Below the pieces are notes generated by a model. The model saw nothing but the letters and a program-made list of their open reading frames with translations. It made no database searches and was not told the DNA's origin. A stretch of 64,000 nucleotides of DNA from a bacterium (lineage in GTDB: Bacteria > Bdellovibrionota > Bacteriovoracia > Bacteriovoracales > Bacteriovoracaceae): NCBI GenBank assembly GCA_030425045.1, contig JAUHVL010000012.1, positions 1-64,000 of the forward strand, written 5' to 3'. Below, one piece after another: positions 1 through 64,000 of this stretch (within the stretch, counting starts at the first letter, position 1; the number at the start of each line of letters is the position of its first letter). Both the position numbers and the translations under genes were made by a program.

Positions 1-444
1 TGCAGTAAAAGTCTCACCAGTGTTATTAACAGTGGCACTGGCAACCTGAGCAGTAAAAGTTGCACCGTTAACAAGAGCACCACCTACTCGTTTTTGAGCA
101 GCTCTTCTAAATGTGGCTCCATCGGCACAATCTCCACCTTCACCTCTGACAAGGGCGTTGGCAGTATTGTTTGTTACAGCATGACCACCAGCATAATAAC
201 GATTGTTACCTGGTACATAACCTGCACTCTCAATACAAGTAGCAAAGTGATCGTAATCTGATTGCATCGTTGTTTGCGCAGAGTAGATTCCAGCTAATGA
301 GATTTTAGCTTCCGACGTTTTAGACTTGGCTTGATACCTTCTAAAGTTAGGAATAGCGACTGAGGTTAAGACCCCGATAATAGCGACAACAACCATTAGC
401 TCAACTAATGTAAAACCTGACTTGTTTCTCAGAAACAGTTTCAT
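1..444 (-). CDS. pilA: Type IV pilin (major prepilin, PilA-like), 3' end outside the window
   Basis: The first 148 codons are seen; the gene runs off the left edge. A short basic leader (MKLFLRNKSG) precedes FTLVELMVVVAIIGVL, the classical prepilin peptidase site: Gly, then N-methylated Phe, with Glu five residues into the mature protein. This identifies a type IV pilin or a close pseudopilin that is cleaved by PilD and assembled in the inner membrane. The mature part has Cys pairs and Gly/Ala-rich beta segments, as in major pilins. A strong Shine-Dalgarno AAAGGAG lies at 451-457, seven bases from the ATG. Just upstream is a small GGCCA/TGGCC hairpin (about 459-475). In Bdellovibrio-like predators type IV pili are needed for prey invasion; that role here is inference. 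A minor pilin cannot be excluded. Confidence 0.88.
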   Translation of the reverse strand, partial: MKLFLRNKSGFTLVELMVVVAIIGVLTSVAIPNFRRYQAKSKTSEAKISLAGIYSAQTTMQSDYDHFATCIESAGYVPGNNRYYAGGHAVTNNTANALVRGEGGDCADGATFRRAAQKRVGGALVNGATFTAQVASATVNNTGETFTA

Positions 445-720
445 GATGATCTCCTTTGGCCAATTAAGATGGCCTTTTTCACAAAGAGGTAAAACTATTA
501 AGAAGTTTCTCACTTTGCGGGTGATAAAAAATGTCCATATCACTTAATCATTTGAGAAGTGAAAGTTACTTCAAAAATTCATAAGAAATACATTAACATT
601 TTACACTTGATCGGCTTTTGAGTGAAAAAATAAATAAATTGGCTTTATTTGGGAGATGAAGTGAGTTGAAAAGAGTGATTAGAGATGCATGACAAGAAAG
701 TTGGGCAGATTTTTAGAATT

Positions 721-1236
721 TTAGAAACTCTGCTCTAGTTCTTTCGCTTTTTTGTCTTCGATGGCCTTTATCTTACCTCTTATATCAAGCTCTCTTTCTA
801 TACGATAAAGAATGACCTTTTCCATGATGCCGTCACTGGGGATGATCTTCCAGCCTTGAAGAAAATCTTGTTCGATCATTTGTCGTCGATAAACTGTAAC
901 TCTGGTGACTTCGCGGCTTCCTCTAAATCCTTTGACAACATTGACGATCACTTTATATTTAGCAGCTTTAATGGAATCACTTGACCCAAAAGAGTCAGCA
1001 AAGTTTAATTCCATGGTGTTATCTGTCCAGCGAGTTTTTACCACTCCGGCTTCTTGGTTTTGTATTTCAATGTCCTGAGTTTTCATCACTTGAAGAACAG
1101 CAAGCCAGGTTTGATTATAATTATAGGCAAAGACTTTTGAAGGAATCTCAAACTCTTCAGTGATATATTTAAACTCTTTGTACGAAGAACATGTACTTAA
1201 AAAAAAGAGCAAAAAAAGAGACAGTTTGGGTAACAT
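721..1236 (-). CDS. Outer-membrane-type lipoprotein of unknown function
   Basis: The chosen start gives 171 residues beginning MLPKLSLFLLFFLSTCSS: a lipoprotein signal peptide with lipobox L-S-T-C, so the protein should be lipidated at that Cys. A longer frame (start at 1359) would add 41 residues before the signal peptide and run into kdsD, so it was rejected. The body is mixed alpha/beta (a possible BamC-like or YjbF-like small domain, not recognised with certainty) and ends in a Lys/Glu-rich helix. It is divergent from kdsD, with 56 bases between the starts. No convincing Shine-Dalgarno precedes this ATG, so the start rests on the signal peptide. Confidence 0.7.
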   Translation of the reverse strand: MLPKLSLFLLFFLSTCSSYKEFKYITEEFEIPSKVFAYNYNQTWLAVLQVMKTQDIEIQNQEAGVVKTRWTDNTMELNFADSFGSSDSIKAAKYKVIVNVVKGFRGSREVTRVTVYRRQMIEQDFLQGWKIIPSDGIMEKVILYRIERELDIRGKIKAIEDKKAKELEQSF

Positions 1237-1292
1237 TATAATATTGTAACCGAAATGATGTAGTGCTAAAAGAGTACTGAGAGATTTTTTGT

Positions 1293-2261
1293 ATGAACAA
1301 CATAATGCAAGACGTTTTAAATTTAGAGGCCAAGGCGCTTGAGAAAGCTGCTTTGTCACTTAATGAGCAGACGGAAAAGCAATTATCCACCATATTTAAA
1401 GAGTTGATTGAATCAGGCGGGAATTTGGTTTTTTCTGGCGTTGGTAAATCTGGTCTGGTTGGTATGAAGTTAGCGGCCACCTTTTCAAGCTTAGGATTAC
1501 CTGCTTTCTTTCTCCATCCAACAGAGGCGCTTCACGGTGATCTTGGTCGTGTTCAATTTAGAGACTCCCTTGTTCTCATTTCAAAGTCAGGCAATACAGA
1601 AGAGTTATTAAAGTTACTTCCTTTTTTTGATATACCAAAAGACAGAAGAGTTGGTTTACTTGGAAAGCTTAATTCACCACTTGCTAATGAAGTGGGGATT
1701 GTTCTAGATTGCACTGTAGAAAAAGAAGCTTGTCTTAATAATCAGGCTCCCACCACAAGTACGACAGTTGCAATGGCGATGGGTGATGCCATGGCCGTTT
1801 TATTTGAAAAAATATCTGGTCTTTCAAAAGAAAAATATGCTGAATACCATCCCGGTGGAATGCTCGGCAAAACACTGCGAATGAAAGTAAAAGATTTGAT
1901 GTGGCCTAAGTCGGAATGCCCCGTTTTATCTCCAACGGCTTCCTTAAAAGATGTCATTTTAGAGATGACAAAAATCAGAGTTGGGGCTTGTGCCATTTTA
2001 GAAAGTGATCAGTTGAAAGGAATTATTGTCGAGGGAGATATCAGAAGATATTTTGCGGGAGATAAAAATGATCTTAACGTTGCCGCAACGACTCTTATGA
2101 ACCATAACCCCATCACTATTTCTGAAAATGTTTTAGCTTATGAAGCGCTTAATATAATGGAAAAAAGAGAGAATCCCATCGGCGTACTTCCCGTGGTAAA
2201 AGAGGGGACTTTTCTAGGCTTTATCCGTCTTCATGATCTTTTCAAAGAAGGTTTTTCTTAA
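1293..2261 (+). CDS. kdsD: D-arabinose 5-phosphate isomerase (KdsD/KpsF family)
   Basis: 322 residues, the usual length. It interconverts ribulose 5-phosphate and arabinose 5-phosphate, the first step of KDO synthesis for lipopolysaccharide, in the cytoplasm. An SIS domain spans about residues 40-175, with the sugar-phosphate loop SGVGKSG (48-54), SKSGNTEE (98-105) and the family motif HPGGMLGK (186-193). It is followed by two CBS domains (about 200-255 and 265-320). A weak GAGAG sits upstream of the ATG. Its last 48 bases overlap the 3' end of the convergent lnt gene. Confidence 0.93.
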   Translation: MNNIMQDVLNLEAKALEKAALSLNEQTEKQLSTIFKELIESGGNLVFSGVGKSGLVGMKLAATFSSLGLPAFFLHPTEALHGDLGRVQFRDSLVLISKSGNTEELLKLLPFFDIPKDRRVGLLGKLNSPLANEVGIVLDCTVEKEACLNNQAPTTSTTVAMAMGDAMAVLFEKISGLSKEKYAEYHPGGMLGKTLRMKVKDLMWPKSECPVLSPTASLKDVILEMTKIRVGACAILESDQLKGIIVEGDIRRYFAGDKNDLNVAATTLMNHNPITISENVLAYEALNIMEKRENPIGVLPVVKEGTFLGFIRLHDLFKEGFS

Positions 2262-3788
2262 ATAGTCGATCGCACCTAAGATTAAAGATAAAAGAATGGT
2301 AAAAGTGATGCCCAGTTTACTGAAGACGGTCGTCTCAGGGTTTTGTTTAGAATTAAGCGTAATATCAAGTACACCTTCTTTAAAAAGACCAAGATTTCCG
2401 GACTCACTTCCATCGGGATAGAGTACGGATGTGATACCGGTATTGGTGACCCTAACAATGGGACGATTAAATTCAAGTGCTCTCCAATGGGCAAGGAATC
2501 GATGCTGGTAAGGTTCAGCTGTATCACCATACCATGAGTCGTTGGTGAGATTGATAATAAAATGGTAGGGATCGTTTATATTATTCGCATATTTTTTAAT
2601 AAAAGAGGAAAAGAGAATTTCGTAACAGATAGCATTGATGGCATTAATACCATTATCTAACTTAAAGACGGTAAACTCTTTTCCTTTGGCAAAGAAAGAA
2701 ACATTTTTAATAATTTTTGCAAAATAAGGATTGAGAGGCCCAAAGGGAAGTGACTCACCAAAGGGAATCAGTATCTGTTTATGATAAGCTGCTTGGTATT
2801 CTGCTGCTCGATTAAAAAGAAAAATACTATTGTACTCAGTCTCAAAATAAAACGTATTATTTCGATTAGCGAGTGCGTATCCTCCGGTGACGAGTTGAGA
2901 ATTGGTCGTCATGATAACTTTTCGTAAAAGGTTGGGAACATTAGCTGAGTTTTTCGTCATAAACTCTGTATTCATTGTTTTTGGATAAGATGTTTCAGGC
3001 CAGATGATTAAGTCAGCGCTCTCTCCTTCACTTGAAAGTCTTTGATAACGAGCTAATACTTCGCTCACGGCCTCTGGGTATCCTTTTCTTGAAGAGATTT
3101 TTATAAGGTTATTAATATGCCCTTGCACTAGTTTAATTTTAGTTTGTTTGGGGTTATCGATTTCTTCTTTTTGCAAAGGAAAAAGAAAATTAACGATAAA
3201 AATAATCACCAACGAAGGATAAAGTACAAAATCAATTTTTCTATCACGGTAGCTCTCAATTAAACTTAAAGCTAGCCAATAAGAGACAAAAGAGAAAAAG
3301 GGAACGCCACCAACTTTTGCTAAATAAAGATAGGGAGCAAAGGTCATCCAAGAGTGACCAGGGTGAGCGGGAAATTGTTGGGGCACAAAATATTCAAACA
3401 AAGTTAAGATTAAGGCGATAACGATATTTTTCGAGGGAATTTTTAATTTGCTAAGCTTGGGGAATAAAATAGCAAAAAGTGTGTACTGAGGTACGATAAT
3501 CAAAGAGAATAGTGCACCTAACATATAGTTAAAGGGAGCATTGATTTCACCAAACTCTGTTAGCGTATAGGGTATCCAATAATATCCGCTCATACAGTAG
3601 GCCAACGAAAAGAGCAGCACAAAGAGAAGATTCTTTTTTATCGAATTGCCAAGAGATTCAAAAAAGATAAAAAGTGAGACAACCATGAGTGGAAAAAAAT
3701 GAGGGACACCTTCTACGGGAAAGGCATAAGTATAACAGAGACCTGACAAAATGGCCTTGATAGGCATGGGGATCTTTTTCCAAAACAT
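2214..3788 (-). CDS. lnt: Apolipoprotein N-acyltransferase
   Basis: About 524 residues from the ATG at 3788. It transfers the third acyl chain to the N-terminal Cys of lipoproteins in the inner membrane. The N-terminal half holds six or more membrane helices; the C-terminal half is a nitrilase-fold domain. The triad is visible: Glu in IIWPETSYP (about 265), Lys in HKQILIPFGE (about 337) and Cys in AICYEILF (about 388), very close to the spacing in E. coli Lnt. The window encodes many lipoproteins that would be its substrates. The start is unclear: an in-frame TTG lies 21 bases upstream, and the ATG shares the palindrome CATATG with the divergent gene. The 3' end overlaps kdsD. Confidence 0.92.
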   Translation of the reverse strand: MFWKKIPMPIKAILSGLCYTYAFPVEGVPHFFPLMVVSLFIFFESLGNSIKKNLLFVLLFSLAYCMSGYYWIPYTLTEFGEINAPFNYMLGALFSLIIVPQYTLFAILFPKLSKLKIPSKNIVIALILTLFEYFVPQQFPAHPGHSWMTFAPYLYLAKVGGVPFFSFVSYWLALSLIESYRDRKIDFVLYPSLVIIFIVNFLFPLQKEEIDNPKQTKIKLVQGHINNLIKISSRKGYPEAVSEVLARYQRLSSEGESADLIIWPETSYPKTMNTEFMTKNSANVPNLLRKVIMTTNSQLVTGGYALANRNNTFYFETEYNSIFLFNRAAEYQAAYHKQILIPFGESLPFGPLNPYFAKIIKNVSFFAKGKEFTVFKLDNGINAINAICYEILFSSFIKKYANNINDPYHFIINLTNDSWYGDTAEPYQHRFLAHWRALEFNRPIVRVTNTGITSVLYPDGSESGNLGLFKEGVLDITLNSKQNPETTVFSKLGITFTILLSLILGAIDYLRKTFFEKIMKTDKA

Positions 3789-4514
3789 ATGCTTATCATA
3801 ATCAAGCAAAACTCAATTGCCAATGAGTGTCGTTTATTAGAACATTATTATGTGGAAACAGAATCAATTTATACAAGACCTGCTCATTCTCCTTTTCAGT
3901 CAGTTGAAATAACCAAGCGATGCCCTAAATGTAAAAGTGTCTTTATAACGGAAAAAGAGTGTGAGTCATGCCATTTCCAATTCACCATAGAGCCGGTTGG
4001 AACACCTTATGGTTTTAAAAGTGTGACGTATATTAGAAGTGATTTTGCTAACGATTTTCCGGTCATCAATTATTTTAAAAATAATTTCTCCTATAAAGTG
4101 TCTTCTACCTTTCCCGCAGTCATTGAATACAAAAGAAAACTAAACAGAAGAAGAGAAGTACTCTCTCGTTATTTATTTGAAAGTGTTCGAGGTGAGAGAG
4201 AAACAAGAAAACTCTTTTTTACGGAATTGCTCGATATTTGTTACGAGCTGATTGATCTTGATTCTGATGTCTTTCAATTACTTGATAGACTAGAAGGTCA
4301 TGAAAAACATCCTTATTACGAAAAACTAACCCAACTTCTTGTGATTCATCAGCAAAATAAAGTGAGTCAAAAAAATATCGTTAATAATTTTTTAAATTTT
4401 TCACTTTTTGGATTGTTACGAGTTCGCTTTTTACTCGTGTTTGGCGCCATCACCAGTTTGATTTTGATGGCATCTCTTTTTATTTATTCAGAATTAATCG
4501 GATTAATTAGCTAG
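3789..4514 (+). CDS. Zinc-ribbon protein with C-terminal membrane anchor, unknown function
   Basis: 241 residues if the ATG at 3789 is used. A zinc ribbon is visible: CPKC at 45-48 and CESC at 58-61. A hydrophilic alpha-helical middle part follows, and one membrane helix lies at about 212-236, at the extreme C terminus. The tail suggests a cytoplasmic domain tethered to the inner membrane. The first codons lack a ribosome binding site and abut the divergent lnt start, so the real start may be the GTG at 3852, which keeps the zinc ribbon. The last 12 bases overlap the convergent protease gene. I do not recognise the family. Confidence 0.75.
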   Translation: MLIIIKQNSIANECRLLEHYYVETESIYTRPAHSPFQSVEITKRCPKCKSVFITEKECESCHFQFTIEPVGTPYGFKSVTYIRSDFANDFPVINYFKNNFSYKVSSTFPAVIEYKRKLNRRREVLSRYLFESVRGERETRKLFFTELLDICYELIDLDSDVFQLLDRLEGHEKHPYYEKLTQLLVIHQQNKVSQKNIVNNFLNFSLFGLLRVRFLLVFGAITSLILMASLFIYSELIGLIS

Positions 4515-5684
4515 ACGGTAGTTGATCTGTCCTCTTTTTTCATTTTTATTATTAGCAAGAGCACGACCTGTTTTCGATTGATAAAACTTCCCCGCGAGTT
4601 CAAGCGCCCCGTTGGCATCGAGACGTCCACCAGAGTTACACTTTGAAGCTAATTGCTTTTCTTTAATTGCCGACTGTTTAATGGTCGCTTTAATTTCACT
4701 AGCTGATAGAGTTGGGTATTTACTTTTAATCATCGCTGCAACACCTGTAACAAATGCTGTCGCTTGGCTTGTCCCTGTTAAATAACCTGCACGGTTATAA
4801 GGCAGAGCTGACTTGATTCGGTAACCTGGAGCCGAGATATCCACGCTATTTTTACCCCAGTTTGATGACGATAAGATTTTAGCAAACTGATTATGGGCCG
4901 TTACTGTAACGATATTACTCAGACCGTAACTAGCTGGGAAGTAAGCATTTTTTCTAATATCGATATTAGATTCCTCATTTCCAGCGGCTGCTATAACGAG
5001 GATTCCTTTTCTCTCAGCTTCTTTTAATATTTTAAGCTCTTCCGTTGCTGGCTCAGGACCACCACCTGAATAGTTGATAATATCAACATTCATATCCACG
5101 GCATATCTCAAAGCTTTGATGGTCGCATCGACATTGTCTTTAGAAGGAGCTTGCGGATTATAGTATTTAAGAGCAAGAATCTTAACATCTGGGAATACAC
5201 TTTTTACAATACCCGCGACGTGAGTTCCGTGCCCGTGAGAATCATTAGGTCTTGGATTAACATTAGACTTAATAGAAAAATCAACGCCATAATTTTTAGG
5301 TCCGAGTTTTCCATTAACCACATGAAGGTTATCTTGAAGAAAAGGGTGACCATATTCAATTCCAGTATCAACGACTGCAACGACAATATCTTTTTTCTTT
5401 TTAAATTTTTCCCATGCACCAACAAGGTTGATTGATGATTGTTTATTTTTAGGGTCGATTCCCCAGCTCGCAAAGTTTGATGTAAGTTCATCAGCCGGAA
5501 AGTATAACTTTTTAGCATTTTCAATCTTCGTTACTTTTTTCTTAGCAGCTAACCTTTTTTCAATCAGCTGATAAAAAGCTTTTGAATTGGGTTTAACTTT
5601 TGCTTGTTTTGCAAAAGAAAGCGGCGAAGAGGTGAAGATCAGTAAACTGGCGATGGCGAGGATGAATCTGCTACTTTTAATCAT
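4503..5684 (-). CDS. Secreted subtilisin-like serine protease (S8 family)
   Basis: 393 residues from the ATG at 5684, which has AGGAG 11 bases upstream and a clear signal peptide (MIKSSRFILAIASLLIF... ending near SFA). The longer frame to 5735 adds 17 residues before the signal peptide and is less likely. The catalytic triad is present: Asp in VAVVDTGIEYGH (about 106), His in HGHGTHVAGI (about 152) and Ser in GTSQATAF (about 306), with the oxyanion Asn in AAGNEES (about 236). A propeptide of about 75 residues seems to lie between signal and catalytic domain. GTSQATA replaces the more usual GTSMAxP. Probably exported and possibly used on prey protein; the substrate is unknown. Confidence 0.92.
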   Translation of the reverse strand: MIKSSRFILAIASLLIFTSSPLSFAKQAKVKPNSKAFYQLIEKRLAAKKKVTKIENAKKLYFPADELTSNFASWGIDPKNKQSSINLVGAWEKFKKKKDIVVAVVDTGIEYGHPFLQDNLHVVNGKLGPKNYGVDFSIKSNVNPRPNDSHGHGTHVAGIVKSVFPDVKILALKYYNPQAPSKDNVDATIKALRYAVDMNVDIINYSGGGPEPATEELKILKEAERKGILVIAAAGNEESNIDIRKNAYFPASYGLSNIVTVTAHNQFAKILSSSNWGKNSVDISAPGYRIKSALPYNRAGYLTGTSQATAFVTGVAAMIKSKYPTLSASEIKATIKQSAIKEKQLASKCNSGGRLDANGALELAGKFYQSKTGRALANNKNEKRGQINYRLAN

Positions 5685-6009
5685 GACCGGGTTAACTCCT
5701 AAATACTCTAAATAACTTTTAAATCTGGTGATCACACAGGATCAATCTACGTAATTTAGAGCAAAGTTGAGGCCAAAATTTGTATACAATATTAACAGCT
5801 TAGAACAAGTGTCTGATCTCTAGGCGTTTTAGCAATTGATCACTGTCGAAAAAGTATACAATTTCACCACTTAATAACTCAGAACTATCGATAATTGTTT
5901 AGATTACTAACAGCTCTCTAAAGGGGCTTGATAAAGAGATATCATTAGGGGGAATACACAGCAAATCGGTGCTAAAAATTGAGTATTAATTACAAGCTTC
6001 TAGTAAGAC
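5685..6009. other. Non-coding stretch between protease and small secreted protein genes
   Basis: About 325 AT-rich bases with no supported gene. The palindromic nonamer GTATACAAT occurs twice (near 5779 and 5850). On the minus strand each copy gives a TATAC(T/A) element that could serve as a -10 box for the protease gene. No terminator hairpin or RNA gene was recognised. Confidence 0.5.
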
Positions 6010-6279
6010 TTAGTTAATAGCGTTCAATGCTTCCATTTGAGCATTAAAAGTTTTTTGTAAGTCTTTTTGTAATTGCATTTCTCTTTTTAAGCGCATGGTT
6101 TGAATTTGCTTCTGAACAAGTTGTTCAGTTTTTCTTTCCATGTGTTCTCTCATACGCTTCATTTTTTCACTGGCCGTGCGTGGTCTTTGATATTGTCCAT
6201 CAATATCAAGAGGGGCACTTTCAATAACTTCTGCTTGAATTGAAAAAGATAATAATAGTAAAGCGATAACAGCTTTCAT
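6010..6279 (-). CDS. Small secreted coiled-coil protein, unknown function
   Basis: 89 residues from the ATG at 6279, which has AGGAG seven bases upstream. This start places a clean signal peptide (MKAVIALLLLSFSIQA) at the N terminus. Longer starts at 6285 and 6357 lack this arrangement. The mature part is rich in Lys, Arg, Gln, Met and Glu and looks wholly helical, probably a coiled coil from about residue 35 to the end. No family recognised. It probably sits in the periplasm. Confidence 0.7.
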   Translation of the reverse strand: MKAVIALLLLSFSIQAEVIESAPLDIDGQYQRPRTASEKMKRMREHMERKTEQLVQKQIQTMRLKREMQLQKDLQKTFNAQMEALNAIN

Positions 6280-6394
6280 CAGCATTCTCCTACGTACAAC
6301 TTGGTTTTTTACACGTATAGCCAAGGGGTCGTGATCTGTAAAACACAATGGCACCAATATGATAAATTTAGGTAAAAATTACAACTGCGAAGCG

Positions 6395-6790
6395 TTATTT
6401 GGTTTTTATACCGGTAATTTTATTGACGGCTTGAAGTAGCGCTCCAAAGTTATCAGTGAAGGTCATCACCTTTCCGCCGAGATCGACAATTTCGAGTTTG
6501 TGTTCAGGATCATTATCGAGAGTTAAATAGAGGATGGGCATTTCTTTAGCCGTAAAAATATTACGACTTAGTGAAATGATTTCATCTGCTGGCATATCCT
6601 CACTTGGACCGAGTAATAAAAGTAATGAAAAGGGCTCTTTTTCTAGCTTTGCATTTTCTAAAAGATGAATAGTGTGAAACCCGCTAGTGGCCAGCTCTGT
6701 TTTAAATTGTGAGTACCGAAGCCTCGAGGCGATATTATCCCTTTTGGCGATATCAGAACTTACAAATAAAATTGGTCTTAGATCATGCAT
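6395..6790 (-). CDS. Receiver-like (pseudo-REC) domain protein
   Basis: 131 residues from the ATG at 6790. The longer frame reaching 7030 overlaps the divergent flavin reductase gene and is not credible. The protein is a single alpha/beta domain starting RPILFVSSD, with a LLLLLGPSE strand where response regulators carry the phospho-Asp and ILYLTLDN where they carry the switch Thr. The Asp appears to be replaced by Gly/Pro, so phosphorylation is doubtful. This looks like a stand-alone degenerate receiver domain. Divergent from the flavin reductase gene. Confidence 0.6.
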   Translation of the reverse strand: MHDLRPILFVSSDIAKRDNIASRLRYSQFKTELATSGFHTIHLLENAKLEKEPFSLLLLLGPSEDMPADEIISLSRNIFTAKEMPILYLTLDNDPEHKLEIVDLGGKVMTFTDNFGALLQAVNKITGIKTK

Positions 6791-6866
6791 AACATTTCTC
6801 TTTTGCTGGTCTAAATTATAAGAGCTATACTGATCGCTGAAAAGACTCATCGAAAAAGGAAAAAAT

Positions 6867-7355
6867 ATGTCAGAAATTAGTAAAGAACAAAAAGCTGCGG
6901 GTGTTGGAGCAATTCCATCGGGATTATTTATTATTTGCACCAAAGATAGTGAGGGAACGGCAAACGGCTTCTTGGGAAGTTGGGTCCAGCAGGTTTCTTT
7001 TGATCCTCTTCTTGTCGCTCTTTGTATCAATCCATCAAGACCAGGTTATGAAGAAATTATGGCGGGAAAACCATTTTCAATTAATGTTGTAGGAGAGCAT
7101 GAGAAGAATTATCTAAAGCATTTTTGGAGAGGTTACTCACCAGAAGATAATCCTTTTAAATCAGAAATTCAGCATACTGACCTGAGTGAAGCGGTGGCGA
7201 TGAAAGATGCGAAGTCTGTTATTGTCTGTCGTCTTAAAGAATCTTTAAACCCCGGAGATCATCATATTGTAGTCGCTGAGGTTATTGATAGTGTCGTTAA
7301 TGACGAAGAAGCAAAGCCGATGGTCCATATCAGAAAAACAGGATTAGATTACTAA
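6867..7355 (+). CDS. Flavin reductase-like FMN-binding protein
   Basis: 162 residues. The split-barrel flavin reductase fold is recognisable from GLFIICTKD, NGFLGSWVQQVSFDPLLVALCI, the KPFSINVVGE strand and the terminal VHIRKTGLDY. Members reduce or bind FMN and serve two-component monooxygenases or act as quinone/flavin reductases; the partner is not visible here. AAGGA lies eight bases before the ATG. Its stop overlaps the next start by one base (TAATG), so the two are translationally coupled. Confidence 0.82.
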   Translation: MSEISKEQKAAGVGAIPSGLFIICTKDSEGTANGFLGSWVQQVSFDPLLVALCINPSRPGYEEIMAGKPFSINVVGEHEKNYLKHFWRGYSPEDNPFKSEIQHTDLSEAVAMKDAKSVIVCRLKESLNPGDHHIVVAEVIDSVVNDEEAKPMVHIRKTGLDY

Positions 7356-7705
7356 TGACCACGTTAACTTTTTATCATAATCCAAAATGTTCTAAGTCGA
7401 GAGAAGTTGCCGCTATGTTAGAAGCTAGCGGCAAAGAGTTTGAGGTTCGAGAGTATTTAAAAGAGCCACTTTCAAAAGAGGAGTTGGAAAAACTTTACTC
7501 TCATTTAAGCCCTGATGATAAAAAGCAGTTTATTCGTGTAAAGGAGCAACTTTTTAAAGATGATCCTTTTGATATAAATGATGAATCAAAGGTTTTTCAA
7601 AAACTGGTCGAACTTCCAAAACTGATGGAAAGACCAATTGTCTCAGACAGCAAACTTGCTATTATCGGCAGGCCAACATCGAAAATTCAAGAGCTTATAA
7701 GCTAA
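7355..7705 (+). CDS. arsC: ArsC/YfgD-like arsenate reductase family protein
   Basis: 116 residues of thioredoxin fold. The glutaredoxin-dependent ArsC motif NPKCSKSR (about 9-16) supplies the catalytic Cys, and ERPIV (about 91) supplies one of the conserved Arg residues. Members reduce arsenate to arsenite, but many short ones have no shown arsenic role. There is no arsenite pump or ArsR nearby, which argues for a general reductase role. Coupled to the flavin reductase gene by TAATG. Confidence 0.85.
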   Translation: MTTLTFYHNPKCSKSREVAAMLEASGKEFEVREYLKEPLSKEELEKLYSHLSPDDKKQFIRVKEQLFKDDPFDINDESKVFQKLVELPKLMERPIVSDSKLAIIGRPTSKIQELIS

Positions 7706-7738
7706 AAGGGTCATAACGAACTGCCAGGCTGCTTTACG

Positions 7739-7756
7739 TTTGTAAATTTTTACAAA
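7739..7756. promoter_or_regulatory. Perfect 18-bp palindrome, candidate operator
   Basis: TTTGTAAA TT TTTACAAA is a perfect dyad about 64 bases before the start of the M23-like gene. It is followed by TACTAT near 7782, which could be a -10 element. The position suits a repressor or activator site for the downstream gene. The binding protein is unknown. Confidence 0.4.
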
Positions 7757-7819
7757 TTTCCCATACACTTTGGGCATCGTGTTACTATCTAGCCGAATTT
7801 ACACAACAGGGGAAGTTTG

Positions 7820-9517
7820 GTGCGTAATATGAGGTTTATTCATTCAATAGTGTCCACAATGGGGATTTTGGCCACGATTAGTTCAGTTCAATCTGCGAGT
7901 TATGTTTGGGATAACCAAGAAGGCTTAAGAGAGGTCTCTAACTGTAAAGTTGTAGAGATGAGTTCAAATCCGTTCTTAATTTCAAAATATACTGGCCGAG
8001 ATAATAAAGCAGTCGAAACGCTAAGAAACTCAGCTAAGGTTGGCCAGTCTAACTTACCAATTGGTTCACTGATTCGTTACGAAGAAGGTGGCAGAAATGT
8101 AAGTGGTTACAAATATATTTACGTTATAGGAGTTAATAAATCAGCAGCTCCTGGTTATAGTCGTTATCTTTCGAGAAGAAATGATAAGAATTATCTTTTT
8201 CATCGTTCAATTTTAAATATCGACGATTACGCGATTGAATTAACTGAGGATGTTTCTCCTTCTTGGGATGAATCATTAAAGGGGATGAATCTTGTTCCCG
8301 TATTGAGGCCGACTTATCAAAAAGTTGAATGTGAAGATGAGGTATCGATGCAAGGAAGAGACTATCTTCTTTTTAACGGATATAGAGACGGAAAAAGTCC
8401 TATCGCCATCGGTGTGAGTATTGAAGAAACGGGAATTTTTAAAAATATTAAAACAAAAAAAGTTTCTAGTCTGACTGGAGTACAAAATGTTTTAGCTGCA
8501 GAGCTTTCTCATGGCGAACTTTCAGACGACGTGGTTGAAACAGAAGAAGATATTCAAGAAGAAGTAACAGAAGAAATTACTGAAGAGATAACAGAAGAAA
8601 TTACTGAAGAGATAACAGAAGAAGTTGAAGAAGAAACTGAGGTAATAGAAATAAATCAAGAGGAGACTCAAGACCCACCAGCGGGTGAGCAAAGAGTTGA
8701 GACTGCAGGAATTGAAAACGTTATTTGTCATCCCACCACTGATCTTGTCGTAAGAAACGAAGAGCTAGACGAAGTTCTCTTTACTGCCGCTAGACATGAG
8801 CCTGTTAAAATCTTTCAAAGTTGGGAAGGTGAGATTATTGAAAAACAAAAAGAGGGAAGTTCTGTTGTTTATATCAAGGTACAATTTTCTGATAGAGAAG
8901 AAAAAGATCAAGAGATTGGTTGGGTATCTAAAAAGTATGTTGTTGAAGCAGCAAACTGTCCTGTGCTTGATCAAAATATAAGAGACAATCCTGCTACAAA
9001 AATTTCAGGATTAGATGATGAAAAATGTTGTGACTTCCCAACCGTTAGAGAGCCGACCCATCCTTATACCGGTAACGGGGCAAATCAAAGAAGGTTCCGT
9101 GCGGGAAGAAAAGGTGGAAGGTTACACGCAGCTTGTGATCTCTACCGTTACAAAGGTGAAGGTGTCCGCTCAGTTGCTCCAGGTAAAGTAATCGATCGAG
9201 ACCACTTTTATCAAGGAACTTCACAAATTACAGTTAAGCATGATGGTGGCTTTGTTGTAAGATATGGCGAAATCATTAATAATAGAAAAGCCAATATGTG
9301 GGTAGGTAAGCCTTCTCGGATGGGTGAAGTGATCGGTTATATCGGAGTGGTAAACTCTGGATGCTGTCGGCCTATGCTACACTTTGAACTTTTTAGAGGA
9401 AATCTAAGAGGTCCACTAACAAAGGTATATAGAAATATGAGAGGGAAGTTCGGTCGTCGTGATGATCTTATGAACCCAACTGATTACCTTGTTAAATGGC
9501 AAAACGAAGTTTTCTAA
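7820..9517 (+). CDS. Secreted M23 (LytM-like) protein with SH3-like region, probably catalytically dead
   Basis: About 565 residues. The GTG at 7820 is preferred because AGGGG lies seven bases upstream; TTG at 7817 and ATG at 7829 are alternatives. Order: signal peptide (to about residue 27), an N-terminal region with Cys residues, a run of TEEI repeats (about 250-275), an SH3b-like segment (about 305-380) and a C-terminal M23 domain (about 425-545). Zinc ligands are kept: His and Asp of HAACD (about 436 and 440) and His of MLHFE (about 521). The first His of the usual HxH is Met, and the YAHL His is Glu (RYGEI). Such domains usually bind peptidoglycan or activate amidases instead of cutting. 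Confidence 0.85.
   Translation: MRNMRFIHSIVSTMGILATISSVQSASYVWDNQEGLREVSNCKVVEMSSNPFLISKYTGRDNKAVETLRNSAKVGQSNLPIGSLIRYEEGGRNVSGYKYIYVIGVNKSAAPGYSRYLSRRNDKNYLFHRSILNIDDYAIELTEDVSPSWDESLKGMNLVPVLRPTYQKVECEDEVSMQGRDYLLFNGYRDGKSPIAIGVSIEETGIFKNIKTKKVSSLTGVQNVLAAELSHGELSDDVVETEEDIQEEVTEEITEEITEEITEEITEEVEEETEVIEINQEETQDPPAGEQRVETAGIENVICHPTTDLVVRNEELDEVLFTAARHEPVKIFQSWEGEIIEKQKEGSSVVYIKVQFSDREEKDQEIGWVSKKYVVEAANCPVLDQNIRDNPATKISGLDDEKCCDFPTVREPTHPYTGNGANQRRFRAGRKGGRLHAACDLYRYKGEGVRSVAPGKVIDRDHFYQGTSQITVKHDGGFVVRYGEIINNRKANMWVGKPSRMGEVIGYIGVVNSGCCRPMLHFELFRGNLRGPLTKVYRNMRGKFGRRDDLMNPTDYLVKWQNEVF
8569..8628 (+). repeat. Tandem repeat coding for TEEI units inside the M23-like gene
   Basis: A 24-base unit close to acagaagaaattactgaaga is repeated at least twice in tandem, with shorter echoes on both sides. 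It codes for (TEEI)n, a strongly acidic spacer. In-frame repeat gain or loss would change spacer length without breaking the gene. Confidence 0.7.
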
Positions 9518-9531
9518 TCATAGGATAGATA

Positions 9532-10335
9532 ATGAATAAAAAGGTTCTGTTCCTTGGTGTCTTAATTACTGCACTAATTGCGTACTTAATGCTAAAGCCA
9601 GGGTCTGAACCTTTGAATTCTTCTTTAGAAAAAACCACTAACATTGTAACGCCAAAAAAAGAAATTGAAGAGCCACAACTTAAACCACAAACTGCAGAAG
9701 AAATTAAAAAAACGATAGAGAAAAATAAAGAAGAAATTGCACAAATTGAAAAACGTGAAGATCTTCCTGAATACCGAAAATCACTCGCTAAGATGGCCAG
9801 AATTTTAGCAGCTCCTTTTAAAGAAGATCTAGATCACCAAAGCTTTTTAGAGCTATTAAAAGAAAATAACTTAGAGCCCATTGTTAGAGATAGAAACGAT
9901 CCTGATTTAGGACGAATCATTCATATTAGAACAAAAAATAGCTTGCCGGGGACAAGATATCTTCAAGCTAGGTTTCAAAATACGCCAGACGGTCAAACTG
10001 TCGCCTCTTATATCACTTTTGATTATCGTCCCGGCGAAAAATCAGTTGAACAGGCCCATAGTGAAGTCTCTAAATGGCTTGGTCTAGAGACCAAACCTAA
10101 AGTACAAAAAGAGGGATACCGCCTAAGTGATGCTCCTAATTGTCATATTGTTTGGACTAAAGAGATGAGCTGTGAAGATTTAAAAAATCATCAGTTCAAT
10201 GCCTACGACTGTAAATCTGATACTGGAACCATTCAAGTTATGTATGAATCTGATATTCACTGTGGAATGAATGAGCAGAATAAACACGACGCTGATCATT
10301 TTCACGTCGTGCCTGATCCTGATCCGGTTGAGTGA
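9532..10335 (+). CDS. Membrane-anchored periplasmic protein, unknown function
   Basis: 267 residues starting 14 bases after the M23-like gene, with AGGAT before the ATG, so probably the same transcript. One membrane anchor or uncleaved signal (about 4-22), then a Lys/Glu-rich helical stalk to about residue 75, then a globular domain with Cys residues near the C terminus (CHIVWTKEMSCEDLK and later). The tail DADHFHVVPDPDPVE is His/Asp-rich. Family not recognised. The gene order suggests that it works with the M23-like protein at the envelope. Confidence 0.75.
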   Translation: MNKKVLFLGVLITALIAYLMLKPGSEPLNSSLEKTTNIVTPKKEIEEPQLKPQTAEEIKKTIEKNKEEIAQIEKREDLPEYRKSLAKMARILAAPFKEDLDHQSFLELLKENNLEPIVRDRNDPDLGRIIHIRTKNSLPGTRYLQARFQNTPDGQTVASYITFDYRPGEKSVEQAHSEVSKWLGLETKPKVQKEGYRLSDAPNCHIVWTKEMSCEDLKNHQFNAYDCKSDTGTIQVMYESDIHCGMNEQNKHDADHFHVVPDPDPVE

Positions 10336-10357
10336 TTAAAGTGTTGAGTGATTAAAG
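10327..10357 (+). repeat. 15-bp tandem duplication across a stop codon
   Basis: GTTGAGTGATTAAAG occurs at 10327-10341 and again at 10343-10357. The first copy contains the stop codon of the preceding gene. It looks like a recent slippage duplication. Confidence 0.8.
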
Positions 10358-10495
10358 CAAAAAATTATGGGCATAATAAATAAAACCAATAATTTATAAG
10401 TATCTATTTTCACACATTAATACATAGAATATTTAGCTAAACCATCGATATACCGATGCGATGATATACTTACTAAAATCAAAGGCATCATCGTT

Positions 10496-11800
10496 ATGAA
10501 GTATTCATTATTATTTATATCAATCGTTTTAAGTATTCAGTCGTTCGCAACTTGTAATAACTTTATCACTCCAAGCAATCTTGGAAGCCATATTGAAAAC
10601 AAAGTATTAAAAATTTATGTTTCACCTAATGGTGACGATGATAATGACGGGTCTCAAGATTGTCCTTACAAAACATTAAATAGGGCCCATGCCCAGCTTG
10701 TTTATCTTGAGCCAACTCTAAGAAGTAATTTTAAATCAACATCTCTATTAAAAAATGTACAAGTAATTTTAGGTAATGGTCTTTACACTTATACTGGCAG
10801 TGATCCAAATGGTACGGGAAAAACAGCACTTACTTGGACGTTTTCACTACCAAACAAGTTTACTTATATTTCCGGTAACTCAAATAACTTGGGACAAGTC
10901 ACATTTGTAGGGAGAGATGCAGAAAACTATACATTTATGAGGATTGTTCGTTCGAGTCGGGCCAACACTAATAAAGAAGAGCAGAACCTCGTTTTTAGAC
11001 ATTTCACCGTGACTGGTTTTAGAGAAGGAATCAATATAACAGGAGCTAACGGAAGTGATGATAACGTAAAAATGGCCGTCAGCAATGATGAACTTCCTGC
11101 TGCTGATGTGAGATTGTATAACTTAGGTTTCTTAAACCTTGGAAGAGCACATAACTCCGGTTCATTGCCTTCCCACGCTGCTGTTTATGTAGCGCTCACC
11201 AAGAAAGTTTCGATAAAAAACTCTAGTTTTTTAATTATGTCTAACTCATCTGCTTGCCCTGATTTAACGAGAAGTAATCCTTCCGAATGTACATTTCAAG
11301 GAAGTGGGGATAGAGGAACTTATGGGTTACACGCAGTTTATGTTAACAAGGCAGAAGGTGTAGTTATTGAAGGTAATAGCTTTCATGCAATCTATGGTAG
11401 AGAGACTGTTAAGCTTAGAGACGGGTCTCATAATGCCATCATAAAGAATAACAGGTTTAGAGATAATACAACGGCAATTTCAGATCAGTTTTGCAAACAT
11501 GCTGGTGAGCCTGGAGTTCAATGTACTAGTGAACTAGATTATGCGTACGCTATGGAATGCCCTTCAAAAAACATAACGATTTCTGATAATACTATTGATT
11601 ATATTCGTACTGGAGCTTATCGAAAAACATTAATTTTTGATTCTGCATCAGATAACAAGTCGGCTTGTGTTGCCCATGGCTCTAAGGAATTAGTTAACAA
11701 ATGTATCGAAAGATGTAAGTTATCAAATAATGGCTTAGGGTCTACAAATCTCGCAAATCTTTGCGACAATGCAGACCCGCTATCAGCGCAATGCCAATAA
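10496..11800 (+). CDS. Secreted right-handed beta-helix protein (DUF1565/pectate-lyase-like fold)
   Basis: 434 residues with signal peptide MKYSLLFISIVLSIQSFA. The segment YVSPNGDDDNDGSQDCPYKTLNRA matches the DUF1565-type start of a parallel beta-helix, with repeated rungs such as VVIEGNSFHAIYG, AIIKNNRFRDNTTAI and ITISDNTIDYIR. Proteins of this fold bind or cleave polysaccharides; catalytic residues cannot be assigned here. Many Cys residues near the C terminus suggest disulfides in a secreted protein. It is convergent with the trypsin-like gene, with seven bases between the two stops. Confidence 0.78.
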   Translation: MKYSLLFISIVLSIQSFATCNNFITPSNLGSHIENKVLKIYVSPNGDDDNDGSQDCPYKTLNRAHAQLVYLEPTLRSNFKSTSLLKNVQVILGNGLYTYTGSDPNGTGKTALTWTFSLPNKFTYISGNSNNLGQVTFVGRDAENYTFMRIVRSSRANTNKEEQNLVFRHFTVTGFREGINITGANGSDDNVKMAVSNDELPAADVRLYNLGFLNLGRAHNSGSLPSHAAVYVALTKKVSIKNSSFLIMSNSSACPDLTRSNPSECTFQGSGDRGTYGLHAVYVNKAEGVVIEGNSFHAIYGRETVKLRDGSHNAIIKNNRFRDNTTAISDQFCKHAGEPGVQCTSELDYAYAMECPSKNITISDNTIDYIRTGAYRKTLIFDSASDNKSACVAHGSKELVNKCIERCKLSNNGLGSTNLANLCDNADPLSAQCQ

Positions 11801-11807
11801 TGTTTAC

Positions 11808-12890
11808 TTATTCTTGATGTACCTTCATGAGAAGATTTCCTAGGTGACAAAGCGGATTCTTCTGAGCGATGACTGCAAATTGTCTCCATTCGCCATTAGG
11901 AAGTTGAACGAAAGCTGGTCCACCACTATCACCGTGACAAGCACCTGCTTCTTTTCCTGATTTGTTATCGACAACTTCAATAGTTTTGTCATTGATACTT
12001 GTAACTTTCATATTAACAGTATTTTTATCTGACTCACTTTGAGAAAGTTGTGTTGCCTCGTTGTAAAACTCAATCAACTCATCAATTTCTTTTTTAAGTT
12101 GTTCTCTTTTTTGCTCGTTAGATTCTTCGTCAAAGAGTTGATTGTTTTTTAGAATCGTTTGGTAAACATAGTAGATTAAAATTGGGTCAATCTTAGCTCC
12201 AAAGCCTGTTAAGGTGATTTCTTGACCAACTGAAATATCTTCTAGGTCGGCTTTAGAGATAAGAGGGATTGGTGTGATGTCTGTAACAGCTTCTTTTAGA
12301 GTAACGATGGCCACATCTTTTGCTGTACGTGGACCAATCTCAACTTTTTCCTCGGCAGTAAATTCAATTTCAGGAAAGATTCCTGAAATGAAAAGTTTCT
12401 TATAGGTATCTGCAATTTTGACTTCTTCGATTTCAACAGTTTTAACCTTGTGATTTTGACCATCTCTTTTTCCAACACCAAAATTAATTGTGGTAGAAGA
12501 CGCTTGTTGCTTGGCCATATAATCAATAAAAACAAATAAGATTTGAACAGCAGTATCTTTATCAACACTTAATAAGTCATCACCATTTGAAAGGATGTTT
12601 TTCGAAGCATCGATAAAGGCGTTTCTAAAATACTGAACTTCTTGCTCACTTCTTGGACCTGAAATAAAGCAATGAGCTGCTGAATAAACAGTGTTTTCAT
12701 TGATGAGGTTACCGGTACAAAAAGAATTTCCTCCGGCTTGAAGTGAAACAACACTTTCCCATTGTCCAACCTGCACTTGCATACCGTTAACAATACTTCC
12801 AGAGTTGAAAGTCGTATCAGCAGTATCGTGATTTTTTTGTGAACATGAAAAGAGACTAAGAGTAAGTAAGGCGATAATTAATTTGTTCAT
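11808..12890 (-). CDS. Trypsin-like serine protease lipoprotein (S1 family)
   Basis: 360 residues from the ATG at 12890 (AGGGA upstream; the frame to 12905 adds five residues). A lipobox LFSC (to Cys 16) predicts a lipid-anchored protein. The activation-type segment IVNG is at 33-36. The catalytic triad is present: His in SAAHCF (about 73), Asp in KDVAIVTL (about 193) and Ser in GDSGGPAF (about 323). A long Glu/Lys-rich insertion (about 250-295) lies between Asp and Ser. The Asp usually found six residues before the Ser in trypsins is not seen (GACHGDSGG), so P1 specificity is uncertain. A protease-rich window like this fits a predatory lifestyle, by inference. Confidence 0.9.
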   Translation of the reverse strand: MNKLIIALLTLSLFSCSQKNHDTADTTFNSGSIVNGMQVQVGQWESVVSLQAGGNSFCTGNLINENTVYSAAHCFISGPRSEQEVQYFRNAFIDASKNILSNGDDLLSVDKDTAVQILFVFIDYMAKQQASSTTINFGVGKRDGQNHKVKTVEIEEVKIADTYKKLFISGIFPEIEFTAEEKVEIGPRTAKDVAIVTLKEAVTDITPIPLISKADLEDISVGQEITLTGFGAKIDPILIYYVYQTILKNNQLFDEESNEQKREQLKKEIDELIEFYNEATQLSQSESDKNTVNMKVTSINDKTIEVVDNKSGKEAGACHGDSGGPAFVQLPNGEWRQFAVIAQKNPLCHLGNLLMKVHQE

Positions 12891-13006
12891 GATATTCCCT
12901 GTCAATTCTTCGAAGTGTCCTTGCTTCGAACGATAAAAATTTACTGTGAATAGTAGTTGATAACAATGATCAAATTATAAAATGAACTGACTCTATGTAA
13001 GGACTG

Positions 13007-13702
13007 TTAAGATTGTTGAAAAAATTTTGGCACTTCTTGTGTTGCATTGCCAAGAATAACCTCATGAAATAAAGGGTTATTGTTTGCAGCATCTTTATTA
13101 ATCAATACTTTATAGCAGTGGTGAGAGACCATTTGCACAAAACCCGCTGCAGGATAAACAAGGCCAGATGTTCCAATCGCAACAAAGATATCAGCATCCC
13201 TAAGTGCGTCGCCAATCTCAACCATATGGTAGGGCATTTCACCGAACCAGCAAATATGAGGCCTAAGCGTACCACTTTTTTGTGTTGTGGGAGAAACTGA
13301 ATCACTATCAAGATCTTCTGTCCAAGGAAAGACTTCATCTGTTTCCATGCACCTCACTTTTTGAAGTTCTCCATGCATGTGGATGATGTTTTGGGAATGT
13401 GCTAACTCATGAAGATTATCTACATTTTGGGTAATAAGAGTGAACTTAGCATTATGATTTCTTTCAAACTCAGCTAATGCTAAGTGGGCTTGATTAGGTT
13501 TAACCTCTTTGAGCTGTCTTCTTCTTTGATTGTAAAAATCGTAAACAAGTTCAGGGTTTTCAAGAAAGGCTTCAGGTGTTGCGACATCTTCAACTCGATG
13601 CCCTTCCCAAAGTCCGTCTGCATCACGAAAAGTTTTGAGTCCAGACTCACTTGAGATGCCCGCTCCTGTTAATACAACAATATTTTTCTTATTTAATTCC
13701 AT
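13007..13702 (-). CDS. cobB: NAD-dependent protein deacylase, CobB-type sirtuin
   Basis: 231 residues. The Sir2 motifs are clear: GAGISSESGLKTFR (13-26), TQNVDNLH (91-98), catalytic His in HMHGEL (about 110) and GTSGLVYPAAGF. FYNQRR gives the Tyr-x2-Arg pair that class III sirtuins use to bind succinyl or malonyl groups, so desuccinylase activity is likely. E. coli CobB has a cysteine-rich zinc module; here only one Cys (VRC, about 118) is left and the rest is replaced by Asp, Ser and Thr, so zinc is probably not bound. Divergent from the histidine kinase gene, 37 bases apart. Confidence 0.92.
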   Translation of the reverse strand: MELNKKNIVVLTGAGISSESGLKTFRDADGLWEGHRVEDVATPEAFLENPELVYDFYNQRRRQLKEVKPNQAHLALAEFERNHNAKFTLITQNVDNLHELAHSQNIIHMHGELQKVRCMETDEVFPWTEDLDSDSVSPTTQKSGTLRPHICWFGEMPYHMVEIGDALRDADIFVAIGTSGLVYPAAGFVQMVSHHCYKVLINKDAANNNPLFHEVILGNATQEVPKFFQQS

Positions 13703-13739
13703 AACGTTAGTATATAGTCAGAACAAATTAGAGGAAACT

Positions 13740-14723
13740 ATGAAAAAGAAATTCCTAATTGGCCCTATTCCTATTTTGGTCTTGACCCTGATTGCAACAG
13801 GGGCAGCACTGTGGATGTCGATTTATTCTAATTTAGAATTTAATGAAAAATTAAAGAAAACGATTACTCAATTTAAATTAAATGAAAAGATGATTACCGA
13901 TAGTGAAACGTGGACAACCACGGCTTTGCTGATAATTTTCTTCGTGATCATCATTGCAGGAATGGCGACAATTTTCACCTACTACCAAAAACTTCAAAAC
14001 CTTTATCAATTACAAGAAAATTTCATCAGTAATTTTACCCACGAACTGAAAACTCCGGTCGCTTCTATCAAGTTATATCTCGAGACCATGATGAAAAGAG
14101 ATGTGGAGCCGGAGAAGAGGCAAGAGTTTATTAAGTTGATGTTAAAAGATACAGATCGTTTACATCAAAATATTGAGCAAATATTACAGACATCAAAAAT
14201 AGAATCTAAAAAAGATTTTTTTAAAACACAAGATATAGAGTTAGGAGAGTTCCTTGGTGAGTTTGTGAAAAAAGTTGAACATCTTTTCCCTGATCGTTTG
14301 ACCTATGAAAATAAACTTAAAGGAAACTCCTATACAAAAATTGATCCCATTTTATTTGAGAGTCTATTAATAAATCTAATTAATAACGGTGTGAAGTATA
14401 ATTCTTCCGAAAAACCTGAGGTGAAGATAATTTTAACTTCTAACCTTGGTACGTTAAGGATTGATGTTGTTGATAATGGCATTGGGATCGATATTAAAGA
14501 TCATAAAAAAATCTTTAAAAAGTTCTTTAGAGTCTTTGGAAGTGAGAAAAAAATAAAAGGAACCGGACTAGGCTTATATTTGGTCTCTCAGATAATGAAT
14601 TTGCATAAAGGTAAGATTTCTCTTACCAGTGAAATGGGAAAAGGTAGTGTTTTTCACTTAGAACTTCCTCGGTTATATCCTGCAGGCATACCAAATCTGA
14701 GAAAGGGAATTAAACAAGCATGA
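13740..14723 (+). CDS. Sensor histidine kinase
   Basis: 327 residues from the ATG at 13740, which has GAGGAAA just upstream. Two membrane helices (about 8-28 and 60-80) frame a short periplasmic loop of about 30 residues, so the sensor part is tiny. HisKA follows, with the phospho-His in NFTHELKTP (about 101). HATPase has N box LINNGVKYN, G1 DNGIGID and G2 GTGLGLYL. Overlaps the response regulator by four bases (ATGA), so the pair is coupled. The signal is unknown; similar small-loop kinases read membrane or intramembrane cues. Confidence 0.93.
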   Translation: MKKKFLIGPIPILVLTLIATGAALWMSIYSNLEFNEKLKKTITQFKLNEKMITDSETWTTTALLIIFFVIIIAGMATIFTYYQKLQNLYQLQENFISNFTHELKTPVASIKLYLETMMKRDVEPEKRQEFIKLMLKDTDRLHQNIEQILQTSKIESKKDFFKTQDIELGEFLGEFVKKVEHLFPDRLTYENKLKGNSYTKIDPILFESLLINLINNGVKYNSSEKPEVKIILTSNLGTLRIDVVDNGIGIDIKDHKKIFKKFFRVFGSEKKIKGTGLGLYLVSQIMNLHKGKISLTSEMGKGSVFHLELPRLYPAGIPNLRKGIKQA

Positions 14724-15397
14724 GTGGAACAAAAGTTTTAATCATAGAAGATGAAGTACATATCGGTAACGGTATTGTGTTTAATTTTGAGCAAGAAGGT
14801 TATGAGGTCAAATGGGCCGAAGATGGTGAGAGTGGTCTAGAGTACTGGAAAAGTTGGTCTCCCCACCTTATCGTTTTAGATATTATGTTACCAGGCATCG
14901 ATGGTTTTGATGTTTTAAAGAGCATTAGGAAAACCGATGAGCACACCCCTATATTAATTCTTTCAGCAAGAGATCAAGATAAAGATAAAATTGAAGGTTT
15001 AAAACTTGGTTGTGATGACTATATGGCCAAACCTTTTAATCTCGAAGAATTGTTGTTGAGAGCAACCAAAATGTTAAAAAGGATTAATAGTAAAAATTTT
15101 GATGAGTTTGATTTTGGTCCATGGAAAATAACAAAAGAAAATTTCTCAGCAAAAAAAGGGGATCAAACAATACAATTAACTCCACAAGAAATGAAAATAA
15201 TAGAAATTCTTGTGAGAGAGAAAGGTGCTGTTGTAAAAAGAGAAACCTTACTCACGGAAGCTTTAGGTTATAATAGCGGAATTGAGTCACGAACGATTGA
15301 TAATTTTATTGTGAGACTGAGAAAGAGTTTCGAAGAAGATCCAAAAAAACCGAAGATTATTAAAAGCGTAAGAGGAGCGGGTTATATATTTGAATAA
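14720..15397 (+). CDS. OmpR/PhoB-family response regulator
   Basis: 225 residues. The receiver domain holds the acidic pair in IIEDE, phospho-Asp in IVLDIMLPG (about 54), a switch Ser in LILSARD and Lys in YMAKPF (about 103). A winged-helix DNA-binding domain covers about 128-225 (TPQEMKIIEIL and a terminal SVRGAGYIFE). Coupled to the upstream kinase, so it is the likely partner. Targets unknown. Confidence 0.95.
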   Translation: MSGTKVLIIEDEVHIGNGIVFNFEQEGYEVKWAEDGESGLEYWKSWSPHLIVLDIMLPGIDGFDVLKSIRKTDEHTPILILSARDQDKDKIEGLKLGCDDYMAKPFNLEELLLRATKMLKRINSKNFDEFDFGPWKITKENFSAKKGDQTIQLTPQEMKIIEILVREKGAVVKRETLLTEALGYNSGIESRTIDNFIVRLRKSFEEDPKKPKIIKSVRGAGYIFE

Positions 15398-15405
15398 CCC
15401 GCTCT
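15376..15405. terminator. Hairpin between convergent genes, likely bidirectional terminator
   Basis: An 11-bp perfect stem (GAGCGGGTTAT / ATAACCCGCTC) spans the stop codon of the response regulator. The T tracts are short on both sides, so termination may be partial. Confidence 0.6.
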
Positions 15406-15410
15406 CTTAA

Positions 15411-16862
15411 TTAAAGAGTACCTTTTCTTGAAGCTTGAACAATTTTTTCAAGTTCAGCTTCGATAAGTGGAGCATTTAATTTATTAGCTAAATTTTGTAG
15501 TCTTAAAAGCTCTACAAAACTATTACTCCAACCATCAAATCCACCAGAAGTTAATTTTTGAGTAAAATAACTTTTAGCTTCAGTGATAAGTGTTCCTTCA
15601 TTAATCTTGTTTTTTCCGTAGCTACGAAGTGATTCAACAAGATACTCATAAGAGCCTCTTTGAGGGAGTAATTTCTTTTGAGGAGTTGAAGGGTCCATAA
15701 GAATATTTAATTCATAACGAAAGCTCGCTAGAAAGTTTACCCACTGAGGACCATTTTGCTCTAAGTTTGTTAGTAAAGTATTTGCTTCAGATAGTCTATT
15801 TGTCGCAAGTAAAACACCAACAGCTTTTGGAACTGCTCTAAAGTCATATGGCATGGCCATAACCCATTTGTTGTAGGCTTCTCTATCATTTCCAAGACCA
15901 AGGTAAGCTGCGGCCATTAGGTCTAGGTTGTGAGCATAGTGCCAGTCTTCTTGTAACTCGGCTTCATTTGTCGTTGCCCAATCGTGATGAATTTGATCAG
16001 CGATAAGAAACATATCCAAAGCTTCTTGCCATAAGCCAAACTGAGGAAGGGTATGACCTAGCATATGTTGTGCGTGAGCTGATCCTAATGCTAATGGAGC
16101 AAGGATTTCGCCATAAGCTTTCGCCGTAACCATATCGTTTTCCATTTCGGCAATATGAAGAAGGTAGTGAGCAGCACCTGCGTGATTAGGGTATACAGCT
16201 AAAACATCTTTTTGAACTTGTTTTACATAATTAACAGTGTAACCACTAAAGATTGTCCAGCTTACATAGGCTTTAAACTCTACATTATCACCATCAACTT
16301 GAGAAAGATTAGTATATGCTTGGTTAAGAGTAATAGGAGTAGGGTTTGTTAGCCCAACTTTTGTTCCGTTCATTTTTTCAAAATAAATACCTTTCGCATA
16401 ATCAATCCAAGCTGCTTCACGAGAAGTCCAACCGTTTGTAGATTTGATCATTTCTAAGTGATTGAGAATGTCGACAATAAGTTTTTGAGCCTCAGCAGAA
16501 TTATCTTGATCTGCGATACTAAAGATAAGACCTACGTAACCTTGAACAGAGTTCGGGTTTTCTTGTGTTGCCATTCTAAAAGAACGATAAGCATCAGCGT
16601 AATGAAAAACGTTAAGTGCGGCGTAGCCTTGATTAACATATCTTTGCTCATCATTTGTTGGGTTTAAAAAGAACATTCCCATTCCATACCCATCAAATAA
16701 TTCGATTTCTCTTTCGAGAAGTTTCATACTTGCGCTACCTAAACCTTGTGGTTTGGTCATGGTATTAAGTGGTGAATCGTGATCTGTAGCGTGATCTTTG
16801 TGTGCGTTTATCGGTAAACTCACTAACATACTAACAAGCATAAGTGCTTTGAATAATTGCAT
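15411..16862 (-). CDS. Secreted TPR-repeat protein, unknown function
   Basis: 483 residues. AAGGAGA lies upstream of the ATG. A signal peptide (MQLFKALMLVSMLVSLPINA) is followed by a His/Asp-rich start (HKDHATDHD). The rest is helical with TPR-like pairs, for example YAALNVFHYADAYRSFRMATQENPNSVQG and ALDMFLIADQIHHDWATTNEAELQ. The N-terminal motif and the His residues in the middle (AAHYLLHIAEME, AHAQHMLGHTLPQFG) recall periplasmic proteins that bind metals, but that is weak. No domain with a known reaction was recognised. Confidence 0.75.
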   Translation of the reverse strand: MQLFKALMLVSMLVSLPINAHKDHATDHDSPLNTMTKPQGLGSASMKLLEREIELFDGYGMGMFFLNPTNDEQRYVNQGYAALNVFHYADAYRSFRMATQENPNSVQGYVGLIFSIADQDNSAEAQKLIVDILNHLEMIKSTNGWTSREAAWIDYAKGIYFEKMNGTKVGLTNPTPITLNQAYTNLSQVDGDNVEFKAYVSWTIFSGYTVNYVKQVQKDVLAVYPNHAGAAHYLLHIAEMENDMVTAKAYGEILAPLALGSAHAQHMLGHTLPQFGLWQEALDMFLIADQIHHDWATTNEAELQEDWHYAHNLDLMAAAYLGLGNDREAYNKWVMAMPYDFRAVPKAVGVLLATNRLSEANTLLTNLEQNGPQWVNFLASFRYELNILMDPSTPQKKLLPQRGSYEYLVESLRSYGKNKINEGTLITEAKSYFTQKLTSGGFDGWSNSFVELLRLQNLANKLNAPLIEAELEKIVQASRKGTL

Positions 16863-17035
16863 GAATGTCTCCTTGCCTTAAATTTGACGGGGAGCTTCCC
16901 ATTTTCACTCAAGAGTTGCAAGAAGTGATGAGTCAAATAACCGTTATTAGGTTTAAATCTAAGTTTTTAAAGCTTATTAGTGATTGTAAATACAATTTTT
17001 AGTCAATAGAATTAGCCAAACTTAGTGAATTAAAG

Positions 17036-17977
17036 ATGTCTACATTACTTTCAATTGTTATCCCTGTTTATAATGGCGAACTCAGTATTGAGAAACTCGT
17101 CGATACACTTTTCTCTGACTTTGAAAAAAAAGAGGGATTAGAGATTGAAATTATTTTGGTTAATGACAATTCTCCTGACTCAAGTTGGGAAAAGATAGGG
17201 CTTCTTCAAAGTAAATATCGTCAAAACCTTGTGGGAATAAATCTGGCCAGAAATTATGGAGAGCATAATGCTGTGTTGGCCGGATATGCTGCTAGTAAGG
17301 GTGATTATATTGTAAATATAGATGATGATTTTCAAAATCCACCTAGTGAAATTATTAAACTTTATGAAAAAATTACTGAAGGACATCATGTTGTTTATTC
17401 TTATTATAAAAAGAAAAAGCATAACCTCTTTAGAAATGCGGGAAGTTGGTTAACAAATTATTTCGCCTCTTTAATGTTAAAAAAACCGAGAGACCTTTAT
17501 CTTTCAAGTTTTAGAATAATCAGAAGAGATCTAATGGATGAAATACTAAAGTATGGAGGTCCATTCCCTTATATTGATGGGCTCATCTTAAGATCCACTT
17601 CCAAAATTGCAAAAGTAGAAGTTGAGCACCATCCGAGAGCTCAAGGTGAATCAAACTATACATTTATTAAACTGGTCCGCTTATGGAGTTATATGTTTCT
17701 AAACTTCTCAACCTATCCTCTGCGAGTTGCTTCACTTCTAGGTTTTGTCTTTGCTTTTTTAGGGTTATTAGGCTCTTTTTTCGTTATTATTGAGAAGCTC
17801 TTATACCCTGAAACTCAAGTTGGTTGGAGTTCTCTTATTGTGACGTTATTTGTTCTTTCTGGAGTTCAGCTGATTATTTTAGGTCTTATGGGAGAATATG
17901 TGGGGAGAACATTTATTACTCAAAGTAAGTGCCCTGCGTTCACGATTTTTGAGAAAAAAGACGAACGAAATGCTTAA
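17036..17977 (+). CDS. Family 2 glycosyltransferase, polyprenyl-phosphate type (ArnC/GtrB-like)
   Basis: 313 residues. A GT-A domain (about 1-225) has the family start LSIVIPVYNGE, VNDNSPDSSW and the metal-binding NIDDDFQNPP. The C terminus has two membrane helices (about 230-255 and 265-295). This layout is that of enzymes that move a sugar from a nucleotide donor to undecaprenyl phosphate on the cytoplasmic face. The donor sugar is unknown. The following methyltransferase gene overlaps its end by eight bases. Both probably serve glycan or lipid modification of the surface. Confidence 0.88.
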   Translation: MSTLLSIVIPVYNGELSIEKLVDTLFSDFEKKEGLEIEIILVNDNSPDSSWEKIGLLQSKYRQNLVGINLARNYGEHNAVLAGYAASKGDYIVNIDDDFQNPPSEIIKLYEKITEGHHVVYSYYKKKKHNLFRNAGSWLTNYFASLMLKKPRDLYLSSFRIIRRDLMDEILKYGGPFPYIDGLILRSTSKIAKVEVEHHPRAQGESNYTFIKLVRLWSYMFLNFSTYPLRVASLLGFVFAFLGLLGSFFVIIEKLLYPETQVGWSSLIVTLFVLSGVQLIILGLMGEYVGRTFITQSKCPAFTIFEKKDERNA

Positions 17978-18740
17978 TTCTCCCTATGAATATCAAAAGA
18001 TGGCCGAGGTAGAAAACCACCATTGGTGGTACCAAGTGCTTCATCATAAAGTTTATAAAGTACTCGTCAAAAAATTTCAGAACAATCAAAATATCGCTAT
18101 CCTCGATATGGGGTGTGGAACTGGTGGGTTAATCAGCTATTTAAACCAAAAAGGTTATACCAATATTAAAGGATTTGATTTTTCACAAGACGCCGTAAAC
18201 TTCTGTACTCAAAAAAAGCTTCCGGTGGTTAAAGGAAGTTTAATGGATGTCGATTTGATGGAAAGTGAGAAACAAGATGTTCTTATTTGTAACGATGTTC
18301 TTTATTTCTTTGATAAAAAGGATCTAACGAATCTTTTTAATAAAATGTCCCAAAAACTAAAAAGTAATGGAATCCTTGTGATTAACTTGCCGGTACTAAA
18401 ATGTTTTAGTGGTATTCATGATATTTCGATCGGAAATAGTGAAAATAGGTTTGAAAGAAATGATATCGTTTCACTCATTGAGTCGACCCCCTTTGAGATT
18501 GTGACTTTGCATTATTGGCCATTTCTACTTTCTCCACTCATTTTCTTAATTCGATTAAAACAAAGACTCTCTTTAAAATTGAATAAAAATAAGACGAGAG
18601 TTAAGTCTGATATTGATATGCCATCGCCTTTTATAAACTTGGTATTACTTTGGATTACATCTTTAGAAAACTTTTTGGGAAAACTGAGATTTTTTGGTTC
18701 CTCTCAATTTATCGTTTTAGAAAAAACTAATCAGAAATAA
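17970..18740 (+). CDS. Class I SAM-dependent methyltransferase
   Basis: 256 residues from the ATG at 17970 inside the end of the glycosyltransferase gene; a longer frame from 17898 lies wholly within that gene and is rejected. SAM motif I is LDMGCGTGGLISYL (about 51-64), then FDFSQDA and VLICNDVLYFF. A hydrophobic stretch near 187-200 (FLLSPLIFLIRLK) suggests membrane contact. Likely acts on the same lipid-linked sugar pathway as its neighbour. The 3' end overlaps the convergent membrane-protein gene by 14 bases. Confidence 0.85.
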   Translation: MLNSPYEYQKMAEVENHHWWYQVLHHKVYKVLVKKFQNNQNIAILDMGCGTGGLISYLNQKGYTNIKGFDFSQDAVNFCTQKKLPVVKGSLMDVDLMESEKQDVLICNDVLYFFDKKDLTNLFNKMSQKLKSNGILVINLPVLKCFSGIHDISIGNSENRFERNDIVSLIESTPFEIVTLHYWPFLLSPLIFLIRLKQRLSLKLNKNKTRVKSDIDMPSPFINLVLLWITSLENFLGKLRFFGSSQFIVLEKTNQK

Positions 18741-20052
18741 TAATTTTTTTTGTAAGAAAATATTCTTCCATACAAACTCTAACCCAGTCTCCGTCATTAT
18801 TAGAAGGAGGAGCTGAGTATAATGTTCTTGGGTGAACAGTAGAAAGAGGTTGGACTTTAATCGTGTCATTGTTTTTCTTTGACCACAATGTTGCTATACG
18901 ATTGTGATAAGAGTTTCCAAAGGGGATAGCCTTTTTTATATCTAGGGAATAGGTTATTCCAAAAATTAGTATTAAAAGAAACATAGAAAATTTAGGGATT
19001 GTTGCTGTTAGCTTTTGAGGTAGTTTTGTCATTGTTGTTAAAAAATGCGGTAAGGGAATAAGAAAAATACCCATCGTCGTAACAAAATAGACAAATGTTC
19101 TCTCTGATAAATATTTAGGGAGGATGATAAAACAGCTCATTGAGGCCACAGCTGTTATGACCCATAAAAGAGACCAATGCTTAAGAGATTTGATTTTATG
19201 ATTGAGGCCAATAAAAAGTCCTCCTAAGGTGAGAAATAAAATAGCAGACTTTTTAAAGGCACCTAAGACCCAACCATAAGTATAAATTAATCCATGATAA
19301 ATATTCGCTAAACTTAATTCTGGATTGACGGCACTGGTACTTTTTCTTGCATAGTTGCCCGGAGCAAAAACAAGAATAGCTGTGGCACAAATAAGAAATA
19401 ATAGCGTTATTATTGATCTTTTATTGAAAGATGACTTTTGCTTTTCAATGACTAAGTACCAAGCAAGATAAATAATGGCGTAAGTTAACAAACTCGAACT
19501 TAGTTGAATATGAGTCATGCCACAAGCAAGTGTTAGCAGAAGAAAGGCGCCGAACTCTTTTTTTGTGAGCGTTGAAATTTTATTAAAGTGATAAATCCAA
19601 AGGCAGAGTAAAAGCAAGGGAATGGTGTATACCACAAAGCCCGTATTCCAATAAACTGTCTGAGCGATATAGGGTCTATATGCTAGCCATAAGGTGATGT
19701 TTAAAATTGCCGCGTATTTATAAAAATGATTATCTTTTGGGATCTGAATTAATCTTAAAATGAGCAGGGGGAGAAGTGAAAAGCATAATCCTCCTAAGAC
19801 ACTCACAACTTTGAAAGTAAGGGGGGTTTTGAAATGTGCAATGAACCCCCAAAGTACATTTGGAAAGACACGTCCTGACCAATTGAAGTACATAAAGTCC
19901 ATGAAGGTGAAAAAGTTACCTTTTGCTGTAAAGTGGTACGTGTTTGATAAACAAAAGTCGTCAGCATTGGGGACTGAGAAAAGACCATAGAGTGATATGA
20001 GAAGTACGGTCAGTATATAGAAACTTAGATTTAGTTTTTTTGATTTACTCAT
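18727..20052 (-). CDS. Polytopic membrane protein (DUF6056-like, possible GT-C fold)
   Basis: 441 residues, about ten membrane helices. The early loop NADDFCLSNTYHF places two acidic residues after helix 1, as GT-C glycosyltransferases do, and FNWSGRVFPN follows. These fit the DUF6056 family of probable lipid-linked sugar transferases. The opposite-strand neighbours (glycosyltransferase and methyltransferase) support a surface glycan role. Function not proven by sequence. Confidence 0.65.
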   Translation of the reverse strand: MSKSKKLNLSFYILTVLLISLYGLFSVPNADDFCLSNTYHFTAKGNFFTFMDFMYFNWSGRVFPNVLWGFIAHFKTPLTFKVVSVLGGLCFSLLPLLILRLIQIPKDNHFYKYAAILNITLWLAYRPYIAQTVYWNTGFVVYTIPLLLLCLWIYHFNKISTLTKKEFGAFLLLTLACGMTHIQLSSSLLTYAIIYLAWYLVIEKQKSSFNKRSIITLLFLICATAILVFAPGNYARKSTSAVNPELSLANIYHGLIYTYGWVLGAFKKSAILFLTLGGLFIGLNHKIKSLKHWSLLWVITAVASMSCFIILPKYLSERTFVYFVTTMGIFLIPLPHFLTTMTKLPQKLTATIPKFSMFLLILIFGITYSLDIKKAIPFGNSYHNRIATLWSKKNNDTIKVQPLSTVHPRTLYSAPPSNNDGDWVRVCMEEYFLTKKIIISD

Positions 20053-20254
20053 AAATAGTCTTAAATTTTTTTTATACTAAGACCTTTAGGGGTATATGTC
20101 AGTAGAGAATCCGCCACTCTTGTAAAAAATGTCCAATAATATTAGCTATTTATGCTGTGTCAAAACGACTTGTGGTGGGTAAAGAATACATAAGAGACTG
20201 TTTTTTAAAGGGGAAATAGTCTAGATTGTCCAAAACATAACAAATGGAAAATTG

Positions 20255-21772
20255 ATGAAAAACTTTATAACGAAAGCCGTCCTTTTTACGATGAGTGTTT
20301 CTTCTTTTGCTCAGGTAAATTTTGATAATCTAGAGAGTGTTGTTTCGACTTTAAAGTCGACGAATTCTTCAACTATGAAGGTTTCATCAAAATTACCTCA
20401 GACCAAAGCATGTAGCGATTTTTTAAATTATGCTCAAAATAAAATGAATACTTCAGGACTGATTGTCATCAAAGATGGTGAGGCAGTCGCCGAGTTATAT
20501 GGAAAAGACTTTAATGCTCAATCAAAAGTTAAAGTTTGGAGTATTTCTAAATACCTTTCGGGTTTAATGCTTGGTGCTCAGGTTAAGAAGCATGGAATGA
20601 GTTTGCTTGATGAGAGGTTAGTAGACTTTGGTATCGAAAGAAAAAAATTAAGAAAAGATAAAGTCGATAGTTGGGATAACATCACATTGAGAAACGTTTG
20701 GAATATGAGTAGCGGTATTAACTGGTGTGAGTATCGTAACTGTCGTGCTGTAGATTATGCCTCAATGTTTTATGGAAAAGGTTTTAGCGACCCTGTCAAT
20801 TATGTTTTAAGTCAACCTCTCTCCCATGAGCCAGGTACTTACTACCGTTATAGTGCAGGTAACTTTATGTTACTTCAGCATGCTCTTCGTGAAATTATTG
20901 GAGAGGAATCATATCTCGATTCAGCCTATGATACAGTATTGAAAAAGCTTGGTGCTAATAAAAATGAATACGCTTTTGAAGTTTCTCCTACAGGATTATT
21001 TCTAGGAGGCTCAGGTCTTCATGTTAATGCCAGAACTTTTGCTAAGCTTGGTCAGATATTAATAAATAAAGGTCAGTGGGAAGGGGAAGAAGTTATATCA
21101 GCAGATTTCTTTAAAGAGATGACTTCAAATTCAGATGCCATAAAGAACTCACCATTTGAAGTTCAAAACTGGGAAGGCCCTTCTGGGGGATCTATTTGGC
21201 TTAATGATGATAGTACCAATGGTGACGGTTTGGATCGGGACGGAATTCCATCTTTTATGCCAACAAGCCCTTGGGATATGATCTATGCCGGTGGAAACTA
21301 TGGCCAATTTCTTCTCGTTTACCCAAGTAGTAATTTAGTCGTGGCCAGACTCGGAGCAGATGCAAGTGCTTCTCATCATTGGCAACCATTCAGTGAAAAA
21401 GCATTAAAATGTTTTGATCCAAGTCAGATTAGAGAAAATAAAGACTCTGGTGCTGAAAAAACAATCCCTGAGACAGGTAAAAACTTAACGTTCTTAAGAG
21501 CATTGAGTGAAGGAATTATTACAGCATCACGTGTTCATGAACTTTGTTCCTGTCTTTTTGTAACAGGCTTAGATAGTGTTAAAAAATGTGAAAAAGCAAT
21601 GCCGACCAAGACAGAATTCTTTTTAGGAATCGACTCTTATGATATTGCTGGAAAGGTTCATATCGATCGTCAAGAGAAGTCTGTAACGATTTATAAGGCA
21701 CTCGGACTTAAAAGTATTGTATCTAAACTAAATAAAGAGAATCCACAGCTAGGCTGTCAATTAATCAAATAA
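20255..21772 (+). CDS. Secreted beta-lactamase-family serine hydrolase
   Basis: About 505 residues from ATG 20255 (an in-frame TTG at 20252 is less likely). Signal peptide MKNFITKAVLFTMSVSSFA. The class C beta-lactamase/DD-peptidase fold is shown by Ser-x2-Lys in SISK (about 96-99), the catalytic Tyr in YRYSAGN (about 205) and LGGSGLHVNARTFAKLGQI. The third motif may be near GGNYGQF. A C-terminal extension of about 110 residues with several Cys is extra to the family. Probable periplasmic or secreted esterase or peptidase; beta-lactam resistance is not implied. Confidence 0.85.
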   Translation: MKNFITKAVLFTMSVSSFAQVNFDNLESVVSTLKSTNSSTMKVSSKLPQTKACSDFLNYAQNKMNTSGLIVIKDGEAVAELYGKDFNAQSKVKVWSISKYLSGLMLGAQVKKHGMSLLDERLVDFGIERKKLRKDKVDSWDNITLRNVWNMSSGINWCEYRNCRAVDYASMFYGKGFSDPVNYVLSQPLSHEPGTYYRYSAGNFMLLQHALREIIGEESYLDSAYDTVLKKLGANKNEYAFEVSPTGLFLGGSGLHVNARTFAKLGQILINKGQWEGEEVISADFFKEMTSNSDAIKNSPFEVQNWEGPSGGSIWLNDDSTNGDGLDRDGIPSFMPTSPWDMIYAGGNYGQFLLVYPSSNLVVARLGADASASHHWQPFSEKALKCFDPSQIRENKDSGAEKTIPETGKNLTFLRALSEGIITASRVHELCSCLFVTGLDSVKKCEKAMPTKTEFFLGIDSYDIAGKVHIDRQEKSVTIYKALGLKSIVSKLNKENPQLGCQLIK

Positions 21773-22453
21773 TAAGCCAAGTCGACGAGCAGAGCCTAGG
21801 TTCTGCTCTTTGGTAAATTGTAATTTCTTAACTTCACTTCCCATAGAAGTGTAATTGAGAACTTGCCCTTCTGTTAGCCTTACCCTTTTAGATGCTTTGG
21901 TCGCTGCACGAATAATTCCATCGATACAACAAATTTGAGAAAAGAGATTTGGGTCTTTTGTTAGCTTTGTAAGTTCTTCAAGTGTTGGAAGAGGATGGGT
22001 TTTTCCTGACATTCTTTCTAAGTATTCTTTCTTATCTCTGGTGACATGTAACAAAATTTGGGTTCCTCTAATTCCTAGTGAGGCAGATTTCGTTTTAATA
22101 ATTCGAACTCTTTTTTTGTTAGTTTCTTCTTTGATAAAATTACCATAAAGGTGGCAGTAGAGAAGATTTCCAATATTTGCTTGAATCTTTTTTGCTTTTT
22201 TAACAGAAGTATCGATTTGAAAATAACTTTTTGGAGCTAGAGTTATTAGGGAATCATGTATTTTAAAACGTAAGAAAGATTCATCGTCTGTTCTAATAAT
22301 ATCTTGGTTTTCAATACGAGTTTCTTTTGTCAGGGGAGACACTTTATCATTTCTAATATAGTGAACCGAACCTTTTAATTTAATGATACTGATTTCAGAG
22401 CAGTATAGAGAAATTGAGAACAAAACAGATAGAGCATAAATTATTTTTTTCAT
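21761..22453 (-). CDS. FecR-domain secreted protein
   Basis: 230 residues with a signal peptide (to about residue 18). The body matches a stand-alone FecR domain: IKLKGSVHYIR, FLRFKIHDSLITLAPKSYFQID and the SASLGIRGTQILLHV strand typical of the family. Classical FecR senses siderophore signals across the inner membrane; this protein lacks a membrane anchor and has no sigma factor partner nearby, so it belongs to the general envelope-associated FecR proteins. Convergent with the serine hydrolase (12-base overlap). Confidence 0.8.
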   Translation of the reverse strand: MKKIIYALSVLFSISLYCSEISIIKLKGSVHYIRNDKVSPLTKETRIENQDIIRTDDESFLRFKIHDSLITLAPKSYFQIDTSVKKAKKIQANIGNLLYCHLYGNFIKEETNKKRVRIIKTKSASLGIRGTQILLHVTRDKKEYLERMSGKTHPLPTLEELTKLTKDPNLFSQICCIDGIIRAATKASKRVRLTEGQVLNYTSMGSEVKKLQFTKEQNLGSARRLGLLFD

Positions 22454-22567
22454 AAGCTAAATTATAGCTAGTTAGGGAGTTTTGTCTGCAAATTTATAGC
22501 AGAGAGTAATGCTCAGAGAATAGAAATTGTTGTCTAAGATCGTCATAACTTTTTCCGATAAGTTCTT

Positions 22568-23836
22568 ATGAAAAAGAGTCTTATTATTTCTTTATTTTTA
22601 ATTATTCTCATATCTTGTTCTCAAACAAAAAGTATACGCGAACCAGCATCTTTTACAGCAAGAGAAAACCGTTTACTCAGGTTACTTGAAAAAGGAAAAA
22701 TTGGAACGCGAGAATTTTTAGCAAAGCTGGTTGGAAAACTAAGAGTTGATCATGAAACATTACCAACTCCAACATGTCACGGACAAGAAATGAGACTTTA
22801 TGAAGAATGTGTGGGTGAGAATGAAGAAGAAATGGTTGAGGATTTTCTTGAGAGGTTGATGGCCGTACAAAGGGCCAATATGAATAGAAAAGATCATCGT
22901 GGACAAAAAGGAAAAATGGTTCGTGGCTTTCATGCTAAGGAGCATGCTTGTCTTAAAGGAGAGGTTACCATCAATTCATCTCAAGCTTTAGAACTACATC
23001 AAGGTGTATTTTCTAGGCCCGGGAAAAAGTATGAAGCTCTTATTCGATTTTCTAATGCAAAAGGAGTCAATACAAAAGACTTTAAGCCAGACTTAAGAGG
23101 AATGGCCGTAAAGTTTTTAGGTGTTGAAGGTGAGAGACTCGATCCCAGTTTGAAAGAAACGAATACCCAGGATTTTGTAATGTTTAACAAACCCACAACA
23201 ATAGGTTCTCATCCAAGAGAGGCGATGGAGTTCGCCGAAGCGCTTGCAAAGGGAAAAATGGCGACAGCGAAATATATGATTAAAAATACAAAAGTTGCCA
23301 TTGAACTTAATAAAGCTTTCTCTGTCACAAGAAGCTTGGCCACCGAAACGTTCTACAGTGCCGCTCCCTATGGACTTGGTAAGTATGGAGATTCAAAATA
23401 CCGAGCGATAAAATTTCAATTTAAACCATGCTCTCATAAAGAATATATTGAAAGAGGCAGAGGTTTTCGTTCTCAGGACTATTTAGAAAATAACTTATTG
23501 AAAAACCTCAAAGAACAGGATTTATGTTTTGATATAAATTTACAAGTTCAATCTGATGTTAGGTTAACACCTCTTGAAGATGGTGCTGTCGAATGGAGAG
23601 AGTCTGATTCTCCTTTTCAAAATATGGCCAGATTAATTATCCCAAAAGGACAAGACATCGAAAGTGATAAGTCAAAAAGCGAATGCAAAAATATGAGCTT
23701 TAATCCTTGGAATGGAATAAAAGAACATCGTCCTCTATCTGCTACCAATAGAGTGAGAAGATTGATTTATCAGCATAGTCTATTAAATAGACTGGAAAAT
23801 ACTCGGCAGATGCAGAGGGTTCCAGAGTCTCAATAA
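22568..23836 (+). CDS. Catalase-like haem lipoprotein (SrpA-type)
   Basis: 422 residues. Lipobox-like start SLFLIILISCSQ predicts a lipoprotein. The catalase-related domain (about 90-400) shows RGFHAKEHACLKG, where the His would lie over the haem, then RFSNAKGVNTKDFKPDLRGMAVKF and NTQDFVMFNKPTTIG. These fit the small catalase-related family, not full catalases. It may break down peroxides or form oxidised lipids at the envelope. The proximal-haem Tyr motif is not clear by eye; the RRLIYQ near the end is a candidate. Confidence 0.8.
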   Translation: MKKSLIISLFLIILISCSQTKSIREPASFTARENRLLRLLEKGKIGTREFLAKLVGKLRVDHETLPTPTCHGQEMRLYEECVGENEEEMVEDFLERLMAVQRANMNRKDHRGQKGKMVRGFHAKEHACLKGEVTINSSQALELHQGVFSRPGKKYEALIRFSNAKGVNTKDFKPDLRGMAVKFLGVEGERLDPSLKETNTQDFVMFNKPTTIGSHPREAMEFAEALAKGKMATAKYMIKNTKVAIELNKAFSVTRSLATETFYSAAPYGLGKYGDSKYRAIKFQFKPCSHKEYIERGRGFRSQDYLENNLLKNLKEQDLCFDINLQVQSDVRLTPLEDGAVEWRESDSPFQNMARLIIPKGQDIESDKSKSECKNMSFNPWNGIKEHRPLSATNRVRRLIYQHSLLNRLENTRQMQRVPESQ

Positions 23837-23869
23837 AGTATTTCTTTATAGCAAGATTTCTCGATAAGC

Positions 23870-24727
23870 TTATTGAAAAATAACTTTATATTTATAGGCA
23901 GCATCTTTTTCGGATACATCGTTTAGCTTGACGACTTCCTTGAAAGAATTTCCAAATAAGGCCGGTAAGGCAGATATAACACCTGTGCGGTATGAGCATA
24001 TATACTGATTATCAATAAGGTTCTTTTTGTAGGTTTCTCTTAGCAACTCTTTTGCGTTGACTGAGAAGTATAACTCTTTGTGATTGATCATTGAAACTTG
24101 ATAGTCAAAATTTTCTTCAAAGTGAGTGATGAGATCGAGAAAGAAGTACTCATATAATTCGTGGATAGGGCGGCTTCGATAGTACTCGACTTTTTTTATA
24201 AAACTGTTTGTAGCGAGATTGATACAAGAAAATTGACCAACGTTATAGTAGTCAAGATCAAGATATTTTTTTAAGTACTCCGTTGTATCAACGATAAACT
24301 GAAGACTAACTTGTTGGTTTTTTTCTAAACAATCACGATCAAGCTGAAAGCTTTTGTAAAAGCTATTTAAAAGTGGTTCATTATCTCTAAAGTTAAATTT
24401 AATATAATCAATGATTGATTTCACAGATTGAGTTTTGCTATAAGGTGCAATTGATGTGTATTTTTCACATAGTGTTGACCTTTTAACTTTTAAAAAAGAT
24501 TTTACTTTTTTAAAGTCAACTTGGTTTTGCCTTAAAAGATCGATATCAACGTTTAGCTTTTCAGATAAATGGGAGATGTCTTTAAACTTTAAGTTTCTCG
24601 AATTGTTTAATACTTCAAGTAAGTTTGATTCTGACATTCCCAAAATAGATGCCATTTCACAATTTGATAGTTGTAGCTGTTCTTTAATGTTTTCAACAAG
24701 TTTTACTTCTTGAGTTGAATAAATCAC
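23870..24727 (-). CDS. Helix-turn-helix protein, probable regulator, C-terminal domain unknown
   Basis: 285 residues. The first 55 residues read as a HTH of XRE/Cro type (VENIKEQLQLSNCEMASILGMSESNLLEVLNNSRNL). The rest is a mixed alpha/beta region I cannot place. It overlaps the upstream gene by four bases (ATGA), so the two HTH genes form one coupled operon and may act as a pair. Divergent from the LuxI-like acyltransferase, which they may control. Confidence 0.75.
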   Translation of the reverse strand: MIYSTQEVKLVENIKEQLQLSNCEMASILGMSESNLLEVLNNSRNLKFKDISHLSEKLNVDIDLLRQNQVDFKKVKSFLKVKRSTLCEKYTSIAPYSKTQSVKSIIDYIKFNFRDNEPLLNSFYKSFQLDRDCLEKNQQVSLQFIVDTTEYLKKYLDLDYYNVGQFSCINLATNSFIKKVEYYRSRPIHELYEYFFLDLITHFEENFDYQVSMINHKELYFSVNAKELLRETYKKNLIDNQYICSYRTGVISALPALFGNSFKEVVKLNDVSEKDAAYKYKVIFQ

Positions 24728-25626
24728 AGTTCAACCTGATATAACCAACGACTATGTTTTGGGTCTGTATAGCTTTCCAAAATTTCAATTTTATGTGAAG
24801 TTTTATTATCTTCAATAAAATGATCAAGATACGAGTTGAGATAGTTTTTAAAATAGAGACCCTGGTAGTTTCCAACTTCTGGGTCTTTTAGATCCATATT
24901 ATCTATACATTTATTAGGCATTACAGAGATGAGTAAAGAGTTTTCATTCTTGTCATGAACTTCATAAAACTTATCAATTTCATATTTATTAGCATTTTCT
25001 ATGAGCTGCTCAATACTTTTAGCAGCTGAGACATTTTTCTTGTATTTATTTTCTAGACTGCCATGGATATTTTCCATTTGAAACATTGGCCGTAGTTCTT
25101 TTAGTGTCTTTTTATTTAAAATCTTTTTATCAATAAGCAATTTCGCCACGTCTAAATGATAGTTACCAGAAATAGGATTATCCATTTTGCAGAAATAGCA
25201 AATATCTACTTTTAAATTTTTAAAAAAATTAATCGCGTTATTATATCCCAACTTTTGAAAAACGAGCTCAATGATAGGTCTAGTCGACCTTGCACTTGAG
25301 CCGGGTAGTTTTGCATAACGGGAGGGAATTCTAAATTGATGTTGTGTTTTACCATCTATGGAAGATTTATTTTGTAATGGTTTTAATGAGTCAACATAAC
25401 CATAGGCCATATCATAAGTTGAAAGCTTAAATTCTCTCTGGATTATAACCCACGTTTTAAAATCTAAATCAAGTGTTCCATTTTCAAGTTTTGAAATCAT
25501 ACTTTGTGAGACATTTAATAGCTCGGCCATTTCACTTTGTTTGATTGAATTACTTTTTCTTAAATACCTTAGAAGTCTTCCTTGCGATTGGGAGTTATCT
25601 TTTTGGATAAATACATTTTCAGACAC
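24724..25626 (-). CDS. XRE-family transcriptional regulator with C-terminal sensor-like domain
   Basis: 300 residues. A clear XRE HTH lies at about 15-70: LLRYLRKSNSIKQSEMAELL, VSQSMISKLENG. The remaining 220 residues are unrecognised; they include a short CYFC pair at about residues 136-139 that could bind metal. It is the first gene of the pair and is divergent from the acyltransferase gene across 140 bases with two dyads. Confidence 0.82.
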   Translation of the reverse strand: MSENVFIQKDNSQSQGRLLRYLRKSNSIKQSEMAELLNVSQSMISKLENGTLDLDFKTWVIIQREFKLSTYDMAYGYVDSLKPLQNKSSIDGKTQHQFRIPSRYAKLPGSSARSTRPIIELVFQKLGYNNAINFFKNLKVDICYFCKMDNPISGNYHLDVAKLLIDKKILNKKTLKELRPMFQMENIHGSLENKYKKNVSAAKSIEQLIENANKYEIDKFYEVHDKNENSLLISVMPNKCIDNMDLKDPEVGNYQGLYFKNYLNSYLDHFIEDNKTSHKIEILESYTDPKHSRWLYQVEL

Positions 25627-25686
25627 TTTTCATTCCTTCATGTGAGTAATTTTTGTTTTTGCCAACATCGTCAGGAAAAATATACC

Positions 25687-25738
25687 TTACAAATAATCTA
25701 GATGTAAAACTAAGCTAGGATTCTAATAGTTAGTTTTA
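25687..25738. promoter_or_regulatory. Divergent control region with inverted repeats, candidate operators
   Basis: Two dyads lie between the XRE operon and the acyltransferase gene. One is a perfect 9-bp inverted repeat (TAAAACTAA at 25705-25713, TTAGTTTTA at 25730-25738). The other is TTACA/TGTAA (25687-25691, 25703-25707). Their position fits binding by the divergent XRE proteins, though no binding data exist. Confidence 0.45.
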
Positions 25739-25753
25739 TTCTGTTTGAAATAT

Positions 25754-25759
25754 GGAGGG
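25754..25759 (+). promoter_or_regulatory. Shine-Dalgarno that decides the acyltransferase start
   Basis: GGAGGG lies seven bases before TTG 25767. It falls inside the first codons of the frame that begins at ATG 25752, which argues for the TTG start. Confidence 0.55.
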
Positions 25760-25766
25760 TGTGAAA

Positions 25767-26519
25767 TTGAGTGTGTTAGTGTTTGAAAAGCCTAGTTATA
25801 AGTTATCTGTTGTCTATTTAAGTGACTTTTTGTCGCAAAGTGAAAAAAAAGAAGCTCAAGATTTTTTTAATGACTTGATTAAAATACGACAATTGGGATA
25901 TTGCAGCTCTTATCCAAAAGGCTTTGTTCCAGTCGATACGACTGATTTTGTTGCGGAGCTCTATCTAGTTTACTTAGAGCAAAACGGTGAACAAAAAGTT
26001 ATCTCTTGTTTAAGGCAGTTGCCATTATCACGTTTAGATTATCATAAACTAGACTGTCCATTATTTAGCACAATAAAAGAAAGTGGATCGACATTGCATT
26101 TAAAATTTTTAGAGTCGTTTTTAAAAGAATGTAAACAAAAGGATACTGAGGTGGTCTATAGTTCAAGATTTACTATCGATCCAAGTGTTAAAGATAAGAA
26201 GTTGAGAACAGAAATTAAAGAAATCATGGCCTCAATCACTTATCTTGATCAGATTAAAAGTAGATCCATTACCATGACGGGTTGTGTTCCAAAATACAAA
26301 ACTGACTTTACCTTTAAAAAGTGGGGATATGATTTTGTTAAACATAACAATCAAGAGCTTCCTTCTTTTGAAAAAGTTTCAGCTGGAAAAGAAGAGATAA
26401 AGTTAATGTATATGTTGGAAGGTTCTGACTATGGAAAAAGCTGTTTCGAAAAACATAGAATACTTTTTGAAAAGATGAGAAAAATTTCAACTGAAGAAGC
26501 TGTTCATTACGTCGCATAA
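25767..26519 (+). CDS. LuxI/GNAT-like N-acyltransferase (autoinducer-synthase-like)
   Basis: About 250 residues. The fold reads as GNAT of the acyl-homoserine-lactone synthase type. The Asp pair DTTD (about 57-60), strand YLVYLEQNG-KVISCLRQLP with its Arg (about 83), and YSSRFTID (about 131-138, where LuxI has ExSRF) appear in LuxI order. The LuxI Glu is replaced by Tyr, and an insertion of about 17 residues sits before SRF. Such enzymes join an acyl group from acyl-ACP to SAM or an amino acid. Start: TTG 25767 has GGAGGG at ideal spacing; the ATG at 25752 encloses that site and has none of its own. Substrate and product are unknown. Confidence 0.65.
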   Translation: MSVLVFEKPSYKLSVVYLSDFLSQSEKKEAQDFFNDLIKIRQLGYCSSYPKGFVPVDTTDFVAELYLVYLEQNGEQKVISCLRQLPLSRLDYHKLDCPLFSTIKESGSTLHLKFLESFLKECKQKDTEVVYSSRFTIDPSVKDKKLRTEIKEIMASITYLDQIKSRSITMTGCVPKYKTDFTFKKWGYDFVKHNNQELPSFEKVSAGKEEIKLMYMLEGSDYGKSCFEKHRILFEKMRKISTEEAVHYVA

Positions 26520-26533
26520 ATTAGGAGGATTTC

Positions 26534-27343
26534 ATGCAACAAACCAATTATATTCTTGAGAAAGAAGATGAGTTTGATCGATTAGAGTATCAATCAACAT
26601 TACCTAAGTATGACTTTAAAAAAGAGTTTATGGAATTTCATGCTGAAAAAAATCAATATATTTTAGATGCTGGATCAGGCTCAGGTATCGTATCTCGTTA
26701 TTTTGCAGAGGTTTTTCCTAAAACAAATTTTAAAGGGGTTGATTTTTCAAACGATCGTGTTGAAAAAGCAAACTCTAAGGCCAAAGAGTTTAATAATTTA
26801 TGTTTTGAACAGGGGGACCTTTCAGATTTAACAATAGATGATGAAACTTTTGATGCTTGCATTAGCCGGTATGTGCTTGAGCATATTCCACCTGAGAAAG
26901 TTCAAAATGTCGTGAATGAAATATATAGAGTATTAAAACCGGGAGCTCGATTTTACGCTGTTGACTTTGATGGACCACTTTATAATATTTATCCTCAGAC
27001 ACCTTTAATGGAAAAGGCCTTGAGAATCTTTCGAGATAAAAGTAATGTTGATTTAAGAGTAGGTAGAAAAATGCCTTATCTTTTAAGCGAAAGTGGTTTT
27101 ACCAATGTTACTCATCGTATTGAAACAGTTGATTGTCAGGGTCCACTCATGGAAGATGAAAAATCACTATGGCCAGATAAGTTAGATCGCCTTATGGAGT
27201 TTATGACGATGCACTTAGGTAGTGAGGTAGAGGCAAAGCAATTTAAAGAAGATTATATAAAAACCCTTGATCATCCCGGTGTCGTTCTTTTTTATAATAA
27301 ATTTACGGTAATTGGGGAAAAACCTAGATTGAATTTAGTATAA
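26534..27343 (+). CDS. Class I SAM-dependent methyltransferase
   Basis: 269 residues with AGGAGGA just before the ATG. Motif I is ILDAGSGSGIVSRYFAE (about 44-60), then GVDFSND and the catalytic-region strand CISRYVLEHIPPEKV. It follows the acyltransferase by 14 bases, so both are likely in one transcript. It may methylate the acyltransferase product or a regulator; this is inference. UbiE/BioC-like by pattern, but no quinone or biotin genes are nearby. Confidence 0.85.
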   Translation: MQQTNYILEKEDEFDRLEYQSTLPKYDFKKEFMEFHAEKNQYILDAGSGSGIVSRYFAEVFPKTNFKGVDFSNDRVEKANSKAKEFNNLCFEQGDLSDLTIDDETFDACISRYVLEHIPPEKVQNVVNEIYRVLKPGARFYAVDFDGPLYNIYPQTPLMEKALRIFRDKSNVDLRVGRKMPYLLSESGFTNVTHRIETVDCQGPLMEDEKSLWPDKLDRLMEFMTMHLGSEVEAKQFKEDYIKTLDHPGVVLFYNKFTVIGEKPRLNLV

Positions 27344-27347
27344 CTTT

Positions 27348-28226
27348 CTAATTCAAGGAGAAATTTGCTGAGTCAACTCTTTCTCCTTGAATATCATTTT
27401 TATTTAACTCTTCGATAAAGCAATCTAGAGTTTGGTTAAAGAAAGAGGGGTTCTCTACTTGAGGTGTGTGACCTGAGCTTTGATCTATAATAATATTTTC
27501 TTGCCATTTATTTTTAGTCGCTAAATCGAAGATATACTTCCCATTAATTAAAACATCATTTGGACAAACGAGGATTTTAAACTTCAATTTATTTTGATTA
27601 AGAATCTCTACCTCATTAAGAACTTCATTATTAAAAACAGAGTTTGCAATATCGACTCTGACTTTAGGGTGAGTGTTTTTTATTGATGTTGAAAGCTCTG
27701 ATTCTTGAATGAAGTCTTCTTTATAAAGACAGTTATTCATCAGAGAAATTTCTTTATCACTTAATTTTTCTTGAAAAAAACCTGAAGCTGCTTCATTGGG
27801 GTGGAAGGCCTTAGAGAAGTCACTTGCCGAACCGACAGGAGGAGCACCAAAAAGGAAAATACCTTTAATGAGAGGACTGATTTTTCCTGCAAGAAGTGGC
27901 GTCGTAAGATGACCTCCCAAACTATGTCCGACTATAATGAGATTTTTTAGCTCAAGAGTTATGACAAAGTTCTCTATCAATGATGTAAAGTAGGGAAGGG
28001 AGTAGTTGTTTGCAATATTATAATTAGAATTTCCATGCCCAGGTAGATCGATGGCCACTAATCTATACTTGGTTGTAAGCTCACTAGAGAATTGAAACTT
28101 AAAGAAGTTAGAATTTAGAGAATTCCCGTGGATAAATAGGATTGCCTTCCTGTGATCGCCCTTACTATTTACCGAATCCCAGTAGGATACTTCGTCATTG
28201 TCTATTTGAACGTTTTTTATACTCAT
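27348..28226 (-). CDS. Alpha/beta-fold hydrolase
   Basis: 292 residues. The oxyanion strand is AILFIHGNSLNS and the nucleophile is Ser in IVGHSLGGH (about 116-124). The acid is probably Asp in VCPNDVLI, and the His is in SSGHTPQVENP near the C terminus. There is no signal peptide, so it is cytoplasmic. Some alpha/beta hydrolases cut acyl-homoserine lactones; next to a LuxI-like gene that is a reasonable guess. Convergent with the methyltransferase, four bases apart. Confidence 0.86.
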   Translation of the reverse strand: MSIKNVQIDNDEVSYWDSVNSKGDHRKAILFIHGNSLNSNFFKFQFSSELTTKYRLVAIDLPGHGNSNYNIANNYSLPYFTSLIENFVITLELKNLIIVGHSLGGHLTTPLLAGKISPLIKGIFLFGAPPVGSASDFSKAFHPNEAASGFFQEKLSDKEISLMNNCLYKEDFIQESELSTSIKNTHPKVRVDIANSVFNNEVLNEVEILNQNKLKFKILVCPNDVLINGKYIFDLATKNKWQENIIIDQSSGHTPQVENPSFFNQTLDCFIEELNKNDIQGERVDSANFSLN

Positions 28227-28331
28227 CTTTGATGACTATCCTAATCGAAGAAGTTTGGCCATGAGGACAAAATTATTACAATTGCAGCTAAAGTTATTGT
28301 AAAAACAGTACTTTATGGTATCGCAGATTTG

Positions 28332-28393
28332 GCTTGCCATGTCTTGTATATTCTCAATAGAATAATATTTAATAATTCTAAGACAGGGCAAGC
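28332..28393. repeat. Imperfect inverted repeat in kinase leader
   Basis: GCTTGCCATGTCTT (28332-28345) and AAGACAGGGCAAGC (28380-28393) match at 13 of 14 bases as inverted arms. The 34-base spacer contains a second stem, TATTCT CAAT AGAATA (28349-28364). It lies 30 bases before the hybrid kinase start and could be an operator or a leader-RNA structure. Confidence 0.6.
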
Positions 28394-28422
28394 ATATCAT
28401 AGAAAGAGACTACATACCGTTA

Positions 28423-30441
28423 ATGGAATATTCGGTAAAACATAATCAAAGCACAAGAGAGTTAGCCTACTTATTGTTAACAGGCCAAGCACCATTTTTA
28501 TCAATCCTCAATTTAGAGGGAGTTTTTCTTGGAAATATTTGGCTTTCAAGTTTTTCAAAGCTTAATGTTGATATAGATTTCTCAGACTCTATAGAAATGC
28601 TCATTGATAAATATCCAGCTCTCCTTGAGATTAGTCACTTTATCACTTTTGATGAAGATTACGACAAAAGGGATTTGGAAAGTTATAAAGAAACAATTAT
28701 CCCCGTCATTGATAAAAATAAAGTTTACTTGGGTTATATTAATCAAAAGCAAGTGTGTTATTACAAGTTTCAAAAAAAACTAAATATGATGTCATCAGAT
28801 AAATTGCTCAACATTCTAATTGTTGATGACGAAGTTCACCTTTTAAATTCATTAAGTGAAATACTTGAAGATTCTGGTTATCGTTGTATCTTGGCCAAAA
28901 ATGGAAGGGAGGCCCTCGAAAAGCTCAATGCTCATACAAACATTCAACTAATTTTAACTGATATTAAAATGCCTGAAATGGATGGCAAAGAATTTATTCA
29001 ACAAGTTCGTGAAAATAATTTTAAAATCCCCATTATCGTATTGTCAGCATTTGGAACAAATGAAGAAGTGATAGATTGTTTAAAGCTTGGGGCCAACGAT
29101 TTTTTAAATAAACCTTTTACAATTGATCTTCTTGAGCATTCTATTAAAAAAAGAGAAAAGGTTATTAAACTTGACGCTAGGGAAAGAAACCTTGCTAAGA
29201 TTCAAAGTATTTTAAGTCAAGCGGGAATTATTCTTTCTGACTCAAGTGAAGTTTTACATGAGAAGTTGAATTCACTCGTGGTTGAGATCTCTAAAAGTTT
29301 AGACTGTAGAGTTGTTTCTTTTATAACAAAAGAGATTGATTCTTGGAATATATTGGCTTCAACGAATAATAAGATTCACACAAAAAGAATACCATTTGAA
29401 GATGCTCCTATATTAGAAAATGTATTAGAGAAGCCTAGAGTTCTTATAACAAGCTCGATAGAGGAATTGTCGATCTTTCGAGCTGCCGGTGAGAATAATT
29501 ATTTATCGAATTCCTCGATGATATTTCCTATTTTTAGAAATGGTTTTTTATATGCCTTATTATGTTGCTCCGATAAAAATGGACGATTAAATTTTGACCG
29601 AAGTGATTCTTTTATAGCAAATTCAATTATTAATCCTTTAAGTTATTTGATCGATTATGCTTTTATTCAAAATGAGCTAAGTAACCTAAATAAAAACTTA
29701 AAAGATGAAGCAAAACAAATGGCCAAAGAAATTATCGAACTTGAGAAAGAATCTGAGTTCAACTCAAGGCTCGCTCTTATCGGTGAAACAGCATCTTCTA
29801 TTGCTCATGATATTAAAAATCCTTTGACTATTGCGATGGGAAATATTGAAGCGATAAATAAGAAGTTTGATATTTGCGAAGATATGGAAAAGAGACTTTC
29901 TAAAGTTCATCTTGCTCTTTCAAGTATCTCAAGAATTACCAATTCTATAACGAAGCTTTCCCACTACAGTCTAGAGGAAGGCAGTTTTGAGTTAAAAGAA
30001 ACCATTGAAAATTCTTTAGTCATGATTGAGTCAAAACTAAAAGAACACTCTATTGAGTTAAAAGTAAATGATTTTAAAAACTGCATAGTCAACGGTAATC
30101 AAATTCAAATTGAGCAAGTCATTATCAATCTCGTGTCAAATGCTATCGATGCCATTAAAGATCAAGTCACTAAAAGAATCTATATTGATGTTACCCTTGA
30201 GAGCAGTAATTCGATTAAAATTTCAATTTTAGATAATGGACCAGGTATTCCTCTTGAAGTAGAAAAAAATATTTTTAATAAATGGTTTACCACAAAAAAA
30301 ATCGGTGAAGGTACGGGACTCGGCCTTCATATCTGTAAAAAAATTATAGAGGCCCACTTAAGTGAGTTAAAGTATCGACAAACAGAGCAAGGGCTAAGTG
30401 AGTTTAGTTTTAGTTTATGTTTGAGTTGTGAGTCTTCTTAA
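28423..30441 (+). CDS. Hybrid histidine kinase: CBS-like, receiver, GAF, HisKA, HATPase
   Basis: 672 residues, soluble (no membrane helix seen). A degenerate CBS-like pair occupies about 1-118 (TRELAYLLLTG...LGNIWLSS and TIIPVIDKNKVYLGYINQ). The receiver is at 128-245, with phospho-Asp in LILTDIKMPEMDG (about 180) and Lys about 230. A GAF-like region spans about 255-415, then a coiled coil. HisKA follows with the His in SSIAHDIKNPLT (about 462), and HATPase with DNGPGIP and GTGLGLH. The receiver comes before the kinase, unlike usual hybrids. No matching regulator is next to it, so output may go through a distant partner. ATG 28423 has no good Shine-Dalgarno. Confidence 0.88.
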   Translation: MEYSVKHNQSTRELAYLLLTGQAPFLSILNLEGVFLGNIWLSSFSKLNVDIDFSDSIEMLIDKYPALLEISHFITFDEDYDKRDLESYKETIIPVIDKNKVYLGYINQKQVCYYKFQKKLNMMSSDKLLNILIVDDEVHLLNSLSEILEDSGYRCILAKNGREALEKLNAHTNIQLILTDIKMPEMDGKEFIQQVRENNFKIPIIVLSAFGTNEEVIDCLKLGANDFLNKPFTIDLLEHSIKKREKVIKLDARERNLAKIQSILSQAGIILSDSSEVLHEKLNSLVVEISKSLDCRVVSFITKEIDSWNILASTNNKIHTKRIPFEDAPILENVLEKPRVLITSSIEELSIFRAAGENNYLSNSSMIFPIFRNGFLYALLCCSDKNGRLNFDRSDSFIANSIINPLSYLIDYAFIQNELSNLNKNLKDEAKQMAKEIIELEKESEFNSRLALIGETASSIAHDIKNPLTIAMGNIEAINKKFDICEDMEKRLSKVHLALSSISRITNSITKLSHYSLEEGSFELKETIENSLVMIESKLKEHSIELKVNDFKNCIVNGNQIQIEQVIINLVSNAIDAIKDQVTKRIYIDVTLESSNSIKISILDNGPGIPLEVEKNIFNKWFTTKKIGEGTGLGLHICKKIIEAHLSELKYRQTEQGLSEFSFSLCLSCESS

Positions 30442-31030
30442 CATTTGAGACAAATGTAGAATTTACTCGTACAAATTAGACAATAAAACAACTAGACCAA
30501 TACGAACTGGTGGTTAAGTTTATTTTCTCTGATAGATTTATTGTACTATGGATTATAATAGGTGTTGTGGACGGTGAAAAATAGCAACTACTTGCTCGGT
30601 AGCTAGAGTCGACGAGCGTCGGGGCCAACGAGAGAATGGATTCATCGTATCATCAAAAACGTAACGACCACTCCAGCAACGAAGGCCAAAAGTCTGGAGC
30701 CGAACGCCACGAATACTGAGATGAGCACAGTATGATAGAAAAGATGCCAAAGTGAGACCTCGTCACCATGAGTTGGAAGAGGATAATAATGTCTTTTCGT
30801 TTAATTATTTTCTTTGATAAATTGTACGAGTAGAGATCATTTACGATAAAAAATCGGCTTACCCAAGATGCTACTCGGTAACCAAAATGGAACCTAAAAG
30901 GAACCAAGTTTTGAATTTTTCTGAAATACTGTGAAATGTGCTTTGCTATCAACCTAAGTCATCCTAATGGTTACAAATGTTTAAAATCATTAGTGTTTAC
31001 AGGTTGGTTATGAATGAAAAAGGAATCGAA
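30442..31030. other. Non-coding stretch with repeats and candidate structured RNA
   Basis: Holds the putative RNA described separately, an 11-bp inverted repeat TACTCGTACAA/TTGTACGAGTA (30464-30474 and 30822-30832, 347 bases apart) and the direct repeat GGAACC TAAAA GGAACC near 30890. Open frames on the minus strand (30553-30750, 30653-30952) lack start signals and protein-like composition. Nothing coding is supported. Confidence 0.6.
30554..30815 (+). ncRNA. Candidate structured non-coding RNA, unassigned
   Basis: A TATAAT hexamer at 30554-30559 precedes a segment richer in G and C than its surroundings. Hairpins are visible: CGAC GAGC GTCG (30610-30621), CTCCAG/CTGGAG (30671-30676 and 30694-30699) and ATACTG/CAGTAT (30713-30733). 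An AT-rich stem then T-rich sequence near 30785-30812 could end it. It is not RNase P, tmRNA, 6S, SRP RNA or a c-di-GMP riboswitch by their known motifs. Strand is chosen from the -10 element only. Confidence 0.3.
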
Positions 31031-31106
31031 TGGAGCGGAGGACGCGATTCGAACGCGCGACCTTCTGCATGGCAAGCAGACGCACTACCAACTGTGCTAC
31101 CCCCGC
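31031..31106 (-). tRNA. tRNA-Gly (anticodon GCC)
   Basis: 76 bases including an encoded CCA. The acceptor stem GCGGGGG pairs with CCTCCGC (one G-U), the D stem is GCAC/GTGC, the anticodon stem is TCTGC/GCAGA with loop TTGCCAT, and the T arm is GCGCG TTCGAAT CGCGT. The anticodon GCC reads glycine codons GGC and GGU. It lies just after the EpmB-like gene on the same strand. Confidence 0.95.
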
Positions 31107-31145
31107 TCAGAGAGAAGGCGATAGTAGTCTGATTCGAGGACCTCG

Positions 31146-32135
31146 TCAATAGTTTAAACTGGAAGTGTTATCTAATTTGTTGAAATTATTCGTCACTAGC
31201 TGCTTGCCTGAGGCTTCAGGGGAGTCAATGACGTATTGAGGGAGCATCCAGCCAGAGAGTTTTTTTCTTAGATTTTGGTAAATCTTCAAACCTTTTTCTT
31301 CTGATAGATAGAAGTGCATTCCACCTTTTACAGGATCTGGGTGGTGAAGATAATAAGGCCTTATATGAAGATGGTTTAATGTTTTAAAAAGCTTTTCTAA
31401 GGCTTCTTCATGGTCATTAACATTTTTTAATAGAACTGTTTGAGAAAGAAAGTTAAAGGGCGATAACTTTTCTATCCCGTGAATGACGTCATCTGTTAAT
31501 TCATCGCTATGATTTGTATGAATAACAATCGTTAGATGAAAACGATTTTTAAAAGTGTTGAGCATCTCACATAACTCGTCATCAATTCTTGAAGGTAAAA
31601 TGCTCGGGACTCTTGTGTGAAAGCGAATAAATTTTATGGGTTGGTAACATGAAAAGAAATCTAGACATGCTTTTAGTTTCTCGGTGCTTAAAATAAAAGG
31701 GTCACCACCTGAGAAAATGATTTCATTAATTTCTGTATGTTTCTCAATATAGCGGTCAATTTTTTCAAAAGAAGCGTTGAGATTCAGTTCTTTGTTGTGA
31801 AGATTATTTTTTCTAAAGCAATAACGACATTGGACGGGGCACACCGTTGTGGGAAAAAAAAGCGCGCGGTTTTCGTAACGATGAATGAAATAAGGTAAGG
31901 GACCAGGTTTTAAGTCACCGATTGGATCAAGGAAACCTAAGTTTTTATTTTCGTCATGGTGAGGAAGAAACTGCTTTCCTAGTGGAGAGTTTATACCATG
32001 CTTTTTTATTTCGTTTGCAAGTCGTGTTGGTAGAAAAACGGGTTGTGATGTTTTTGGAAATGTTGTTTGAAAAAAAGTTTCGAGTTCATCAATCGATTTA
32101 AAGCTTTGGCGAAGTTCATCTTGCCAGTTAGTCAT
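31146..32135 (-). CDS. EpmB/KamA-like radical SAM lysine 2,3-aminomutase
   Basis: 329 residues, close to EpmB (about 340) and shorter than catabolic KamA (about 415). The radical SAM cluster motif is CPVQCRYC (Cys-x3-Cys-x2-Cys), then SGGDPFILS. EpmB makes (R)-beta-lysine that EpmA attaches to elongation factor P. Neither epmA nor efp is in the window. Overlaps the small upstream membrane gene by eight bases. Confidence 0.85.
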   Translation of the reverse strand: MTNWQDELRQSFKSIDELETFFQTTFPKTSQPVFLPTRLANEIKKHGINSPLGKQFLPHHDENKNLGFLDPIGDLKPGPLPYFIHRYENRALFFPTTVCPVQCRYCFRKNNLHNKELNLNASFEKIDRYIEKHTEINEIIFSGGDPFILSTEKLKACLDFFSCYQPIKFIRFHTRVPSILPSRIDDELCEMLNTFKNRFHLTIVIHTNHSDELTDDVIHGIEKLSPFNFLSQTVLLKNVNDHEEALEKLFKTLNHLHIRPYYLHHPDPVKGGMHFYLSEEKGLKIYQNLRKKLSGWMLPQYVIDSPEASGKQLVTNNFNKLDNTSSLNY

Positions 32136-32361
32136 TTCTTTTTTCCTGTTCGGCTTTATCTAATCGGTAAAGCCACTTTCCCCATTCTGCACAGCCTTTG
32201 ATGAGGGCCGTTCCAAAAACGCCGATGCCGACAAAGTGATAAAAAACATATTCACTTTTCATATGACCTGTTTCTCTTAGGGCATAGAAAATCCAATACA
32301 ACAAAAGTAAATGAAGAATGACAATAACAACTTGTTGTAATCGATAAGACCATTTACTCAT
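32128..32361 (-). CDS. Small membrane protein, unknown function
   Basis: 77 residues with two membrane helices (about 8-27 and 40-58) and a basic, charged C terminus. It overlaps both flanking genes by eight bases, so it is translated within the same operon, between a DnaQ-type exonuclease and an EpmB-like enzyme. Family not recognised. Confidence 0.75.
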   Translation of the reverse strand: MSKWSYRLQQVVIVILHLLLLYWIFYALRETGHMKSEYVFYHFVGIGVFGTALIKGCAEWGKWLYRLDKAEQEKRND

Positions 32362-33172
32362 TTTCTTGTTCCTTGATATGCGGTCTCACTTCGGCAACTT
32401 TACTGAGGGCAAACGACTTATAGAGATCAGATACTAAGCAATGAGCGTATAAAATAGTTCCTTTTGGCATAGGAAGAATACTGATAGGACGAATTGGCCG
32501 AAACTTTCCTTTCATACTACCACCTTTATACTTAATATCGATGGTGTTTTGTTTAAATATATTTTCCTTTATGAGCTCTAAGTGTTTTGGAATTTCAAGA
32601 TCAAGGCTTTTCTTAAAATCAGTCAGTTTAAAAAGGCGAGATTCTTTTGGGTTGCTATGGGCCCGCATTAAAGACTTGCAGAAAATCTTAAGTGAAGCGA
32701 GGCCATCGTCGAGAGCATGATGGTGAGACTCTAGAGGAATTTCCAGTTGTTCTGCTAAATCGTTGAGGCGATACTTACTAAAATGAGGATAGCTATTGCG
32801 TGCCATTTTCAAGCTACAGTAGACATCAATTTTTGGAAGTTCAATATTGTGCTTATGGGATTCAAAAACAATAAAGCCAGCATCAAACTGAGCATTATGA
32901 GCCAGAAGTGGTAAGCCTTCACAAAAGTCGTAAAAATCTGTGAGAAAATTTCCAATGAGAGGGCTTCCAACAATTTGATCATCTCGGATGCCATGAATTT
33001 CCGTCGTTTCTGGTGGAATAGGTCTTTCAGGATTAATAAGCTGATCAATTGTCTTACATTTATAAGGAGTAAGTTTTATGGCGCTAAGCTCAACAATTTT
33101 ATCGAGTAAGGGTGAAAGCCCTGTTGTTTCCAGATCAAAGACAACGATTCCCTCTGGAAAGTGCTTAAACAA
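32354..33172 (-). CDS. DnaQ-like 3'-5' exonuclease (DEDDh)
   Basis: 272 residues from TTG 33172. Exo I is VVFDLETTGLSP with the Asp/Glu pair; Exo II is LAHNAQFDAGFI; Exo III is HHALDDGLA with His and Asp. These are the DEDDh proofreading residues, so it trims DNA or RNA 3' ends. A C-terminal domain of about 75 residues is unrecognised. The start is unusual: there is no ATG or GTG in frame, but the frame stays open and coding-like back to a stop at 33284-33286, with ATT/CTG near 33277-33280 after TAGG. Confidence 0.82.
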   Translation of the reverse strand: MFKHFPEGIVVFDLETTGLSPLLDKIVELSAIKLTPYKCKTIDQLINPERPIPPETTEIHGIRDDQIVGSPLIGNFLTDFYDFCEGLPLLAHNAQFDAGFIVFESHKHNIELPKIDVYCSLKMARNSYPHFSKYRLNDLAEQLEIPLESHHHALDDGLASLKIFCKSLMRAHSNPKESRLFKLTDFKKSLDLEIPKHLELIKENIFKQNTIDIKYKGGSMKGKFRPIRPISILPMPKGTILYAHCLVSDLYKSFALSKVAEVRPHIKEQENE

Positions 33173-33354
33173 CGCCTCACGCTCTTTAGCATCGAATTGA
33201 TTCGCGTCAATTGTTCTCTTGACTCTTTGCGTATCAAGATTTGACCCTTGAGTATCATTTTCAGCTTTAATTGACAGAATAACCTACCGATTCTAAAAAG
33301 TTCCTACGTAATTCTGAATGTATATACAACAGATAATCAGGGGAAACAAATCTC

Positions 33355-34743
33355 ATGAAGAAGTTCGACGTCGTTGTTATTGGAAGTGGTCCTGGTGGTT
33401 ATATCGCTGCCATTCGTGCTAGCCAGCTTGGAAAAAAAGTCGCCATCGTAGAAATGGATAAGATGGGCGGTGTTTGTTTAAACCGTGGATGTATTCCCAC
33501 CAAAGCAGTTTTAAAATCAGCTCACTCAGTTCATGAAATTGCAGATTTTAAAGACCTTGGAATTGATGTTGAGGTCAAGGGACTTGATGGTTCTCAGGCG
33601 ATCAAGAGATCTAAAAAAATTAGTGATCGGATTTCCAAAGGTGTGGAATTTCTGATGAAAAAAAATAAGATCGAAGTCTTTAATGGCATCGCCACGTTGA
33701 GTGGACCAAACTCTGTCGCCGTTAAGTCAACACGTGGTCATACAGATACTATTGAAGCAACAAATATCATTATAGCTACCGGAGCAAATTACCGAACCTT
33801 TCCTGGACTTGAGCATGATGGTGATCGTCTCATTGGCGCATGGGAAGCAATTAAAATGGAAGAGATGCCAAAGAGTATCGGTATTGTCGGTGCCGGAGCA
33901 ATCGGTGTTGAGTTTGCTTACTTTTGGAATGCCTTCGGTGTAGATGTACATATCTTTGAATTACAAGATCATTTACTTCCTATTGAAGACGAAGATAGTT
34001 CAAAAGAAATTGAACGAGCATATAAAAAACTAAAAATTAAGATGAGTCTTGGGGTAGAAAAAGTTTCTGCTTCTAATGACGGTAAACACGCCACGGTTAC
34101 TTTTACGAAAAAAGGTAAAGAAGAGAAAATTCAGTTTGATAAAGTTCTTATCGCTGTAGGTATGACTGGAAATATCGATAATATCGGACTTGAAAATGCA
34201 GGAGTCGAAACAGATAGAGGTTTTATAAAAGTAAACTCTATGTATCAAACAACGACTCCCCATATCTATGCCATTGGTGACGTCGCGGGACCTCCATTAC
34301 TTGCCCATGCAGCTTCACATGAAGGTGTCGTGGCCGCAGAACATTTAGCGGGAGAAAATCCTCACGCCATCGATAAAATGAATATCCCTGGTTGTACTTA
34401 TTGTCAGCCGCAAGTGGCTTCTGTTGGTTACACAGAAAGAGCTCTTAAAGAACAAGGAATCGAATACACTGTTGGAAAAATGGGCTTTATGGCCAATGGA
34501 AAAGCAGTGGCCAGTAATGAAGCGGTAGGGTTTGTGAAAACTCTGATGGGGAAACATGGTGAAATGCTTGGGGCCCATATAGTAGGGACTCATGCTACTG
34601 AACTTATTCATGAATACGTTCTCTTTCGAACAATGGAAGGGATCGATGAAGAAATATTTGCAACAGTACATCCACATCCAACTTTAGGTGAGTGGTTAGC
34701 GGAATCTGTGATGGCCGCAAAAGGTAGAGCTTTAAATAGTTAG
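33355..34743 (+). CDS. lpdA: Dihydrolipoyl dehydrogenase (E3)
   Basis: 462 residues. It re-oxidises the lipoyl arm of 2-oxoacid dehydrogenases and passes electrons to NAD. The FAD loop is GSGPGGY (10-16), the redox disulfide Cys pair lies in GGVCLNRGCIPTK (41 and 46), the NAD loop is GAGAIGVEF and the C-terminal catalytic His-Glu is in HPHPTLGEW. AGGGG precedes the ATG. It is followed 13 bases later by the E2 gene. Confidence 0.95.
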   Translation: MKKFDVVVIGSGPGGYIAAIRASQLGKKVAIVEMDKMGGVCLNRGCIPTKAVLKSAHSVHEIADFKDLGIDVEVKGLDGSQAIKRSKKISDRISKGVEFLMKKNKIEVFNGIATLSGPNSVAVKSTRGHTDTIEATNIIIATGANYRTFPGLEHDGDRLIGAWEAIKMEEMPKSIGIVGAGAIGVEFAYFWNAFGVDVHIFELQDHLLPIEDEDSSKEIERAYKKLKIKMSLGVEKVSASNDGKHATVTFTKKGKEEKIQFDKVLIAVGMTGNIDNIGLENAGVETDRGFIKVNSMYQTTTPHIYAIGDVAGPPLLAHAASHEGVVAAEHLAGENPHAIDKMNIPGCTYCQPQVASVGYTERALKEQGIEYTVGKMGFMANGKAVASNEAVGFVKTLMGKHGEMLGAHIVGTHATELIHEYVLFRTMEGIDEEIFATVHPHPTLGEWLAESVMAAKGRALNS

Positions 34744-34756
34744 TTAGGAGTTAGAG

Positions 34757-36088
34757 ATGGCAAAACATGAAATCGTAATGCCCCAAATGGGAGAATCTAT
34801 TACCAACGGTACAATTACCAAATGGCATAAAGAGCCAGGTGATACGATTGAGTTAGATGAAATACTTTTAGAAATTTCTACGGATAAAGTAGAGTCGGAG
34901 ATTCCTTCTCCTTTTGCCGGTAGAGTAGAGGAAGTACTTTTTCCCGAAGGTGACACTATTGATGTTGGTGTTAAGATTGCCGTGATTGAAGATGATCTTT
35001 CAGTGCCTTTTGCTGGTGGTTCTTCTTCGGCAGCAAGTGATGCCCCTCCGGCACCTGCTGCAAGTAATGATGCTCCCCCTGTTCCTGCGAGTCAGCCACC
35101 TGCTGCTCCAGCTCCAGCTGCTACAAATGCTGAAACAACACGTTTTTATACTCCACTCGTAAAAGCTATGGCGAAAGAACATGGTGTCGCTTTAAGTGAA
35201 CTTGAAGCTATTCAAGGAAGTGGAGCTGGTGGAAGAGTTAATAAGGCTGACTTTCTAAACTTTTTAAATAATAGAGGTTCTGCACCTGCCGCAACAACTA
35301 CGGCTGCTGCACCAGCAGCTGCTCCGTCTCCTGCCCCATCTGCACCTGCTACACCTGCGGGAGTTGCAAGTGTGACGGCCAGTGGAGAGAGAGTTGAAAT
35401 TATTCCAATGGATAATATGAGAAAGGCCATTGCTAAAAATATGGTTGCCTCAAAGCTAACTTCACCTCATGTGAACTCGATTGATGAAGTTGATATGAGT
35501 CACTTAGTGAAATTTAGAGAAGGTATTAAGCATAAGTTTAAAGCTGAAGAAGGCTTTAGCATTACCTACACTCACTTCATTATGTACGCCATTATTCAAG
35601 CTTTAAAAGAACATCCCATGGTAAATGCTTCTGTTGACGGAGATAATATCGTTGTTAAAAAAGATATAAATCTTGGTTGTGCTGTTGCTGTCCCTGGTAA
35701 TGGTCTTGTTGTTCCTGTCATTAAAAATGCAGACTCTCTGAATATGAGAGGGCTAGCGAGAAAAGTTAATGAGCTTGCTATAAAAGCAAGAGCTAAGAAA
35801 TTGACTCTAGATGAGCTTCAGGGGGGAACATTTACTGTAACAAATGTTGGTTCGTTTGGAACATTGATGGCGACACCTGTAATTCTACAACCACAAGTTG
35901 GAATTTTTGCTGTTGGTGTGATCAAAAAACGTCCTATGATTACTGAAGATGATGCTATTGCGATACGTCATATGATGTATGCTACTCACACTTACGATCA
36001 TAGAATTATCGATGGCCAATTGGGAGGCCAATTTCTTGATACAGTAAAGAAGAAGCTAGAGACAATGGATCCAAGCTCTCTTTTTTAA
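34757..36088 (+). CDS. 2-oxoacid dehydrogenase E2 (dihydrolipoamide acyltransferase)
   Basis: 443 residues. The lipoyl domain (about 1-78) has Lys 44 in STDKVES. Then comes an Ala/Pro-rich linker, an E3-binding domain (TPLVKAMAKEHGV...GRVNKADFL, about 132-168), a second Ala/Pro linker and a CAT-like catalytic domain with HTYDHRIIDG. AGGAG lies upstream. Only E3 and E2 are here; no E1 gene is within the window, so the complex type (pyruvate, 2-oxoglutarate or branched-chain) is undecided. The single lipoyl domain and the E3-before-E2 order favour a branched-chain or SucB-like type, weakly. Confidence 0.92.
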   Translation: MAKHEIVMPQMGESITNGTITKWHKEPGDTIELDEILLEISTDKVESEIPSPFAGRVEEVLFPEGDTIDVGVKIAVIEDDLSVPFAGGSSSAASDAPPAPAASNDAPPVPASQPPAAPAPAATNAETTRFYTPLVKAMAKEHGVALSELEAIQGSGAGGRVNKADFLNFLNNRGSAPAATTTAAAPAAAPSPAPSAPATPAGVASVTASGERVEIIPMDNMRKAIAKNMVASKLTSPHVNSIDEVDMSHLVKFREGIKHKFKAEEGFSITYTHFIMYAIIQALKEHPMVNASVDGDNIVVKKDINLGCAVAVPGNGLVVPVIKNADSLNMRGLARKVNELAIKARAKKLTLDELQGGTFTVTNVGSFGTLMATPVILQPQVGIFAVGVIKKRPMITEDDAIAIRHMMYATHTYDHRIIDGQLGGQFLDTVKKKLETMDPSSLF

Positions 36089-36117
36089 TTCTGTAATTTC
36101 AAATATTTAAATATGAG

Positions 36118-36145
36118 AGCCCTTCTTGATGAAGGGCTTTTTTTT
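36118..36145 (+). terminator. Rho-independent terminator after the E2 gene
   Basis: Perfect 8-bp stem AGCCCTTC/GAAGGGCT with loop TTGAT, followed by a run of T. It ends the E3-E2 operon. Confidence 0.92.
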
Positions 36146-36272
36146 GCACTGTTTCGTATTAGTTAAATCTTTTATTAGAATTAGGTTGGCCTTAAAAAAA
36201 GTATTAGCAAAACTGATTTAATTGGTTATCATTTTCTAATAATTGAATCTTTCAGGGATATGGAGTTCAGAA

Positions 36273-37097
36273 ATGAAAAAGGGAATTATTCTAGTTTTAG
36301 CTTTAGTTAGCTCTTTCGCCTTTGCTTCAAAAGATATTTATTATCCAACAGAGTATAAAACACTCTTTCTTAACTCAAACGTTTCAGAAACAACTTTTAG
36401 AAATAAATTATTTGATCTCTTTCACAAAGGTCACCTAAAGCAAAATGGTAAAGCCGATGTTTTAGTTGATAGCTGTAGTGGTCATAAAAATTGTTATTAT
36501 CAAAAAAGACTAAGTTATAAAAAAGCGAGAACATACGTTTTTAATAAGCTTCACCTGGTTATTGAAAATAATCTTAAAAAGGTAAAAGACGTTTACTGTG
36601 AAAAAACTTTTACAGAAAAAGAGGTTGCCCTCGGTGGAAATAATATTCCTCACCATACCATCGTCAATGTCGAGCACACGTGGCCTAAAGATAGGTTCAC
36701 TAATAATTACCCATCAGCTTACCAAAAGTCTGATCTTCACCACCTTTTTCCAACGGATCAAGGTGCCAATAGCACAAGAAGCACAAGAATGTTTGCTGAT
36801 GTTTATTATGGTAAGCCCGTAAGAAATTGTGATCGATCACAATATGATGATAACTATCCTTATTTTGAGCCACCAGCTCAGCATAAAGGTAATGTAGCAA
36901 GAGCAATTTTTTACTTTGCTGTAAGATACAAAGGCCAGATCTCAAAAAGAGAGGAAGATGCTCTTAGAAGATGGCACGAGCAAGATCCAGTAGATGAAGC
37001 TGAAAGAATCCGTAATGATAAAATCTATGAGCTTCAGGGAAATCGAAATCCATTTATTGATTACCCGGAACTCGTTTCAAGAATTAGCGATTATTAA
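36273..37097 (+). CDS. endA: Secreted endonuclease I (EndA/NucM family)
   Basis: 274 residues from ATG 36273, which has GGAG eight bases upstream and starts a signal peptide (MKKGIILVLALVSSFAFA). The family signature is present: VEHTWPKDRF, then SDLHHLFPTDQGANSTRS with the metal-binding His and Asn. The enzyme cuts DNA in the periplasm or outside. Cys residues could form disulfides (about DSCSGHKNCYY). Bdellovibrio-type predators degrade prey DNA with such nucleases; the specific role is inference. Confidence 0.93.
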   Translation: MKKGIILVLALVSSFAFASKDIYYPTEYKTLFLNSNVSETTFRNKLFDLFHKGHLKQNGKADVLVDSCSGHKNCYYQKRLSYKKARTYVFNKLHLVIENNLKKVKDVYCEKTFTEKEVALGGNNIPHHTIVNVEHTWPKDRFTNNYPSAYQKSDLHHLFPTDQGANSTRSTRMFADVYYGKPVRNCDRSQYDDNYPYFEPPAQHKGNVARAIFYFAVRYKGQISKREEDALRRWHEQDPVDEAERIRNDKIYELQGNRNPFIDYPELVSRISDY

Positions 37098-37265
37098 TAA
37101 ATTTATTCTCTCCTTGAGATAAATGCCGTCTTTTTGCTTATGGATGAGCAGGAGGCGGTAATAATAATTATTTGCTTATCTCATCCTTTCTCTTAGAATA
37201 ATTACACAACAATAATTTTAGGTGATTTTCTGAAGCTCTTTTTTATAACGCTGACAATTTTCTTT

Positions 37266-37748
37266 ATGCTAACGGGTTGGTACTTTAAGCAAAAGGACAT
37301 TAAGCAAATTGTTCAAGAGTATATCCTAGAAAGTAGCACAACTTTTCCAAAATCATTTTATTTGTTTTATTTAAAAAACTTTTTACCAATCCACTCGGAT
37401 CAAAATATTCTTCACTACGTGGCCCTCTCATGTCGAAAAACTACGGAGAAAAAGCGTTGTTTAGATATGGCAAATACTCTCGTTAAGAAAAGTTATTTTA
37501 TCAATTGGGATTCAGAGGGTGTTTTTAACTTAACTCCTTTTCAAATTTCACTAATCTATTGTGACAAGGAAATGATCGATTACTTTTTATCTCTTGAGCA
37601 GCTTTATACGGGGCCTGTGAAATATGGTCAGTTCAAAGAATACCAACCTTGGCAATTGGTTGAGAGATCTCGTAATTGTAGTAATGAGTTAAGAAAAGAA
37701 ATACTAGAGACATTAAAGTCTTATGGATTAGAAAAGTCTTATTTCTAA
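37266..37748 (+). CDS. Hypothetical protein, possibly secreted or anchored
   Basis: 160 residues from the ATG at 37266. An in-frame CTG at 37230 (AGGTGA five bases upstream) would add LKLFFITLTIFF, which turns the N terminus into a signal or anchor, so that may be the true start. Later sequence has ankyrin-like pieces (HYVALSCRKTTEKKRCLDMANTLVKK, LTPFQISLIYCDKEMIDYFLSL), suggesting a short ankyrin-type repeat region. Convergent with rarA (four-base overlap). Confidence 0.65.
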   Translation: MLTGWYFKQKDIKQIVQEYILESSTTFPKSFYLFYLKNFLPIHSDQNILHYVALSCRKTTEKKRCLDMANTLVKKSYFINWDSEGVFNLTPFQISLIYCDKEMIDYFLSLEQLYTGPVKYGQFKEYQPWQLVERSRNCSNELRKEILETLKSYGLEKSYF

Positions 37749-38992
37749 TCATTCCAGAGTTTATTCAGCCTATCTTTTATTTTAGCTTCAACCCCAATTT
37801 CTGTGGGATAATAAAATTTAGGGCATTCTTTTGGACGGTACTGTTGATGGACAAAATGTCCTTCATAAGCGTGGGAATATTTATAATTTTTCTTATCCGG
37901 GTGATGATTACGTAAATGTGTTGGAACTTGTTGAGTTGGATTATTTTTCACATAGTCTAAAGCAGCATCGATGGCTTTGTAAGCGGCATTACTTTTTGTT
38001 GTACTCGCTAGATAAGTTGTCACCTGAGAAAGTGTGATTCGCGCTTCTGGCATGCCTATATGCTGAACAGTATGTAGTCCTGAAACGGCTAACGTTAAAG
38101 CCGTTGGATCACTATTTCCAATATCTTCTGACGCAAGAATTACCAAACGACGGGCAATAAAAAGAGGATCTTCTCCTCCATCTAACATGACAGCAAGCCA
38201 TAATAACGCCGAGTCAGGATCACTTCCTCTTACACTTTTGATAAATGCTGAAATGACATCATAATGGCGATCTAAATTTTTATCGTAATCTCTAGCTTGT
38301 CCATGGATGAGCTCTTGAGCTTTCTCCAATTCGAGGGAATCTTCTCCAAATTTCTCTAGGGCTTCTAGCGCGTTGAGAGCATTTCTCGCATCTCCATTAG
38401 CATAACGAGCGATATAAGCTTTAATCTCGTCGTTGATTTGTATATTACCTAGAGAGCTCGCTCGATTGATAATGGTGAGAATACTTTCTTCACTCAAACT
38501 TTCTAGTCGAATAATTTGAACGCGAGAGAGAAGAGCTTTATTAATACTTGTTCTTGGGTTCTCAGTTGTGGCACCGATTAGAATAAATTCACCTGTTTCG
38601 ACATAAGGTAAAAGAGCATCTTGTTGGGCCTTATTAAAACGATGAATTTCGTCGATAAAAATGATGGACTCTTTTTGAAAAAGTTTCTCTGCTTCTTTTG
38701 CCCGTTCAATAATTTTCTTGAGGTCGGCAAGTCCACCCATGACAGCATTAAATTTATAAATTTCTTTATCTGCGTTTGCGGCCAAGAGACTTGCTAATGT
38801 CGTTTTTCCTGTACCGGGAGGTCCACTTAGAATCAAACTCGGGAAGTCCTTTCTTGTTAAAAAAGGGTACCTTTTAAAGATTTTCTCTTGGCCGATAAAA
38901 TCACGGAGAGTTTCGGGACGAACTCTATGGGCCAAAGGCTTGATTTTATTAGACTTTTCTTGTTCAAAAAGGCTTTCTTGCAAACTGATCAC
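37745..38992 (-). CDS. rarA: Replication-associated recombination protein A (RarA/MgsA)
   Basis: 415 residues. An AAA+ ATPase with Walker A GPPGTGKTTLA, Walker B IIFIDEIHRFN, sensor 1 LIGATTENPR, and a tetramerisation tail (ALLWLAVMLDGGEDPLFIARRL...). It acts at stalled replication forks, related to clamp-loader ATPases. Divergent from rpsU, 80 bases apart. Confidence 0.94.
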   Translation of the reverse strand: MISLQESLFEQEKSNKIKPLAHRVRPETLRDFIGQEKIFKRYPFLTRKDFPSLILSGPPGTGKTTLASLLAANADKEIYKFNAVMGGLADLKKIIERAKEAEKLFQKESIIFIDEIHRFNKAQQDALLPYVETGEFILIGATTENPRTSINKALLSRVQIIRLESLSEESILTIINRASSLGNIQINDEIKAYIARYANGDARNALNALEALEKFGEDSLELEKAQELIHGQARDYDKNLDRHYDVISAFIKSVRGSDPDSALLWLAVMLDGGEDPLFIARRLVILASEDIGNSDPTALTLAVSGLHTVQHIGMPEARITLSQVTTYLASTTKSNAAYKAIDAALDYVKNNPTQQVPTHLRNHHPDKKNYKYSHAYEGHFVHQQYRPKECPKFYYPTEIGVEAKIKDRLNKLWND

Positions 38993-39007
38993 TCCTAAAG
39001 TTTTGAT

Positions 39008-39036
39008 TTGACATTAAAGCTGCCACATTCTACTTT
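39008..39036 (+). promoter_or_regulatory. Sigma-70-type promoter of rpsU
   Basis: TTGACA (39008-39013), 17 bases, TACTTT (39031-39036), then about 36 bases to the ATG. The -35 box is perfect. Confidence 0.7.
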
Positions 39037-39072
39037 AGACGCTTCGAATTCAAAAGGTTAGGGAGTAATTTT

Positions 39073-39294
39073 ATGGTTAACAATATTAGAGTCGTCATTG
39101 ATGAGCGTGGAGGAGTTGAAAAAGGAATCCGTCGTTTTAAAAGAATGTGCGAAAGCTTTGGTGTTGTTAAGGAATACCGTAAAAGAAAAGAGTACAAAAA
39201 ACCTTCTGTCAAAATGAAAGAAAAATTAGAGAGTGCTGTTAAAAGAAGAAACAAGCTTGTTTCTAAAGGTAGAGCACGCGTCGCTAAAATCTAG
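39073..39294 (+). CDS. rpsU: 30S ribosomal protein S21
   Basis: 73 residues, very basic. VVIDERGGVEKGIRRFKRMCESFGVV matches the S21 core, followed by the Lys/Arg-rich tail. It helps start translation on the small subunit. AGGGAG is upstream. Unlike many proteobacteria it is not next to dnaG/rpoD here. Confidence 0.92.
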   Translation: MVNNIRVVIDERGGVEKGIRRFKRMCESFGVVKEYRKRKEYKKPSVKMKEKLESAVKRRNKLVSKGRARVAKI

Positions 39295-39301
39295 TTTCTT
39301 T

Positions 39302-40789
39302 TTAGTTTAAACCCCATCTTACTTCAATTGAATCTCTAGGGTCAGAACCAAAACTCTTGTTTAAATAGATTTCAATCATATCTTCCATTTTAATGGACTT
39401 ATTTTTCTTAATACGAATTCGCTTATTCATATACTCATTCCAAACTTCCATGAAGTTGCTATTTCTTTTATTAATTTCAGCAATATTAGCAGCTCCAGAG
39501 ACAAGACCAAAAAGACGATTGTCTCTTACGGGTGTACTCCACTCTTGCCAACCTTCTGATCCAGGAGCGCAATTAATTTTTTGGCACTCTTCAAAACCTT
39601 CTCTTACCACTTTTGCTCTTAAGTCGAGTTGCTTTTTTAATTCTTTAAGTGTCGTTCTAAACGCTCCTTGTGATACTCTTTTCTTTCCAGAAAGTCTTCC
39701 TTTAATAGCGTAAGCAAATGACCCATACTCAAGTGTAAAATTTGATTCGTACTGCTCTTCAGAAAAGTAAGGGTGGTCCTCGGGATAAGTAAGCTCCCAG
39801 TATCCATCAATTTCAACAGGCCATCTCATTCTTAAAAACCCTGAACCGTACTCAGGAGTAAGGCCATATTGGTAACCTTTAACTTTAAGGTTTCTCACTT
39901 TTCTTGGAAGCGTAGAATCCATTAAGGTAAGCTTTGTTCCACCAAAAAGCCCTCTTGTTACTTTTACGTTTTGTAACATCATGGCGTGACCACCTTGTGA
40001 ATGAAATTCAAGGTGATGAGCACCTGAATACATTGCCTCTTGATTAATTTGAATTGAGTAACTGTCTTGTTTAAGTGATCGAGTATAAGTATTTCTCATC
40101 ACATATTCTAAAGCTTGAAGAAAGACTTGATCTTGATGCCATTGATCAGCTCTTATTAAGCCTCTCCAGTCTTTTTTCATCGACATATTTCCAAAGAAGT
40201 TTCCAGAACCTGAGAGAGTGTTCATTGCTGGTAGACTATTCATTCTTGCGAAGATCCATCGTAAACCAATAACGACATCGGCACAGTCTGTTTGAATATT
40301 GTACTCAGAGAAAAAATCTCTTTTAAGATTTTCTTGAATCCATAATCCGTATTTCTCTTCCCATTCTGTCGACCATTGATTTTTTGCCACCCAAATATGG
40401 GTTTCTGGAGCTTCAGTAACATATTCAAAACCGATCACATCACTGACAACAACAGCTTCGACGGGAATATCTCCTTCTTCCGTGACTTCAATGATTGGTG
40501 ATGCTTCTAATGGCTGAGGGTATTGCTGATGAAATCTTTCGATATATTCATTTTTATAGGCCCTTGCTTTAGAGAAGTCATCGAACGTTCTTTCCTCTTT
40601 CAAGTCCTGCATTTCTCCGTGATTTTCACGATATATTTTTACACTCCAAACTGAAGACTCCTGATCGACGATAACGTATTCATTAAAATACTCGTTTGAT
40701 AGGAACTCATAGAGTGGCAATGATTGAGCAAATAAGCTATTGCTAGAAAATAGTGAAATTAAAGTTAAAACAATGAAAAGTTGCTTCAT
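39302..40789 (-). CDS. Secreted protein, possible papain/transglutaminase-like enzyme
   Basis: About 495 residues from ATG 40789 (AGAGGA upstream, signal peptide MKQLFIVLTLISLFSSNSLFA). No family was recognised with certainty. A pattern like a Cys-His-Asp triad is visible: TDCADVVIGLRWIFARM, GGHAMMLQNVK and LTLMDSTLP, in transglutaminase/papain order and spacing. If real, it would be a cysteine protease or crosslinker outside the cell. The inference rests on motif order alone. Confidence 0.7.
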   Translation of the reverse strand: MKQLFIVLTLISLFSSNSLFAQSLPLYEFLSNEYFNEYVIVDQESSVWSVKIYRENHGEMQDLKEERTFDDFSKARAYKNEYIERFHQQYPQPLEASPIIEVTEEGDIPVEAVVVSDVIGFEYVTEAPETHIWVAKNQWSTEWEEKYGLWIQENLKRDFFSEYNIQTDCADVVIGLRWIFARMNSLPAMNTLSGSGNFFGNMSMKKDWRGLIRADQWHQDQVFLQALEYVMRNTYTRSLKQDSYSIQINQEAMYSGAHHLEFHSQGGHAMMLQNVKVTRGLFGGTKLTLMDSTLPRKVRNLKVKGYQYGLTPEYGSGFLRMRWPVEIDGYWELTYPEDHPYFSEEQYESNFTLEYGSFAYAIKGRLSGKKRVSQGAFRTTLKELKKQLDLRAKVVREGFEECQKINCAPGSEGWQEWSTPVRDNRLFGLVSGAANIAEINKRNSNFMEVWNEYMNKRIRIKKNKSIKMEDMIEIYLNKSFGSDPRDSIEVRWGLN

Positions 40790-40896
40790 CGAAATCCTCT
40801 TGGTCATTAAATTTTTGACGTTTATATCATTAATGAGGATGCAGGTGGGGCAAGCAGTTACTTTTACAGGGTGGTGTAGTTTTGCGGATTGTAATT

Positions 40897-41727
40897 TCAG
40901 TCTCTTAGGATAATTTTAAGGACCGAGTTCCAGCGATTATGCATGATTTTAATGAGGTTTTTCACTTCTCTTGTCGGCTGATGGTTACCTTTGGTCATCT
41001 TCATATGAAAAGTATTCCAAGAGAGGTTGAGCTGCTCAAGTTGAGATAAGAGGTACTTTTTGTTTCTTTTTTGGATGACGTATCTTTCAATACTTTTAAA
41101 GAAGGTAATTCTGGCAAAGTTAAAATCGTTTTGGATACCTTTGTCGAGTAAGGACGTTAAGATCGTTTCAGAAGCCAGGTCCATATTGTGAAAGATATCA
41201 TTCATATCATAGCTAGAGTCATGAAATTCAAAGTAATTTGTATTAAGAGTAATTTGAAGTTGCTCAAGTTTGTGAATGAGACGATAAACGTGTCCCGATA
41301 TCTCGTCTATAGAATAAATGAGCTTGAGAAGTGGTGCGACTTCTTCTGTTTTCTTATTCTTAAAGATGAGCTGTCTCGATTTTAACTTGAGCAGTAAACT
41401 ATCGAGCTCTCTCGCCTGCTTATACATTTTATCGACAATGTCTAAGCAGTCGATCGTATCTTTTCTACATTCCACAAGAAAGCGTTGATAATTAATATTC
41501 ATATCAATAATTTTCACTTTGATTTGAATGATTGAATTATTAATGGGGTGTAATTTTCTTAGGAGGTGATAGTACTCTTGCCCCATGGCCCGAATTTGAG
41601 GAATAACATAACGATTAAAGGTAGCATCGTTTAGTTTTAATGGCTTTTGTTCATAGAGATAATAACTGCTAGGCACGTTCGCCCAGCAGGTATTTATAAA
41701 TATGAAAAGAGTTAAGAGTAATTTCAC
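40897..41727 (-). CDS. Secreted helical protein, unknown function
   Basis: 276 residues with a signal peptide (MKLLLTLFIFINTCWA). Mostly long helices with many charged residues, likely coiled coils. It overlaps ileS by four bases (ATGA), so it depends on ileS for translation. Family not recognised. Confidence 0.72.
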   Translation of the reverse strand: MKLLLTLFIFINTCWANVPSSYYLYEQKPLKLNDATFNRYVIPQIRAMGQEYYHLLRKLHPINNSIIQIKVKIIDMNINYQRFLVECRKDTIDCLDIVDKMYKQARELDSLLLKLKSRQLIFKNKKTEEVAPLLKLIYSIDEISGHVYRLIHKLEQLQITLNTNYFEFHDSSYDMNDIFHNMDLASETILTSLLDKGIQNDFNFARITFFKSIERYVIQKRNKKYLLSQLEQLNLSWNTFHMKMTKGNHQPTREVKNLIKIMHNRWNSVLKIILRD

Positions 41728-44700
41728 TTTTTTGTTATTGAGAGCGAAAGAGATTCTCCTTCGATATCAAAATGTATTCCTTCTACTGATTCCATGATAT
41801 CAAGGCTAGTCGCCAAAGTCTCGCCGCAAATATAATCTTTATTCGACTCGATGGCCTTTTTAAGTTTTTCTGAAGCATGGCAAGTGATCGAAATTCTATC
41901 AGCAACATTTAAGTTGATATCTTTTCTCGTCTTTTGAATTCTATTGACGACCTCTCTGGCAAGACCTTCGGCTAAAAGTTCTTCTGTAAGCTTTAAGTCC
42001 ATGTCAATTGAAATGAGCCTATTTGAAATCGCTTCAGTACCTTCTTTGGCCTCTCTAAAAATGAGAAAATCTTCTTTTGTAAACTCCTCTCCCTCTAGAT
42101 TTATAGCGCCAGATTCTTCGAGTTTTTCTACTTGCTCAGATGTCAGCGCCTTGATGGCCTTCATAAATTGACCCATTCGTTTTCCAAGCCTTTTTCCAAG
42201 AACGGGAAGATTGGGTTTGGCGTAGAGATTGATATAGCTACTTTCATCTTGAGAGTAATCAATAGATTTAATATTAAGCTCAGTTTTTATATAAACTTCC
42301 AGCTTTTTTATCTCATCGAGAATTCCCTGATCCTTGTGAATAATAGTGAGCTTAGATAATGGCGTTTTCACTTTTATCTTGGCATCAGTTCTCTTTTGAC
42401 GTCCGAGAAGAATAATTTGTTGCATTCTACTGACGGCATCTTCCAACTTCTCATCAATAAGTGATTCGTCTGCAACAGGATAGTCACAGAGGTGAACGGA
42501 CTCAGGCAGATTCTTGTTAGAAGTAAACTCTTGAAGCTCTTTATAAATATGCTCTGCTAAAAATGGAGCAAAAGGCGCCATGGCAGTTCCTACTTCATTG
42601 AGGCATTGATAAAGAGTTGAATAGGCTGCTTTCTTATCATCAGTTAATCCATCTCCCCAGAAACGTCCACGGTTTAAACGAATATACCAGTTTGTAAGAT
42701 CTTCAATGAAGGTGAAAAGAGCAGGTACCACATTGTACAGGTGATAAACTTCCATCTCTTTTGCGATGTTTTGTTTTAACGTTTGAAGATTAGAAAGAAT
42801 CCATTGATCAGTAATGTTTTTAGAGACGACTTTATGTTCATCGTAATTAAATCCATCAACTTTGGCATAAGTCGATAGGAACTTAAAAGAGTTAAACCAA
42901 GGAAGAAGGGCCCTTCTCACCATATCTTTTACACCACTATCGGCAAATCGCATTTCTTCTGCGCGCACAAGGCCTGAGTTGATGAGATAAAGCCTCATAG
43001 CATCAGCACCGAACTCCTCCATTAAAACATCAGGAGCGGTATAGTTTTTAAGACGTTTACTCATCTTCTTACCGTCTTCGGCAGCAACAATTCCATTAAC
43101 GATAACATTTTTAAATGCAGGCTTATCAAATAAGGCCGTGGCCAAAATGGTCAGGGTATAAAACCATCCTCTTGTTTGATCGAGTCCTTCTGCAATAAAT
43201 GCAGCAGGGAAACCTTGTTCAAAGACTTCAGTGTTTTCAAAAGGATAGTGAAGTTGAGCGTAAGGCATAGATCCAGACTCAAACCAGCAGTCTAGTACTT
43301 CGGGAATTCTTTTATAAGAACCTTCTTCTCCATCAACACTAAAAGAGAGATCGTCTACAAACTCTCTATGAAGATCATTAATTTCTTTTCCTGTATATTT
43401 CTTGATGTCTTCAAAAGATCCTAGGCATAAATATTTATCTGTTGTTTCGTTATACCAAACAGGAAGTGGTGTTCCCCAAACTCTGTTTCTTGAGATAGAC
43501 CAGTCTCTGGCACCTTCAAGCCATTTACCGAAACGTCCGTCTTTAATATGCTCAGGAACCCAGTGGATTTGTTTATTTGAATTAAGTAAACGCTCTTTAA
43601 TTTTTTCAACATTAACATACCATGAAGGGATGGCCTTATAGATCAGTGGTGTATCAGAGCGGTAACAAAAAGGATAACTGTGAACAATCGTACTTTGTTC
43701 ATATAGTTTGTCTTCAGCCTTGAGCTTTTTGATGATTTCTTTGTCAGCATCTTTTACATAGAGACCTGCAAAGTCACTGACTTCTTTTGTAAACTTACCT
43801 GACTGGTCTACCGGACAAGTAAAAACATCTTTCAATCCAGCTTCTTTGATTACCCTATGGTCATCTTCACCAAATCCCGGAGCAATGTGGACAAAGCCGG
43901 TACCAGCGTCAGTGGTGACATAGTCATCGTTAAGGATTTGGAAAGCTCCCTCTTTTTGTTGGCTTTCAAAAAATGGGAAAAGGGGAGTATATCTTTTCCC
44001 TTTGAGTTCAGAGCCTTTTAATTCTTTGACAATATTAAGCTCTCGCTTTTTTCCATAAGCTTCAAGAGCAGCTTTTGCGAGATAGATTTTCTTCTCTCCA
44101 TCTTCAACGAGAACATAATCTATTTCTGCTCCTGCACAAAGAGCGAGGTTTGATGGAAGAGTCCATGGAGTGGTTGTCCAGGCGGCTACATAAGAGTCTT
44201 CATCTTTTAGCTTAAAAAGAACAGTCACTGCGGGATCTTGAACATCTTGATAATTTTGTCCGGCTTCAAAGTTAGAGAGTACAGTTCCAAGTGCAGTAGA
44301 AAAAGGAACGACTCTCGTTCCTTGATAAACGAGATCTTTTTCCCAGAGTTGTTTAAAAACCCACCACACGGATTCCATGAACTCTGGATCCATTGTTTTA
44401 TAATCATTTTCAAAATCAACCCAACGTCCAATTCTAGTAATAGTCTTTTCCCATTCGGAAACGTAGCGGTCTACAATTGAGCGACATTCTTTGTTGTATC
44501 CAGCAACTCCCAGTTTCGCCACAGCTTCATGAGCTGGCATTTCTAGTTTTTTGTCGATTTCATGTTCGATAGGAAGACCGTGACAATCCCAACCGAATCT
44601 TCTTTCGACATAAAAACCTTTCATGGTGAAGTAGCGTGGAACAATATCTTTAAGAATTGAGCCAACAAGGTGACCATGATGGGGTAGGCCCGTTGCAAAT

Positions 44701-44852
44701 GGAGGACCATCATAGAAAATATAGGGCGGACAATTTTTAGTTTTCTCTAGGGATTTTTTGAAAATATCCTTCGCTTTCCAGAATTTGAGCACCTCATGCT
44801 CAGCTCCAACAAATGAAAATTGGCCATCGTTATTATCTACTGTATCTGACAC
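41724..44852 (-). CDS. ileS: Isoleucyl-tRNA synthetase, eukaryote-like (IleS2) type
   Basis: 1042 residues, at the long end for the enzyme. The HIGH-type motif is LPHHGHLVGS and the second signature is KMSKRLKNY. The CP1 editing domain (TTPWTLPSN, CPVDQSGKF) is present. The start YDGPPFATGLPHHGH and the C-terminal region without a CxxC zinc finger match the second (eukaryote-like) type, which is often tolerant of mupirocin. The gene seems to be the only ileS in the window. A small secreted protein gene is coupled downstream. Confidence 0.95.
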   Translation of the reverse strand: MSDTVDNNDGQFSFVGAEHEVLKFWKAKDIFKKSLEKTKNCPPYIFYDGPPFATGLPHHGHLVGSILKDIVPRYFTMKGFYVERRFGWDCHGLPIEHEIDKKLEMPAHEAVAKLGVAGYNKECRSIVDRYVSEWEKTITRIGRWVDFENDYKTMDPEFMESVWWVFKQLWEKDLVYQGTRVVPFSTALGTVLSNFEAGQNYQDVQDPAVTVLFKLKDEDSYVAAWTTTPWTLPSNLALCAGAEIDYVLVEDGEKKIYLAKAALEAYGKKRELNIVKELKGSELKGKRYTPLFPFFESQQKEGAFQILNDDYVTTDAGTGFVHIAPGFGEDDHRVIKEAGLKDVFTCPVDQSGKFTKEVSDFAGLYVKDADKEIIKKLKAEDKLYEQSTIVHSYPFCYRSDTPLIYKAIPSWYVNVEKIKERLLNSNKQIHWVPEHIKDGRFGKWLEGARDWSISRNRVWGTPLPVWYNETTDKYLCLGSFEDIKKYTGKEINDLHREFVDDLSFSVDGEEGSYKRIPEVLDCWFESGSMPYAQLHYPFENTEVFEQGFPAAFIAEGLDQTRGWFYTLTILATALFDKPAFKNVIVNGIVAAEDGKKMSKRLKNYTAPDVLMEEFGADAMRLYLINSGLVRAEEMRFADSGVKDMVRRALLPWFNSFKFLSTYAKVDGFNYDEHKVVSKNITDQWILSNLQTLKQNIAKEMEVYHLYNVVPALFTFIEDLTNWYIRLNRGRFWGDGLTDDKKAAYSTLYQCLNEVGTAMAPFAPFLAEHIYKELQEFTSNKNLPESVHLCDYPVADESLIDEKLEDAVSRMQQIILLGRQKRTDAKIKVKTPLSKLTIIHKDQGILDEIKKLEVYIKTELNIKSIDYSQDESSYINLYAKPNLPVLGKRLGKRMGQFMKAIKALTSEQVEKLEESGAINLEGEEFTKEDFLIFREAKEGTEAISNRLISIDMDLKLTEELLAEGLAREVVNRIQKTRKDINLNVADRISITCHASEKLKKAIESNKDYICGETLATSLDIMESVEGIHFDIEGESLSLSITKK

Positions 44853-45001
44853 GGTTTATCTCCTATAGGCTATCTAATCTTGGTAGATTTTTGCCGTACA
44901 GTATAACAATTTAAAGGGATTAAAAATAGGAGTATTTTGCCTCTTTCGCTAGTTCTAGCAGGCTTTTTCTAGCTAGTTTCTGTAAATCCGATAAGATTTC
45001 C

Positions 45002-46438
45002 ATGAGATTATTAATTTTATGCTTATTTATGTCATGGAGCTGTTTCGCTTCTGAGTATGAAGAGGTCTCCATAGGCTCTTATAACCAACTAAAGTTACCT
45101 GACCGCTTGGAGATTAAAGAGACTAGACGATCGAATTTAGACTGGGAAAATCTTGATCCGAAAGAATGGCTCAGTTACCAGAGGTGGAGAAACGTTCTTG
45201 AGGCAAGAGAAAAGCCCAATGATTACGGTCTCGCTGATCCATTTAGAAAAAGATTTAGAGAAGGTGTCGGCAAAGTTATAAAATGTATTGGAAGTTGTAA
45301 GCTCTACCGAGGTCTTCGTTATAATCAAATTGAATACCGTTCTCCAATTAAAGAAGGAGATGACCTTGTTACTGAAAGTAATAGTTACGTTTGGGTTTTC
45401 TTATTTGATGGAACACTGGTAAGGATTTCTCCTAATAGTTCAATTTCTTTTCGCGAACTTAATATATCAAAAAAGCACAACTTCCTTCATGCCAGAATAA
45501 ATCAGGGGAATGTTCTTTGGCTTAGTCGAAGTGTTAGTAAGTATCATTCTCTCAATATGAAAAGAGAGACAGACTCTCTTTTTGTACCTCTTTCTGAAAT
45601 TTATGAGACAGGTGTTACCGTAACCCCTATGAAGAAAGACGAAAATGATCTTCTCGCTATGCTCGATGAGTTTGACTATGTGAGTGCTCAATACAAGAGA
45701 TTAAATACGATGATTGAAGAAAATAATGAGTGGTTTAATAAACCTACTTACTCATACATCGTTTTACAAAATGGAACAGTCTTTGGAAAAAATATTAATA
45801 TGGAGTTTGTTACTTTAAATGGAAAGGAGAGTTATCTTAAGGCCCGTAAATATGATCAATTAGCATTACAAGGTGAAACACCTGATGACTTTCTAGAATT
45901 TTATTTTAGAGGTTTTGAAAACAAAGATATGAAAAATATTGAGAAGGGTTTTTGGTACGAGATAGATGCCAAAGGAAGAAGCCTTAAGTCAGTTTTGGAT
46001 CAAAAAAGGTTTGCCCTAGGAGAATATATTACAAAAAACATACCCACTGTTCTTGTAGCAAGAGAGTTTTTGCTAGGGAAGTATGGACGCTTTACTCAAG
46101 AGATACAAGATCCAAGAGAGCTTGCTAGCAATCATGGTTATTATATGTGGGGAGATCTATCTGAAGAGAGATCGGATATCAATAGAAGGATTAACTTTTT
46201 AAAAGAATACACACGAAGAATTGAAACAACTCAAATGCTAGTGACAAGGCAAATTCGAAAGAATTTAAAAGATGAAGATGCCGTTAATAAGTTTAATTAT
46301 TATGGACCTCATTTCTACTCAAAAGCAGCTAAGGATTTACTGATAGAGAGAGATCGTGTTTTTGATGGTCAATCTGGAGATGGTTCGTTAAATAGTACAA
46401 AACGACCACTTTGGAAACGAATGCATGGAATCTATTAA
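45002..46438 (+). CDS. FecR-domain secreted protein, larger paralogue type
   Basis: 478 residues with a signal peptide (MRLLILCLFMSWSCFA). The FecR-type segment is GKVIKCIGSCKLYRGLRY to SSISFRELNI, about residues 92-175. The following 300 residues are charged and unplaced. A second FecR-domain protein lies at 21761-22453. There is no membrane anchor or sigma factor nearby. Overlaps maf by 14 bases. Confidence 0.75.
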   Translation: MRLLILCLFMSWSCFASEYEEVSIGSYNQLKLPDRLEIKETRRSNLDWENLDPKEWLSYQRWRNVLEAREKPNDYGLADPFRKRFREGVGKVIKCIGSCKLYRGLRYNQIEYRSPIKEGDDLVTESNSYVWVFLFDGTLVRISPNSSISFRELNISKKHNFLHARINQGNVLWLSRSVSKYHSLNMKRETDSLFVPLSEIYETGVTVTPMKKDENDLLAMLDEFDYVSAQYKRLNTMIEENNEWFNKPTYSYIVLQNGTVFGKNINMEFVTLNGKESYLKARKYDQLALQGETPDDFLEFYFRGFENKDMKNIEKGFWYEIDAKGRSLKSVLDQKRFALGEYITKNIPTVLVAREFLLGKYGRFTQEIQDPRELASNHGYYMWGDLSEERSDINRRINFLKEYTRRIETTQMLVTRQIRKNLKDEDAVNKFNYYGPHFYSKAAKDLLIERDRVFDGQSGDGSLNSTKRPLWKRMHGIY

Positions 46439-47057
46439 ATATAATCTTGTGCTTGGTAGTGGAAGCCCTAGAAGAAAAGAACTTTTAGGGCATACCGGGC
46501 TTTTTTTTCAACAAATTACCGCAGATATTGAAGAACACAGCAATAAAGAAGACCCTTGTGAAGTTGTCATTGATCTTGCCACTCAAAAGGCCGAAGCATT
46601 ATTTAATCATAAAAGTCTTCCATTAAATCCATTGATTATTACTTCAGATACTATTGTTGTTCATCATAATAAAATATTAGGTAAACCGACGAGTAAGGAA
46701 AATGCTAGGGAAATTTTATCTCAGCTTTCGGGTTCTTCCCACCTCGTCTATACAGCTGTTAGCTTTCATCGAAAGGTCGACCATAGGTGGTTATCGCACT
46801 CTTTCTTTGCTGAAAGTGAGGTAACCTTTGCAAAAATTTCAGAAGACCTCATGAACTTATATTTATCCTCTGACGAGTGTATGGATAAAGCTGGCGCTTA
46901 TGGTATTCAAGGCAAGGGCTTAATTTTTGTTGATTCAGTTAAAGGCTCATATTCAAATGTTGTAGGTTTTCCTCTTTCAGAGGTTATAAGAGAATTAAAA
47001 ACATTTTTAGAAGTATCTGAAAATACAGATTTAAGGGACTACTTCTACGGGCCATAG
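46425..47057 (+). CDS. maf: Maf-family nucleoside triphosphate pyrophosphatase
   Basis: 210 residues. LVLGSGSPRRKELL is the family signature (GSxSPRR), with ITSDTIVVH and GAYGIQGKG following. It hydrolyses dTTP/UTP or modified pyrimidine triphosphates as housekeeping. The start lies within the upstream gene. Confidence 0.9.
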   Translation: MESIKYNLVLGSGSPRRKELLGHTGLFFQQITADIEEHSNKEDPCEVVIDLATQKAEALFNHKSLPLNPLIITSDTIVVHHNKILGKPTSKENAREILSQLSGSSHLVYTAVSFHRKVDHRWLSHSFFAESEVTFAKISEDLMNLYLSSDECMDKAGAYGIQGKGLIFVDSVKGSYSNVVGFPLSEVIRELKTFLEVSENTDLRDYFYGP

Positions 47058-47089
47058 GCAAACGATTTGTATCCTGATAATATTCTTGC

Positions 47090-47581
47090 ATGACTCTTTT
47101 AAAAATCGTTCTCTATGCAATTATGGCCTTTGGTCAGTCAGAAGTTGACGAAGCACCTAAAACACCTTTTGAGTATACAAAGAAAATCTATAATGAGCTT
47201 GAGGAAATAAAAAAAATTAAACCTGAAGATTATTTCTCAAGAATTGATGAATATCGAGTTGGTCTAGAAAAATACATTGATCATAAAAAACGAGTTTGTG
47301 AGGGGGAGTTTTCTTTTATCATTTTGAATGACCCGAAGGTGTCCAATAATAAAAATATGAGTCAAAAGAAAAACAAGCTTTCCAAAGAAGAACAAGCACT
47401 CTGCTTTAGAGAGCTAAAAGCCTTACAGATTACTTTTATTAATAATATGTTTGTTGCTCGAAAAAAATATCTCGACTATCTCCATACTCGTCGAATTGAT
47501 GAGCTTCAAAGTACCCGTGATAAAGCTGTGAAAGAACTAAATAAGCAGTTTAATAAACGAATTGTTAAAAAGCGCCGGTAA
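47090..47581 (+). CDS. Hypothetical secreted helical protein
   Basis: 163 residues. A short hydrophobic start (LLKIVLYAIMAFG) could be a signal sequence. The rest is very charged, helical and basic at the C terminus. Two Cys (about 65 and 107) could pair if exported. No family recognised. Confidence 0.6.
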   Translation: MTLLKIVLYAIMAFGQSEVDEAPKTPFEYTKKIYNELEEIKKIKPEDYFSRIDEYRVGLEKYIDHKKRVCEGEFSFIILNDPKVSNNKNMSQKKNKLSKEEQALCFRELKALQITFINNMFVARKKYLDYLHTRRIDELQSTRDKAVKELNKQFNKRIVKKRR

Positions 47582-47586
47582 TAATG

Positions 47587-47958
47587 TTATTCTCGCTGCT
47601 CCAGAGCTAATCCCGAGATATTGAGCTCGGCTGAGGCCCCACAAACCGATGAGCAGTTCGCATTATTTGCAACTTGAATGTCGAGAATAGTATCCCGGTT
47701 GATTACTTTGACCTTGCAGCCTTTTTCACTTTGATCTCTATAAAGATCTTCAGCTATTTTTTCTCCTTCGAACGTACAGCCATGCCCTGTTTCTGGGTCT
47801 TCATGAAAAATGGTTAGTGAGAAGTCTCCTCCACTAAAAACCGCAACGCTTTCAGCAACGTTAGCATGAACTTGACTCTGAGTTTGCTTGATAAAAGCTT
47901 CAATTGAGTAAGAAGAAAATTGAAACAGTGCAAGAGTGATAAGAACTAAATTTTTCAT
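47587..47958 (-). CDS. Small secreted protein, unknown function
   Basis: 123 residues. Signal peptide MKNLVLITLALFQFSSYSIEA. Four Cys in the mature part (GCTFE, GCKVK, NCSSVCG) suggest two disulfides and a beta-rich fold. No family recognised. Confidence 0.7.
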   Translation of the reverse strand: MKNLVLITLALFQFSSYSIEAFIKQTQSQVHANVAESVAVFSGGDFSLTIFHEDPETGHGCTFEGEKIAEDLYRDQSEKGCKVKVINRDTILDIQVANNANCSSVCGASAELNISGLALEQRE

Positions 47959-48054
47959 AAGATACCTCAGTGATAGAGGTATAGTTTAGCGTGGAAAGAG
48001 CGCGTTTTTGCTCAAGCGAGGAACAATTACAGAGGGTGTAAAAGAGATGGTCGA

Positions 48055-48252
48055 TTAATCTTCAGTTTGTTCTGATTTAGAGTAGTTAAACCCTACAACC
48101 ATTGGTCGAACGCTTTTCATTTTAACAAGAGAGCGAATAGGTCTCGCCGATCTCGTTACTTTACGAGTTGAAATAGCTTTTTTAACTCTGTTGTTAATAA
48201 TGATTTTTGCGTTGTCTGTCAGTGTTTCGCCCGTGGGCTTTTTGTTGTTCAT
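48055..48252 (-). CDS. Small basic protein, hypothetical
   Basis: 65 residues from ATG 48252, with GGAG seven bases upstream. Rich in Lys/Arg and hydrophilic. No signal, no known domain. Coding is likely from the Shine-Dalgarno and composition, but unproved. Confidence 0.5.
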   Translation of the reverse strand: MNNKKPTGETLTDNAKIIINNRVKKAISTRKVTRSARPIRSLVKMKSVRPMVVGFNYSKSEQTED

Positions 48253-48635
48253 TGCCAATCTCCAGTTCGTTGTTGTACTTAGTAGCTTTTAAGCGACCAC
48301 TCCTCAACTGAACTCGGCAATGCCTTTACAAGTGATGGAAGCGATCGTCAGTCTTGTTTTTGTAAGCCTGACTTCAATACTTACTCCTCGATAGTCGTAA
48401 TACGCACTAGTCGGTCAAGAAAGGTAAATTCTTAAACAACTTGTGACGAGTGTGATCATTTTAACATAATTTCAGACATTTTGGTAGGTACGTCCACACT
48501 TTTGGGACTATGTGAGTCATGAGATGACACTGTAAGTCCCAAAAGTGTGGACGTACCATTGTGCGAACAGCATTGTAATGTCTAGAAAAATAGGGCAACC
48601 TGTCGGAATTATTAAGAGAAAGGAGCCGTTTTTCG
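48253..48635. other. Non-coding stretch containing a long inverted repeat
   Basis: About 380 bases without a supported gene. The only feature is the long inverted repeat at 48487-48557. The open frame 48461-48874 on the minus strand lies across the repeat and the next gene and is not credible. Confidence 0.6.
48487..48557. repeat. Long perfect inverted repeat (23-bp arms)
   Basis: The arms at 48487-48509 and 48535-48557 are exact inverted copies beginning GGTACGTCCACACTTTTG. The 25-base centre contains a second small stem GTCAT GAG ATGAC. As RNA it would form a very stable hairpin; as DNA it could be a REP-like or mobile-repeat element. No second copy was found in the window. It lies 78 bases before the TRAP operon. 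Confidence 0.95.
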
Positions 48636-49610
48636 ATGAGCAGCAGACAGTTAATTTTGTTGGTGTTTTCCATTTTATTGCTGGGGTCATGTAGTACCGT
48701 TAGGAAAATGGGCCTTGGAGTAGCCTCTCCAATGTTTGTCGATGCTCTTCCTGTGATGGAGCAAGAGGCATTATGGGATACTTTTCGTGATAGCACTTTG
48801 GGGAATTTAAAACTTGCTGAAGGTCTTCTGGCCACTGACCCTGAAAATAAAGATTTACTTGTCTCTGTGATCAAAGGATATGCGGGATATGGATACGGGG
48901 TTTATGAGACTCAGTACATGGTTGAAAAGTATGCAGAGGTCGAAGAGCCTCAGTATCGTAATATGGCAATCAATACTTACTTAAAATCATTTAATTACGG
49001 TTTAGCATTTCTTGAAATTAACGATATTGATTTTGATGGTTTGAAAAAAAGAATAAACGATAATGAAGATATGATGAGTTATCTCGATGATAACTTATCA
49101 AACAATAGTCTTACGAGAGAAGCGATTTTATTTACGGCCCAGTCATTGGCAAGTTTGATCAATCTTCAGCGAGACAATATTGCCCTTGTTTCTTATTTAC
49201 CGATTCCTAAGGCAATGTTTGATTGGGTTTGCAAGCGTGACCCTGAAATAGCCCATGGAACCTGTGCTGTTTTTTACGGCAGCTATGAAGCCGGAAGACC
49301 TGCCATGCTCGGGGGAAATCCAGAAAAAGGAAAAGCGATTTTTGAAAAAGCTATCGTAAAGTATCCATCTAATTGGCTGATGAGAGTTGCCTATCTAGAA
49401 AGTTATATTGTCCCAATGATGGATGAAGACCTGTATGCAGCAGAAAAGAAAGTTATGAAAACATATGAGAAACTTTTTGAAAAAGAGATCACGAGGTTTC
49501 CTGGAAATAAACCAGATCAACATTTTGAAAATAAGCAATTGAGAATTTATCAAGCAATTGCTCTTAAAAGGTTTAAAGCTATTACAAAATATGAAAAAGA
49601 TATTTTTTAA
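48636..49610 (+). CDS. TRAP transporter T-component lipoprotein (TatT family)
   Basis: 324 residues. A lipobox LLLGSCST near residue 20 predicts a lipoprotein. The body is helical with TPR-type features and matches the TatT family that travels with TRAP transporters: PVMEQEALWDTFRDSTLGNLKLAEGLLATDPENKDLL and GTCAVFYGSYEAGRPAMLGGNPEKGK. The gene is the first of the operon and is 10 bases from dctP. The T component binds the P protein in the periplasm. Confidence 0.88.
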   Translation: MSSRQLILLVFSILLLGSCSTVRKMGLGVASPMFVDALPVMEQEALWDTFRDSTLGNLKLAEGLLATDPENKDLLVSVIKGYAGYGYGVYETQYMVEKYAEVEEPQYRNMAINTYLKSFNYGLAFLEINDIDFDGLKKRINDNEDMMSYLDDNLSNNSLTREAILFTAQSLASLINLQRDNIALVSYLPIPKAMFDWVCKRDPEIAHGTCAVFYGSYEAGRPAMLGGNPEKGKAIFEKAIVKYPSNWLMRVAYLESYIVPMMDEDLYAAEKKVMKTYEKLFEKEITRFPGNKPDQHFENKQLRIYQAIALKRFKAITKYEKDIF

Positions 49611-49620
49611 AGGATAAATA

Positions 49621-50589
49621 ATGAAAACGTTGGCCCTTGTAATTATTACATTTCTTTTCTCAATGAATATTTGGTCGTTAACTTTAAAAATTGGTGTGCT
49701 TGCTCCAGAGGGAACAAACTGGGCAAAGAACATGAAAAAAATGGCCAAAGAAGTTCGTAAGGCAACGGACAAAAAAGTAAAGTTTAAATTTTACTTTGGA
49801 GGCTCACAAGGAGATGAGCACGATGTACTAAGAAAAATCAGAGTGGGGCAACTTCATGGTGGTTTTTTTACAGGAAAAACTCTTGGCGATATCAATGGTG
49901 ATGTAAGAGTTATGGAAATCCCCTTTAACTTCGAAGGAAATAGAGAAAAAGCATGGTCAACCTTGAATAAGCTTTCTCCTTATTTCAACGAAAAGTTAAA
50001 GAAAAACGAGTTTGTTAATCTTGGTTTTATTGAAATTGGAATGGTTTATTTTGTTTCACAAAAAGAGACAGCAAGTTTAGATGCCATGAAAGGAATTAAG
50101 ATTTGGTCTTGGGAAGGAGATAAACTTGTCTCGACTATGATTCAAGAATTAAATCTTGTTTCAGTTCCTCTTGCTCTACCAGATGTTCTTTCTTCTCTTT
50201 CAACGGGAATAATTGAAGCTGCGTATGCTCCTCCAATGGGAATGTTGGCCTTACAGTGGAATACAAAAATCAAGTATATCGTCGATTTTCCAATTGCTTA
50301 TTCTGTGGGAGCTTTTTTACTTCATGAGAAGGCTTGGAAAAAAATTAAACCAGAACATAGAAAAGTTGTAGCGGAAATCTCTAAAAAATATATTGATAAT
50401 GTGAGTAATGCTAATATTGCAGATAATCAAGCGGCCTTAAAAGCGATGAAAGATGCTGGAATTAAATTTATCAATTTTCCTGCTCAAGATGTGAATAAAG
50501 CAAAAGCGGTGAGAAATATCGTAGTGGATAAATTAAAAGATAAGCTCTTTTCAGCTGACTCTTTAAGTAAGCTACAAAGTACTCTTTAG
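49621..50589 (+). CDS. dctP: TRAP transporter substrate-binding protein (DctP)
   Basis: 322 residues. Signal peptide MKTLALVIITFLFSMNIWS. The DctP start LKIGVLAPEGTNWAKNMKKMAKEV and the following conserved pieces (GSQGDEHDVLRKIRVGQLHGGFF, IKIWSWEGDK) identify the periplasmic ligand binder. An Arg in the ligand region usually binds a carboxylate, so the substrate is probably an organic acid, unnamed here. Confidence 0.93.
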   Translation: MKTLALVIITFLFSMNIWSLTLKIGVLAPEGTNWAKNMKKMAKEVRKATDKKVKFKFYFGGSQGDEHDVLRKIRVGQLHGGFFTGKTLGDINGDVRVMEIPFNFEGNREKAWSTLNKLSPYFNEKLKKNEFVNLGFIEIGMVYFVSQKETASLDAMKGIKIWSWEGDKLVSTMIQELNLVSVPLALPDVLSSLSTGIIEAAYAPPMGMLALQWNTKIKYIVDFPIAYSVGAFLLHEKAWKKIKPEHRKVVAEISKKYIDNVSNANIADNQAALKAMKDAGIKFINFPAQDVNKAKAVRNIVVDKLKDKLFSADSLSKLQSTL

Positions 50590-50607
50590 TAAAAGCGTCA
50601 GTCTTTA

Positions 50608-50650
50608 GGTGGGAGGCAGAAAACTTATCTCTATTGTTTTGTCTTCCCCC
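50608..50650 (+). terminator. mRNA hairpin between dctP and dctQ
   Basis: GGTGGGAG (50608-50615) pairs with CTTCCCCC (50643-50650), with AAAAC/GTTTT inside. There is no T tract, so it more likely stabilises or limits the mRNA than ends it. That would let the binding protein be made in excess over the membrane subunits. Confidence 0.4.
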
Positions 50651-50661
50651 TGCCTTATAAT
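50634..50661 (+). promoter_or_regulatory. Possible internal promoter for dctQ-dctM
   Basis: TTGTTT (50634-50639), 16 bases, TATAAT (50656-50661), 30 bases before dctQ. It overlaps the hairpin. The -35 box is imperfect. Confidence 0.35.
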
Positions 50662-50691
50662 AATTATTACAACCATTTAAAGGTTAATTTA

Positions 50692-51189
50692 GTGAATGTT
50701 TTGAAAAAAATAGATTCTTTTGTTGAGTCTTTCGCCTCTTGGTTTTTGATCTTTGCCGTATCAGGGATGTTGAGCTTGGCCATTTTAAATATTGTATTGC
50801 GATGGTTTAGTGTAACGTTATTATGGGTTGAGCCTTTGATTCGCCATCTCGTCTTCTTGAGTGCTTTTATGGGTGGGACTATTGCTACTGGCCGAAAAAC
50901 TCATATTGGTATTGATATTTTAGGAAAATACTTTGAATCAAAAAAAATGATGAACGCCCATGCTTGGATTGGAAGAATAATTGCTTTAGTTTCTTTTTTT
51001 ACTCTCGTTGTTTTAATCAAAGCTGGAATTGATTTTGTCTCTGTTGAAGCACAATACGGTAAGGTTGTTTTTCTTGGTATTCATGGTAAGTACCTTGTAT
51101 CGATCATTCCTTTTGGATTAACTCTCATTGCTTATCGATTTTTCTATTTGTTTGTGAGCTCTTGGACAAAGGAGCCTACAAATGCTTGA
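50692..51189 (+). CDS. dctQ: TRAP transporter small membrane subunit (DctQ)
   Basis: 165 residues from GTG 50692 with AAAGG upstream. Four membrane helices; the DctQ motif WVEPLIRHLVFLSAFMGGTIATGRKTHIGID is clear. Overlaps dctM by eight bases. Confidence 0.93.
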   Translation: MNVLKKIDSFVESFASWFLIFAVSGMLSLAILNIVLRWFSVTLLWVEPLIRHLVFLSAFMGGTIATGRKTHIGIDILGKYFESKKMMNAHAWIGRIIALVSFFTLVVLIKAGIDFVSVEAQYGKVVFLGIHGKYLVSIIPFGLTLIAYRFFYLFVSSWTKEPTNA

Positions 51190-52444
51190 AGTCGTATCGT
51201 TTATTTCCATTATTGTTTTTGCATTGCTGGGAACGCCACTATTTATCATTATGGCCCTCGCCGCCTTAACTGCGTTTTTCTTTAGTGAAGTAGAGTTGTC
51301 TGCTGTTGCCATTGAAATATATAAAATCTCAAGTCAGGCGACGATTCTCACTATTCCTCTTTTTACATTTGCCGGCTATATGATGGCCGAATCGGGTTCA
51401 CCAAAAAGGTTATTGAGATTAGCAGATGCCGCTCTCGGCTGGTTACCGGGTGGGGTCGCAATCGTAAGTTTGGTAATCTGTGCTTTCTTTACGGCATTTA
51501 CGGGCGCTTCAGGTGTTACGATTATCGCGCTTGGGGGGTTACTTTATCCTATCTTAATAAATGAAGAGTATTCAGATAAGTTCAGCTTGGGACTCATCAC
51601 CACTTCAGGTTCGCTAGGACTTCTCTTTCCGCCAAGTTTACCAATTATTTTATATGGTCTTGTCACTGGTGTTGATATTGATAAATTGTTCTTAGCTGGA
51701 ATTGTTCCAGGAGTTCTGCTCATCGTGATCTTATCTGCTTGGGCAATCTATAACGGTAAGTCTTTAAGTACGAGAGGAACTTTTTCAGCAGGGGAAATTT
51801 GGCTTGCGTTCAAGGGCTGTATCTGGGAAGCACTTCTTCCTGTTGCTATTTTATATGGAATTTATAGTGGAAAAACGACAACCACAGAGGCTGCTGCCGT
51901 AACAGCGTTCTATGTTTTTATTGTTGAAGTCTTTATCTACAAAGACTTGAAGCTTGGCAAAGATATTCCTCGAATCATTTGTGATTGTATGAGTTTAGTT
52001 GGAGGAATTTTATTAATTCTTTGTTGTGCACTAGGGTTTACTAATTATTTAGTTGATGAGGAGATTCCGACACAATTATTAGAATTAATGAGAACATATA
52101 TTGATAATAAACTCGTTTTCTTATTATTTCTCAATATCTTCTTACTAATCGTTGGGGCATTAATGGATATCTTTAGTGCCATTATTGTTGTTGTCCCACT
52201 AATCGTACCAATTGCCGCAGAGTTTGATGTTCATCCTGTTCACCTTGCGATTATTTTCCTTACAAATTTAGAGATCGGCTATATTACACCACCGGTAGGG
52301 ATAAACTTATTTATTAGTAGTTTTAGATTTGAAAGGCCAATTACGGAACTCTATAAGGCGTCTTTTCCCTTTTTACTCTTACTTCTTGGAGCATTGATTA
52401 TTGTTACCTATGTTCCTTCGTTAAGCTTATGGTTAATACAGTAA
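51182..52444 (+). CDS. dctM: TRAP transporter large membrane subunit (DctM)
   Basis: 420 residues, about 12 membrane helices. The family motifs are visible: FTAFTGASGVTIIALGGLLYPIL, TSGSLGLLFPPSLPIILYG and NLEIGYITPPVGINLFI. It forms the transport channel together with DctQ. Overlaps the next gene by 16 bases. Confidence 0.95.
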   Translation: MLEVVSFISIIVFALLGTPLFIIMALAALTAFFFSEVELSAVAIEIYKISSQATILTIPLFTFAGYMMAESGSPKRLLRLADAALGWLPGGVAIVSLVICAFFTAFTGASGVTIIALGGLLYPILINEEYSDKFSLGLITTSGSLGLLFPPSLPIILYGLVTGVDIDKLFLAGIVPGVLLIVILSAWAIYNGKSLSTRGTFSAGEIWLAFKGCIWEALLPVAILYGIYSGKTTTTEAAAVTAFYVFIVEVFIYKDLKLGKDIPRIICDCMSLVGGILLILCCALGFTNYLVDEEIPTQLLELMRTYIDNKLVFLLFLNIFLLIVGALMDIFSAIIVVVPLIVPIAAEFDVHPVHLAIIFLTNLEIGYITPPVGINLFISSFRFERPITELYKASFPFLLLLLGALIIVTYVPSLSLWLIQ

Positions 52445-54009
52445 AGTTTCTATTCATCACTCTTTGCTTAATTGTTCAGGTCGGAGCAAAAGATGATTAT
52501 TATGAGGATTTTACTCTTGGCGAAGTTCGCTGGGATCATTATGTCGGGCCACTTGATCCGGCATGGTATCTCGATCAATACAGTGGAAAGGTCATCTTTG
52601 AAGACGATAAGTTTCTAGATAATTATTTTAATTATCTTACGGAAGATGACGTTTCACATTGGGAGCAAATTTGGTTTGAAGAATTGCCAAGTCTCTCAGC
52701 GTGTCCTCCATCTTATCTCAATAAGAACTCACAATATATTCGTTATCTTTTTAGGCTTGTGACGATTAGTTATTTATATGAGGGAATTAAAGATCAATCT
52801 CAACTGCTTAGCATTCTTAAAGGAAATGAAGGTAAGTGTTCTTACGAGTGGAATGAAATATTTAGCCAATGTAAGCCAAAAAGTTTTGATATGAAGACTT
52901 TTTTAAGAAGAGGAAGAAATAAATTTTTAATCACGGAAAAAGAAAACCTTCCTGATAGAATTACAGACTCTGACTTTAGAAAATTTCTTGGTGATACTGA
53001 TTGGAGTAATCAAAATACATATGCTCTGGCCCGTTTAGCAAACAAATGCTCTGGTCGATGTGACAAGTTATCACGAAAACAAATGACAACGATCATTGGA
53101 AACTCCTGTGTAAAGGATAAGGCCCTCATCCAAAAAATTTGCTCTGAGAATGATTCACTATACGGTATTAGTTATTCTGAAATTCCAAAAAATCTTTTAC
53201 TCAAAGCAGATATTATGAAGGCCATCAATGAAGGTGGTTTTGCCAAAAACTGTGTAGAGCAGTATCAAAAAATGTTAAGTAGAAAAGAAACGAAACATGA
53301 TCATTTGTCTCTTCTTTTCTCGAAAGTTTTCCAAAAGCTTCAAAACACCAATTCTACCTACCAACAAGGGGAGTTGTTTATTCCTGGTGCTCTCAAAGAG
53401 TTTGACGATAAAGGGTTGAAGGACTTTTTATTTGTTGAGGTTAAACCTAAGCCAAAGCCCAAACCAAAGCCTGTTGTTGTCGTGGCAAAACCTAAACCAA
53501 AACCAAAGCCACAACCGAAACCCGTTGTTGCTGTTGTTAAACCAAAGCCTAAACCCAAACCGAAGCCCAAACCTAAACCGAAAATTGTTTTTAGTGAATT
53601 TGAGAATGCATTTTTAAGAATGATGAAGGCTGGTAAAGAAAAAGAGATGGTGAGAATGAACGTCTTTGAAAAAGATTATGTTTTTGATAAGACAATGATC
53701 TCAAGACTTGAAAAACCGCTTAAATTATTTCAGACACAAAATGCACTCAAAGATATGAAAGTCTATGATTACCTTGGAACAAAAAAAGAGCCTATCAGAT
53801 TGAAGTTTATAAAATACTTTATTGATAGAGGTCACCACTCAGGTCTGTGGAATATAAAAAGTATTATCGGCGAACCCTTCTATGTGGTGAATGATATTGA
53901 CTCTAACAAGAGAGTAAGTCTTGTTAAAATTACGAACGATAAATCTACTGATTATAAGTGGCAGATTGTCATACTTGATGAAGTAAAATTTAAACCAAAA
54001 AAGAAATAA
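52429..54009 (+). CDS. Secreted KP-repeat protein, last gene of the TRAP operon
   Basis: 526 residues. The start at 52429 is inside dctM, with a signal-like N terminus (MVNTVKFLFITLCLIVQVGA). Residues about 340-385 are alternating Lys-Pro with VVVVA and VVAVV spacers. This stiff, TonB-like rod usually spans the periplasm. Flanking domains are unrecognised; the N-terminal domain has several Cys. It may link the TRAP system or outer membrane to the envelope, by inference. Confidence 0.75.
   Translation: MVNTVKFLFITLCLIVQVGAKDDYYEDFTLGEVRWDHYVGPLDPAWYLDQYSGKVIFEDDKFLDNYFNYLTEDDVSHWEQIWFEELPSLSACPPSYLNKNSQYIRYLFRLVTISYLYEGIKDQSQLLSILKGNEGKCSYEWNEIFSQCKPKSFDMKTFLRRGRNKFLITEKENLPDRITDSDFRKFLGDTDWSNQNTYALARLANKCSGRCDKLSRKQMTTIIGNSCVKDKALIQKICSENDSLYGISYSEIPKNLLLKADIMKAINEGGFAKNCVEQYQKMLSRKETKHDHLSLLFSKVFQKLQNTNSTYQQGELFIPGALKEFDDKGLKDFLFVEVKPKPKPKPKPVVVVAKPKPKPKPQPKPVVAVVKPKPKPKPKPKPKPKIVFSEFENAFLRMMKAGKEKEMVRMNVFEKDYVFDKTMISRLEKPLKLFQTQNALKDMKVYDYLGTKKEPIRLKFIKYFIDRGHHSGLWNIKSIIGEPFYVVNDIDSNKRVSLVKITNDKSTDYKWQIVILDEVKFKPKKK
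53440..53582 (+). repeat. Lys-Pro coding repeat
   Basis: Codons for (KP)n alternate between AAA/AAG/AAC-like Lys and Pro codons CCA/CCT/CCC/CCG, with two Val-rich spacers. DNA identity between units is partial, so the repeat looks old. Confidence 0.7.
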
Positions 54010-54010
54010 A

Positions 54011-54036
54011 AAAAGGCCCACCGAAGTGAGCCTTTT
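54011..54036. terminator. Bidirectional terminator between the KP-repeat and lipoprotein genes
   Basis: AAGGCCCAC/GTGAGCCTT stem (one mismatch) with A run on the left and T run on the right, so it works on both strands for the convergent genes. Confidence 0.8.
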
Positions 54037-54056
54037 CGTTATTCTTTTTAATCTTC

Positions 54057-54695
54057 TTATTCAATTCTCTTTCTTAACATCTTTTTAACAGTTGAGCTCA
54101 TGTCTAATAAGAGAAGGAAACCTGAATTTGTTCCTGAATCGTCAGGTCCAACAATTGAAAGGTTACCAGCTCTAACTTTGTTTGAATAAAATCTAGCTGT
54201 CACGATATTGTTTGTACCGATATCCATTGGTACTGGTATAAAGATTCCAAAAAACTTTGGCCCTAGATAAAAAGTCGTTTCTCCTCCAAGGAAGTCAAGA
54301 GTGAAAGCGACAGCTGGAAGTCTTCCTGTTGAAACACCTGGTAGAGGACGTCCACCTGGTAGCTCTTGAGGTGGTAGTAATTGTAGGCGATCATCAAAGA
54401 GGTCAACAATATTTACCGAAATGGCCATTAATGTTCCACTAGAAGCAAGATCCGGAGAAATTTCAATATATGAATTTTCATATTCGGGAATGTTGTAGCG
54501 GAGTCCACCTTCTAGTTGAAGATTTTCTAAAACCATCGAAATTAAAACAGTATCCTCATGTAGAGTTACTGTTGGCCCTTTTACCCCAGGAATAGTTAGG
54601 TTGTTTTCTTCGTTCTTACATGAGGTCGAAAAAGCTGTCGCGAGTACTAAGGCTAGTGATACGACAAGTGTTTTTGTGTGTTTGGCAATGTTCAT
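54057..54695 (-). CDS. Lipoprotein, tandem paralogue 1
   Basis: 212 residues from ATG 54695. The signal peptide ends in a lipobox (FSTSC). The body has IPGVKGPTVTL, LQLEGGLRYNIPEY, PPQELPGGRPLPGV and TTFYLGPKFFGIFIPV. About 70% of residues agree with the next gene upstream, so they arose by duplication. Family unknown; beta-rich, so probably an outer-membrane lipoprotein. The longer start at 54740 would place 15 extra residues before the signal. Confidence 0.8.
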   Translation of the reverse strand: MNIAKHTKTLVVSLALVLATAFSTSCKNEENNLTIPGVKGPTVTLHEDTVLISMVLENLQLEGGLRYNIPEYENSYIEISPDLASSGTLMAISVNIVDLFDDRLQLLPPQELPGGRPLPGVSTGRLPAVAFTLDFLGGETTFYLGPKFFGIFIPVPMDIGTNNIVTARFYSNKVRAGNLSIVGPDDSGTNSGFLLLLDMSSTVKKMLRKRIE

Positions 54696-54931
54696 TTTTA
54701 ATCCACTTAGAAACGATGTTTCATTTTTATTTGGTGACATAACTTTTTAACTTACGTACTTATTCCTCAAACGTGCACAGTTGTTATGTAACCGACTTAG
54801 TTAGTTATCAATTTGCTTGTACAAACTAGTCGGGGTTTAAAAATGGTTCTTTAGGCTTTTTGTCAATTGACTAAAACTTTTTAATCAAGTTCTTGTGATA
54901 TCAATGACTTCATAAAATTTATGTGATTCGA

Positions 54932-54962
54932 AATAAAAAGGCCCACTATGATAGTGGGCCTT
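54932..54962 (-). terminator. Rho-independent terminator after lipoprotein paralogue 2
   Basis: AAGGCCCACTAT/ATAGTGGGCCTT is a perfect 12-bp stem, with a T tract on the minus strand (TTTTTATTT). Confidence 0.92.
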
Positions 54963-54995
54963 GGAATTTTAAAGGATCTTTCTAAGAAACTGATA

Positions 54996-55631
54996 TTACA
55001 TACGTTTCTTAAGTTGTCTTTTAACCGAACTAGATAGGTCAAGTAATAGAAGGAAACCTGAGTTTTCACCATTGTCATCTTCACCTACGATAGAAAGGTT
55101 ACCAGCTCTGATTTTTCCTGAGTAAAATCTAGCTGTAACGATATTATTTGTTCCGATATCCATTTTCATTGGGATAAAGATACCAAAGAACTTAGGTCCT
55201 AGATAAAAAGTTGTATCTCCACCAAGAAAATCAAGTGTAAAAGCTACTGCTGGTAATGCACCTGAAGCTACGCCTGGTAATGAACGTCCACCTGGAAGCT
55301 CTTGAGGAGGAAGTAACTGAAGGCTGTCATCAAAGATATCAGCAATTTTTACAGAAATAGACATTAAAGTTCCAGATGACTGAAGATCTGGAGAAACTTC
55401 AATATAAGAGTTTTGATACTCTGGAATACTGTAACGAAGTCCACCTTCAAGCTGGACGTTTTCAAGCACCATTGTAATTAACATGGTGTCGTCTTTTAAC
55501 GTTAGTGTTGGGCCATCAACACCAGGAATTTGAAGATTTCCCTGAGTTTCCCCACATGATGTAGAGAATGCTGCTGTTAACACAAATGCCAGGGAGACTA
55601 GAAGTGTTTTTGCACTAGATACTGGGTTCAT
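54996..55631 (-). CDS. Lipoprotein, tandem paralogue 2
   Basis: 211 residues from ATG 55631, with a lipobox FSTSC. It matches paralogue 1 along the whole length (for example LQLEGGLRYSIPEY, LPGGRSLPGV, TTFYLGPKFFGIFIP, VTARFYSGKIRAGNLSIVG). Each has its own terminator, so the two are transcribed separately. Function unknown. Confidence 0.8.
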   Translation of the reverse strand: MNPVSSAKTLLVSLAFVLTAAFSTSCGETQGNLQIPGVDGPTLTLKDDTMLITMVLENVQLEGGLRYSIPEYQNSYIEVSPDLQSSGTLMSISVKIADIFDDSLQLLPPQELPGGRSLPGVASGALPAVAFTLDFLGGDTTFYLGPKFFGIFIPMKMDIGTNNIVTARFYSGKIRAGNLSIVGEDDNGENSGFLLLLDLSSSVKRQLKKRM

Positions 55632-55930
55632 TTTTTTTCTCACAAAAGAAACGTCGTTTCTCTTGTTGGTTTCACTACTTAAAGGACTTACGGACAACGA
55701 CAACATACGTTCAGCAAAGCGGTGTAACCAATTACTCTATTTTGCGGCTCCACTATTTTAGCAGTGCCAGTTTTCATTACAAAAAATTTGAACACTCATC
55801 GGCATATTTGGATAAATACTTGAGTCTTTTTGTCCACTTAACGTGTGTCACGTATCTAAAAACACTTTTTCAAAATATGTTAATTTTCTGCCTTCTTTTC
55901 TCGGCAGAGCATGTGCGTTATTATGGTAAT

Positions 55931-56320
55931 ATGACGATTGATTCAATGTTTTCAACATTTGATGCCAATAAAAATAAAACGACTTTTAAAAAGAAGGGAA
56001 GCAAGGGTAAACCCGTTAGTTCAAGGCCTGCTCGCATGAACCTGAGTCCTCAGGAGATTAGAGATAAGGTTGCTAAGGGCCTAGGAAAAAACCTTGTGGA
56101 TAAAACAGAGTTATCCAACTCTGGAAAAAAGTGGGGTGATGGCTTCATGGATAATAACCCAGAGGCTGCTGCTGTAAAAAAGCCAGCGAGTGATATCAAC
56201 TCGAATGATCCGAATGATGTTATTACTCAAGAGAAGCTAAGAGGGTTGGTCCAAAAAGGTGGCTTTAATTTTTCTGATAAAGAGAAGCAAGTTCTTGCGG
56301 GTATACTTGGCAATCAGTAA
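55931..56320 (+). CDS. Small hydrophilic protein, unknown function
   Basis: 129 residues from ATG 55931; the frame continues up to 55742, but that part is Cys/His-rich, unlike coding. Basic N terminus (NKNKTTFKKKGSKGKP), then acidic. Cytoplasmic by look. It ends two bases before the convergent DHH gene. No family recognised. Confidence 0.55.
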   Translation: MTIDSMFSTFDANKNKTTFKKKGSKGKPVSSRPARMNLSPQEIRDKVAKGLGKNLVDKTELSNSGKKWGDGFMDNNPEAAAVKKPASDINSNDPNDVITQEKLRGLVQKGGFNFSDKEKQVLAGILGNQ

Positions 56321-56322
56321 TG

Positions 56323-57294
56323 CTACTTAAGCATAGCGCTTATTTTTGGTATGACTTCACTAATAATTTCTTCAATTTCACCTTCAATAATTGTTGCTGC
56401 TGAGTGATCATGACCTCCGCCACCAAGGGCCTGAGCAATGACACCAACATCAATATCTCCTGCTGAGCGAAAGCTTATTTTTACCTGTTCTCCAACTTTT
56501 CTAAACATACAAGCAACTTTAATATTATTGAGAATGAGTAAGTGATTGATGAAGCCGTGAGTGTCTTCAGTGTCGACATCATATTGTTTTAGTTGATCTT
56601 CTGTTAATTTTATCCACGCAATTTTTCCGTTATCTACACTTTGAGCAGAGCTCAGCACCACTCCTAAAAACTGCATGTAACTTATTTCTTTCGTTCCATA
56701 AATAAAGTTATAGGCTTCTGGTGGTTGAATTCCAGTATCGAGTAGTTTGGAAAGAATTCTATGAGTATCTCCCGTTACGGTAGGATAGCGGAAGGAGCTT
56801 GTATCAATAAGAATAGCAGTGTAAAGCGGAAGCGCCATTTCTCTGGTAAAGCTAACTCCTAGGCTTTCAATTAAAGTACCAACTAATTGTCCCGTCGCCG
56901 CTTGAGTTGTATCGATACAATGAATTGCCGCGAGTTGCTTAGGAGCAGGGTGATGATCAATAAATAAAAGGTTCTTAGAGTGAGGTGTAAGAGTTTGCAT
57001 CTTTGCCCCAATTCTCTCAAGAGAGTTGGTATCAGTGACAATAAAAAGATCAATTTTATCTTTTTTACTTTGATATTCCTCGAAAGAAATAACAACATTG
57101 TCGGGATCGAGATAACGATAGCGATCCATTAATTTTTCTTCATTTACACAGATGGCATTTTTACCAATACTTTTTAAGGCCATGCAAAGTGCTATTTCAC
57201 TACCAATGCCATCTGCATCGGGATGAATATGGGTGGTGATCACAATATTTTGTGCTTTTTCCACAAGTGATTTGAACAATTGAATTTTACTCAT
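56323..57294 (-). CDS. nrnA: DHH-family phosphoesterase (NrnA-like nanoRNase/pAp phosphatase)
   Basis: 323 residues. Metal-binding motifs: HIHPDADGIGSE (about 22-33), VTDTNS and FIDHHPAP. The DHHA1 domain ends with GGGGHDHSAATI. NrnA-type enzymes degrade two- to five-nucleotide RNAs and dephosphorylate pAp. Alternatives in the family degrade c-di-AMP, but the membrane parts of GdpP are absent. Confidence 0.9.
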   Translation of the reverse strand: MSKIQLFKSLVEKAQNIVITTHIHPDADGIGSEIALCMALKSIGKNAICVNEEKLMDRYRYLDPDNVVISFEEYQSKKDKIDLFIVTDTNSLERIGAKMQTLTPHSKNLLFIDHHPAPKQLAAIHCIDTTQAATGQLVGTLIESLGVSFTREMALPLYTAILIDTSSFRYPTVTGDTHRILSKLLDTGIQPPEAYNFIYGTKEISYMQFLGVVLSSAQSVDNGKIAWIKLTEDQLKQYDVDTEDTHGFINHLLILNNIKVACMFRKVGEQVKISFRSAGDIDVGVIAQALGGGGHDHSAATIIEGEIEEIISEVIPKISAMLK

Positions 57295-57419
57295 ACCATG
57301 AATTATCGGCGGTTTAATTATTTGAATTTAAGAATTTATACTTGATGAGATTACTTTCTTGTTAAGGAAAAATACCTCTAAGAAGATGAAGAGCTGCGAT
57401 CACAGCTCTTCACGTTTTT

Positions 57420-58115
57420 TTAAAGAAAGAAGTCTAGGAACTCTTTTGAGGTATCAAGAAACTTATGACAATGCTCAGTGTTTTTAATTCTATGGCGACG
57501 GTCTAAAACGATACTATCAACCATTTTTCTTCCCAGACGTTTTTTTAGGATATCAATATTATCTTCGATTTTTCGGTAGTCGAGGATGGGGTCACATTTA
57601 GCATATGAAAATAATGATTTCGTTGTATACACACTTCTTTCAATAATTTTTGTCATACCAGATGCGTTTGAATAATGTGCCCCTTTAATCTTATTAGATC
57701 TGGTTGATAGGATTGAATAAAAAGAGACAAACCCGCCACCATTAGAGTGACCTGATAAAAAGATTTTTTCATTTGGAGAAACTCCAAGGCGAGCGAGTAG
57801 ATCATCTACTCTTTCAACATCTTGGTTATTCATAATACTTCGTGTATCCCATCTTTTAGATTTTCTATTTTTACTTGTCGGACAGACAAAGGAGATTCCA
57901 TTGTCTTGTAAGTTTTCTAAATACATTTTTTTCTCAGCTTGATTGATCCAACCCGTGGCACTTCCGCCACTACCGTGAAAGCAAAGAACAAGCCCTTTTT
58001 TGCCTTCAAGATTGAAGATATACTCGAGACCATCTTGGCTTACTGCTTTTTCGTAGTCGAAGGCCCAGCTGGTTGATGATAAAATTAAACAAATAATAAA
58101 CGTTAGTTTTTTCAT
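57420..58115 (-). CDS. Secreted esterase/depolymerase-like alpha/beta hydrolase
   Basis: 231 residues. Signal peptide MKKLTFIICLILSSTSWA. Oxyanion segment LCFHGSGGSATGW, nucleophile Ser in LSGHSNGGGF (about 119-128), and possible Asp and His near CDPILDY and NTEHCHKF. The layout resembles polyhydroxybutyrate depolymerase/feruloyl esterase (LpqC) members. Substrate unknown. Confidence 0.82.
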   Translation of the reverse strand: MKKLTFIICLILSSTSWAFDYEKAVSQDGLEYIFNLEGKKGLVLCFHGSGGSATGWINQAEKKMYLENLQDNGISFVCPTSKNRKSKRWDTRSIMNNQDVERVDDLLARLGVSPNEKIFLSGHSNGGGFVSFYSILSTRSNKIKGAHYSNASGMTKIIERSVYTTKSLFSYAKCDPILDYRKIEDNIDILKKRLGRKMVDSIVLDRRHRIKNTEHCHKFLDTSKEFLDFFL

Positions 58116-58202
58116 GTTGTCCTCTCATTTGTTATACCTTTGACGGGTGGACAAAACGAATTGTAGACAACGTATTTGTTCGTACTTCCAGACGTTTATA
58201 GA

Positions 58203-58784
58203 CTAATTAGCAAAAAAATTCTGAAAATCACCATAAATACAGACCGGAGGAAGACCGTATTGGCTTAGGTTAGAGTAGTCTTGGCTTCCTGTTAGTTGTC
58301 TTAAGAGGTCCGCAAAAGGTAATACTGTTCCGCTCATATTAGGTGTCGCAACAGCATCGTTAACGTATTGGTTATCAACCCAAATTGCTCTTACAGCGGT
58401 ACCAAACATATAATCATCAAGCTGGTTTATCGATTCCATAAACTGCATCTGAAAAAACTCATCTGCGGTAGGAAGCTTCCAACCAATTGACTGGCAAAAC
58501 GTTTGGGCCTCACTGTTTGATCTTGCACCTTCTTGCCAAACCATAACATAGATACCGTCTCTATTTGAAAAGGGGGTTGCGTTTCTAAATACAGTTTTTA
58601 CTGCTGGTAGTGCAGCAGCGTCTGTATAGGAACTATTTGTTGTCACAGTACCAGGAATATTCTTTATTGATCCATTAACAGAAAAGTAACTTTGCTCATC
58701 GAAAGCTTCAAATCCAGCTTGTTGATCTAGATTCGCAAAAGCAGAAGTCATAAGTAGTGTCGTCAATAGAATAATCGTTTTCAT
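58203..58784 (-). CDS. Secreted protein with DUF1566/FISUMP-like domain
   Basis: About 193 residues from ATG 58784 (GGAG six bases upstream). Signal peptide to about residue 18. AQTFCQSIGWKLPTADEF resembles the C-type-lectin-like DUF1566/FISUMP pattern used for surface or adhesion proteins. No catalytic residues seen. Confidence 0.7.
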   Translation of the reverse strand: MKTIILLTTLLMTSAFANLDQQAGFEAFDEQSYFSVNGSIKNIPGTVTTNSSYTDAAALPAVKTVFRNATPFSNRDGIYVMVWQEGARSNSEAQTFCQSIGWKLPTADEFFQMQFMESINQLDDYMFGTAVRAIWVDNQYVNDAVATPNMSGTVLPFADLLRQLTGSQDYSNLSQYGLPPVCIYGDFQNFFAN

Positions 58785-58892
58785 TTTCGTCTCCATTTGA
58801 TGAATGGATAACTCCTATCACTATGAAATCTTTTATTCAAATCAGTCTAGATTTATTGTAATTATTCTGTGGCAAAACAGAAAATCGAGTAT

Positions 58893-59336
58893 TTAGTGAG
58901 CTTCGTCGGCAAAAGGAAGAGTTATTTCACAGTTAACCTTACCTTTTTTATTTTTGAGTCTAAAAATTAGTTCAGAAAAATCGCTTCGAGACTTTTGGAC
59001 GAGGGGAGAGATCCGCTCACCTTTCGTTTTAAAGTAGTTATCGTGAGACTCAAATTGATAAGTGGCAAGGCGTTTCTCGGTATCTTTTTTCACTAAAACG
59101 ATATCGAGTGAGAAGTCCACCGCCTCTGGAAACTTTGATTTCGGTAAGGCCAGGTGATCAAAGGTGCCATGGACAGACCAAGTGGAGGGAACCTCAAAGT
59201 AGTTTGAGCGCATAATCCACTGTCTTTTATTATTCATATCTTTAAAGTACTCCATACCTCTAATTTCTTTGGAGCAGTTATTCGCTGCTTGGGCAGGAGC
59301 TAAAGAAAAGAGTGAAAGTAGTATTATTAGCTTCAT
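58893..59336 (-). CDS. Small secreted protein, unknown function
   Basis: 147 residues from ATG 59336 (AAGG seven bases upstream; ATG 59339 is the alternative). Signal peptide ends near AQA. Two Cys in the mature part. Beta-rich. Six bases after the LAS peptidase gene ends, so likely the same operon. Confidence 0.7.
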   Translation of the reverse strand: MKLIILLSLFSLAPAQAANNCSKEIRGMEYFKDMNNKRQWIMRSNYFEVPSTWSVHGTFDHLALPKSKFPEAVDFSLDIVLVKKDTEKRLATYQFESHDNYFKTKGERISPLVQKSRSDFSELIFRLKNKKGKVNCEITLPFADEAH

Positions 59337-59345
59337 CATATAACC

Positions 59346-60215
59346 TTAAAACTCACTATCTCTAATAGAGCGTACTTCATCAGACTCAAGAAAATTATAC
59401 AGCATGGGGCATCTATTGTAATCGGGCTCTAGATCACGACATGCATCTTTGACATTCACGTCGTTACGAAAACAAACATGAATATGGTTATCATGCCCGG
59501 CCCAATCTGTTGCTCCATTAATTTGTGGATCATTAAAAAGTACAGCTGTTCCACCTTTCTCTTTTAAAAGGTTAATAAGCTGCTGAGTACGTTCTCTATC
59601 GTAAGAATGGTGGCGGTAGGTTAGCGGTCCCCCGCCTGTATTTCTGATAGGTCTCATATCGATACATTCACCGCCAGTATGCGATCGGTGTCCATTAAAA
59701 TAAGATTCTGTTCGGTGAGAAATATCTCCCCAGGCCAATCGACAAGCGCTATCAAAACCTGGGCAGGCCTCATTCCATTCCTGTAAAACAGCGGCAAAAG
59801 CACAGCCTGTGTGAGGTGCTATATACTGATCAACCCTATTACCATCGGGGTTATAATGTCTCGATTCACATGGTCCAACAGCAGCAGATTCAATCGCTGT
59901 TGGAAACTCAAGCAATCCTCTGCTCGGTCCTCTGGTGAGAGGTGGAGATTCTTCAGGTGGCTCTAATATTTCATTGAGACTGATTTCTCTGTTACTAAAG
60001 GCCAGAGGATCTACGCCATTACAAGCTTCATCGCTTGGCGCTCGTGTAAAGTCATTGATATTTTCAGCAACTTCACCTCTTTGAAAAAAAGTATCAGCAA
60101 AAAAGTCTCGTATGCGAAGTAAAATATTATCTGAGGCAAATGAATTGGAGGATAAAAGAGTCATTAATATCCATCCTAAAATTGAAAGTTTTTTCAATCG
60201 TTTTAAATTCATCAT
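59346..60215 (-). CDS. Secreted LAS-type murein metallo-endopeptidase (MepA-like)
   Basis: 289 residues with a signal peptide (to about 27). Two motifs of the LAS family are seen: SHTGGECIDMRP, giving His and Asp, and GHDNHIHVCF, giving the second His-x-His. These bind zinc in MepA and D,D- or L,D-endopeptidases that cut peptidoglycan cross-links. Several Cys suggest an exported, disulfide-bonded enzyme. In a predator it could open prey or own wall; that is inference. Confidence 0.8.
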   Translation of the reverse strand: MMNLKRLKKLSILGWILMTLLSSNSFASDNILLRIRDFFADTFFQRGEVAENINDFTRAPSDEACNGVDPLAFSNREISLNEILEPPEESPPLTRGPSRGLLEFPTAIESAAVGPCESRHYNPDGNRVDQYIAPHTGCAFAAVLQEWNEACPGFDSACRLAWGDISHRTESYFNGHRSHTGGECIDMRPIRNTGGGPLTYRHHSYDRERTQQLINLLKEKGGTAVLFNDPQINGATDWAGHDNHIHVCFRNDVNVKDACRDLEPDYNRCPMLYNFLESDEVRSIRDSEF

Positions 60216-60336
60216 AATTCCTGAGTACTTAACGACAATTATAAGCTTAAGCTAAAGAAATCATTGATGAATTTCGGTAATGTATTGAATTTATGTAGCT
60301 AGAGGGCCATTAAGCTATCAATTTTCTGAGGCAACT

Positions 60337-61377
60337 CTATTTGGTTACTTTAAAAATCTTGCCACTATCAGTTGAGAAGTAAAGGTAGCCGTCTTTTCCG
60401 TTGCGCACTTGTCTTATTCTTTCGTCGAGAGAATTGAATAATTCTTCTTGTTCAATAACTTGATTATTCTTTAAAACAAGTCTTCTTAAATGCTTGGAAC
60501 TAAGATTTGCCAGGAAAAGATTATTTTTCCACTTCGAAATTTTATCACCAGTATAAAAAGTCATACCAGAAGGAGAGATACTTGGAACCCAATAGGTAAG
60601 TGGCTGCTCCATTCCTTCTTTATGAGTTGGACCTATGGAAGGTCCCCAGTATTCTTTACCATACGTAATAACTGGCCAACCATAATTTTTGCCGGGCTTA
60701 ATAAGATTGAGTTCATCTCCTCCTCGTGGACCAAACTCACAACTAAAAATATTTCCGGATACGGGATCGACTGAAATGCCTTGAGGATTACGATGACCGT
60801 AGCTGTAAATTTCTGCAAGAGCATTTTTGTTTTTTATAAAGAGATTATTTGCAGCAGCTTTTCCATCGAGCGTAAGTCTTAAAATAGAGCCATCATGAAA
60901 TTGAAGTTTTTGGGCATATTTTCTTTCTCCACGATCACCGACGGTCATATAAATAAGGTCGTCTCGAATGACTAAACGTGAGCCAAAATGTCTTCCCGTA
61001 TTACCACCAAGCTTCGTTCTAAAAATAACTTTGGCATTAAAGATTTTTTTATTTTTATAATTTGCTTTTGCAAGAGAGGTTATGTCTTTTTGATTGTGGC
61101 GTTCTACGAAGGTGTAATAGACATTATTTTTATGGAAAAGAATATCGAGAAGTCCACCTTGCCCTCTGACTTTGACCGGAGGGATGGATTGCTTGATTTT
61201 TTCTTTTGTCTTTAAGTTATAATAGAAAAGCTCTCCACTTTTGTGATTGATAAGCATTTCATCAGAATTGATAAAGTCAAAACCCCAGACTACAGAATCA
61301 CCACCGTAAATTTCTTTTGCTTTAAACTCTGCATAAATTGAAGTTGAGAGAAAAAGAAAAATAAATAATGACTTCAT
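60337..61377 (-). CDS. PQQ-type soluble aldose sugar dehydrogenase (YliI family)
   Basis: 346 residues, signal peptide (MKSLFIFLFLSTSIYA). Beta-propeller family motifs GNTGRHFGSRLVI, VGDRGERKYAQ, SYGHRNPQGISVDPVSG and CEFGPRGGDELNLIKPGKNYGWP fit the glucose/sorbosone dehydrogenase family that uses PQQ. It oxidises sugars in the periplasm. No pqq biosynthesis gene is visible, so PQQ may be taken up or the enzyme unused. Overlaps the ABC-F gene by four bases. Confidence 0.88.
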   Translation of the reverse strand: MKSLFIFLFLSTSIYAEFKAKEIYGGDSVVWGFDFINSDEMLINHKSGELFYYNLKTKEKIKQSIPPVKVRGQGGLLDILFHKNNVYYTFVERHNQKDITSLAKANYKNKKIFNAKVIFRTKLGGNTGRHFGSRLVIRDDLIYMTVGDRGERKYAQKLQFHDGSILRLTLDGKAAANNLFIKNKNALAEIYSYGHRNPQGISVDPVSGNIFSCEFGPRGGDELNLIKPGKNYGWPVITYGKEYWGPSIGPTHKEGMEQPLTYWVPSISPSGMTFYTGDKISKWKNNLFLANLSSKHLRRLVLKNNQVIEQEELFNSLDERIRQVRNGKDGYLYFSTDSGKIFKVTK

Positions 61378-62993
61378 GCTTTTTCCTTTTTACCTAGGTA
61401 GTAATCATAATTTCCTGGGTAGATGGTAACTTTACTTTTATCTATTTCATAAACTTGGCTAGCGAGTTCTCTCAAAAAGTGACGATCGTGACTAACGAGA
61501 ATGATCGTTCCCTCAAACTTCTTTAAAGCATTTAGAAGAACTTCTCGAGAAGCAATATCGAGGTGGTTGGTGGGCTCATCAAGAACGAGTAAATTATTAT
61601 TTTGTGAAAGAAGAACGGCGAGGATTAATCGACTTTTCTCCCCTCCTGATAGGTATTTAACTTTTTTATTAACGTCTTCTCCACGAAATTGAAAAGCAGC
61701 TAATAAATTACGAAGGTAGCCATCACTAGCTTCTTGTAAAACAGATTGCACTTCATCTAAAACTGAATTCTCAGGTTTCAATACATCAAAGCTATACTGG
61801 CTAAAATAACCCATTTTTATACTAGGGCCGATCGTTGCACTACCTTCACTAGCATCAGTTTGATTGGCGATAATTTTTAGGAGAGTTGATTTTCCCGCCC
61901 CGTTAACACCAACAACGGCAAGCTTCTCCATTCGTTTTATTGTTGCTCCAAGGTTTTCAAAAATTAATTTATCGCCTTCTTCGGTAGACCATACTTTTTT
62001 TAGATTTTTTAAAACAACCACATCATCACCACCCCGAGGAGGTTTTGAAAACTCGAAGTCAATGCTTTGTTCTTCTGGAGGGAGTTCTATCATATCAATC
62101 TTTTCTAGTTTTTTTACACGAGATTGAACTTGAGCCGCGTGTGAGGCCCTCGCTTTAAACTTTGCGATGAATTCTTGATCTTTGGCGATACTCTCAAGTT
62201 GTTTTTTATGCTCAGATTTCATTTGAGCAAGACGAACATCTTTGTCTTTTTCATAGAAGTCGTAATTTCCACTGAAGACAGTTACTTTGCGGTTCGCTAC
62301 TTCAACTATTTTTTTACAGACGTTATTCATAAAATCACGATCGTGAGTGGTCATAAAAATAGCACTTTCACAGTTTTGTAACCATTCCTCCAACCAAAGT
62401 ATCGTTTCCATATCGAGGTAGTTTGTTGGTTCATCCATGATGATGAGATCAGGGTTGATAACAAGAACTCTCGCTAAAGCGACTCTCATTTTCCAGCCAC
62501 CAGAAAACTTTTCAATCGCTTTATGATGATCTTCTGGCATTATTCCTAGACCTGTCAGGACTTCCCTCGCACGAGTTTCGAGATCATATCCACCTCTTTT
62601 TTCAAACTCTGTTTGGACATCACCCATCTCTATTAAAATATCATTCATTTTATCTGGATCAAGCTCAGGATCGCTTAATTGATTTTCAAACTCGTGTAGC
62701 TTGCTTTGGAGCTCTTTAATCTTTTCATCACCAGAGAGCACAACCTCAAGTGCGCTGGCCCCTTTCATTTCTCCAACGTTTTGAGAAAAGTAGGCCATTC
62801 TCATTTTATCGGGAAAACTTATTTGACCTGTATCGTATTTTTCTTCACCAATAATCATACGAAAGAGGGTTGTTTTTCCTGTACCATTAGGTCCGACTAA
62901 TCCAACTTTCTCACCTGGATATATTTGAAGATTAACGTGAGAGTAAAGGGTTTCTCCCCCTTGAATTTTGGATAGATTACTTATACTTAGCAT
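61374..62993 (-). CDS. ABC-F family ATPase (ribosome-associated, YbiT/EttA-like)
   Basis: 539 residues. Two ATPase domains with no membrane part: Walker A GPNGTGKTTLF and GVNGAGKSTLL, signatures FSGGWKMRVALARVL and LSGGEKSRLILAVLL, and Walker B IIMDEPTNYLD and LVLDEPTNHLD. The linker of about 75 residues between them is the P-site tRNA interaction motif region. It rescues or regulates stalled ribosomes. The exact subfamily is not assigned. Confidence 0.93.
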   Translation of the reverse strand: MLSISNLSKIQGGETLYSHVNLQIYPGEKVGLVGPNGTGKTTLFRMIIGEEKYDTGQISFPDKMRMAYFSQNVGEMKGASALEVVLSGDEKIKELQSKLHEFENQLSDPELDPDKMNDILIEMGDVQTEFEKRGGYDLETRAREVLTGLGIMPEDHHKAIEKFSGGWKMRVALARVLVINPDLIIMDEPTNYLDMETILWLEEWLQNCESAIFMTTHDRDFMNNVCKKIVEVANRKVTVFSGNYDFYEKDKDVRLAQMKSEHKKQLESIAKDQEFIAKFKARASHAAQVQSRVKKLEKIDMIELPPEEQSIDFEFSKPPRGGDDVVVLKNLKKVWSTEEGDKLIFENLGATIKRMEKLAVVGVNGAGKSTLLKIIANQTDASEGSATIGPSIKMGYFSQYSFDVLKPENSVLDEVQSVLQEASDGYLRNLLAAFQFRGEDVNKKVKYLSGGEKSRLILAVLLSQNNNLLVLDEPTNHLDIASREVLLNALKKFEGTIILVSHDRHFLRELASQVYEIDKSKVTIYPGNYDYYLGKKEKA

Positions 62994-63078
62994 AAGCTGC
63001 TTTGTACCATATCAAGGAATGTTAACCACGATCCGCTGCTTCATTGTTAAATATTTTGATCTCTTTTAAACTCAGCTT

Positions 63079-63435
63079 ATGAACAGTGAAGAAAAAATTT
63101 GTCAAAATTGTGGACGTCCATTTGAGTGGAGAAAAAAATGGAAAGACAACTGGGATGAGGTTAAGTACTGTTCCAAGTTTTGCCAAGGGGATCGATCAAA
63201 AGAAAAGCTTAAAGAGAAAATTCTCTCGCTTTTAGCGTTAAGAGAGAGAGGTAAAACGATTTGTCCAAGTGAAGTATTAAACGCTGAAAAGAAAAAAGAT
63301 AAGAAAGAAATGGAGCAGGTAAGAATGGCCGCAAGACTTCTTGCCTATGAAAATAAAATCGAAATAACTCAAAGAGGAAAAACGGTAGATCCTTTAAATT
63401 TCAAAGGACCTATAAGGTTAAAGTTAAAAATTTAA
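63079..63435 (+). CDS. DUF2256-DUF3253 fusion protein
   Basis: 118 residues. The N terminus is a DUF2256 zinc motif (CQNCGRPFEWRKKW and YCSKFC), often found near photolyase genes. The C terminus is DUF3253 (GKTICPSEVLNAEK, ITQRGKTVDPLNFKGPIRL). The two domains are fused here; functions are unknown. The last four bases overlap the DCC gene. Confidence 0.82.
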   Translation: MNSEEKICQNCGRPFEWRKKWKDNWDEVKYCSKFCQGDRSKEKLKEKILSLLALRERGKTICPSEVLNAEKKKDKKEMEQVRMAARLLAYENKIEITQRGKTVDPLNFKGPIRLKLKI

Positions 63436-63821
63436 TTTGTTCTGAGATGACATTGCCCATCTTCACATTTTCTCTTTGGTAGTCTTGGTCTGATATGTTT
63501 AGTAAAAATATTATAGCTACTATCAATGAGCGGACGAACTTTTTGATTATTAAAAAGAGAGATAAGAGGTTTGTAGCCAGGTAGCCTTTTCCAAATTTCA
63601 ACGAAAGAATCGACACCTTTGTAAACTTTGCCCTCATCATCCATGGTGTGCATGTGAAGGTTTACTTCTTCAGTTTTCAACCCCAAATCTTCTGCATTAA
63701 AACTCGCTGAACTTATATCGACCAATTTCAATAAATTGTACTTATCTCGCTTTTTATAATGTGATATTTCTCGATGACAAACCATACAGGCACCATCGTA
63801 AAAAACGGTTAAGCCAGACAT
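63432..63821 (-). CDS. DCC-family thiol-disulfide oxidoreductase (DUF393)
   Basis: 129 residues. FYDGACMVCHREI is the DCC signature, with a Cys-x2-Cys pair. Members look like thioredoxin-fold redox proteins. The stop of the upstream gene overlaps its start by one base (TAATG). Confidence 0.85.
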   Translation of the reverse strand: MSGLTVFYDGACMVCHREISHYKKRDKYNLLKLVDISSASFNAEDLGLKTEEVNLHMHTMDDEGKVYKGVDSFVEIWKRLPGYKPLISLFNNQKVRPLIDSSYNIFTKHIRPRLPKRKCEDGQCHLRTN

Positions 63822-64000
63822 TAGTTATCCTTTGTTTTTTCAAGCTCATCAATTTCTTTAAGCAGTGACTCTGCCTGAAAAGTTAATTCACTGTAGAGCT
63901 CAATATTGCCATTTCTCTGGGCCTTCATTGCCTCCTCAGATATCTGCTGATACTTCTTTTCTAGTTTCTTGATGGGGTCTTGTTTTAAAAATCCGAACAT
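63821..64000 (-). CDS. DUF6435-type small protein
   Basis: 59 residues, starting at the very last base of the window and ending in the DCC gene start (TAATG overlap). The sequence begins MFGFLKQDPIKKLEKKY and continues EEAMKAQRNGNIELYSEL, matching the short family of cytoplasmic helical proteins of unknown function. The start ATG is complete but nothing upstream can be seen. Confidence 0.8.
   Translation of the reverse strand: MFGFLKQDPIKKLEKKYQQISEEAMKAQRNGNIELYSELTFQAESLLKEIDELEKTKDN

Follow-up and report, generated by a model that had tools for sequence, protein, structure and literature searches.

Does a group of neighbouring genes in this DNA make, modify, destroy and sense one small molecule? 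The question was raised by an earlier note on positions 23870-30441 of a 64-kb stretch, referred to here as the window, in which six genes were read as a possible signalling island built around a LuxI-like synthase. We examined the layout of the locus, the predicted structures of its key proteins and the neighbourhoods of related genes.

Organization of the locus

All six open reading frames lie at the positions and on the strands given earlier. Two regulator genes, HTH1 (23870-24727) and HTH2 (24724-25626), occupy the reverse strand and are indeed coupled, by a 4-nt overlap at 24724-24727. The acyltransferase gene (ACT; 25752-26519, forward strand, 255 amino acids) diverges from both of them and encodes a putative signal synthase. 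The first ~12 residues of its product are modelled with low confidence, so that the true start may be slightly downstream of the annotated one. Fourteen nucleotides after ACT, in the same direction, begins the gene of a class I SAM-dependent methyltransferase (26534-27343), likely a tailoring enzyme. An alpha/beta hydrolase, likely a signal-removing or demodifying esterase or amidase, is encoded on the reverse strand (27348-28226), and a hybrid histidine kinase on the forward strand (28423-30441). The domain assignments made earlier for these three proteins hold, with matches at E 9e-22 for the methyltransferase, at E 3e-12 for the hydrolase, and to response regulator, GAF, HisKA and HATPase domains, in this order, for the kinase.

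The divergent dyads that had been described fared less well. The HTH2/ACT gap contains a single one, a 9-nt inverted repeat TAAAACTAA-16-TTAGTTTTA (25705-25738; arms at 25705-25713 and 25730-25738), which is a weak operator candidate; a dyad of this kind occurs in 4% of shuffles. It does not generalize to relatives: dyads upstream of their ACT genes show no excess (mean arm 6.5 versus 6.3 in shuffles), and a search for an operator upstream of ACT detected no conserved dyad.

The predicted fold of ACT resembles that of acyl-homoserine lactone (AHL) synthases

The AF2 model of ACT (pLDDT 82, pTM 0.81) adopts a predicted GNAT fold, and the structures that it matches best over the full length are those of AHL synthases and of the N-acyl amino acid synthase FeeM. 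With VIA-align, RpaI gives a Z score of 15.8 (200 residues aligned, rmsd 3.3), BjaI 15.4 and LasI 14.5; the model shares the FeeM fold as well (Z 14.9, 173 residues aligned, rmsd 2.7), whereas generic GNATs do not exceed Z 14.0 and align over ~140 residues. Ranking by Foldseek E-value gives a different order, with polyamine and agmatine GNATs above EsaI. Over near the whole length of the protein, the LuxI-type synthases (RpaI, BjaI, LasI, EsaI and TraI; PF00765) resemble ACT with Z scores of 12-16.

This likeness does not extend to the sequence. ACT matches no family model, none of 40 ACT family members matches the LuxI profile PF00765, and one of the 40 matches the GNAT model PF13444 (E 0.0099). 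Profile-profile comparison of LuxI with ACT yields an hhalign probability of only 3.7%, with a weak collinear alignment that places DxxD on DxxD. A search of the PDB sequences with the ACT profile returned a chance match only. The LuxI profile found nothing in the genome to which the window belongs, a result of little weight since the controls also gave no signal. FeeM, too, lacks a sequence match with ACT and resides in another gene context.

Among the motifs that had been taken to follow the LuxI order, the DxxD pair and the basic residue of the strand that follows are kept family-wide: D65 is found in 100% and D62 in 81% of ACT proteins, and position 88 (R88 in the window) is lysine or arginine in all of them, as LuxI-type synthases have a DxxD and a following basic residue. 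The SRF motif (R139), on the other hand, is present in ~2% of the family and is no family motif. The glutamate and arginine of the ExxR catalytic pair, invariant in seven aligned AHL synthases, are unconserved in the ACT family, and ACT is also the longer protein. The window ACT lacks H70, a near-invariant residue of its own family. The proposal of a LuxI/GNAT-like acyltransferase stands as to the predicted fold, GNAT with AHL synthases as best matches, but judged by its sequence and catalytic residues ACT is no member of LuxI.

The ACT family is further marked by its C-terminus. Alanine is the last residue of 83% of the proteins and AA the last two of 56%, compared with 6% and 2% of the other proteins encoded nearby. 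The dominant endings are -AA and -VA; the window ACT ends in Val-Ala (codons at 26511-26516, forward strand). This -[AV]A tail resembles a ClpXP degron, and a C-terminal -AA is common to many ACT proteins and to the CtrA and ssrA degrons of ClpXP. CtrA, for instance, ends in DPNEQVNAA (PMC8138137, table).

The modelled regulator combines an XRE domain with a predicted H-NOX-like fold

That XRE-type proteins stand here in the place of LuxR was correctly noted; no LuxR with an autoinducer-binding domain lies next to ACT. HTH1, the regulator that was modelled, appears to consist of an XRE-type HTH (residues ~10-65) and, C-terminal to it, an entire domain of the H-NOX/TRAPP (Bet3) fold. In the predicted structure, residues 97-285 match H-NOX residues 1-184 end to end (Z ~14). 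The next matches are Bet3 structures, the palmitoylated form included, and the H-NOX/V4R/TRAPP Bet3 superfamily as a whole scores Z 9-14. A V4R domain (PF02830) is matched in one relative, the Bdellovibrio-type L117 (23.3 bits, E 7e-5, below the 31-bit cut-off), and in no window protein at E 1. HTH2 has a canonical XRE HTH (HTH_3, E 2e-9) and is paralogous to the HTH1 family (hhalign probability 97%, E 1.5e-11). Full-length copies of the two occur only at this locus in their genome.

Unlike H-NOX proteins, the regulators of this type lack the heme motif and are joined to an XRE HTH. None of 54 carries YxSxR, nor is there a conserved proximal histidine among them, the highest histidine column reaching 43% at position 272, near the C-terminus. 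Heme sensing was rejected on this ground.

A conserved but fast-changing cassette

A scan of genome contigs with the single ACT protein found no relatives, because ACT sequences are too diverged. A profile built from 22 members gave no usable pattern, and one from a closer subset worked. ACT relatives are present in 51 of 129 genomes of the class and 96 of 369 of the phylum. Identity to the window ACT is as a rule no more than ~20-25%, a divergence between related genomes that would suit a change of signal specificity.

The neighbourhoods of 59 ACT loci were compared. One or two HTH regulators of one family lie within seven genes of ACT at 54 of them, directly adjacent at 49 and in two copies at 40; where adjacent HTH genes share a strand, 33 pairs of 42 overlap or abut. 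An alpha/beta hydrolase gene is nearby in 35/59. In one relative (L062) the hydrolase is fused to an HTH2-type regulator. Pairs of HTH genes accompanied by the hydrolase gene also occur without the synthase, in G005 and, at a site of their own, in G010. Related genomes thus keep the synthase, the regulators, the hydrolase and the methyltransferase together, and in the Bdellovibrio group the cassette is conserved yet fast-changing. Neither of the two outcomes that had been named as refuting the proposal, a fold other than GNAT/LuxI or neighbours not kept together in relatives, was observed. PALP and acyl-CoA dehydrogenase genes are also seen among the neighbours of ACT loci.

The methyltransferase is a recurrent (32/59) but optional cassette gene, replaced elsewhere by a ThiF/E1-like enzyme (20/59). 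The two are never found together (Fisher p 3e-10, uncorrected for ancestry), and they switch seven times on the best tree. In an independent-pairs test, well-supported branches supplied only two pairs, which is not enough to reach significance, so that the exclusivity rests on the raw counts (0/32/20) and the seven switches. The hybrid kinase, which had been included in the island, proved to be no constant neighbour of ACT and lies outside the conserved cassette. As a core member it was rejected: the kinase cluster occurs in 24/59 loci at variable positions, and kinases are common, the genome of the window having 33 HATPase domains.

The cassette shares with LuxI systems the clustering of synthase and regulator and, with LuxI-LuxR pairs and LuxR solos, the existence of both synthase-linked regulators and solo copies. 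It differs in that the regulators have unrelated domains (XRE plus H-NOX fold, not LuxR), are usually two in tandem, and are accompanied by a linked methyltransferase or ThiF enzyme and a hydrolase.

Proposed function and alternatives

The cassette most likely serves to produce an acylated signal, to sense it and to remove it again, and its components are probably devoted to signalling between cells (or of a cell to itself). With acyl-CoA or acyl-ACP as the donor, ACT would acylate an amino compound. The methyltransferase, or in other lineages the ThiF/E1-like enzyme, would modify this product, perhaps capping its carboxylate; if the activity is FeeM-like, a free carboxylate on the product would be accounted for. 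The product would bind the paired XRE regulators in their H-NOX/Bet3-type pocket, and these would regulate both the locus itself and its targets. The hydrolase would strip the modification or remove the signal. ClpXP would read the -[AV]A tail and keep the synthase short-lived, so that signal output would track transcription closely. The cassette itself is shown by the computations (fold prediction, linkage, regulator architecture, exclusive second enzymes, hydrolase-regulator fusion and C-terminal tail); that all its members act on one diffusible signal, like the substrate, product, ligand binding and proteolysis proposed here, we infer. A more specific version is put forward tentatively, as somewhat less than an even bet: a new autoinducer class across predatory Bdellovibrionota, in which a non-AHL acylated signal from a ClpXP-pulsed synthase meets tandem XRE-H-NOX-fold receptors and a hydrolase eraser. 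Such a signal might be an N-acyl amino acid with its carboxylate capped through methylation or E1-like activation.

A similar gene picture would be expected of a lipid or metabolite pathway under feedback control. The regulators might sense an acyl intermediate of an intracellular acyl-lipid or secondary-metabolite pathway (e.g. to an N-acyl amino acid or aminolipid) with no exchange between cells. The rank of FeeM among the structural matches, the binding of fatty acyl chains by Bet3 relatives (6aq3), and enzymes such as the methyltransferase, ThiF, PALP and acyl-CoA dehydrogenase all suit such a pathway, which we nevertheless regard as rather unlikely: very fast divergence with patchy presence within one group, receptor pairs without a synthase and a degron-like synthase tail are better suited to a signal than to a housekeeping lipid.

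It is improbable that ACT is an ordinary GNAT acetylating a protein, polyamine or drug amid a loose regulon. It certainly belongs to the GNAT superfamily, and certain polyamine acetyltransferases come first by Foldseek E-value, but AHL synthases and FeeM align longer and better, the DxxD and basic residue are conserved as in LuxI, and the linkage of ACT to sensor-regulators is strict. ThiF/E1-like partners occur in CBASS-type operons, and PADLOC E1-E2 and HTH models match the ThiF and HTH domains. These matches are limited to shared generic domains, ThiF is optional, and nucleases, cyclases and further effectors of known systems are absent from the recurrent neighbours of ACT loci, which makes a defence function highly improbable.

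Implications

In the literature that we found, no signal synthase is reported for Bdellovibrio or its relatives, and XRE, V4R or H-NOX receptors paired with LuxI-like enzymes are likewise absent. Bacteriovorax marinus figures only as an AI-2 'listener' in one in silico survey (PMC11069264). If the signalling interpretation is true, quorum sensing gains a receptor type, an HTH joined to an H-NOX/Bet3 fold, and a short lifetime may be a built-in property of an acyl-signal synthase. Predators of the Bdellovibrio group may exchange a previously undescribed chemical signal, and a conserved synthase-receptor-eraser cassette, present in roughly one in four of the sampled genomes of the phylum, would make signalling between intracellular predators directly testable.

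The putative signal synthase and its family

The ORFs of the possible signalling island with a LuxI-like synthase that the earlier note placed at 23870-30441 are confirmed as described, in a genome of 3.97 Mb that is 99.9% complete. The paired XRE-type regulators HTH1 (23870-24727) and HTH2 (24724-25626) are encoded on the minus strand by ORFs overlapping by 4 nt. Divergent from them is the plus-strand gene of the putative acyltransferase ACT (25752-26519), with a methyltransferase gene 14 nt further on, then an alpha/beta hydrolase gene in opposite orientation and a hybrid kinase gene. Pfam and NCBIfam name domains for the methyltransferase, hydrolase, kinase and HTH proteins, and contain no credible match to ACT. 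A probable lipoprotein gene adjoining the cassette (22568-23836; weak catalase-core match, PF00199, E 1e-4) is not conserved together with it.

ACT belongs to a real, fast-evolving family. Protein search detects relatives in 46 of 129 genomes of the family, and a 40-row ACT profile finds matches in 51 of 129 genomes of the class and 96 of 369 in the phylum. Among the latter are complete genomes from a different family, which we take, partly from gene content, to be Bdellovibrio-type. The named relatives of the locus are MAGs of Bacteriovoracaceae and Halobacteriovoraceae, which makes the Bacteriovoracales the most likely order of the window's organism. Typical members are 15-29% identical to the window protein, and the (near-)invariant positions are K/R46, G49, Y/F50, D65, K/R88, G192 and a C-terminal Ala. 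A distant ACT also occurs in the genome of locus L137, where a ThiF gene and the second gene after it (the two spanning 5841-7790) jointly match the fused family PRK14852 (E 1e-80).

An AlphaFold2 model of ACT, built from 8 sequences, reached pLDDT 82 and pTM 0.81. Foldseek with this model retrieves GNATs, the top 20 including EsaI, MesI, FeeM, BjaI and LasI. VIA-align places RpaI (Z 15.8), BjaI (15.4), FeeM (14.9) and LasI (14.5) in the lead, ordinary GNATs scoring at most 14.0 over about 140 residues. Since Z differences of about 1 were treated as ties, the model makes ACT certainly a GNAT and probably one on the LuxI/FeeM side. The earlier reading of a LuxI/GNAT-like acyltransferase is thus borne out by the predicted fold, with AHL synthases and FeeM best by VIA-align.

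The ACT profile aligns with seven AHL synthases collinearly but weakly (probability 3.7%, E 0.011); D62xxD65 falls on the LuxI DxxD motif and the window's SSRF on ESSRF. The window protein is divergent within its family, with Leu at position 70, where 93% have His, and Arg at position 139, as in 2%. Of the LuxI-order motifs noted earlier, DxxD holds across the family, D65 being (near-)invariant, and SRF, whose Arg is R139, does not. ACT is not assigned as an AHL synthase because the Glu and Arg of the LuxI ExxR motif are not conserved across the family.

Conserved neighbourhood

ORFs were called in 59 ACT-bearing loci and the neighbours clustered. A regulator lies within seven genes of ACT in 54 loci, adjacent in 49 and in two copies in 40; the hydrolase is present in 35. 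There are 32 loci with the methyltransferase, 20 with a ThiF/E1-like enzyme and none with both (0/59; Fisher p 3e-10, uncorrected for ancestry). The best ACT tree carries seven switches between the two, one of them separating L057 from L059, whose synthases are 59% identical. Gene order and orientation are highly variable, so frozen synteny alone does not account for the genes being retained together. The association proposed earlier between synthase, regulators, methyltransferase and hydrolase is thus recovered in relatives. Not so the hybrid kinase, which is no constant partner: a member of a generic kinase cluster lies within seven genes in 24/59 loci, at varied positions, a frequency exceeding that expected from the density in the window's own genome (33 HATPase domains in 3.97 Mb).

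A cysteine-synthase-like (PALP) enzyme accompanies ThiF in five Bdellovibrio-type loci and in class locus L032; in this set (L117-L120, L111 and L032) both genes adjoin ACT, mostly divergently, and in L111 and L117-L119 a kinase directly adjoins PALP. A 541-residue ORF (L062:9892-11517, minus strand) joins the hydrolase to an HTH2-type regulator. At L049:8454-9677, next to ACT, lies a gene whose product ends in -AA and has a match to the lasso-peptide epimerase MslH (E 4e-17) that falls far short of the cut-off.

Genome G005 and a second site in G010 have a hydrolase and regulator pair without a synthase; in G036 and G065 the regulator pair has neither. Regulator pairs that lack a neighbouring synthase (L139:5942-8520, L140:6056-8517, L142:5198-6875 and L143:4509-6361, two adjoining a hydrolase) are candidate 'solo' receptors.

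Regulators

HTH1 and HTH2 are paralogues, their similarity covering the HTH and continuing into the initial part of the sensor domain (hhalign probability 97%, E 1.5e-11). Within their genome, only this locus has full-length regulators of either type. The AF2 model of HTH1 (pLDDT 84, pTM 0.64) has an N-terminal HTH and a C-terminal domain whose best match, over its entire length, is H-NOX (Z ~14), TRAPP Bet3 ranking next (Z ~10). Members of this superfamily bind heme or fatty acyl chains. A relative in one Bdellovibrio-type locus matches V4R with a score under the curated cut-off. None of 54 regulators has the heme motif YxSxR, and the family shows no conserved His where a heme ligand would sit; these sequence features suggest that the ligand would be a small hydrophobic molecule rather than heme.

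The C-terminal tail

In 49/59 loci the last residue of ACT is an Ala preceded by a small or aliphatic one, and in 33 the protein ends in AA; among 481 other neighbours the corresponding counts are 29 and 10. Apart from this ending, both the length and the sequence of the tail vary. Similar ends occur in several ThiF (12/20 end in Ala) and in other ACT-linked enzymes (most ThiF and one PALP of the L117-L120, L111 and L032 set end in -AA or -VA), but not in methyltransferases (1/32) or ABH-group hydrolases (0/14). The CtrA ClpXP degron, DPNEQVNAA, has the same ending (PMC8138137), and ClpX is encoded in the window's own genome. We infer that ACT may be turned over by ClpXP. Of the seven AHL synthases aligned, four plasmid-encoded ones, at L128, L131, L132 and L133, have the -[AV]A endings LPLAA, DQAA, KEVA and RSAA; LuxI-type enzymes may thus often carry a degron-like tail as well.

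Proposed mechanism

In the proposed scheme ACT would be the synthase, the methyltransferase or ThiF the tailoring enzyme, the XRE-H-NOX-fold regulator pair (the H-NOX fold being seen in the HTH1 model) the receptors and the alpha/beta hydrolase the eraser. The replacement of the methyltransferase by ThiF, and the reverse, hints at a common target, with both enzymes modifying one group of the product. Methylation (to a methyl ester) and ThiF-type chemistry (via an acyl-adenylate) can both use a carboxylate. The target could be such a group, as in an N-acyl amino acid, a speculation guided by FeeM.

A search of literature open without subscription found no paper on such a cassette. One survey records Bacteriovorax marinus solely as an AI-2 listener (PMC11069264). 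A LuxI of the classical type is present in Micavibrio, which is a predator but unrelated (PMC3189940). We rate the cassette as a new form of a known kind, an acyl-signal synthase with its cognate regulator, and there is a fair chance that it represents a new class of signal system.
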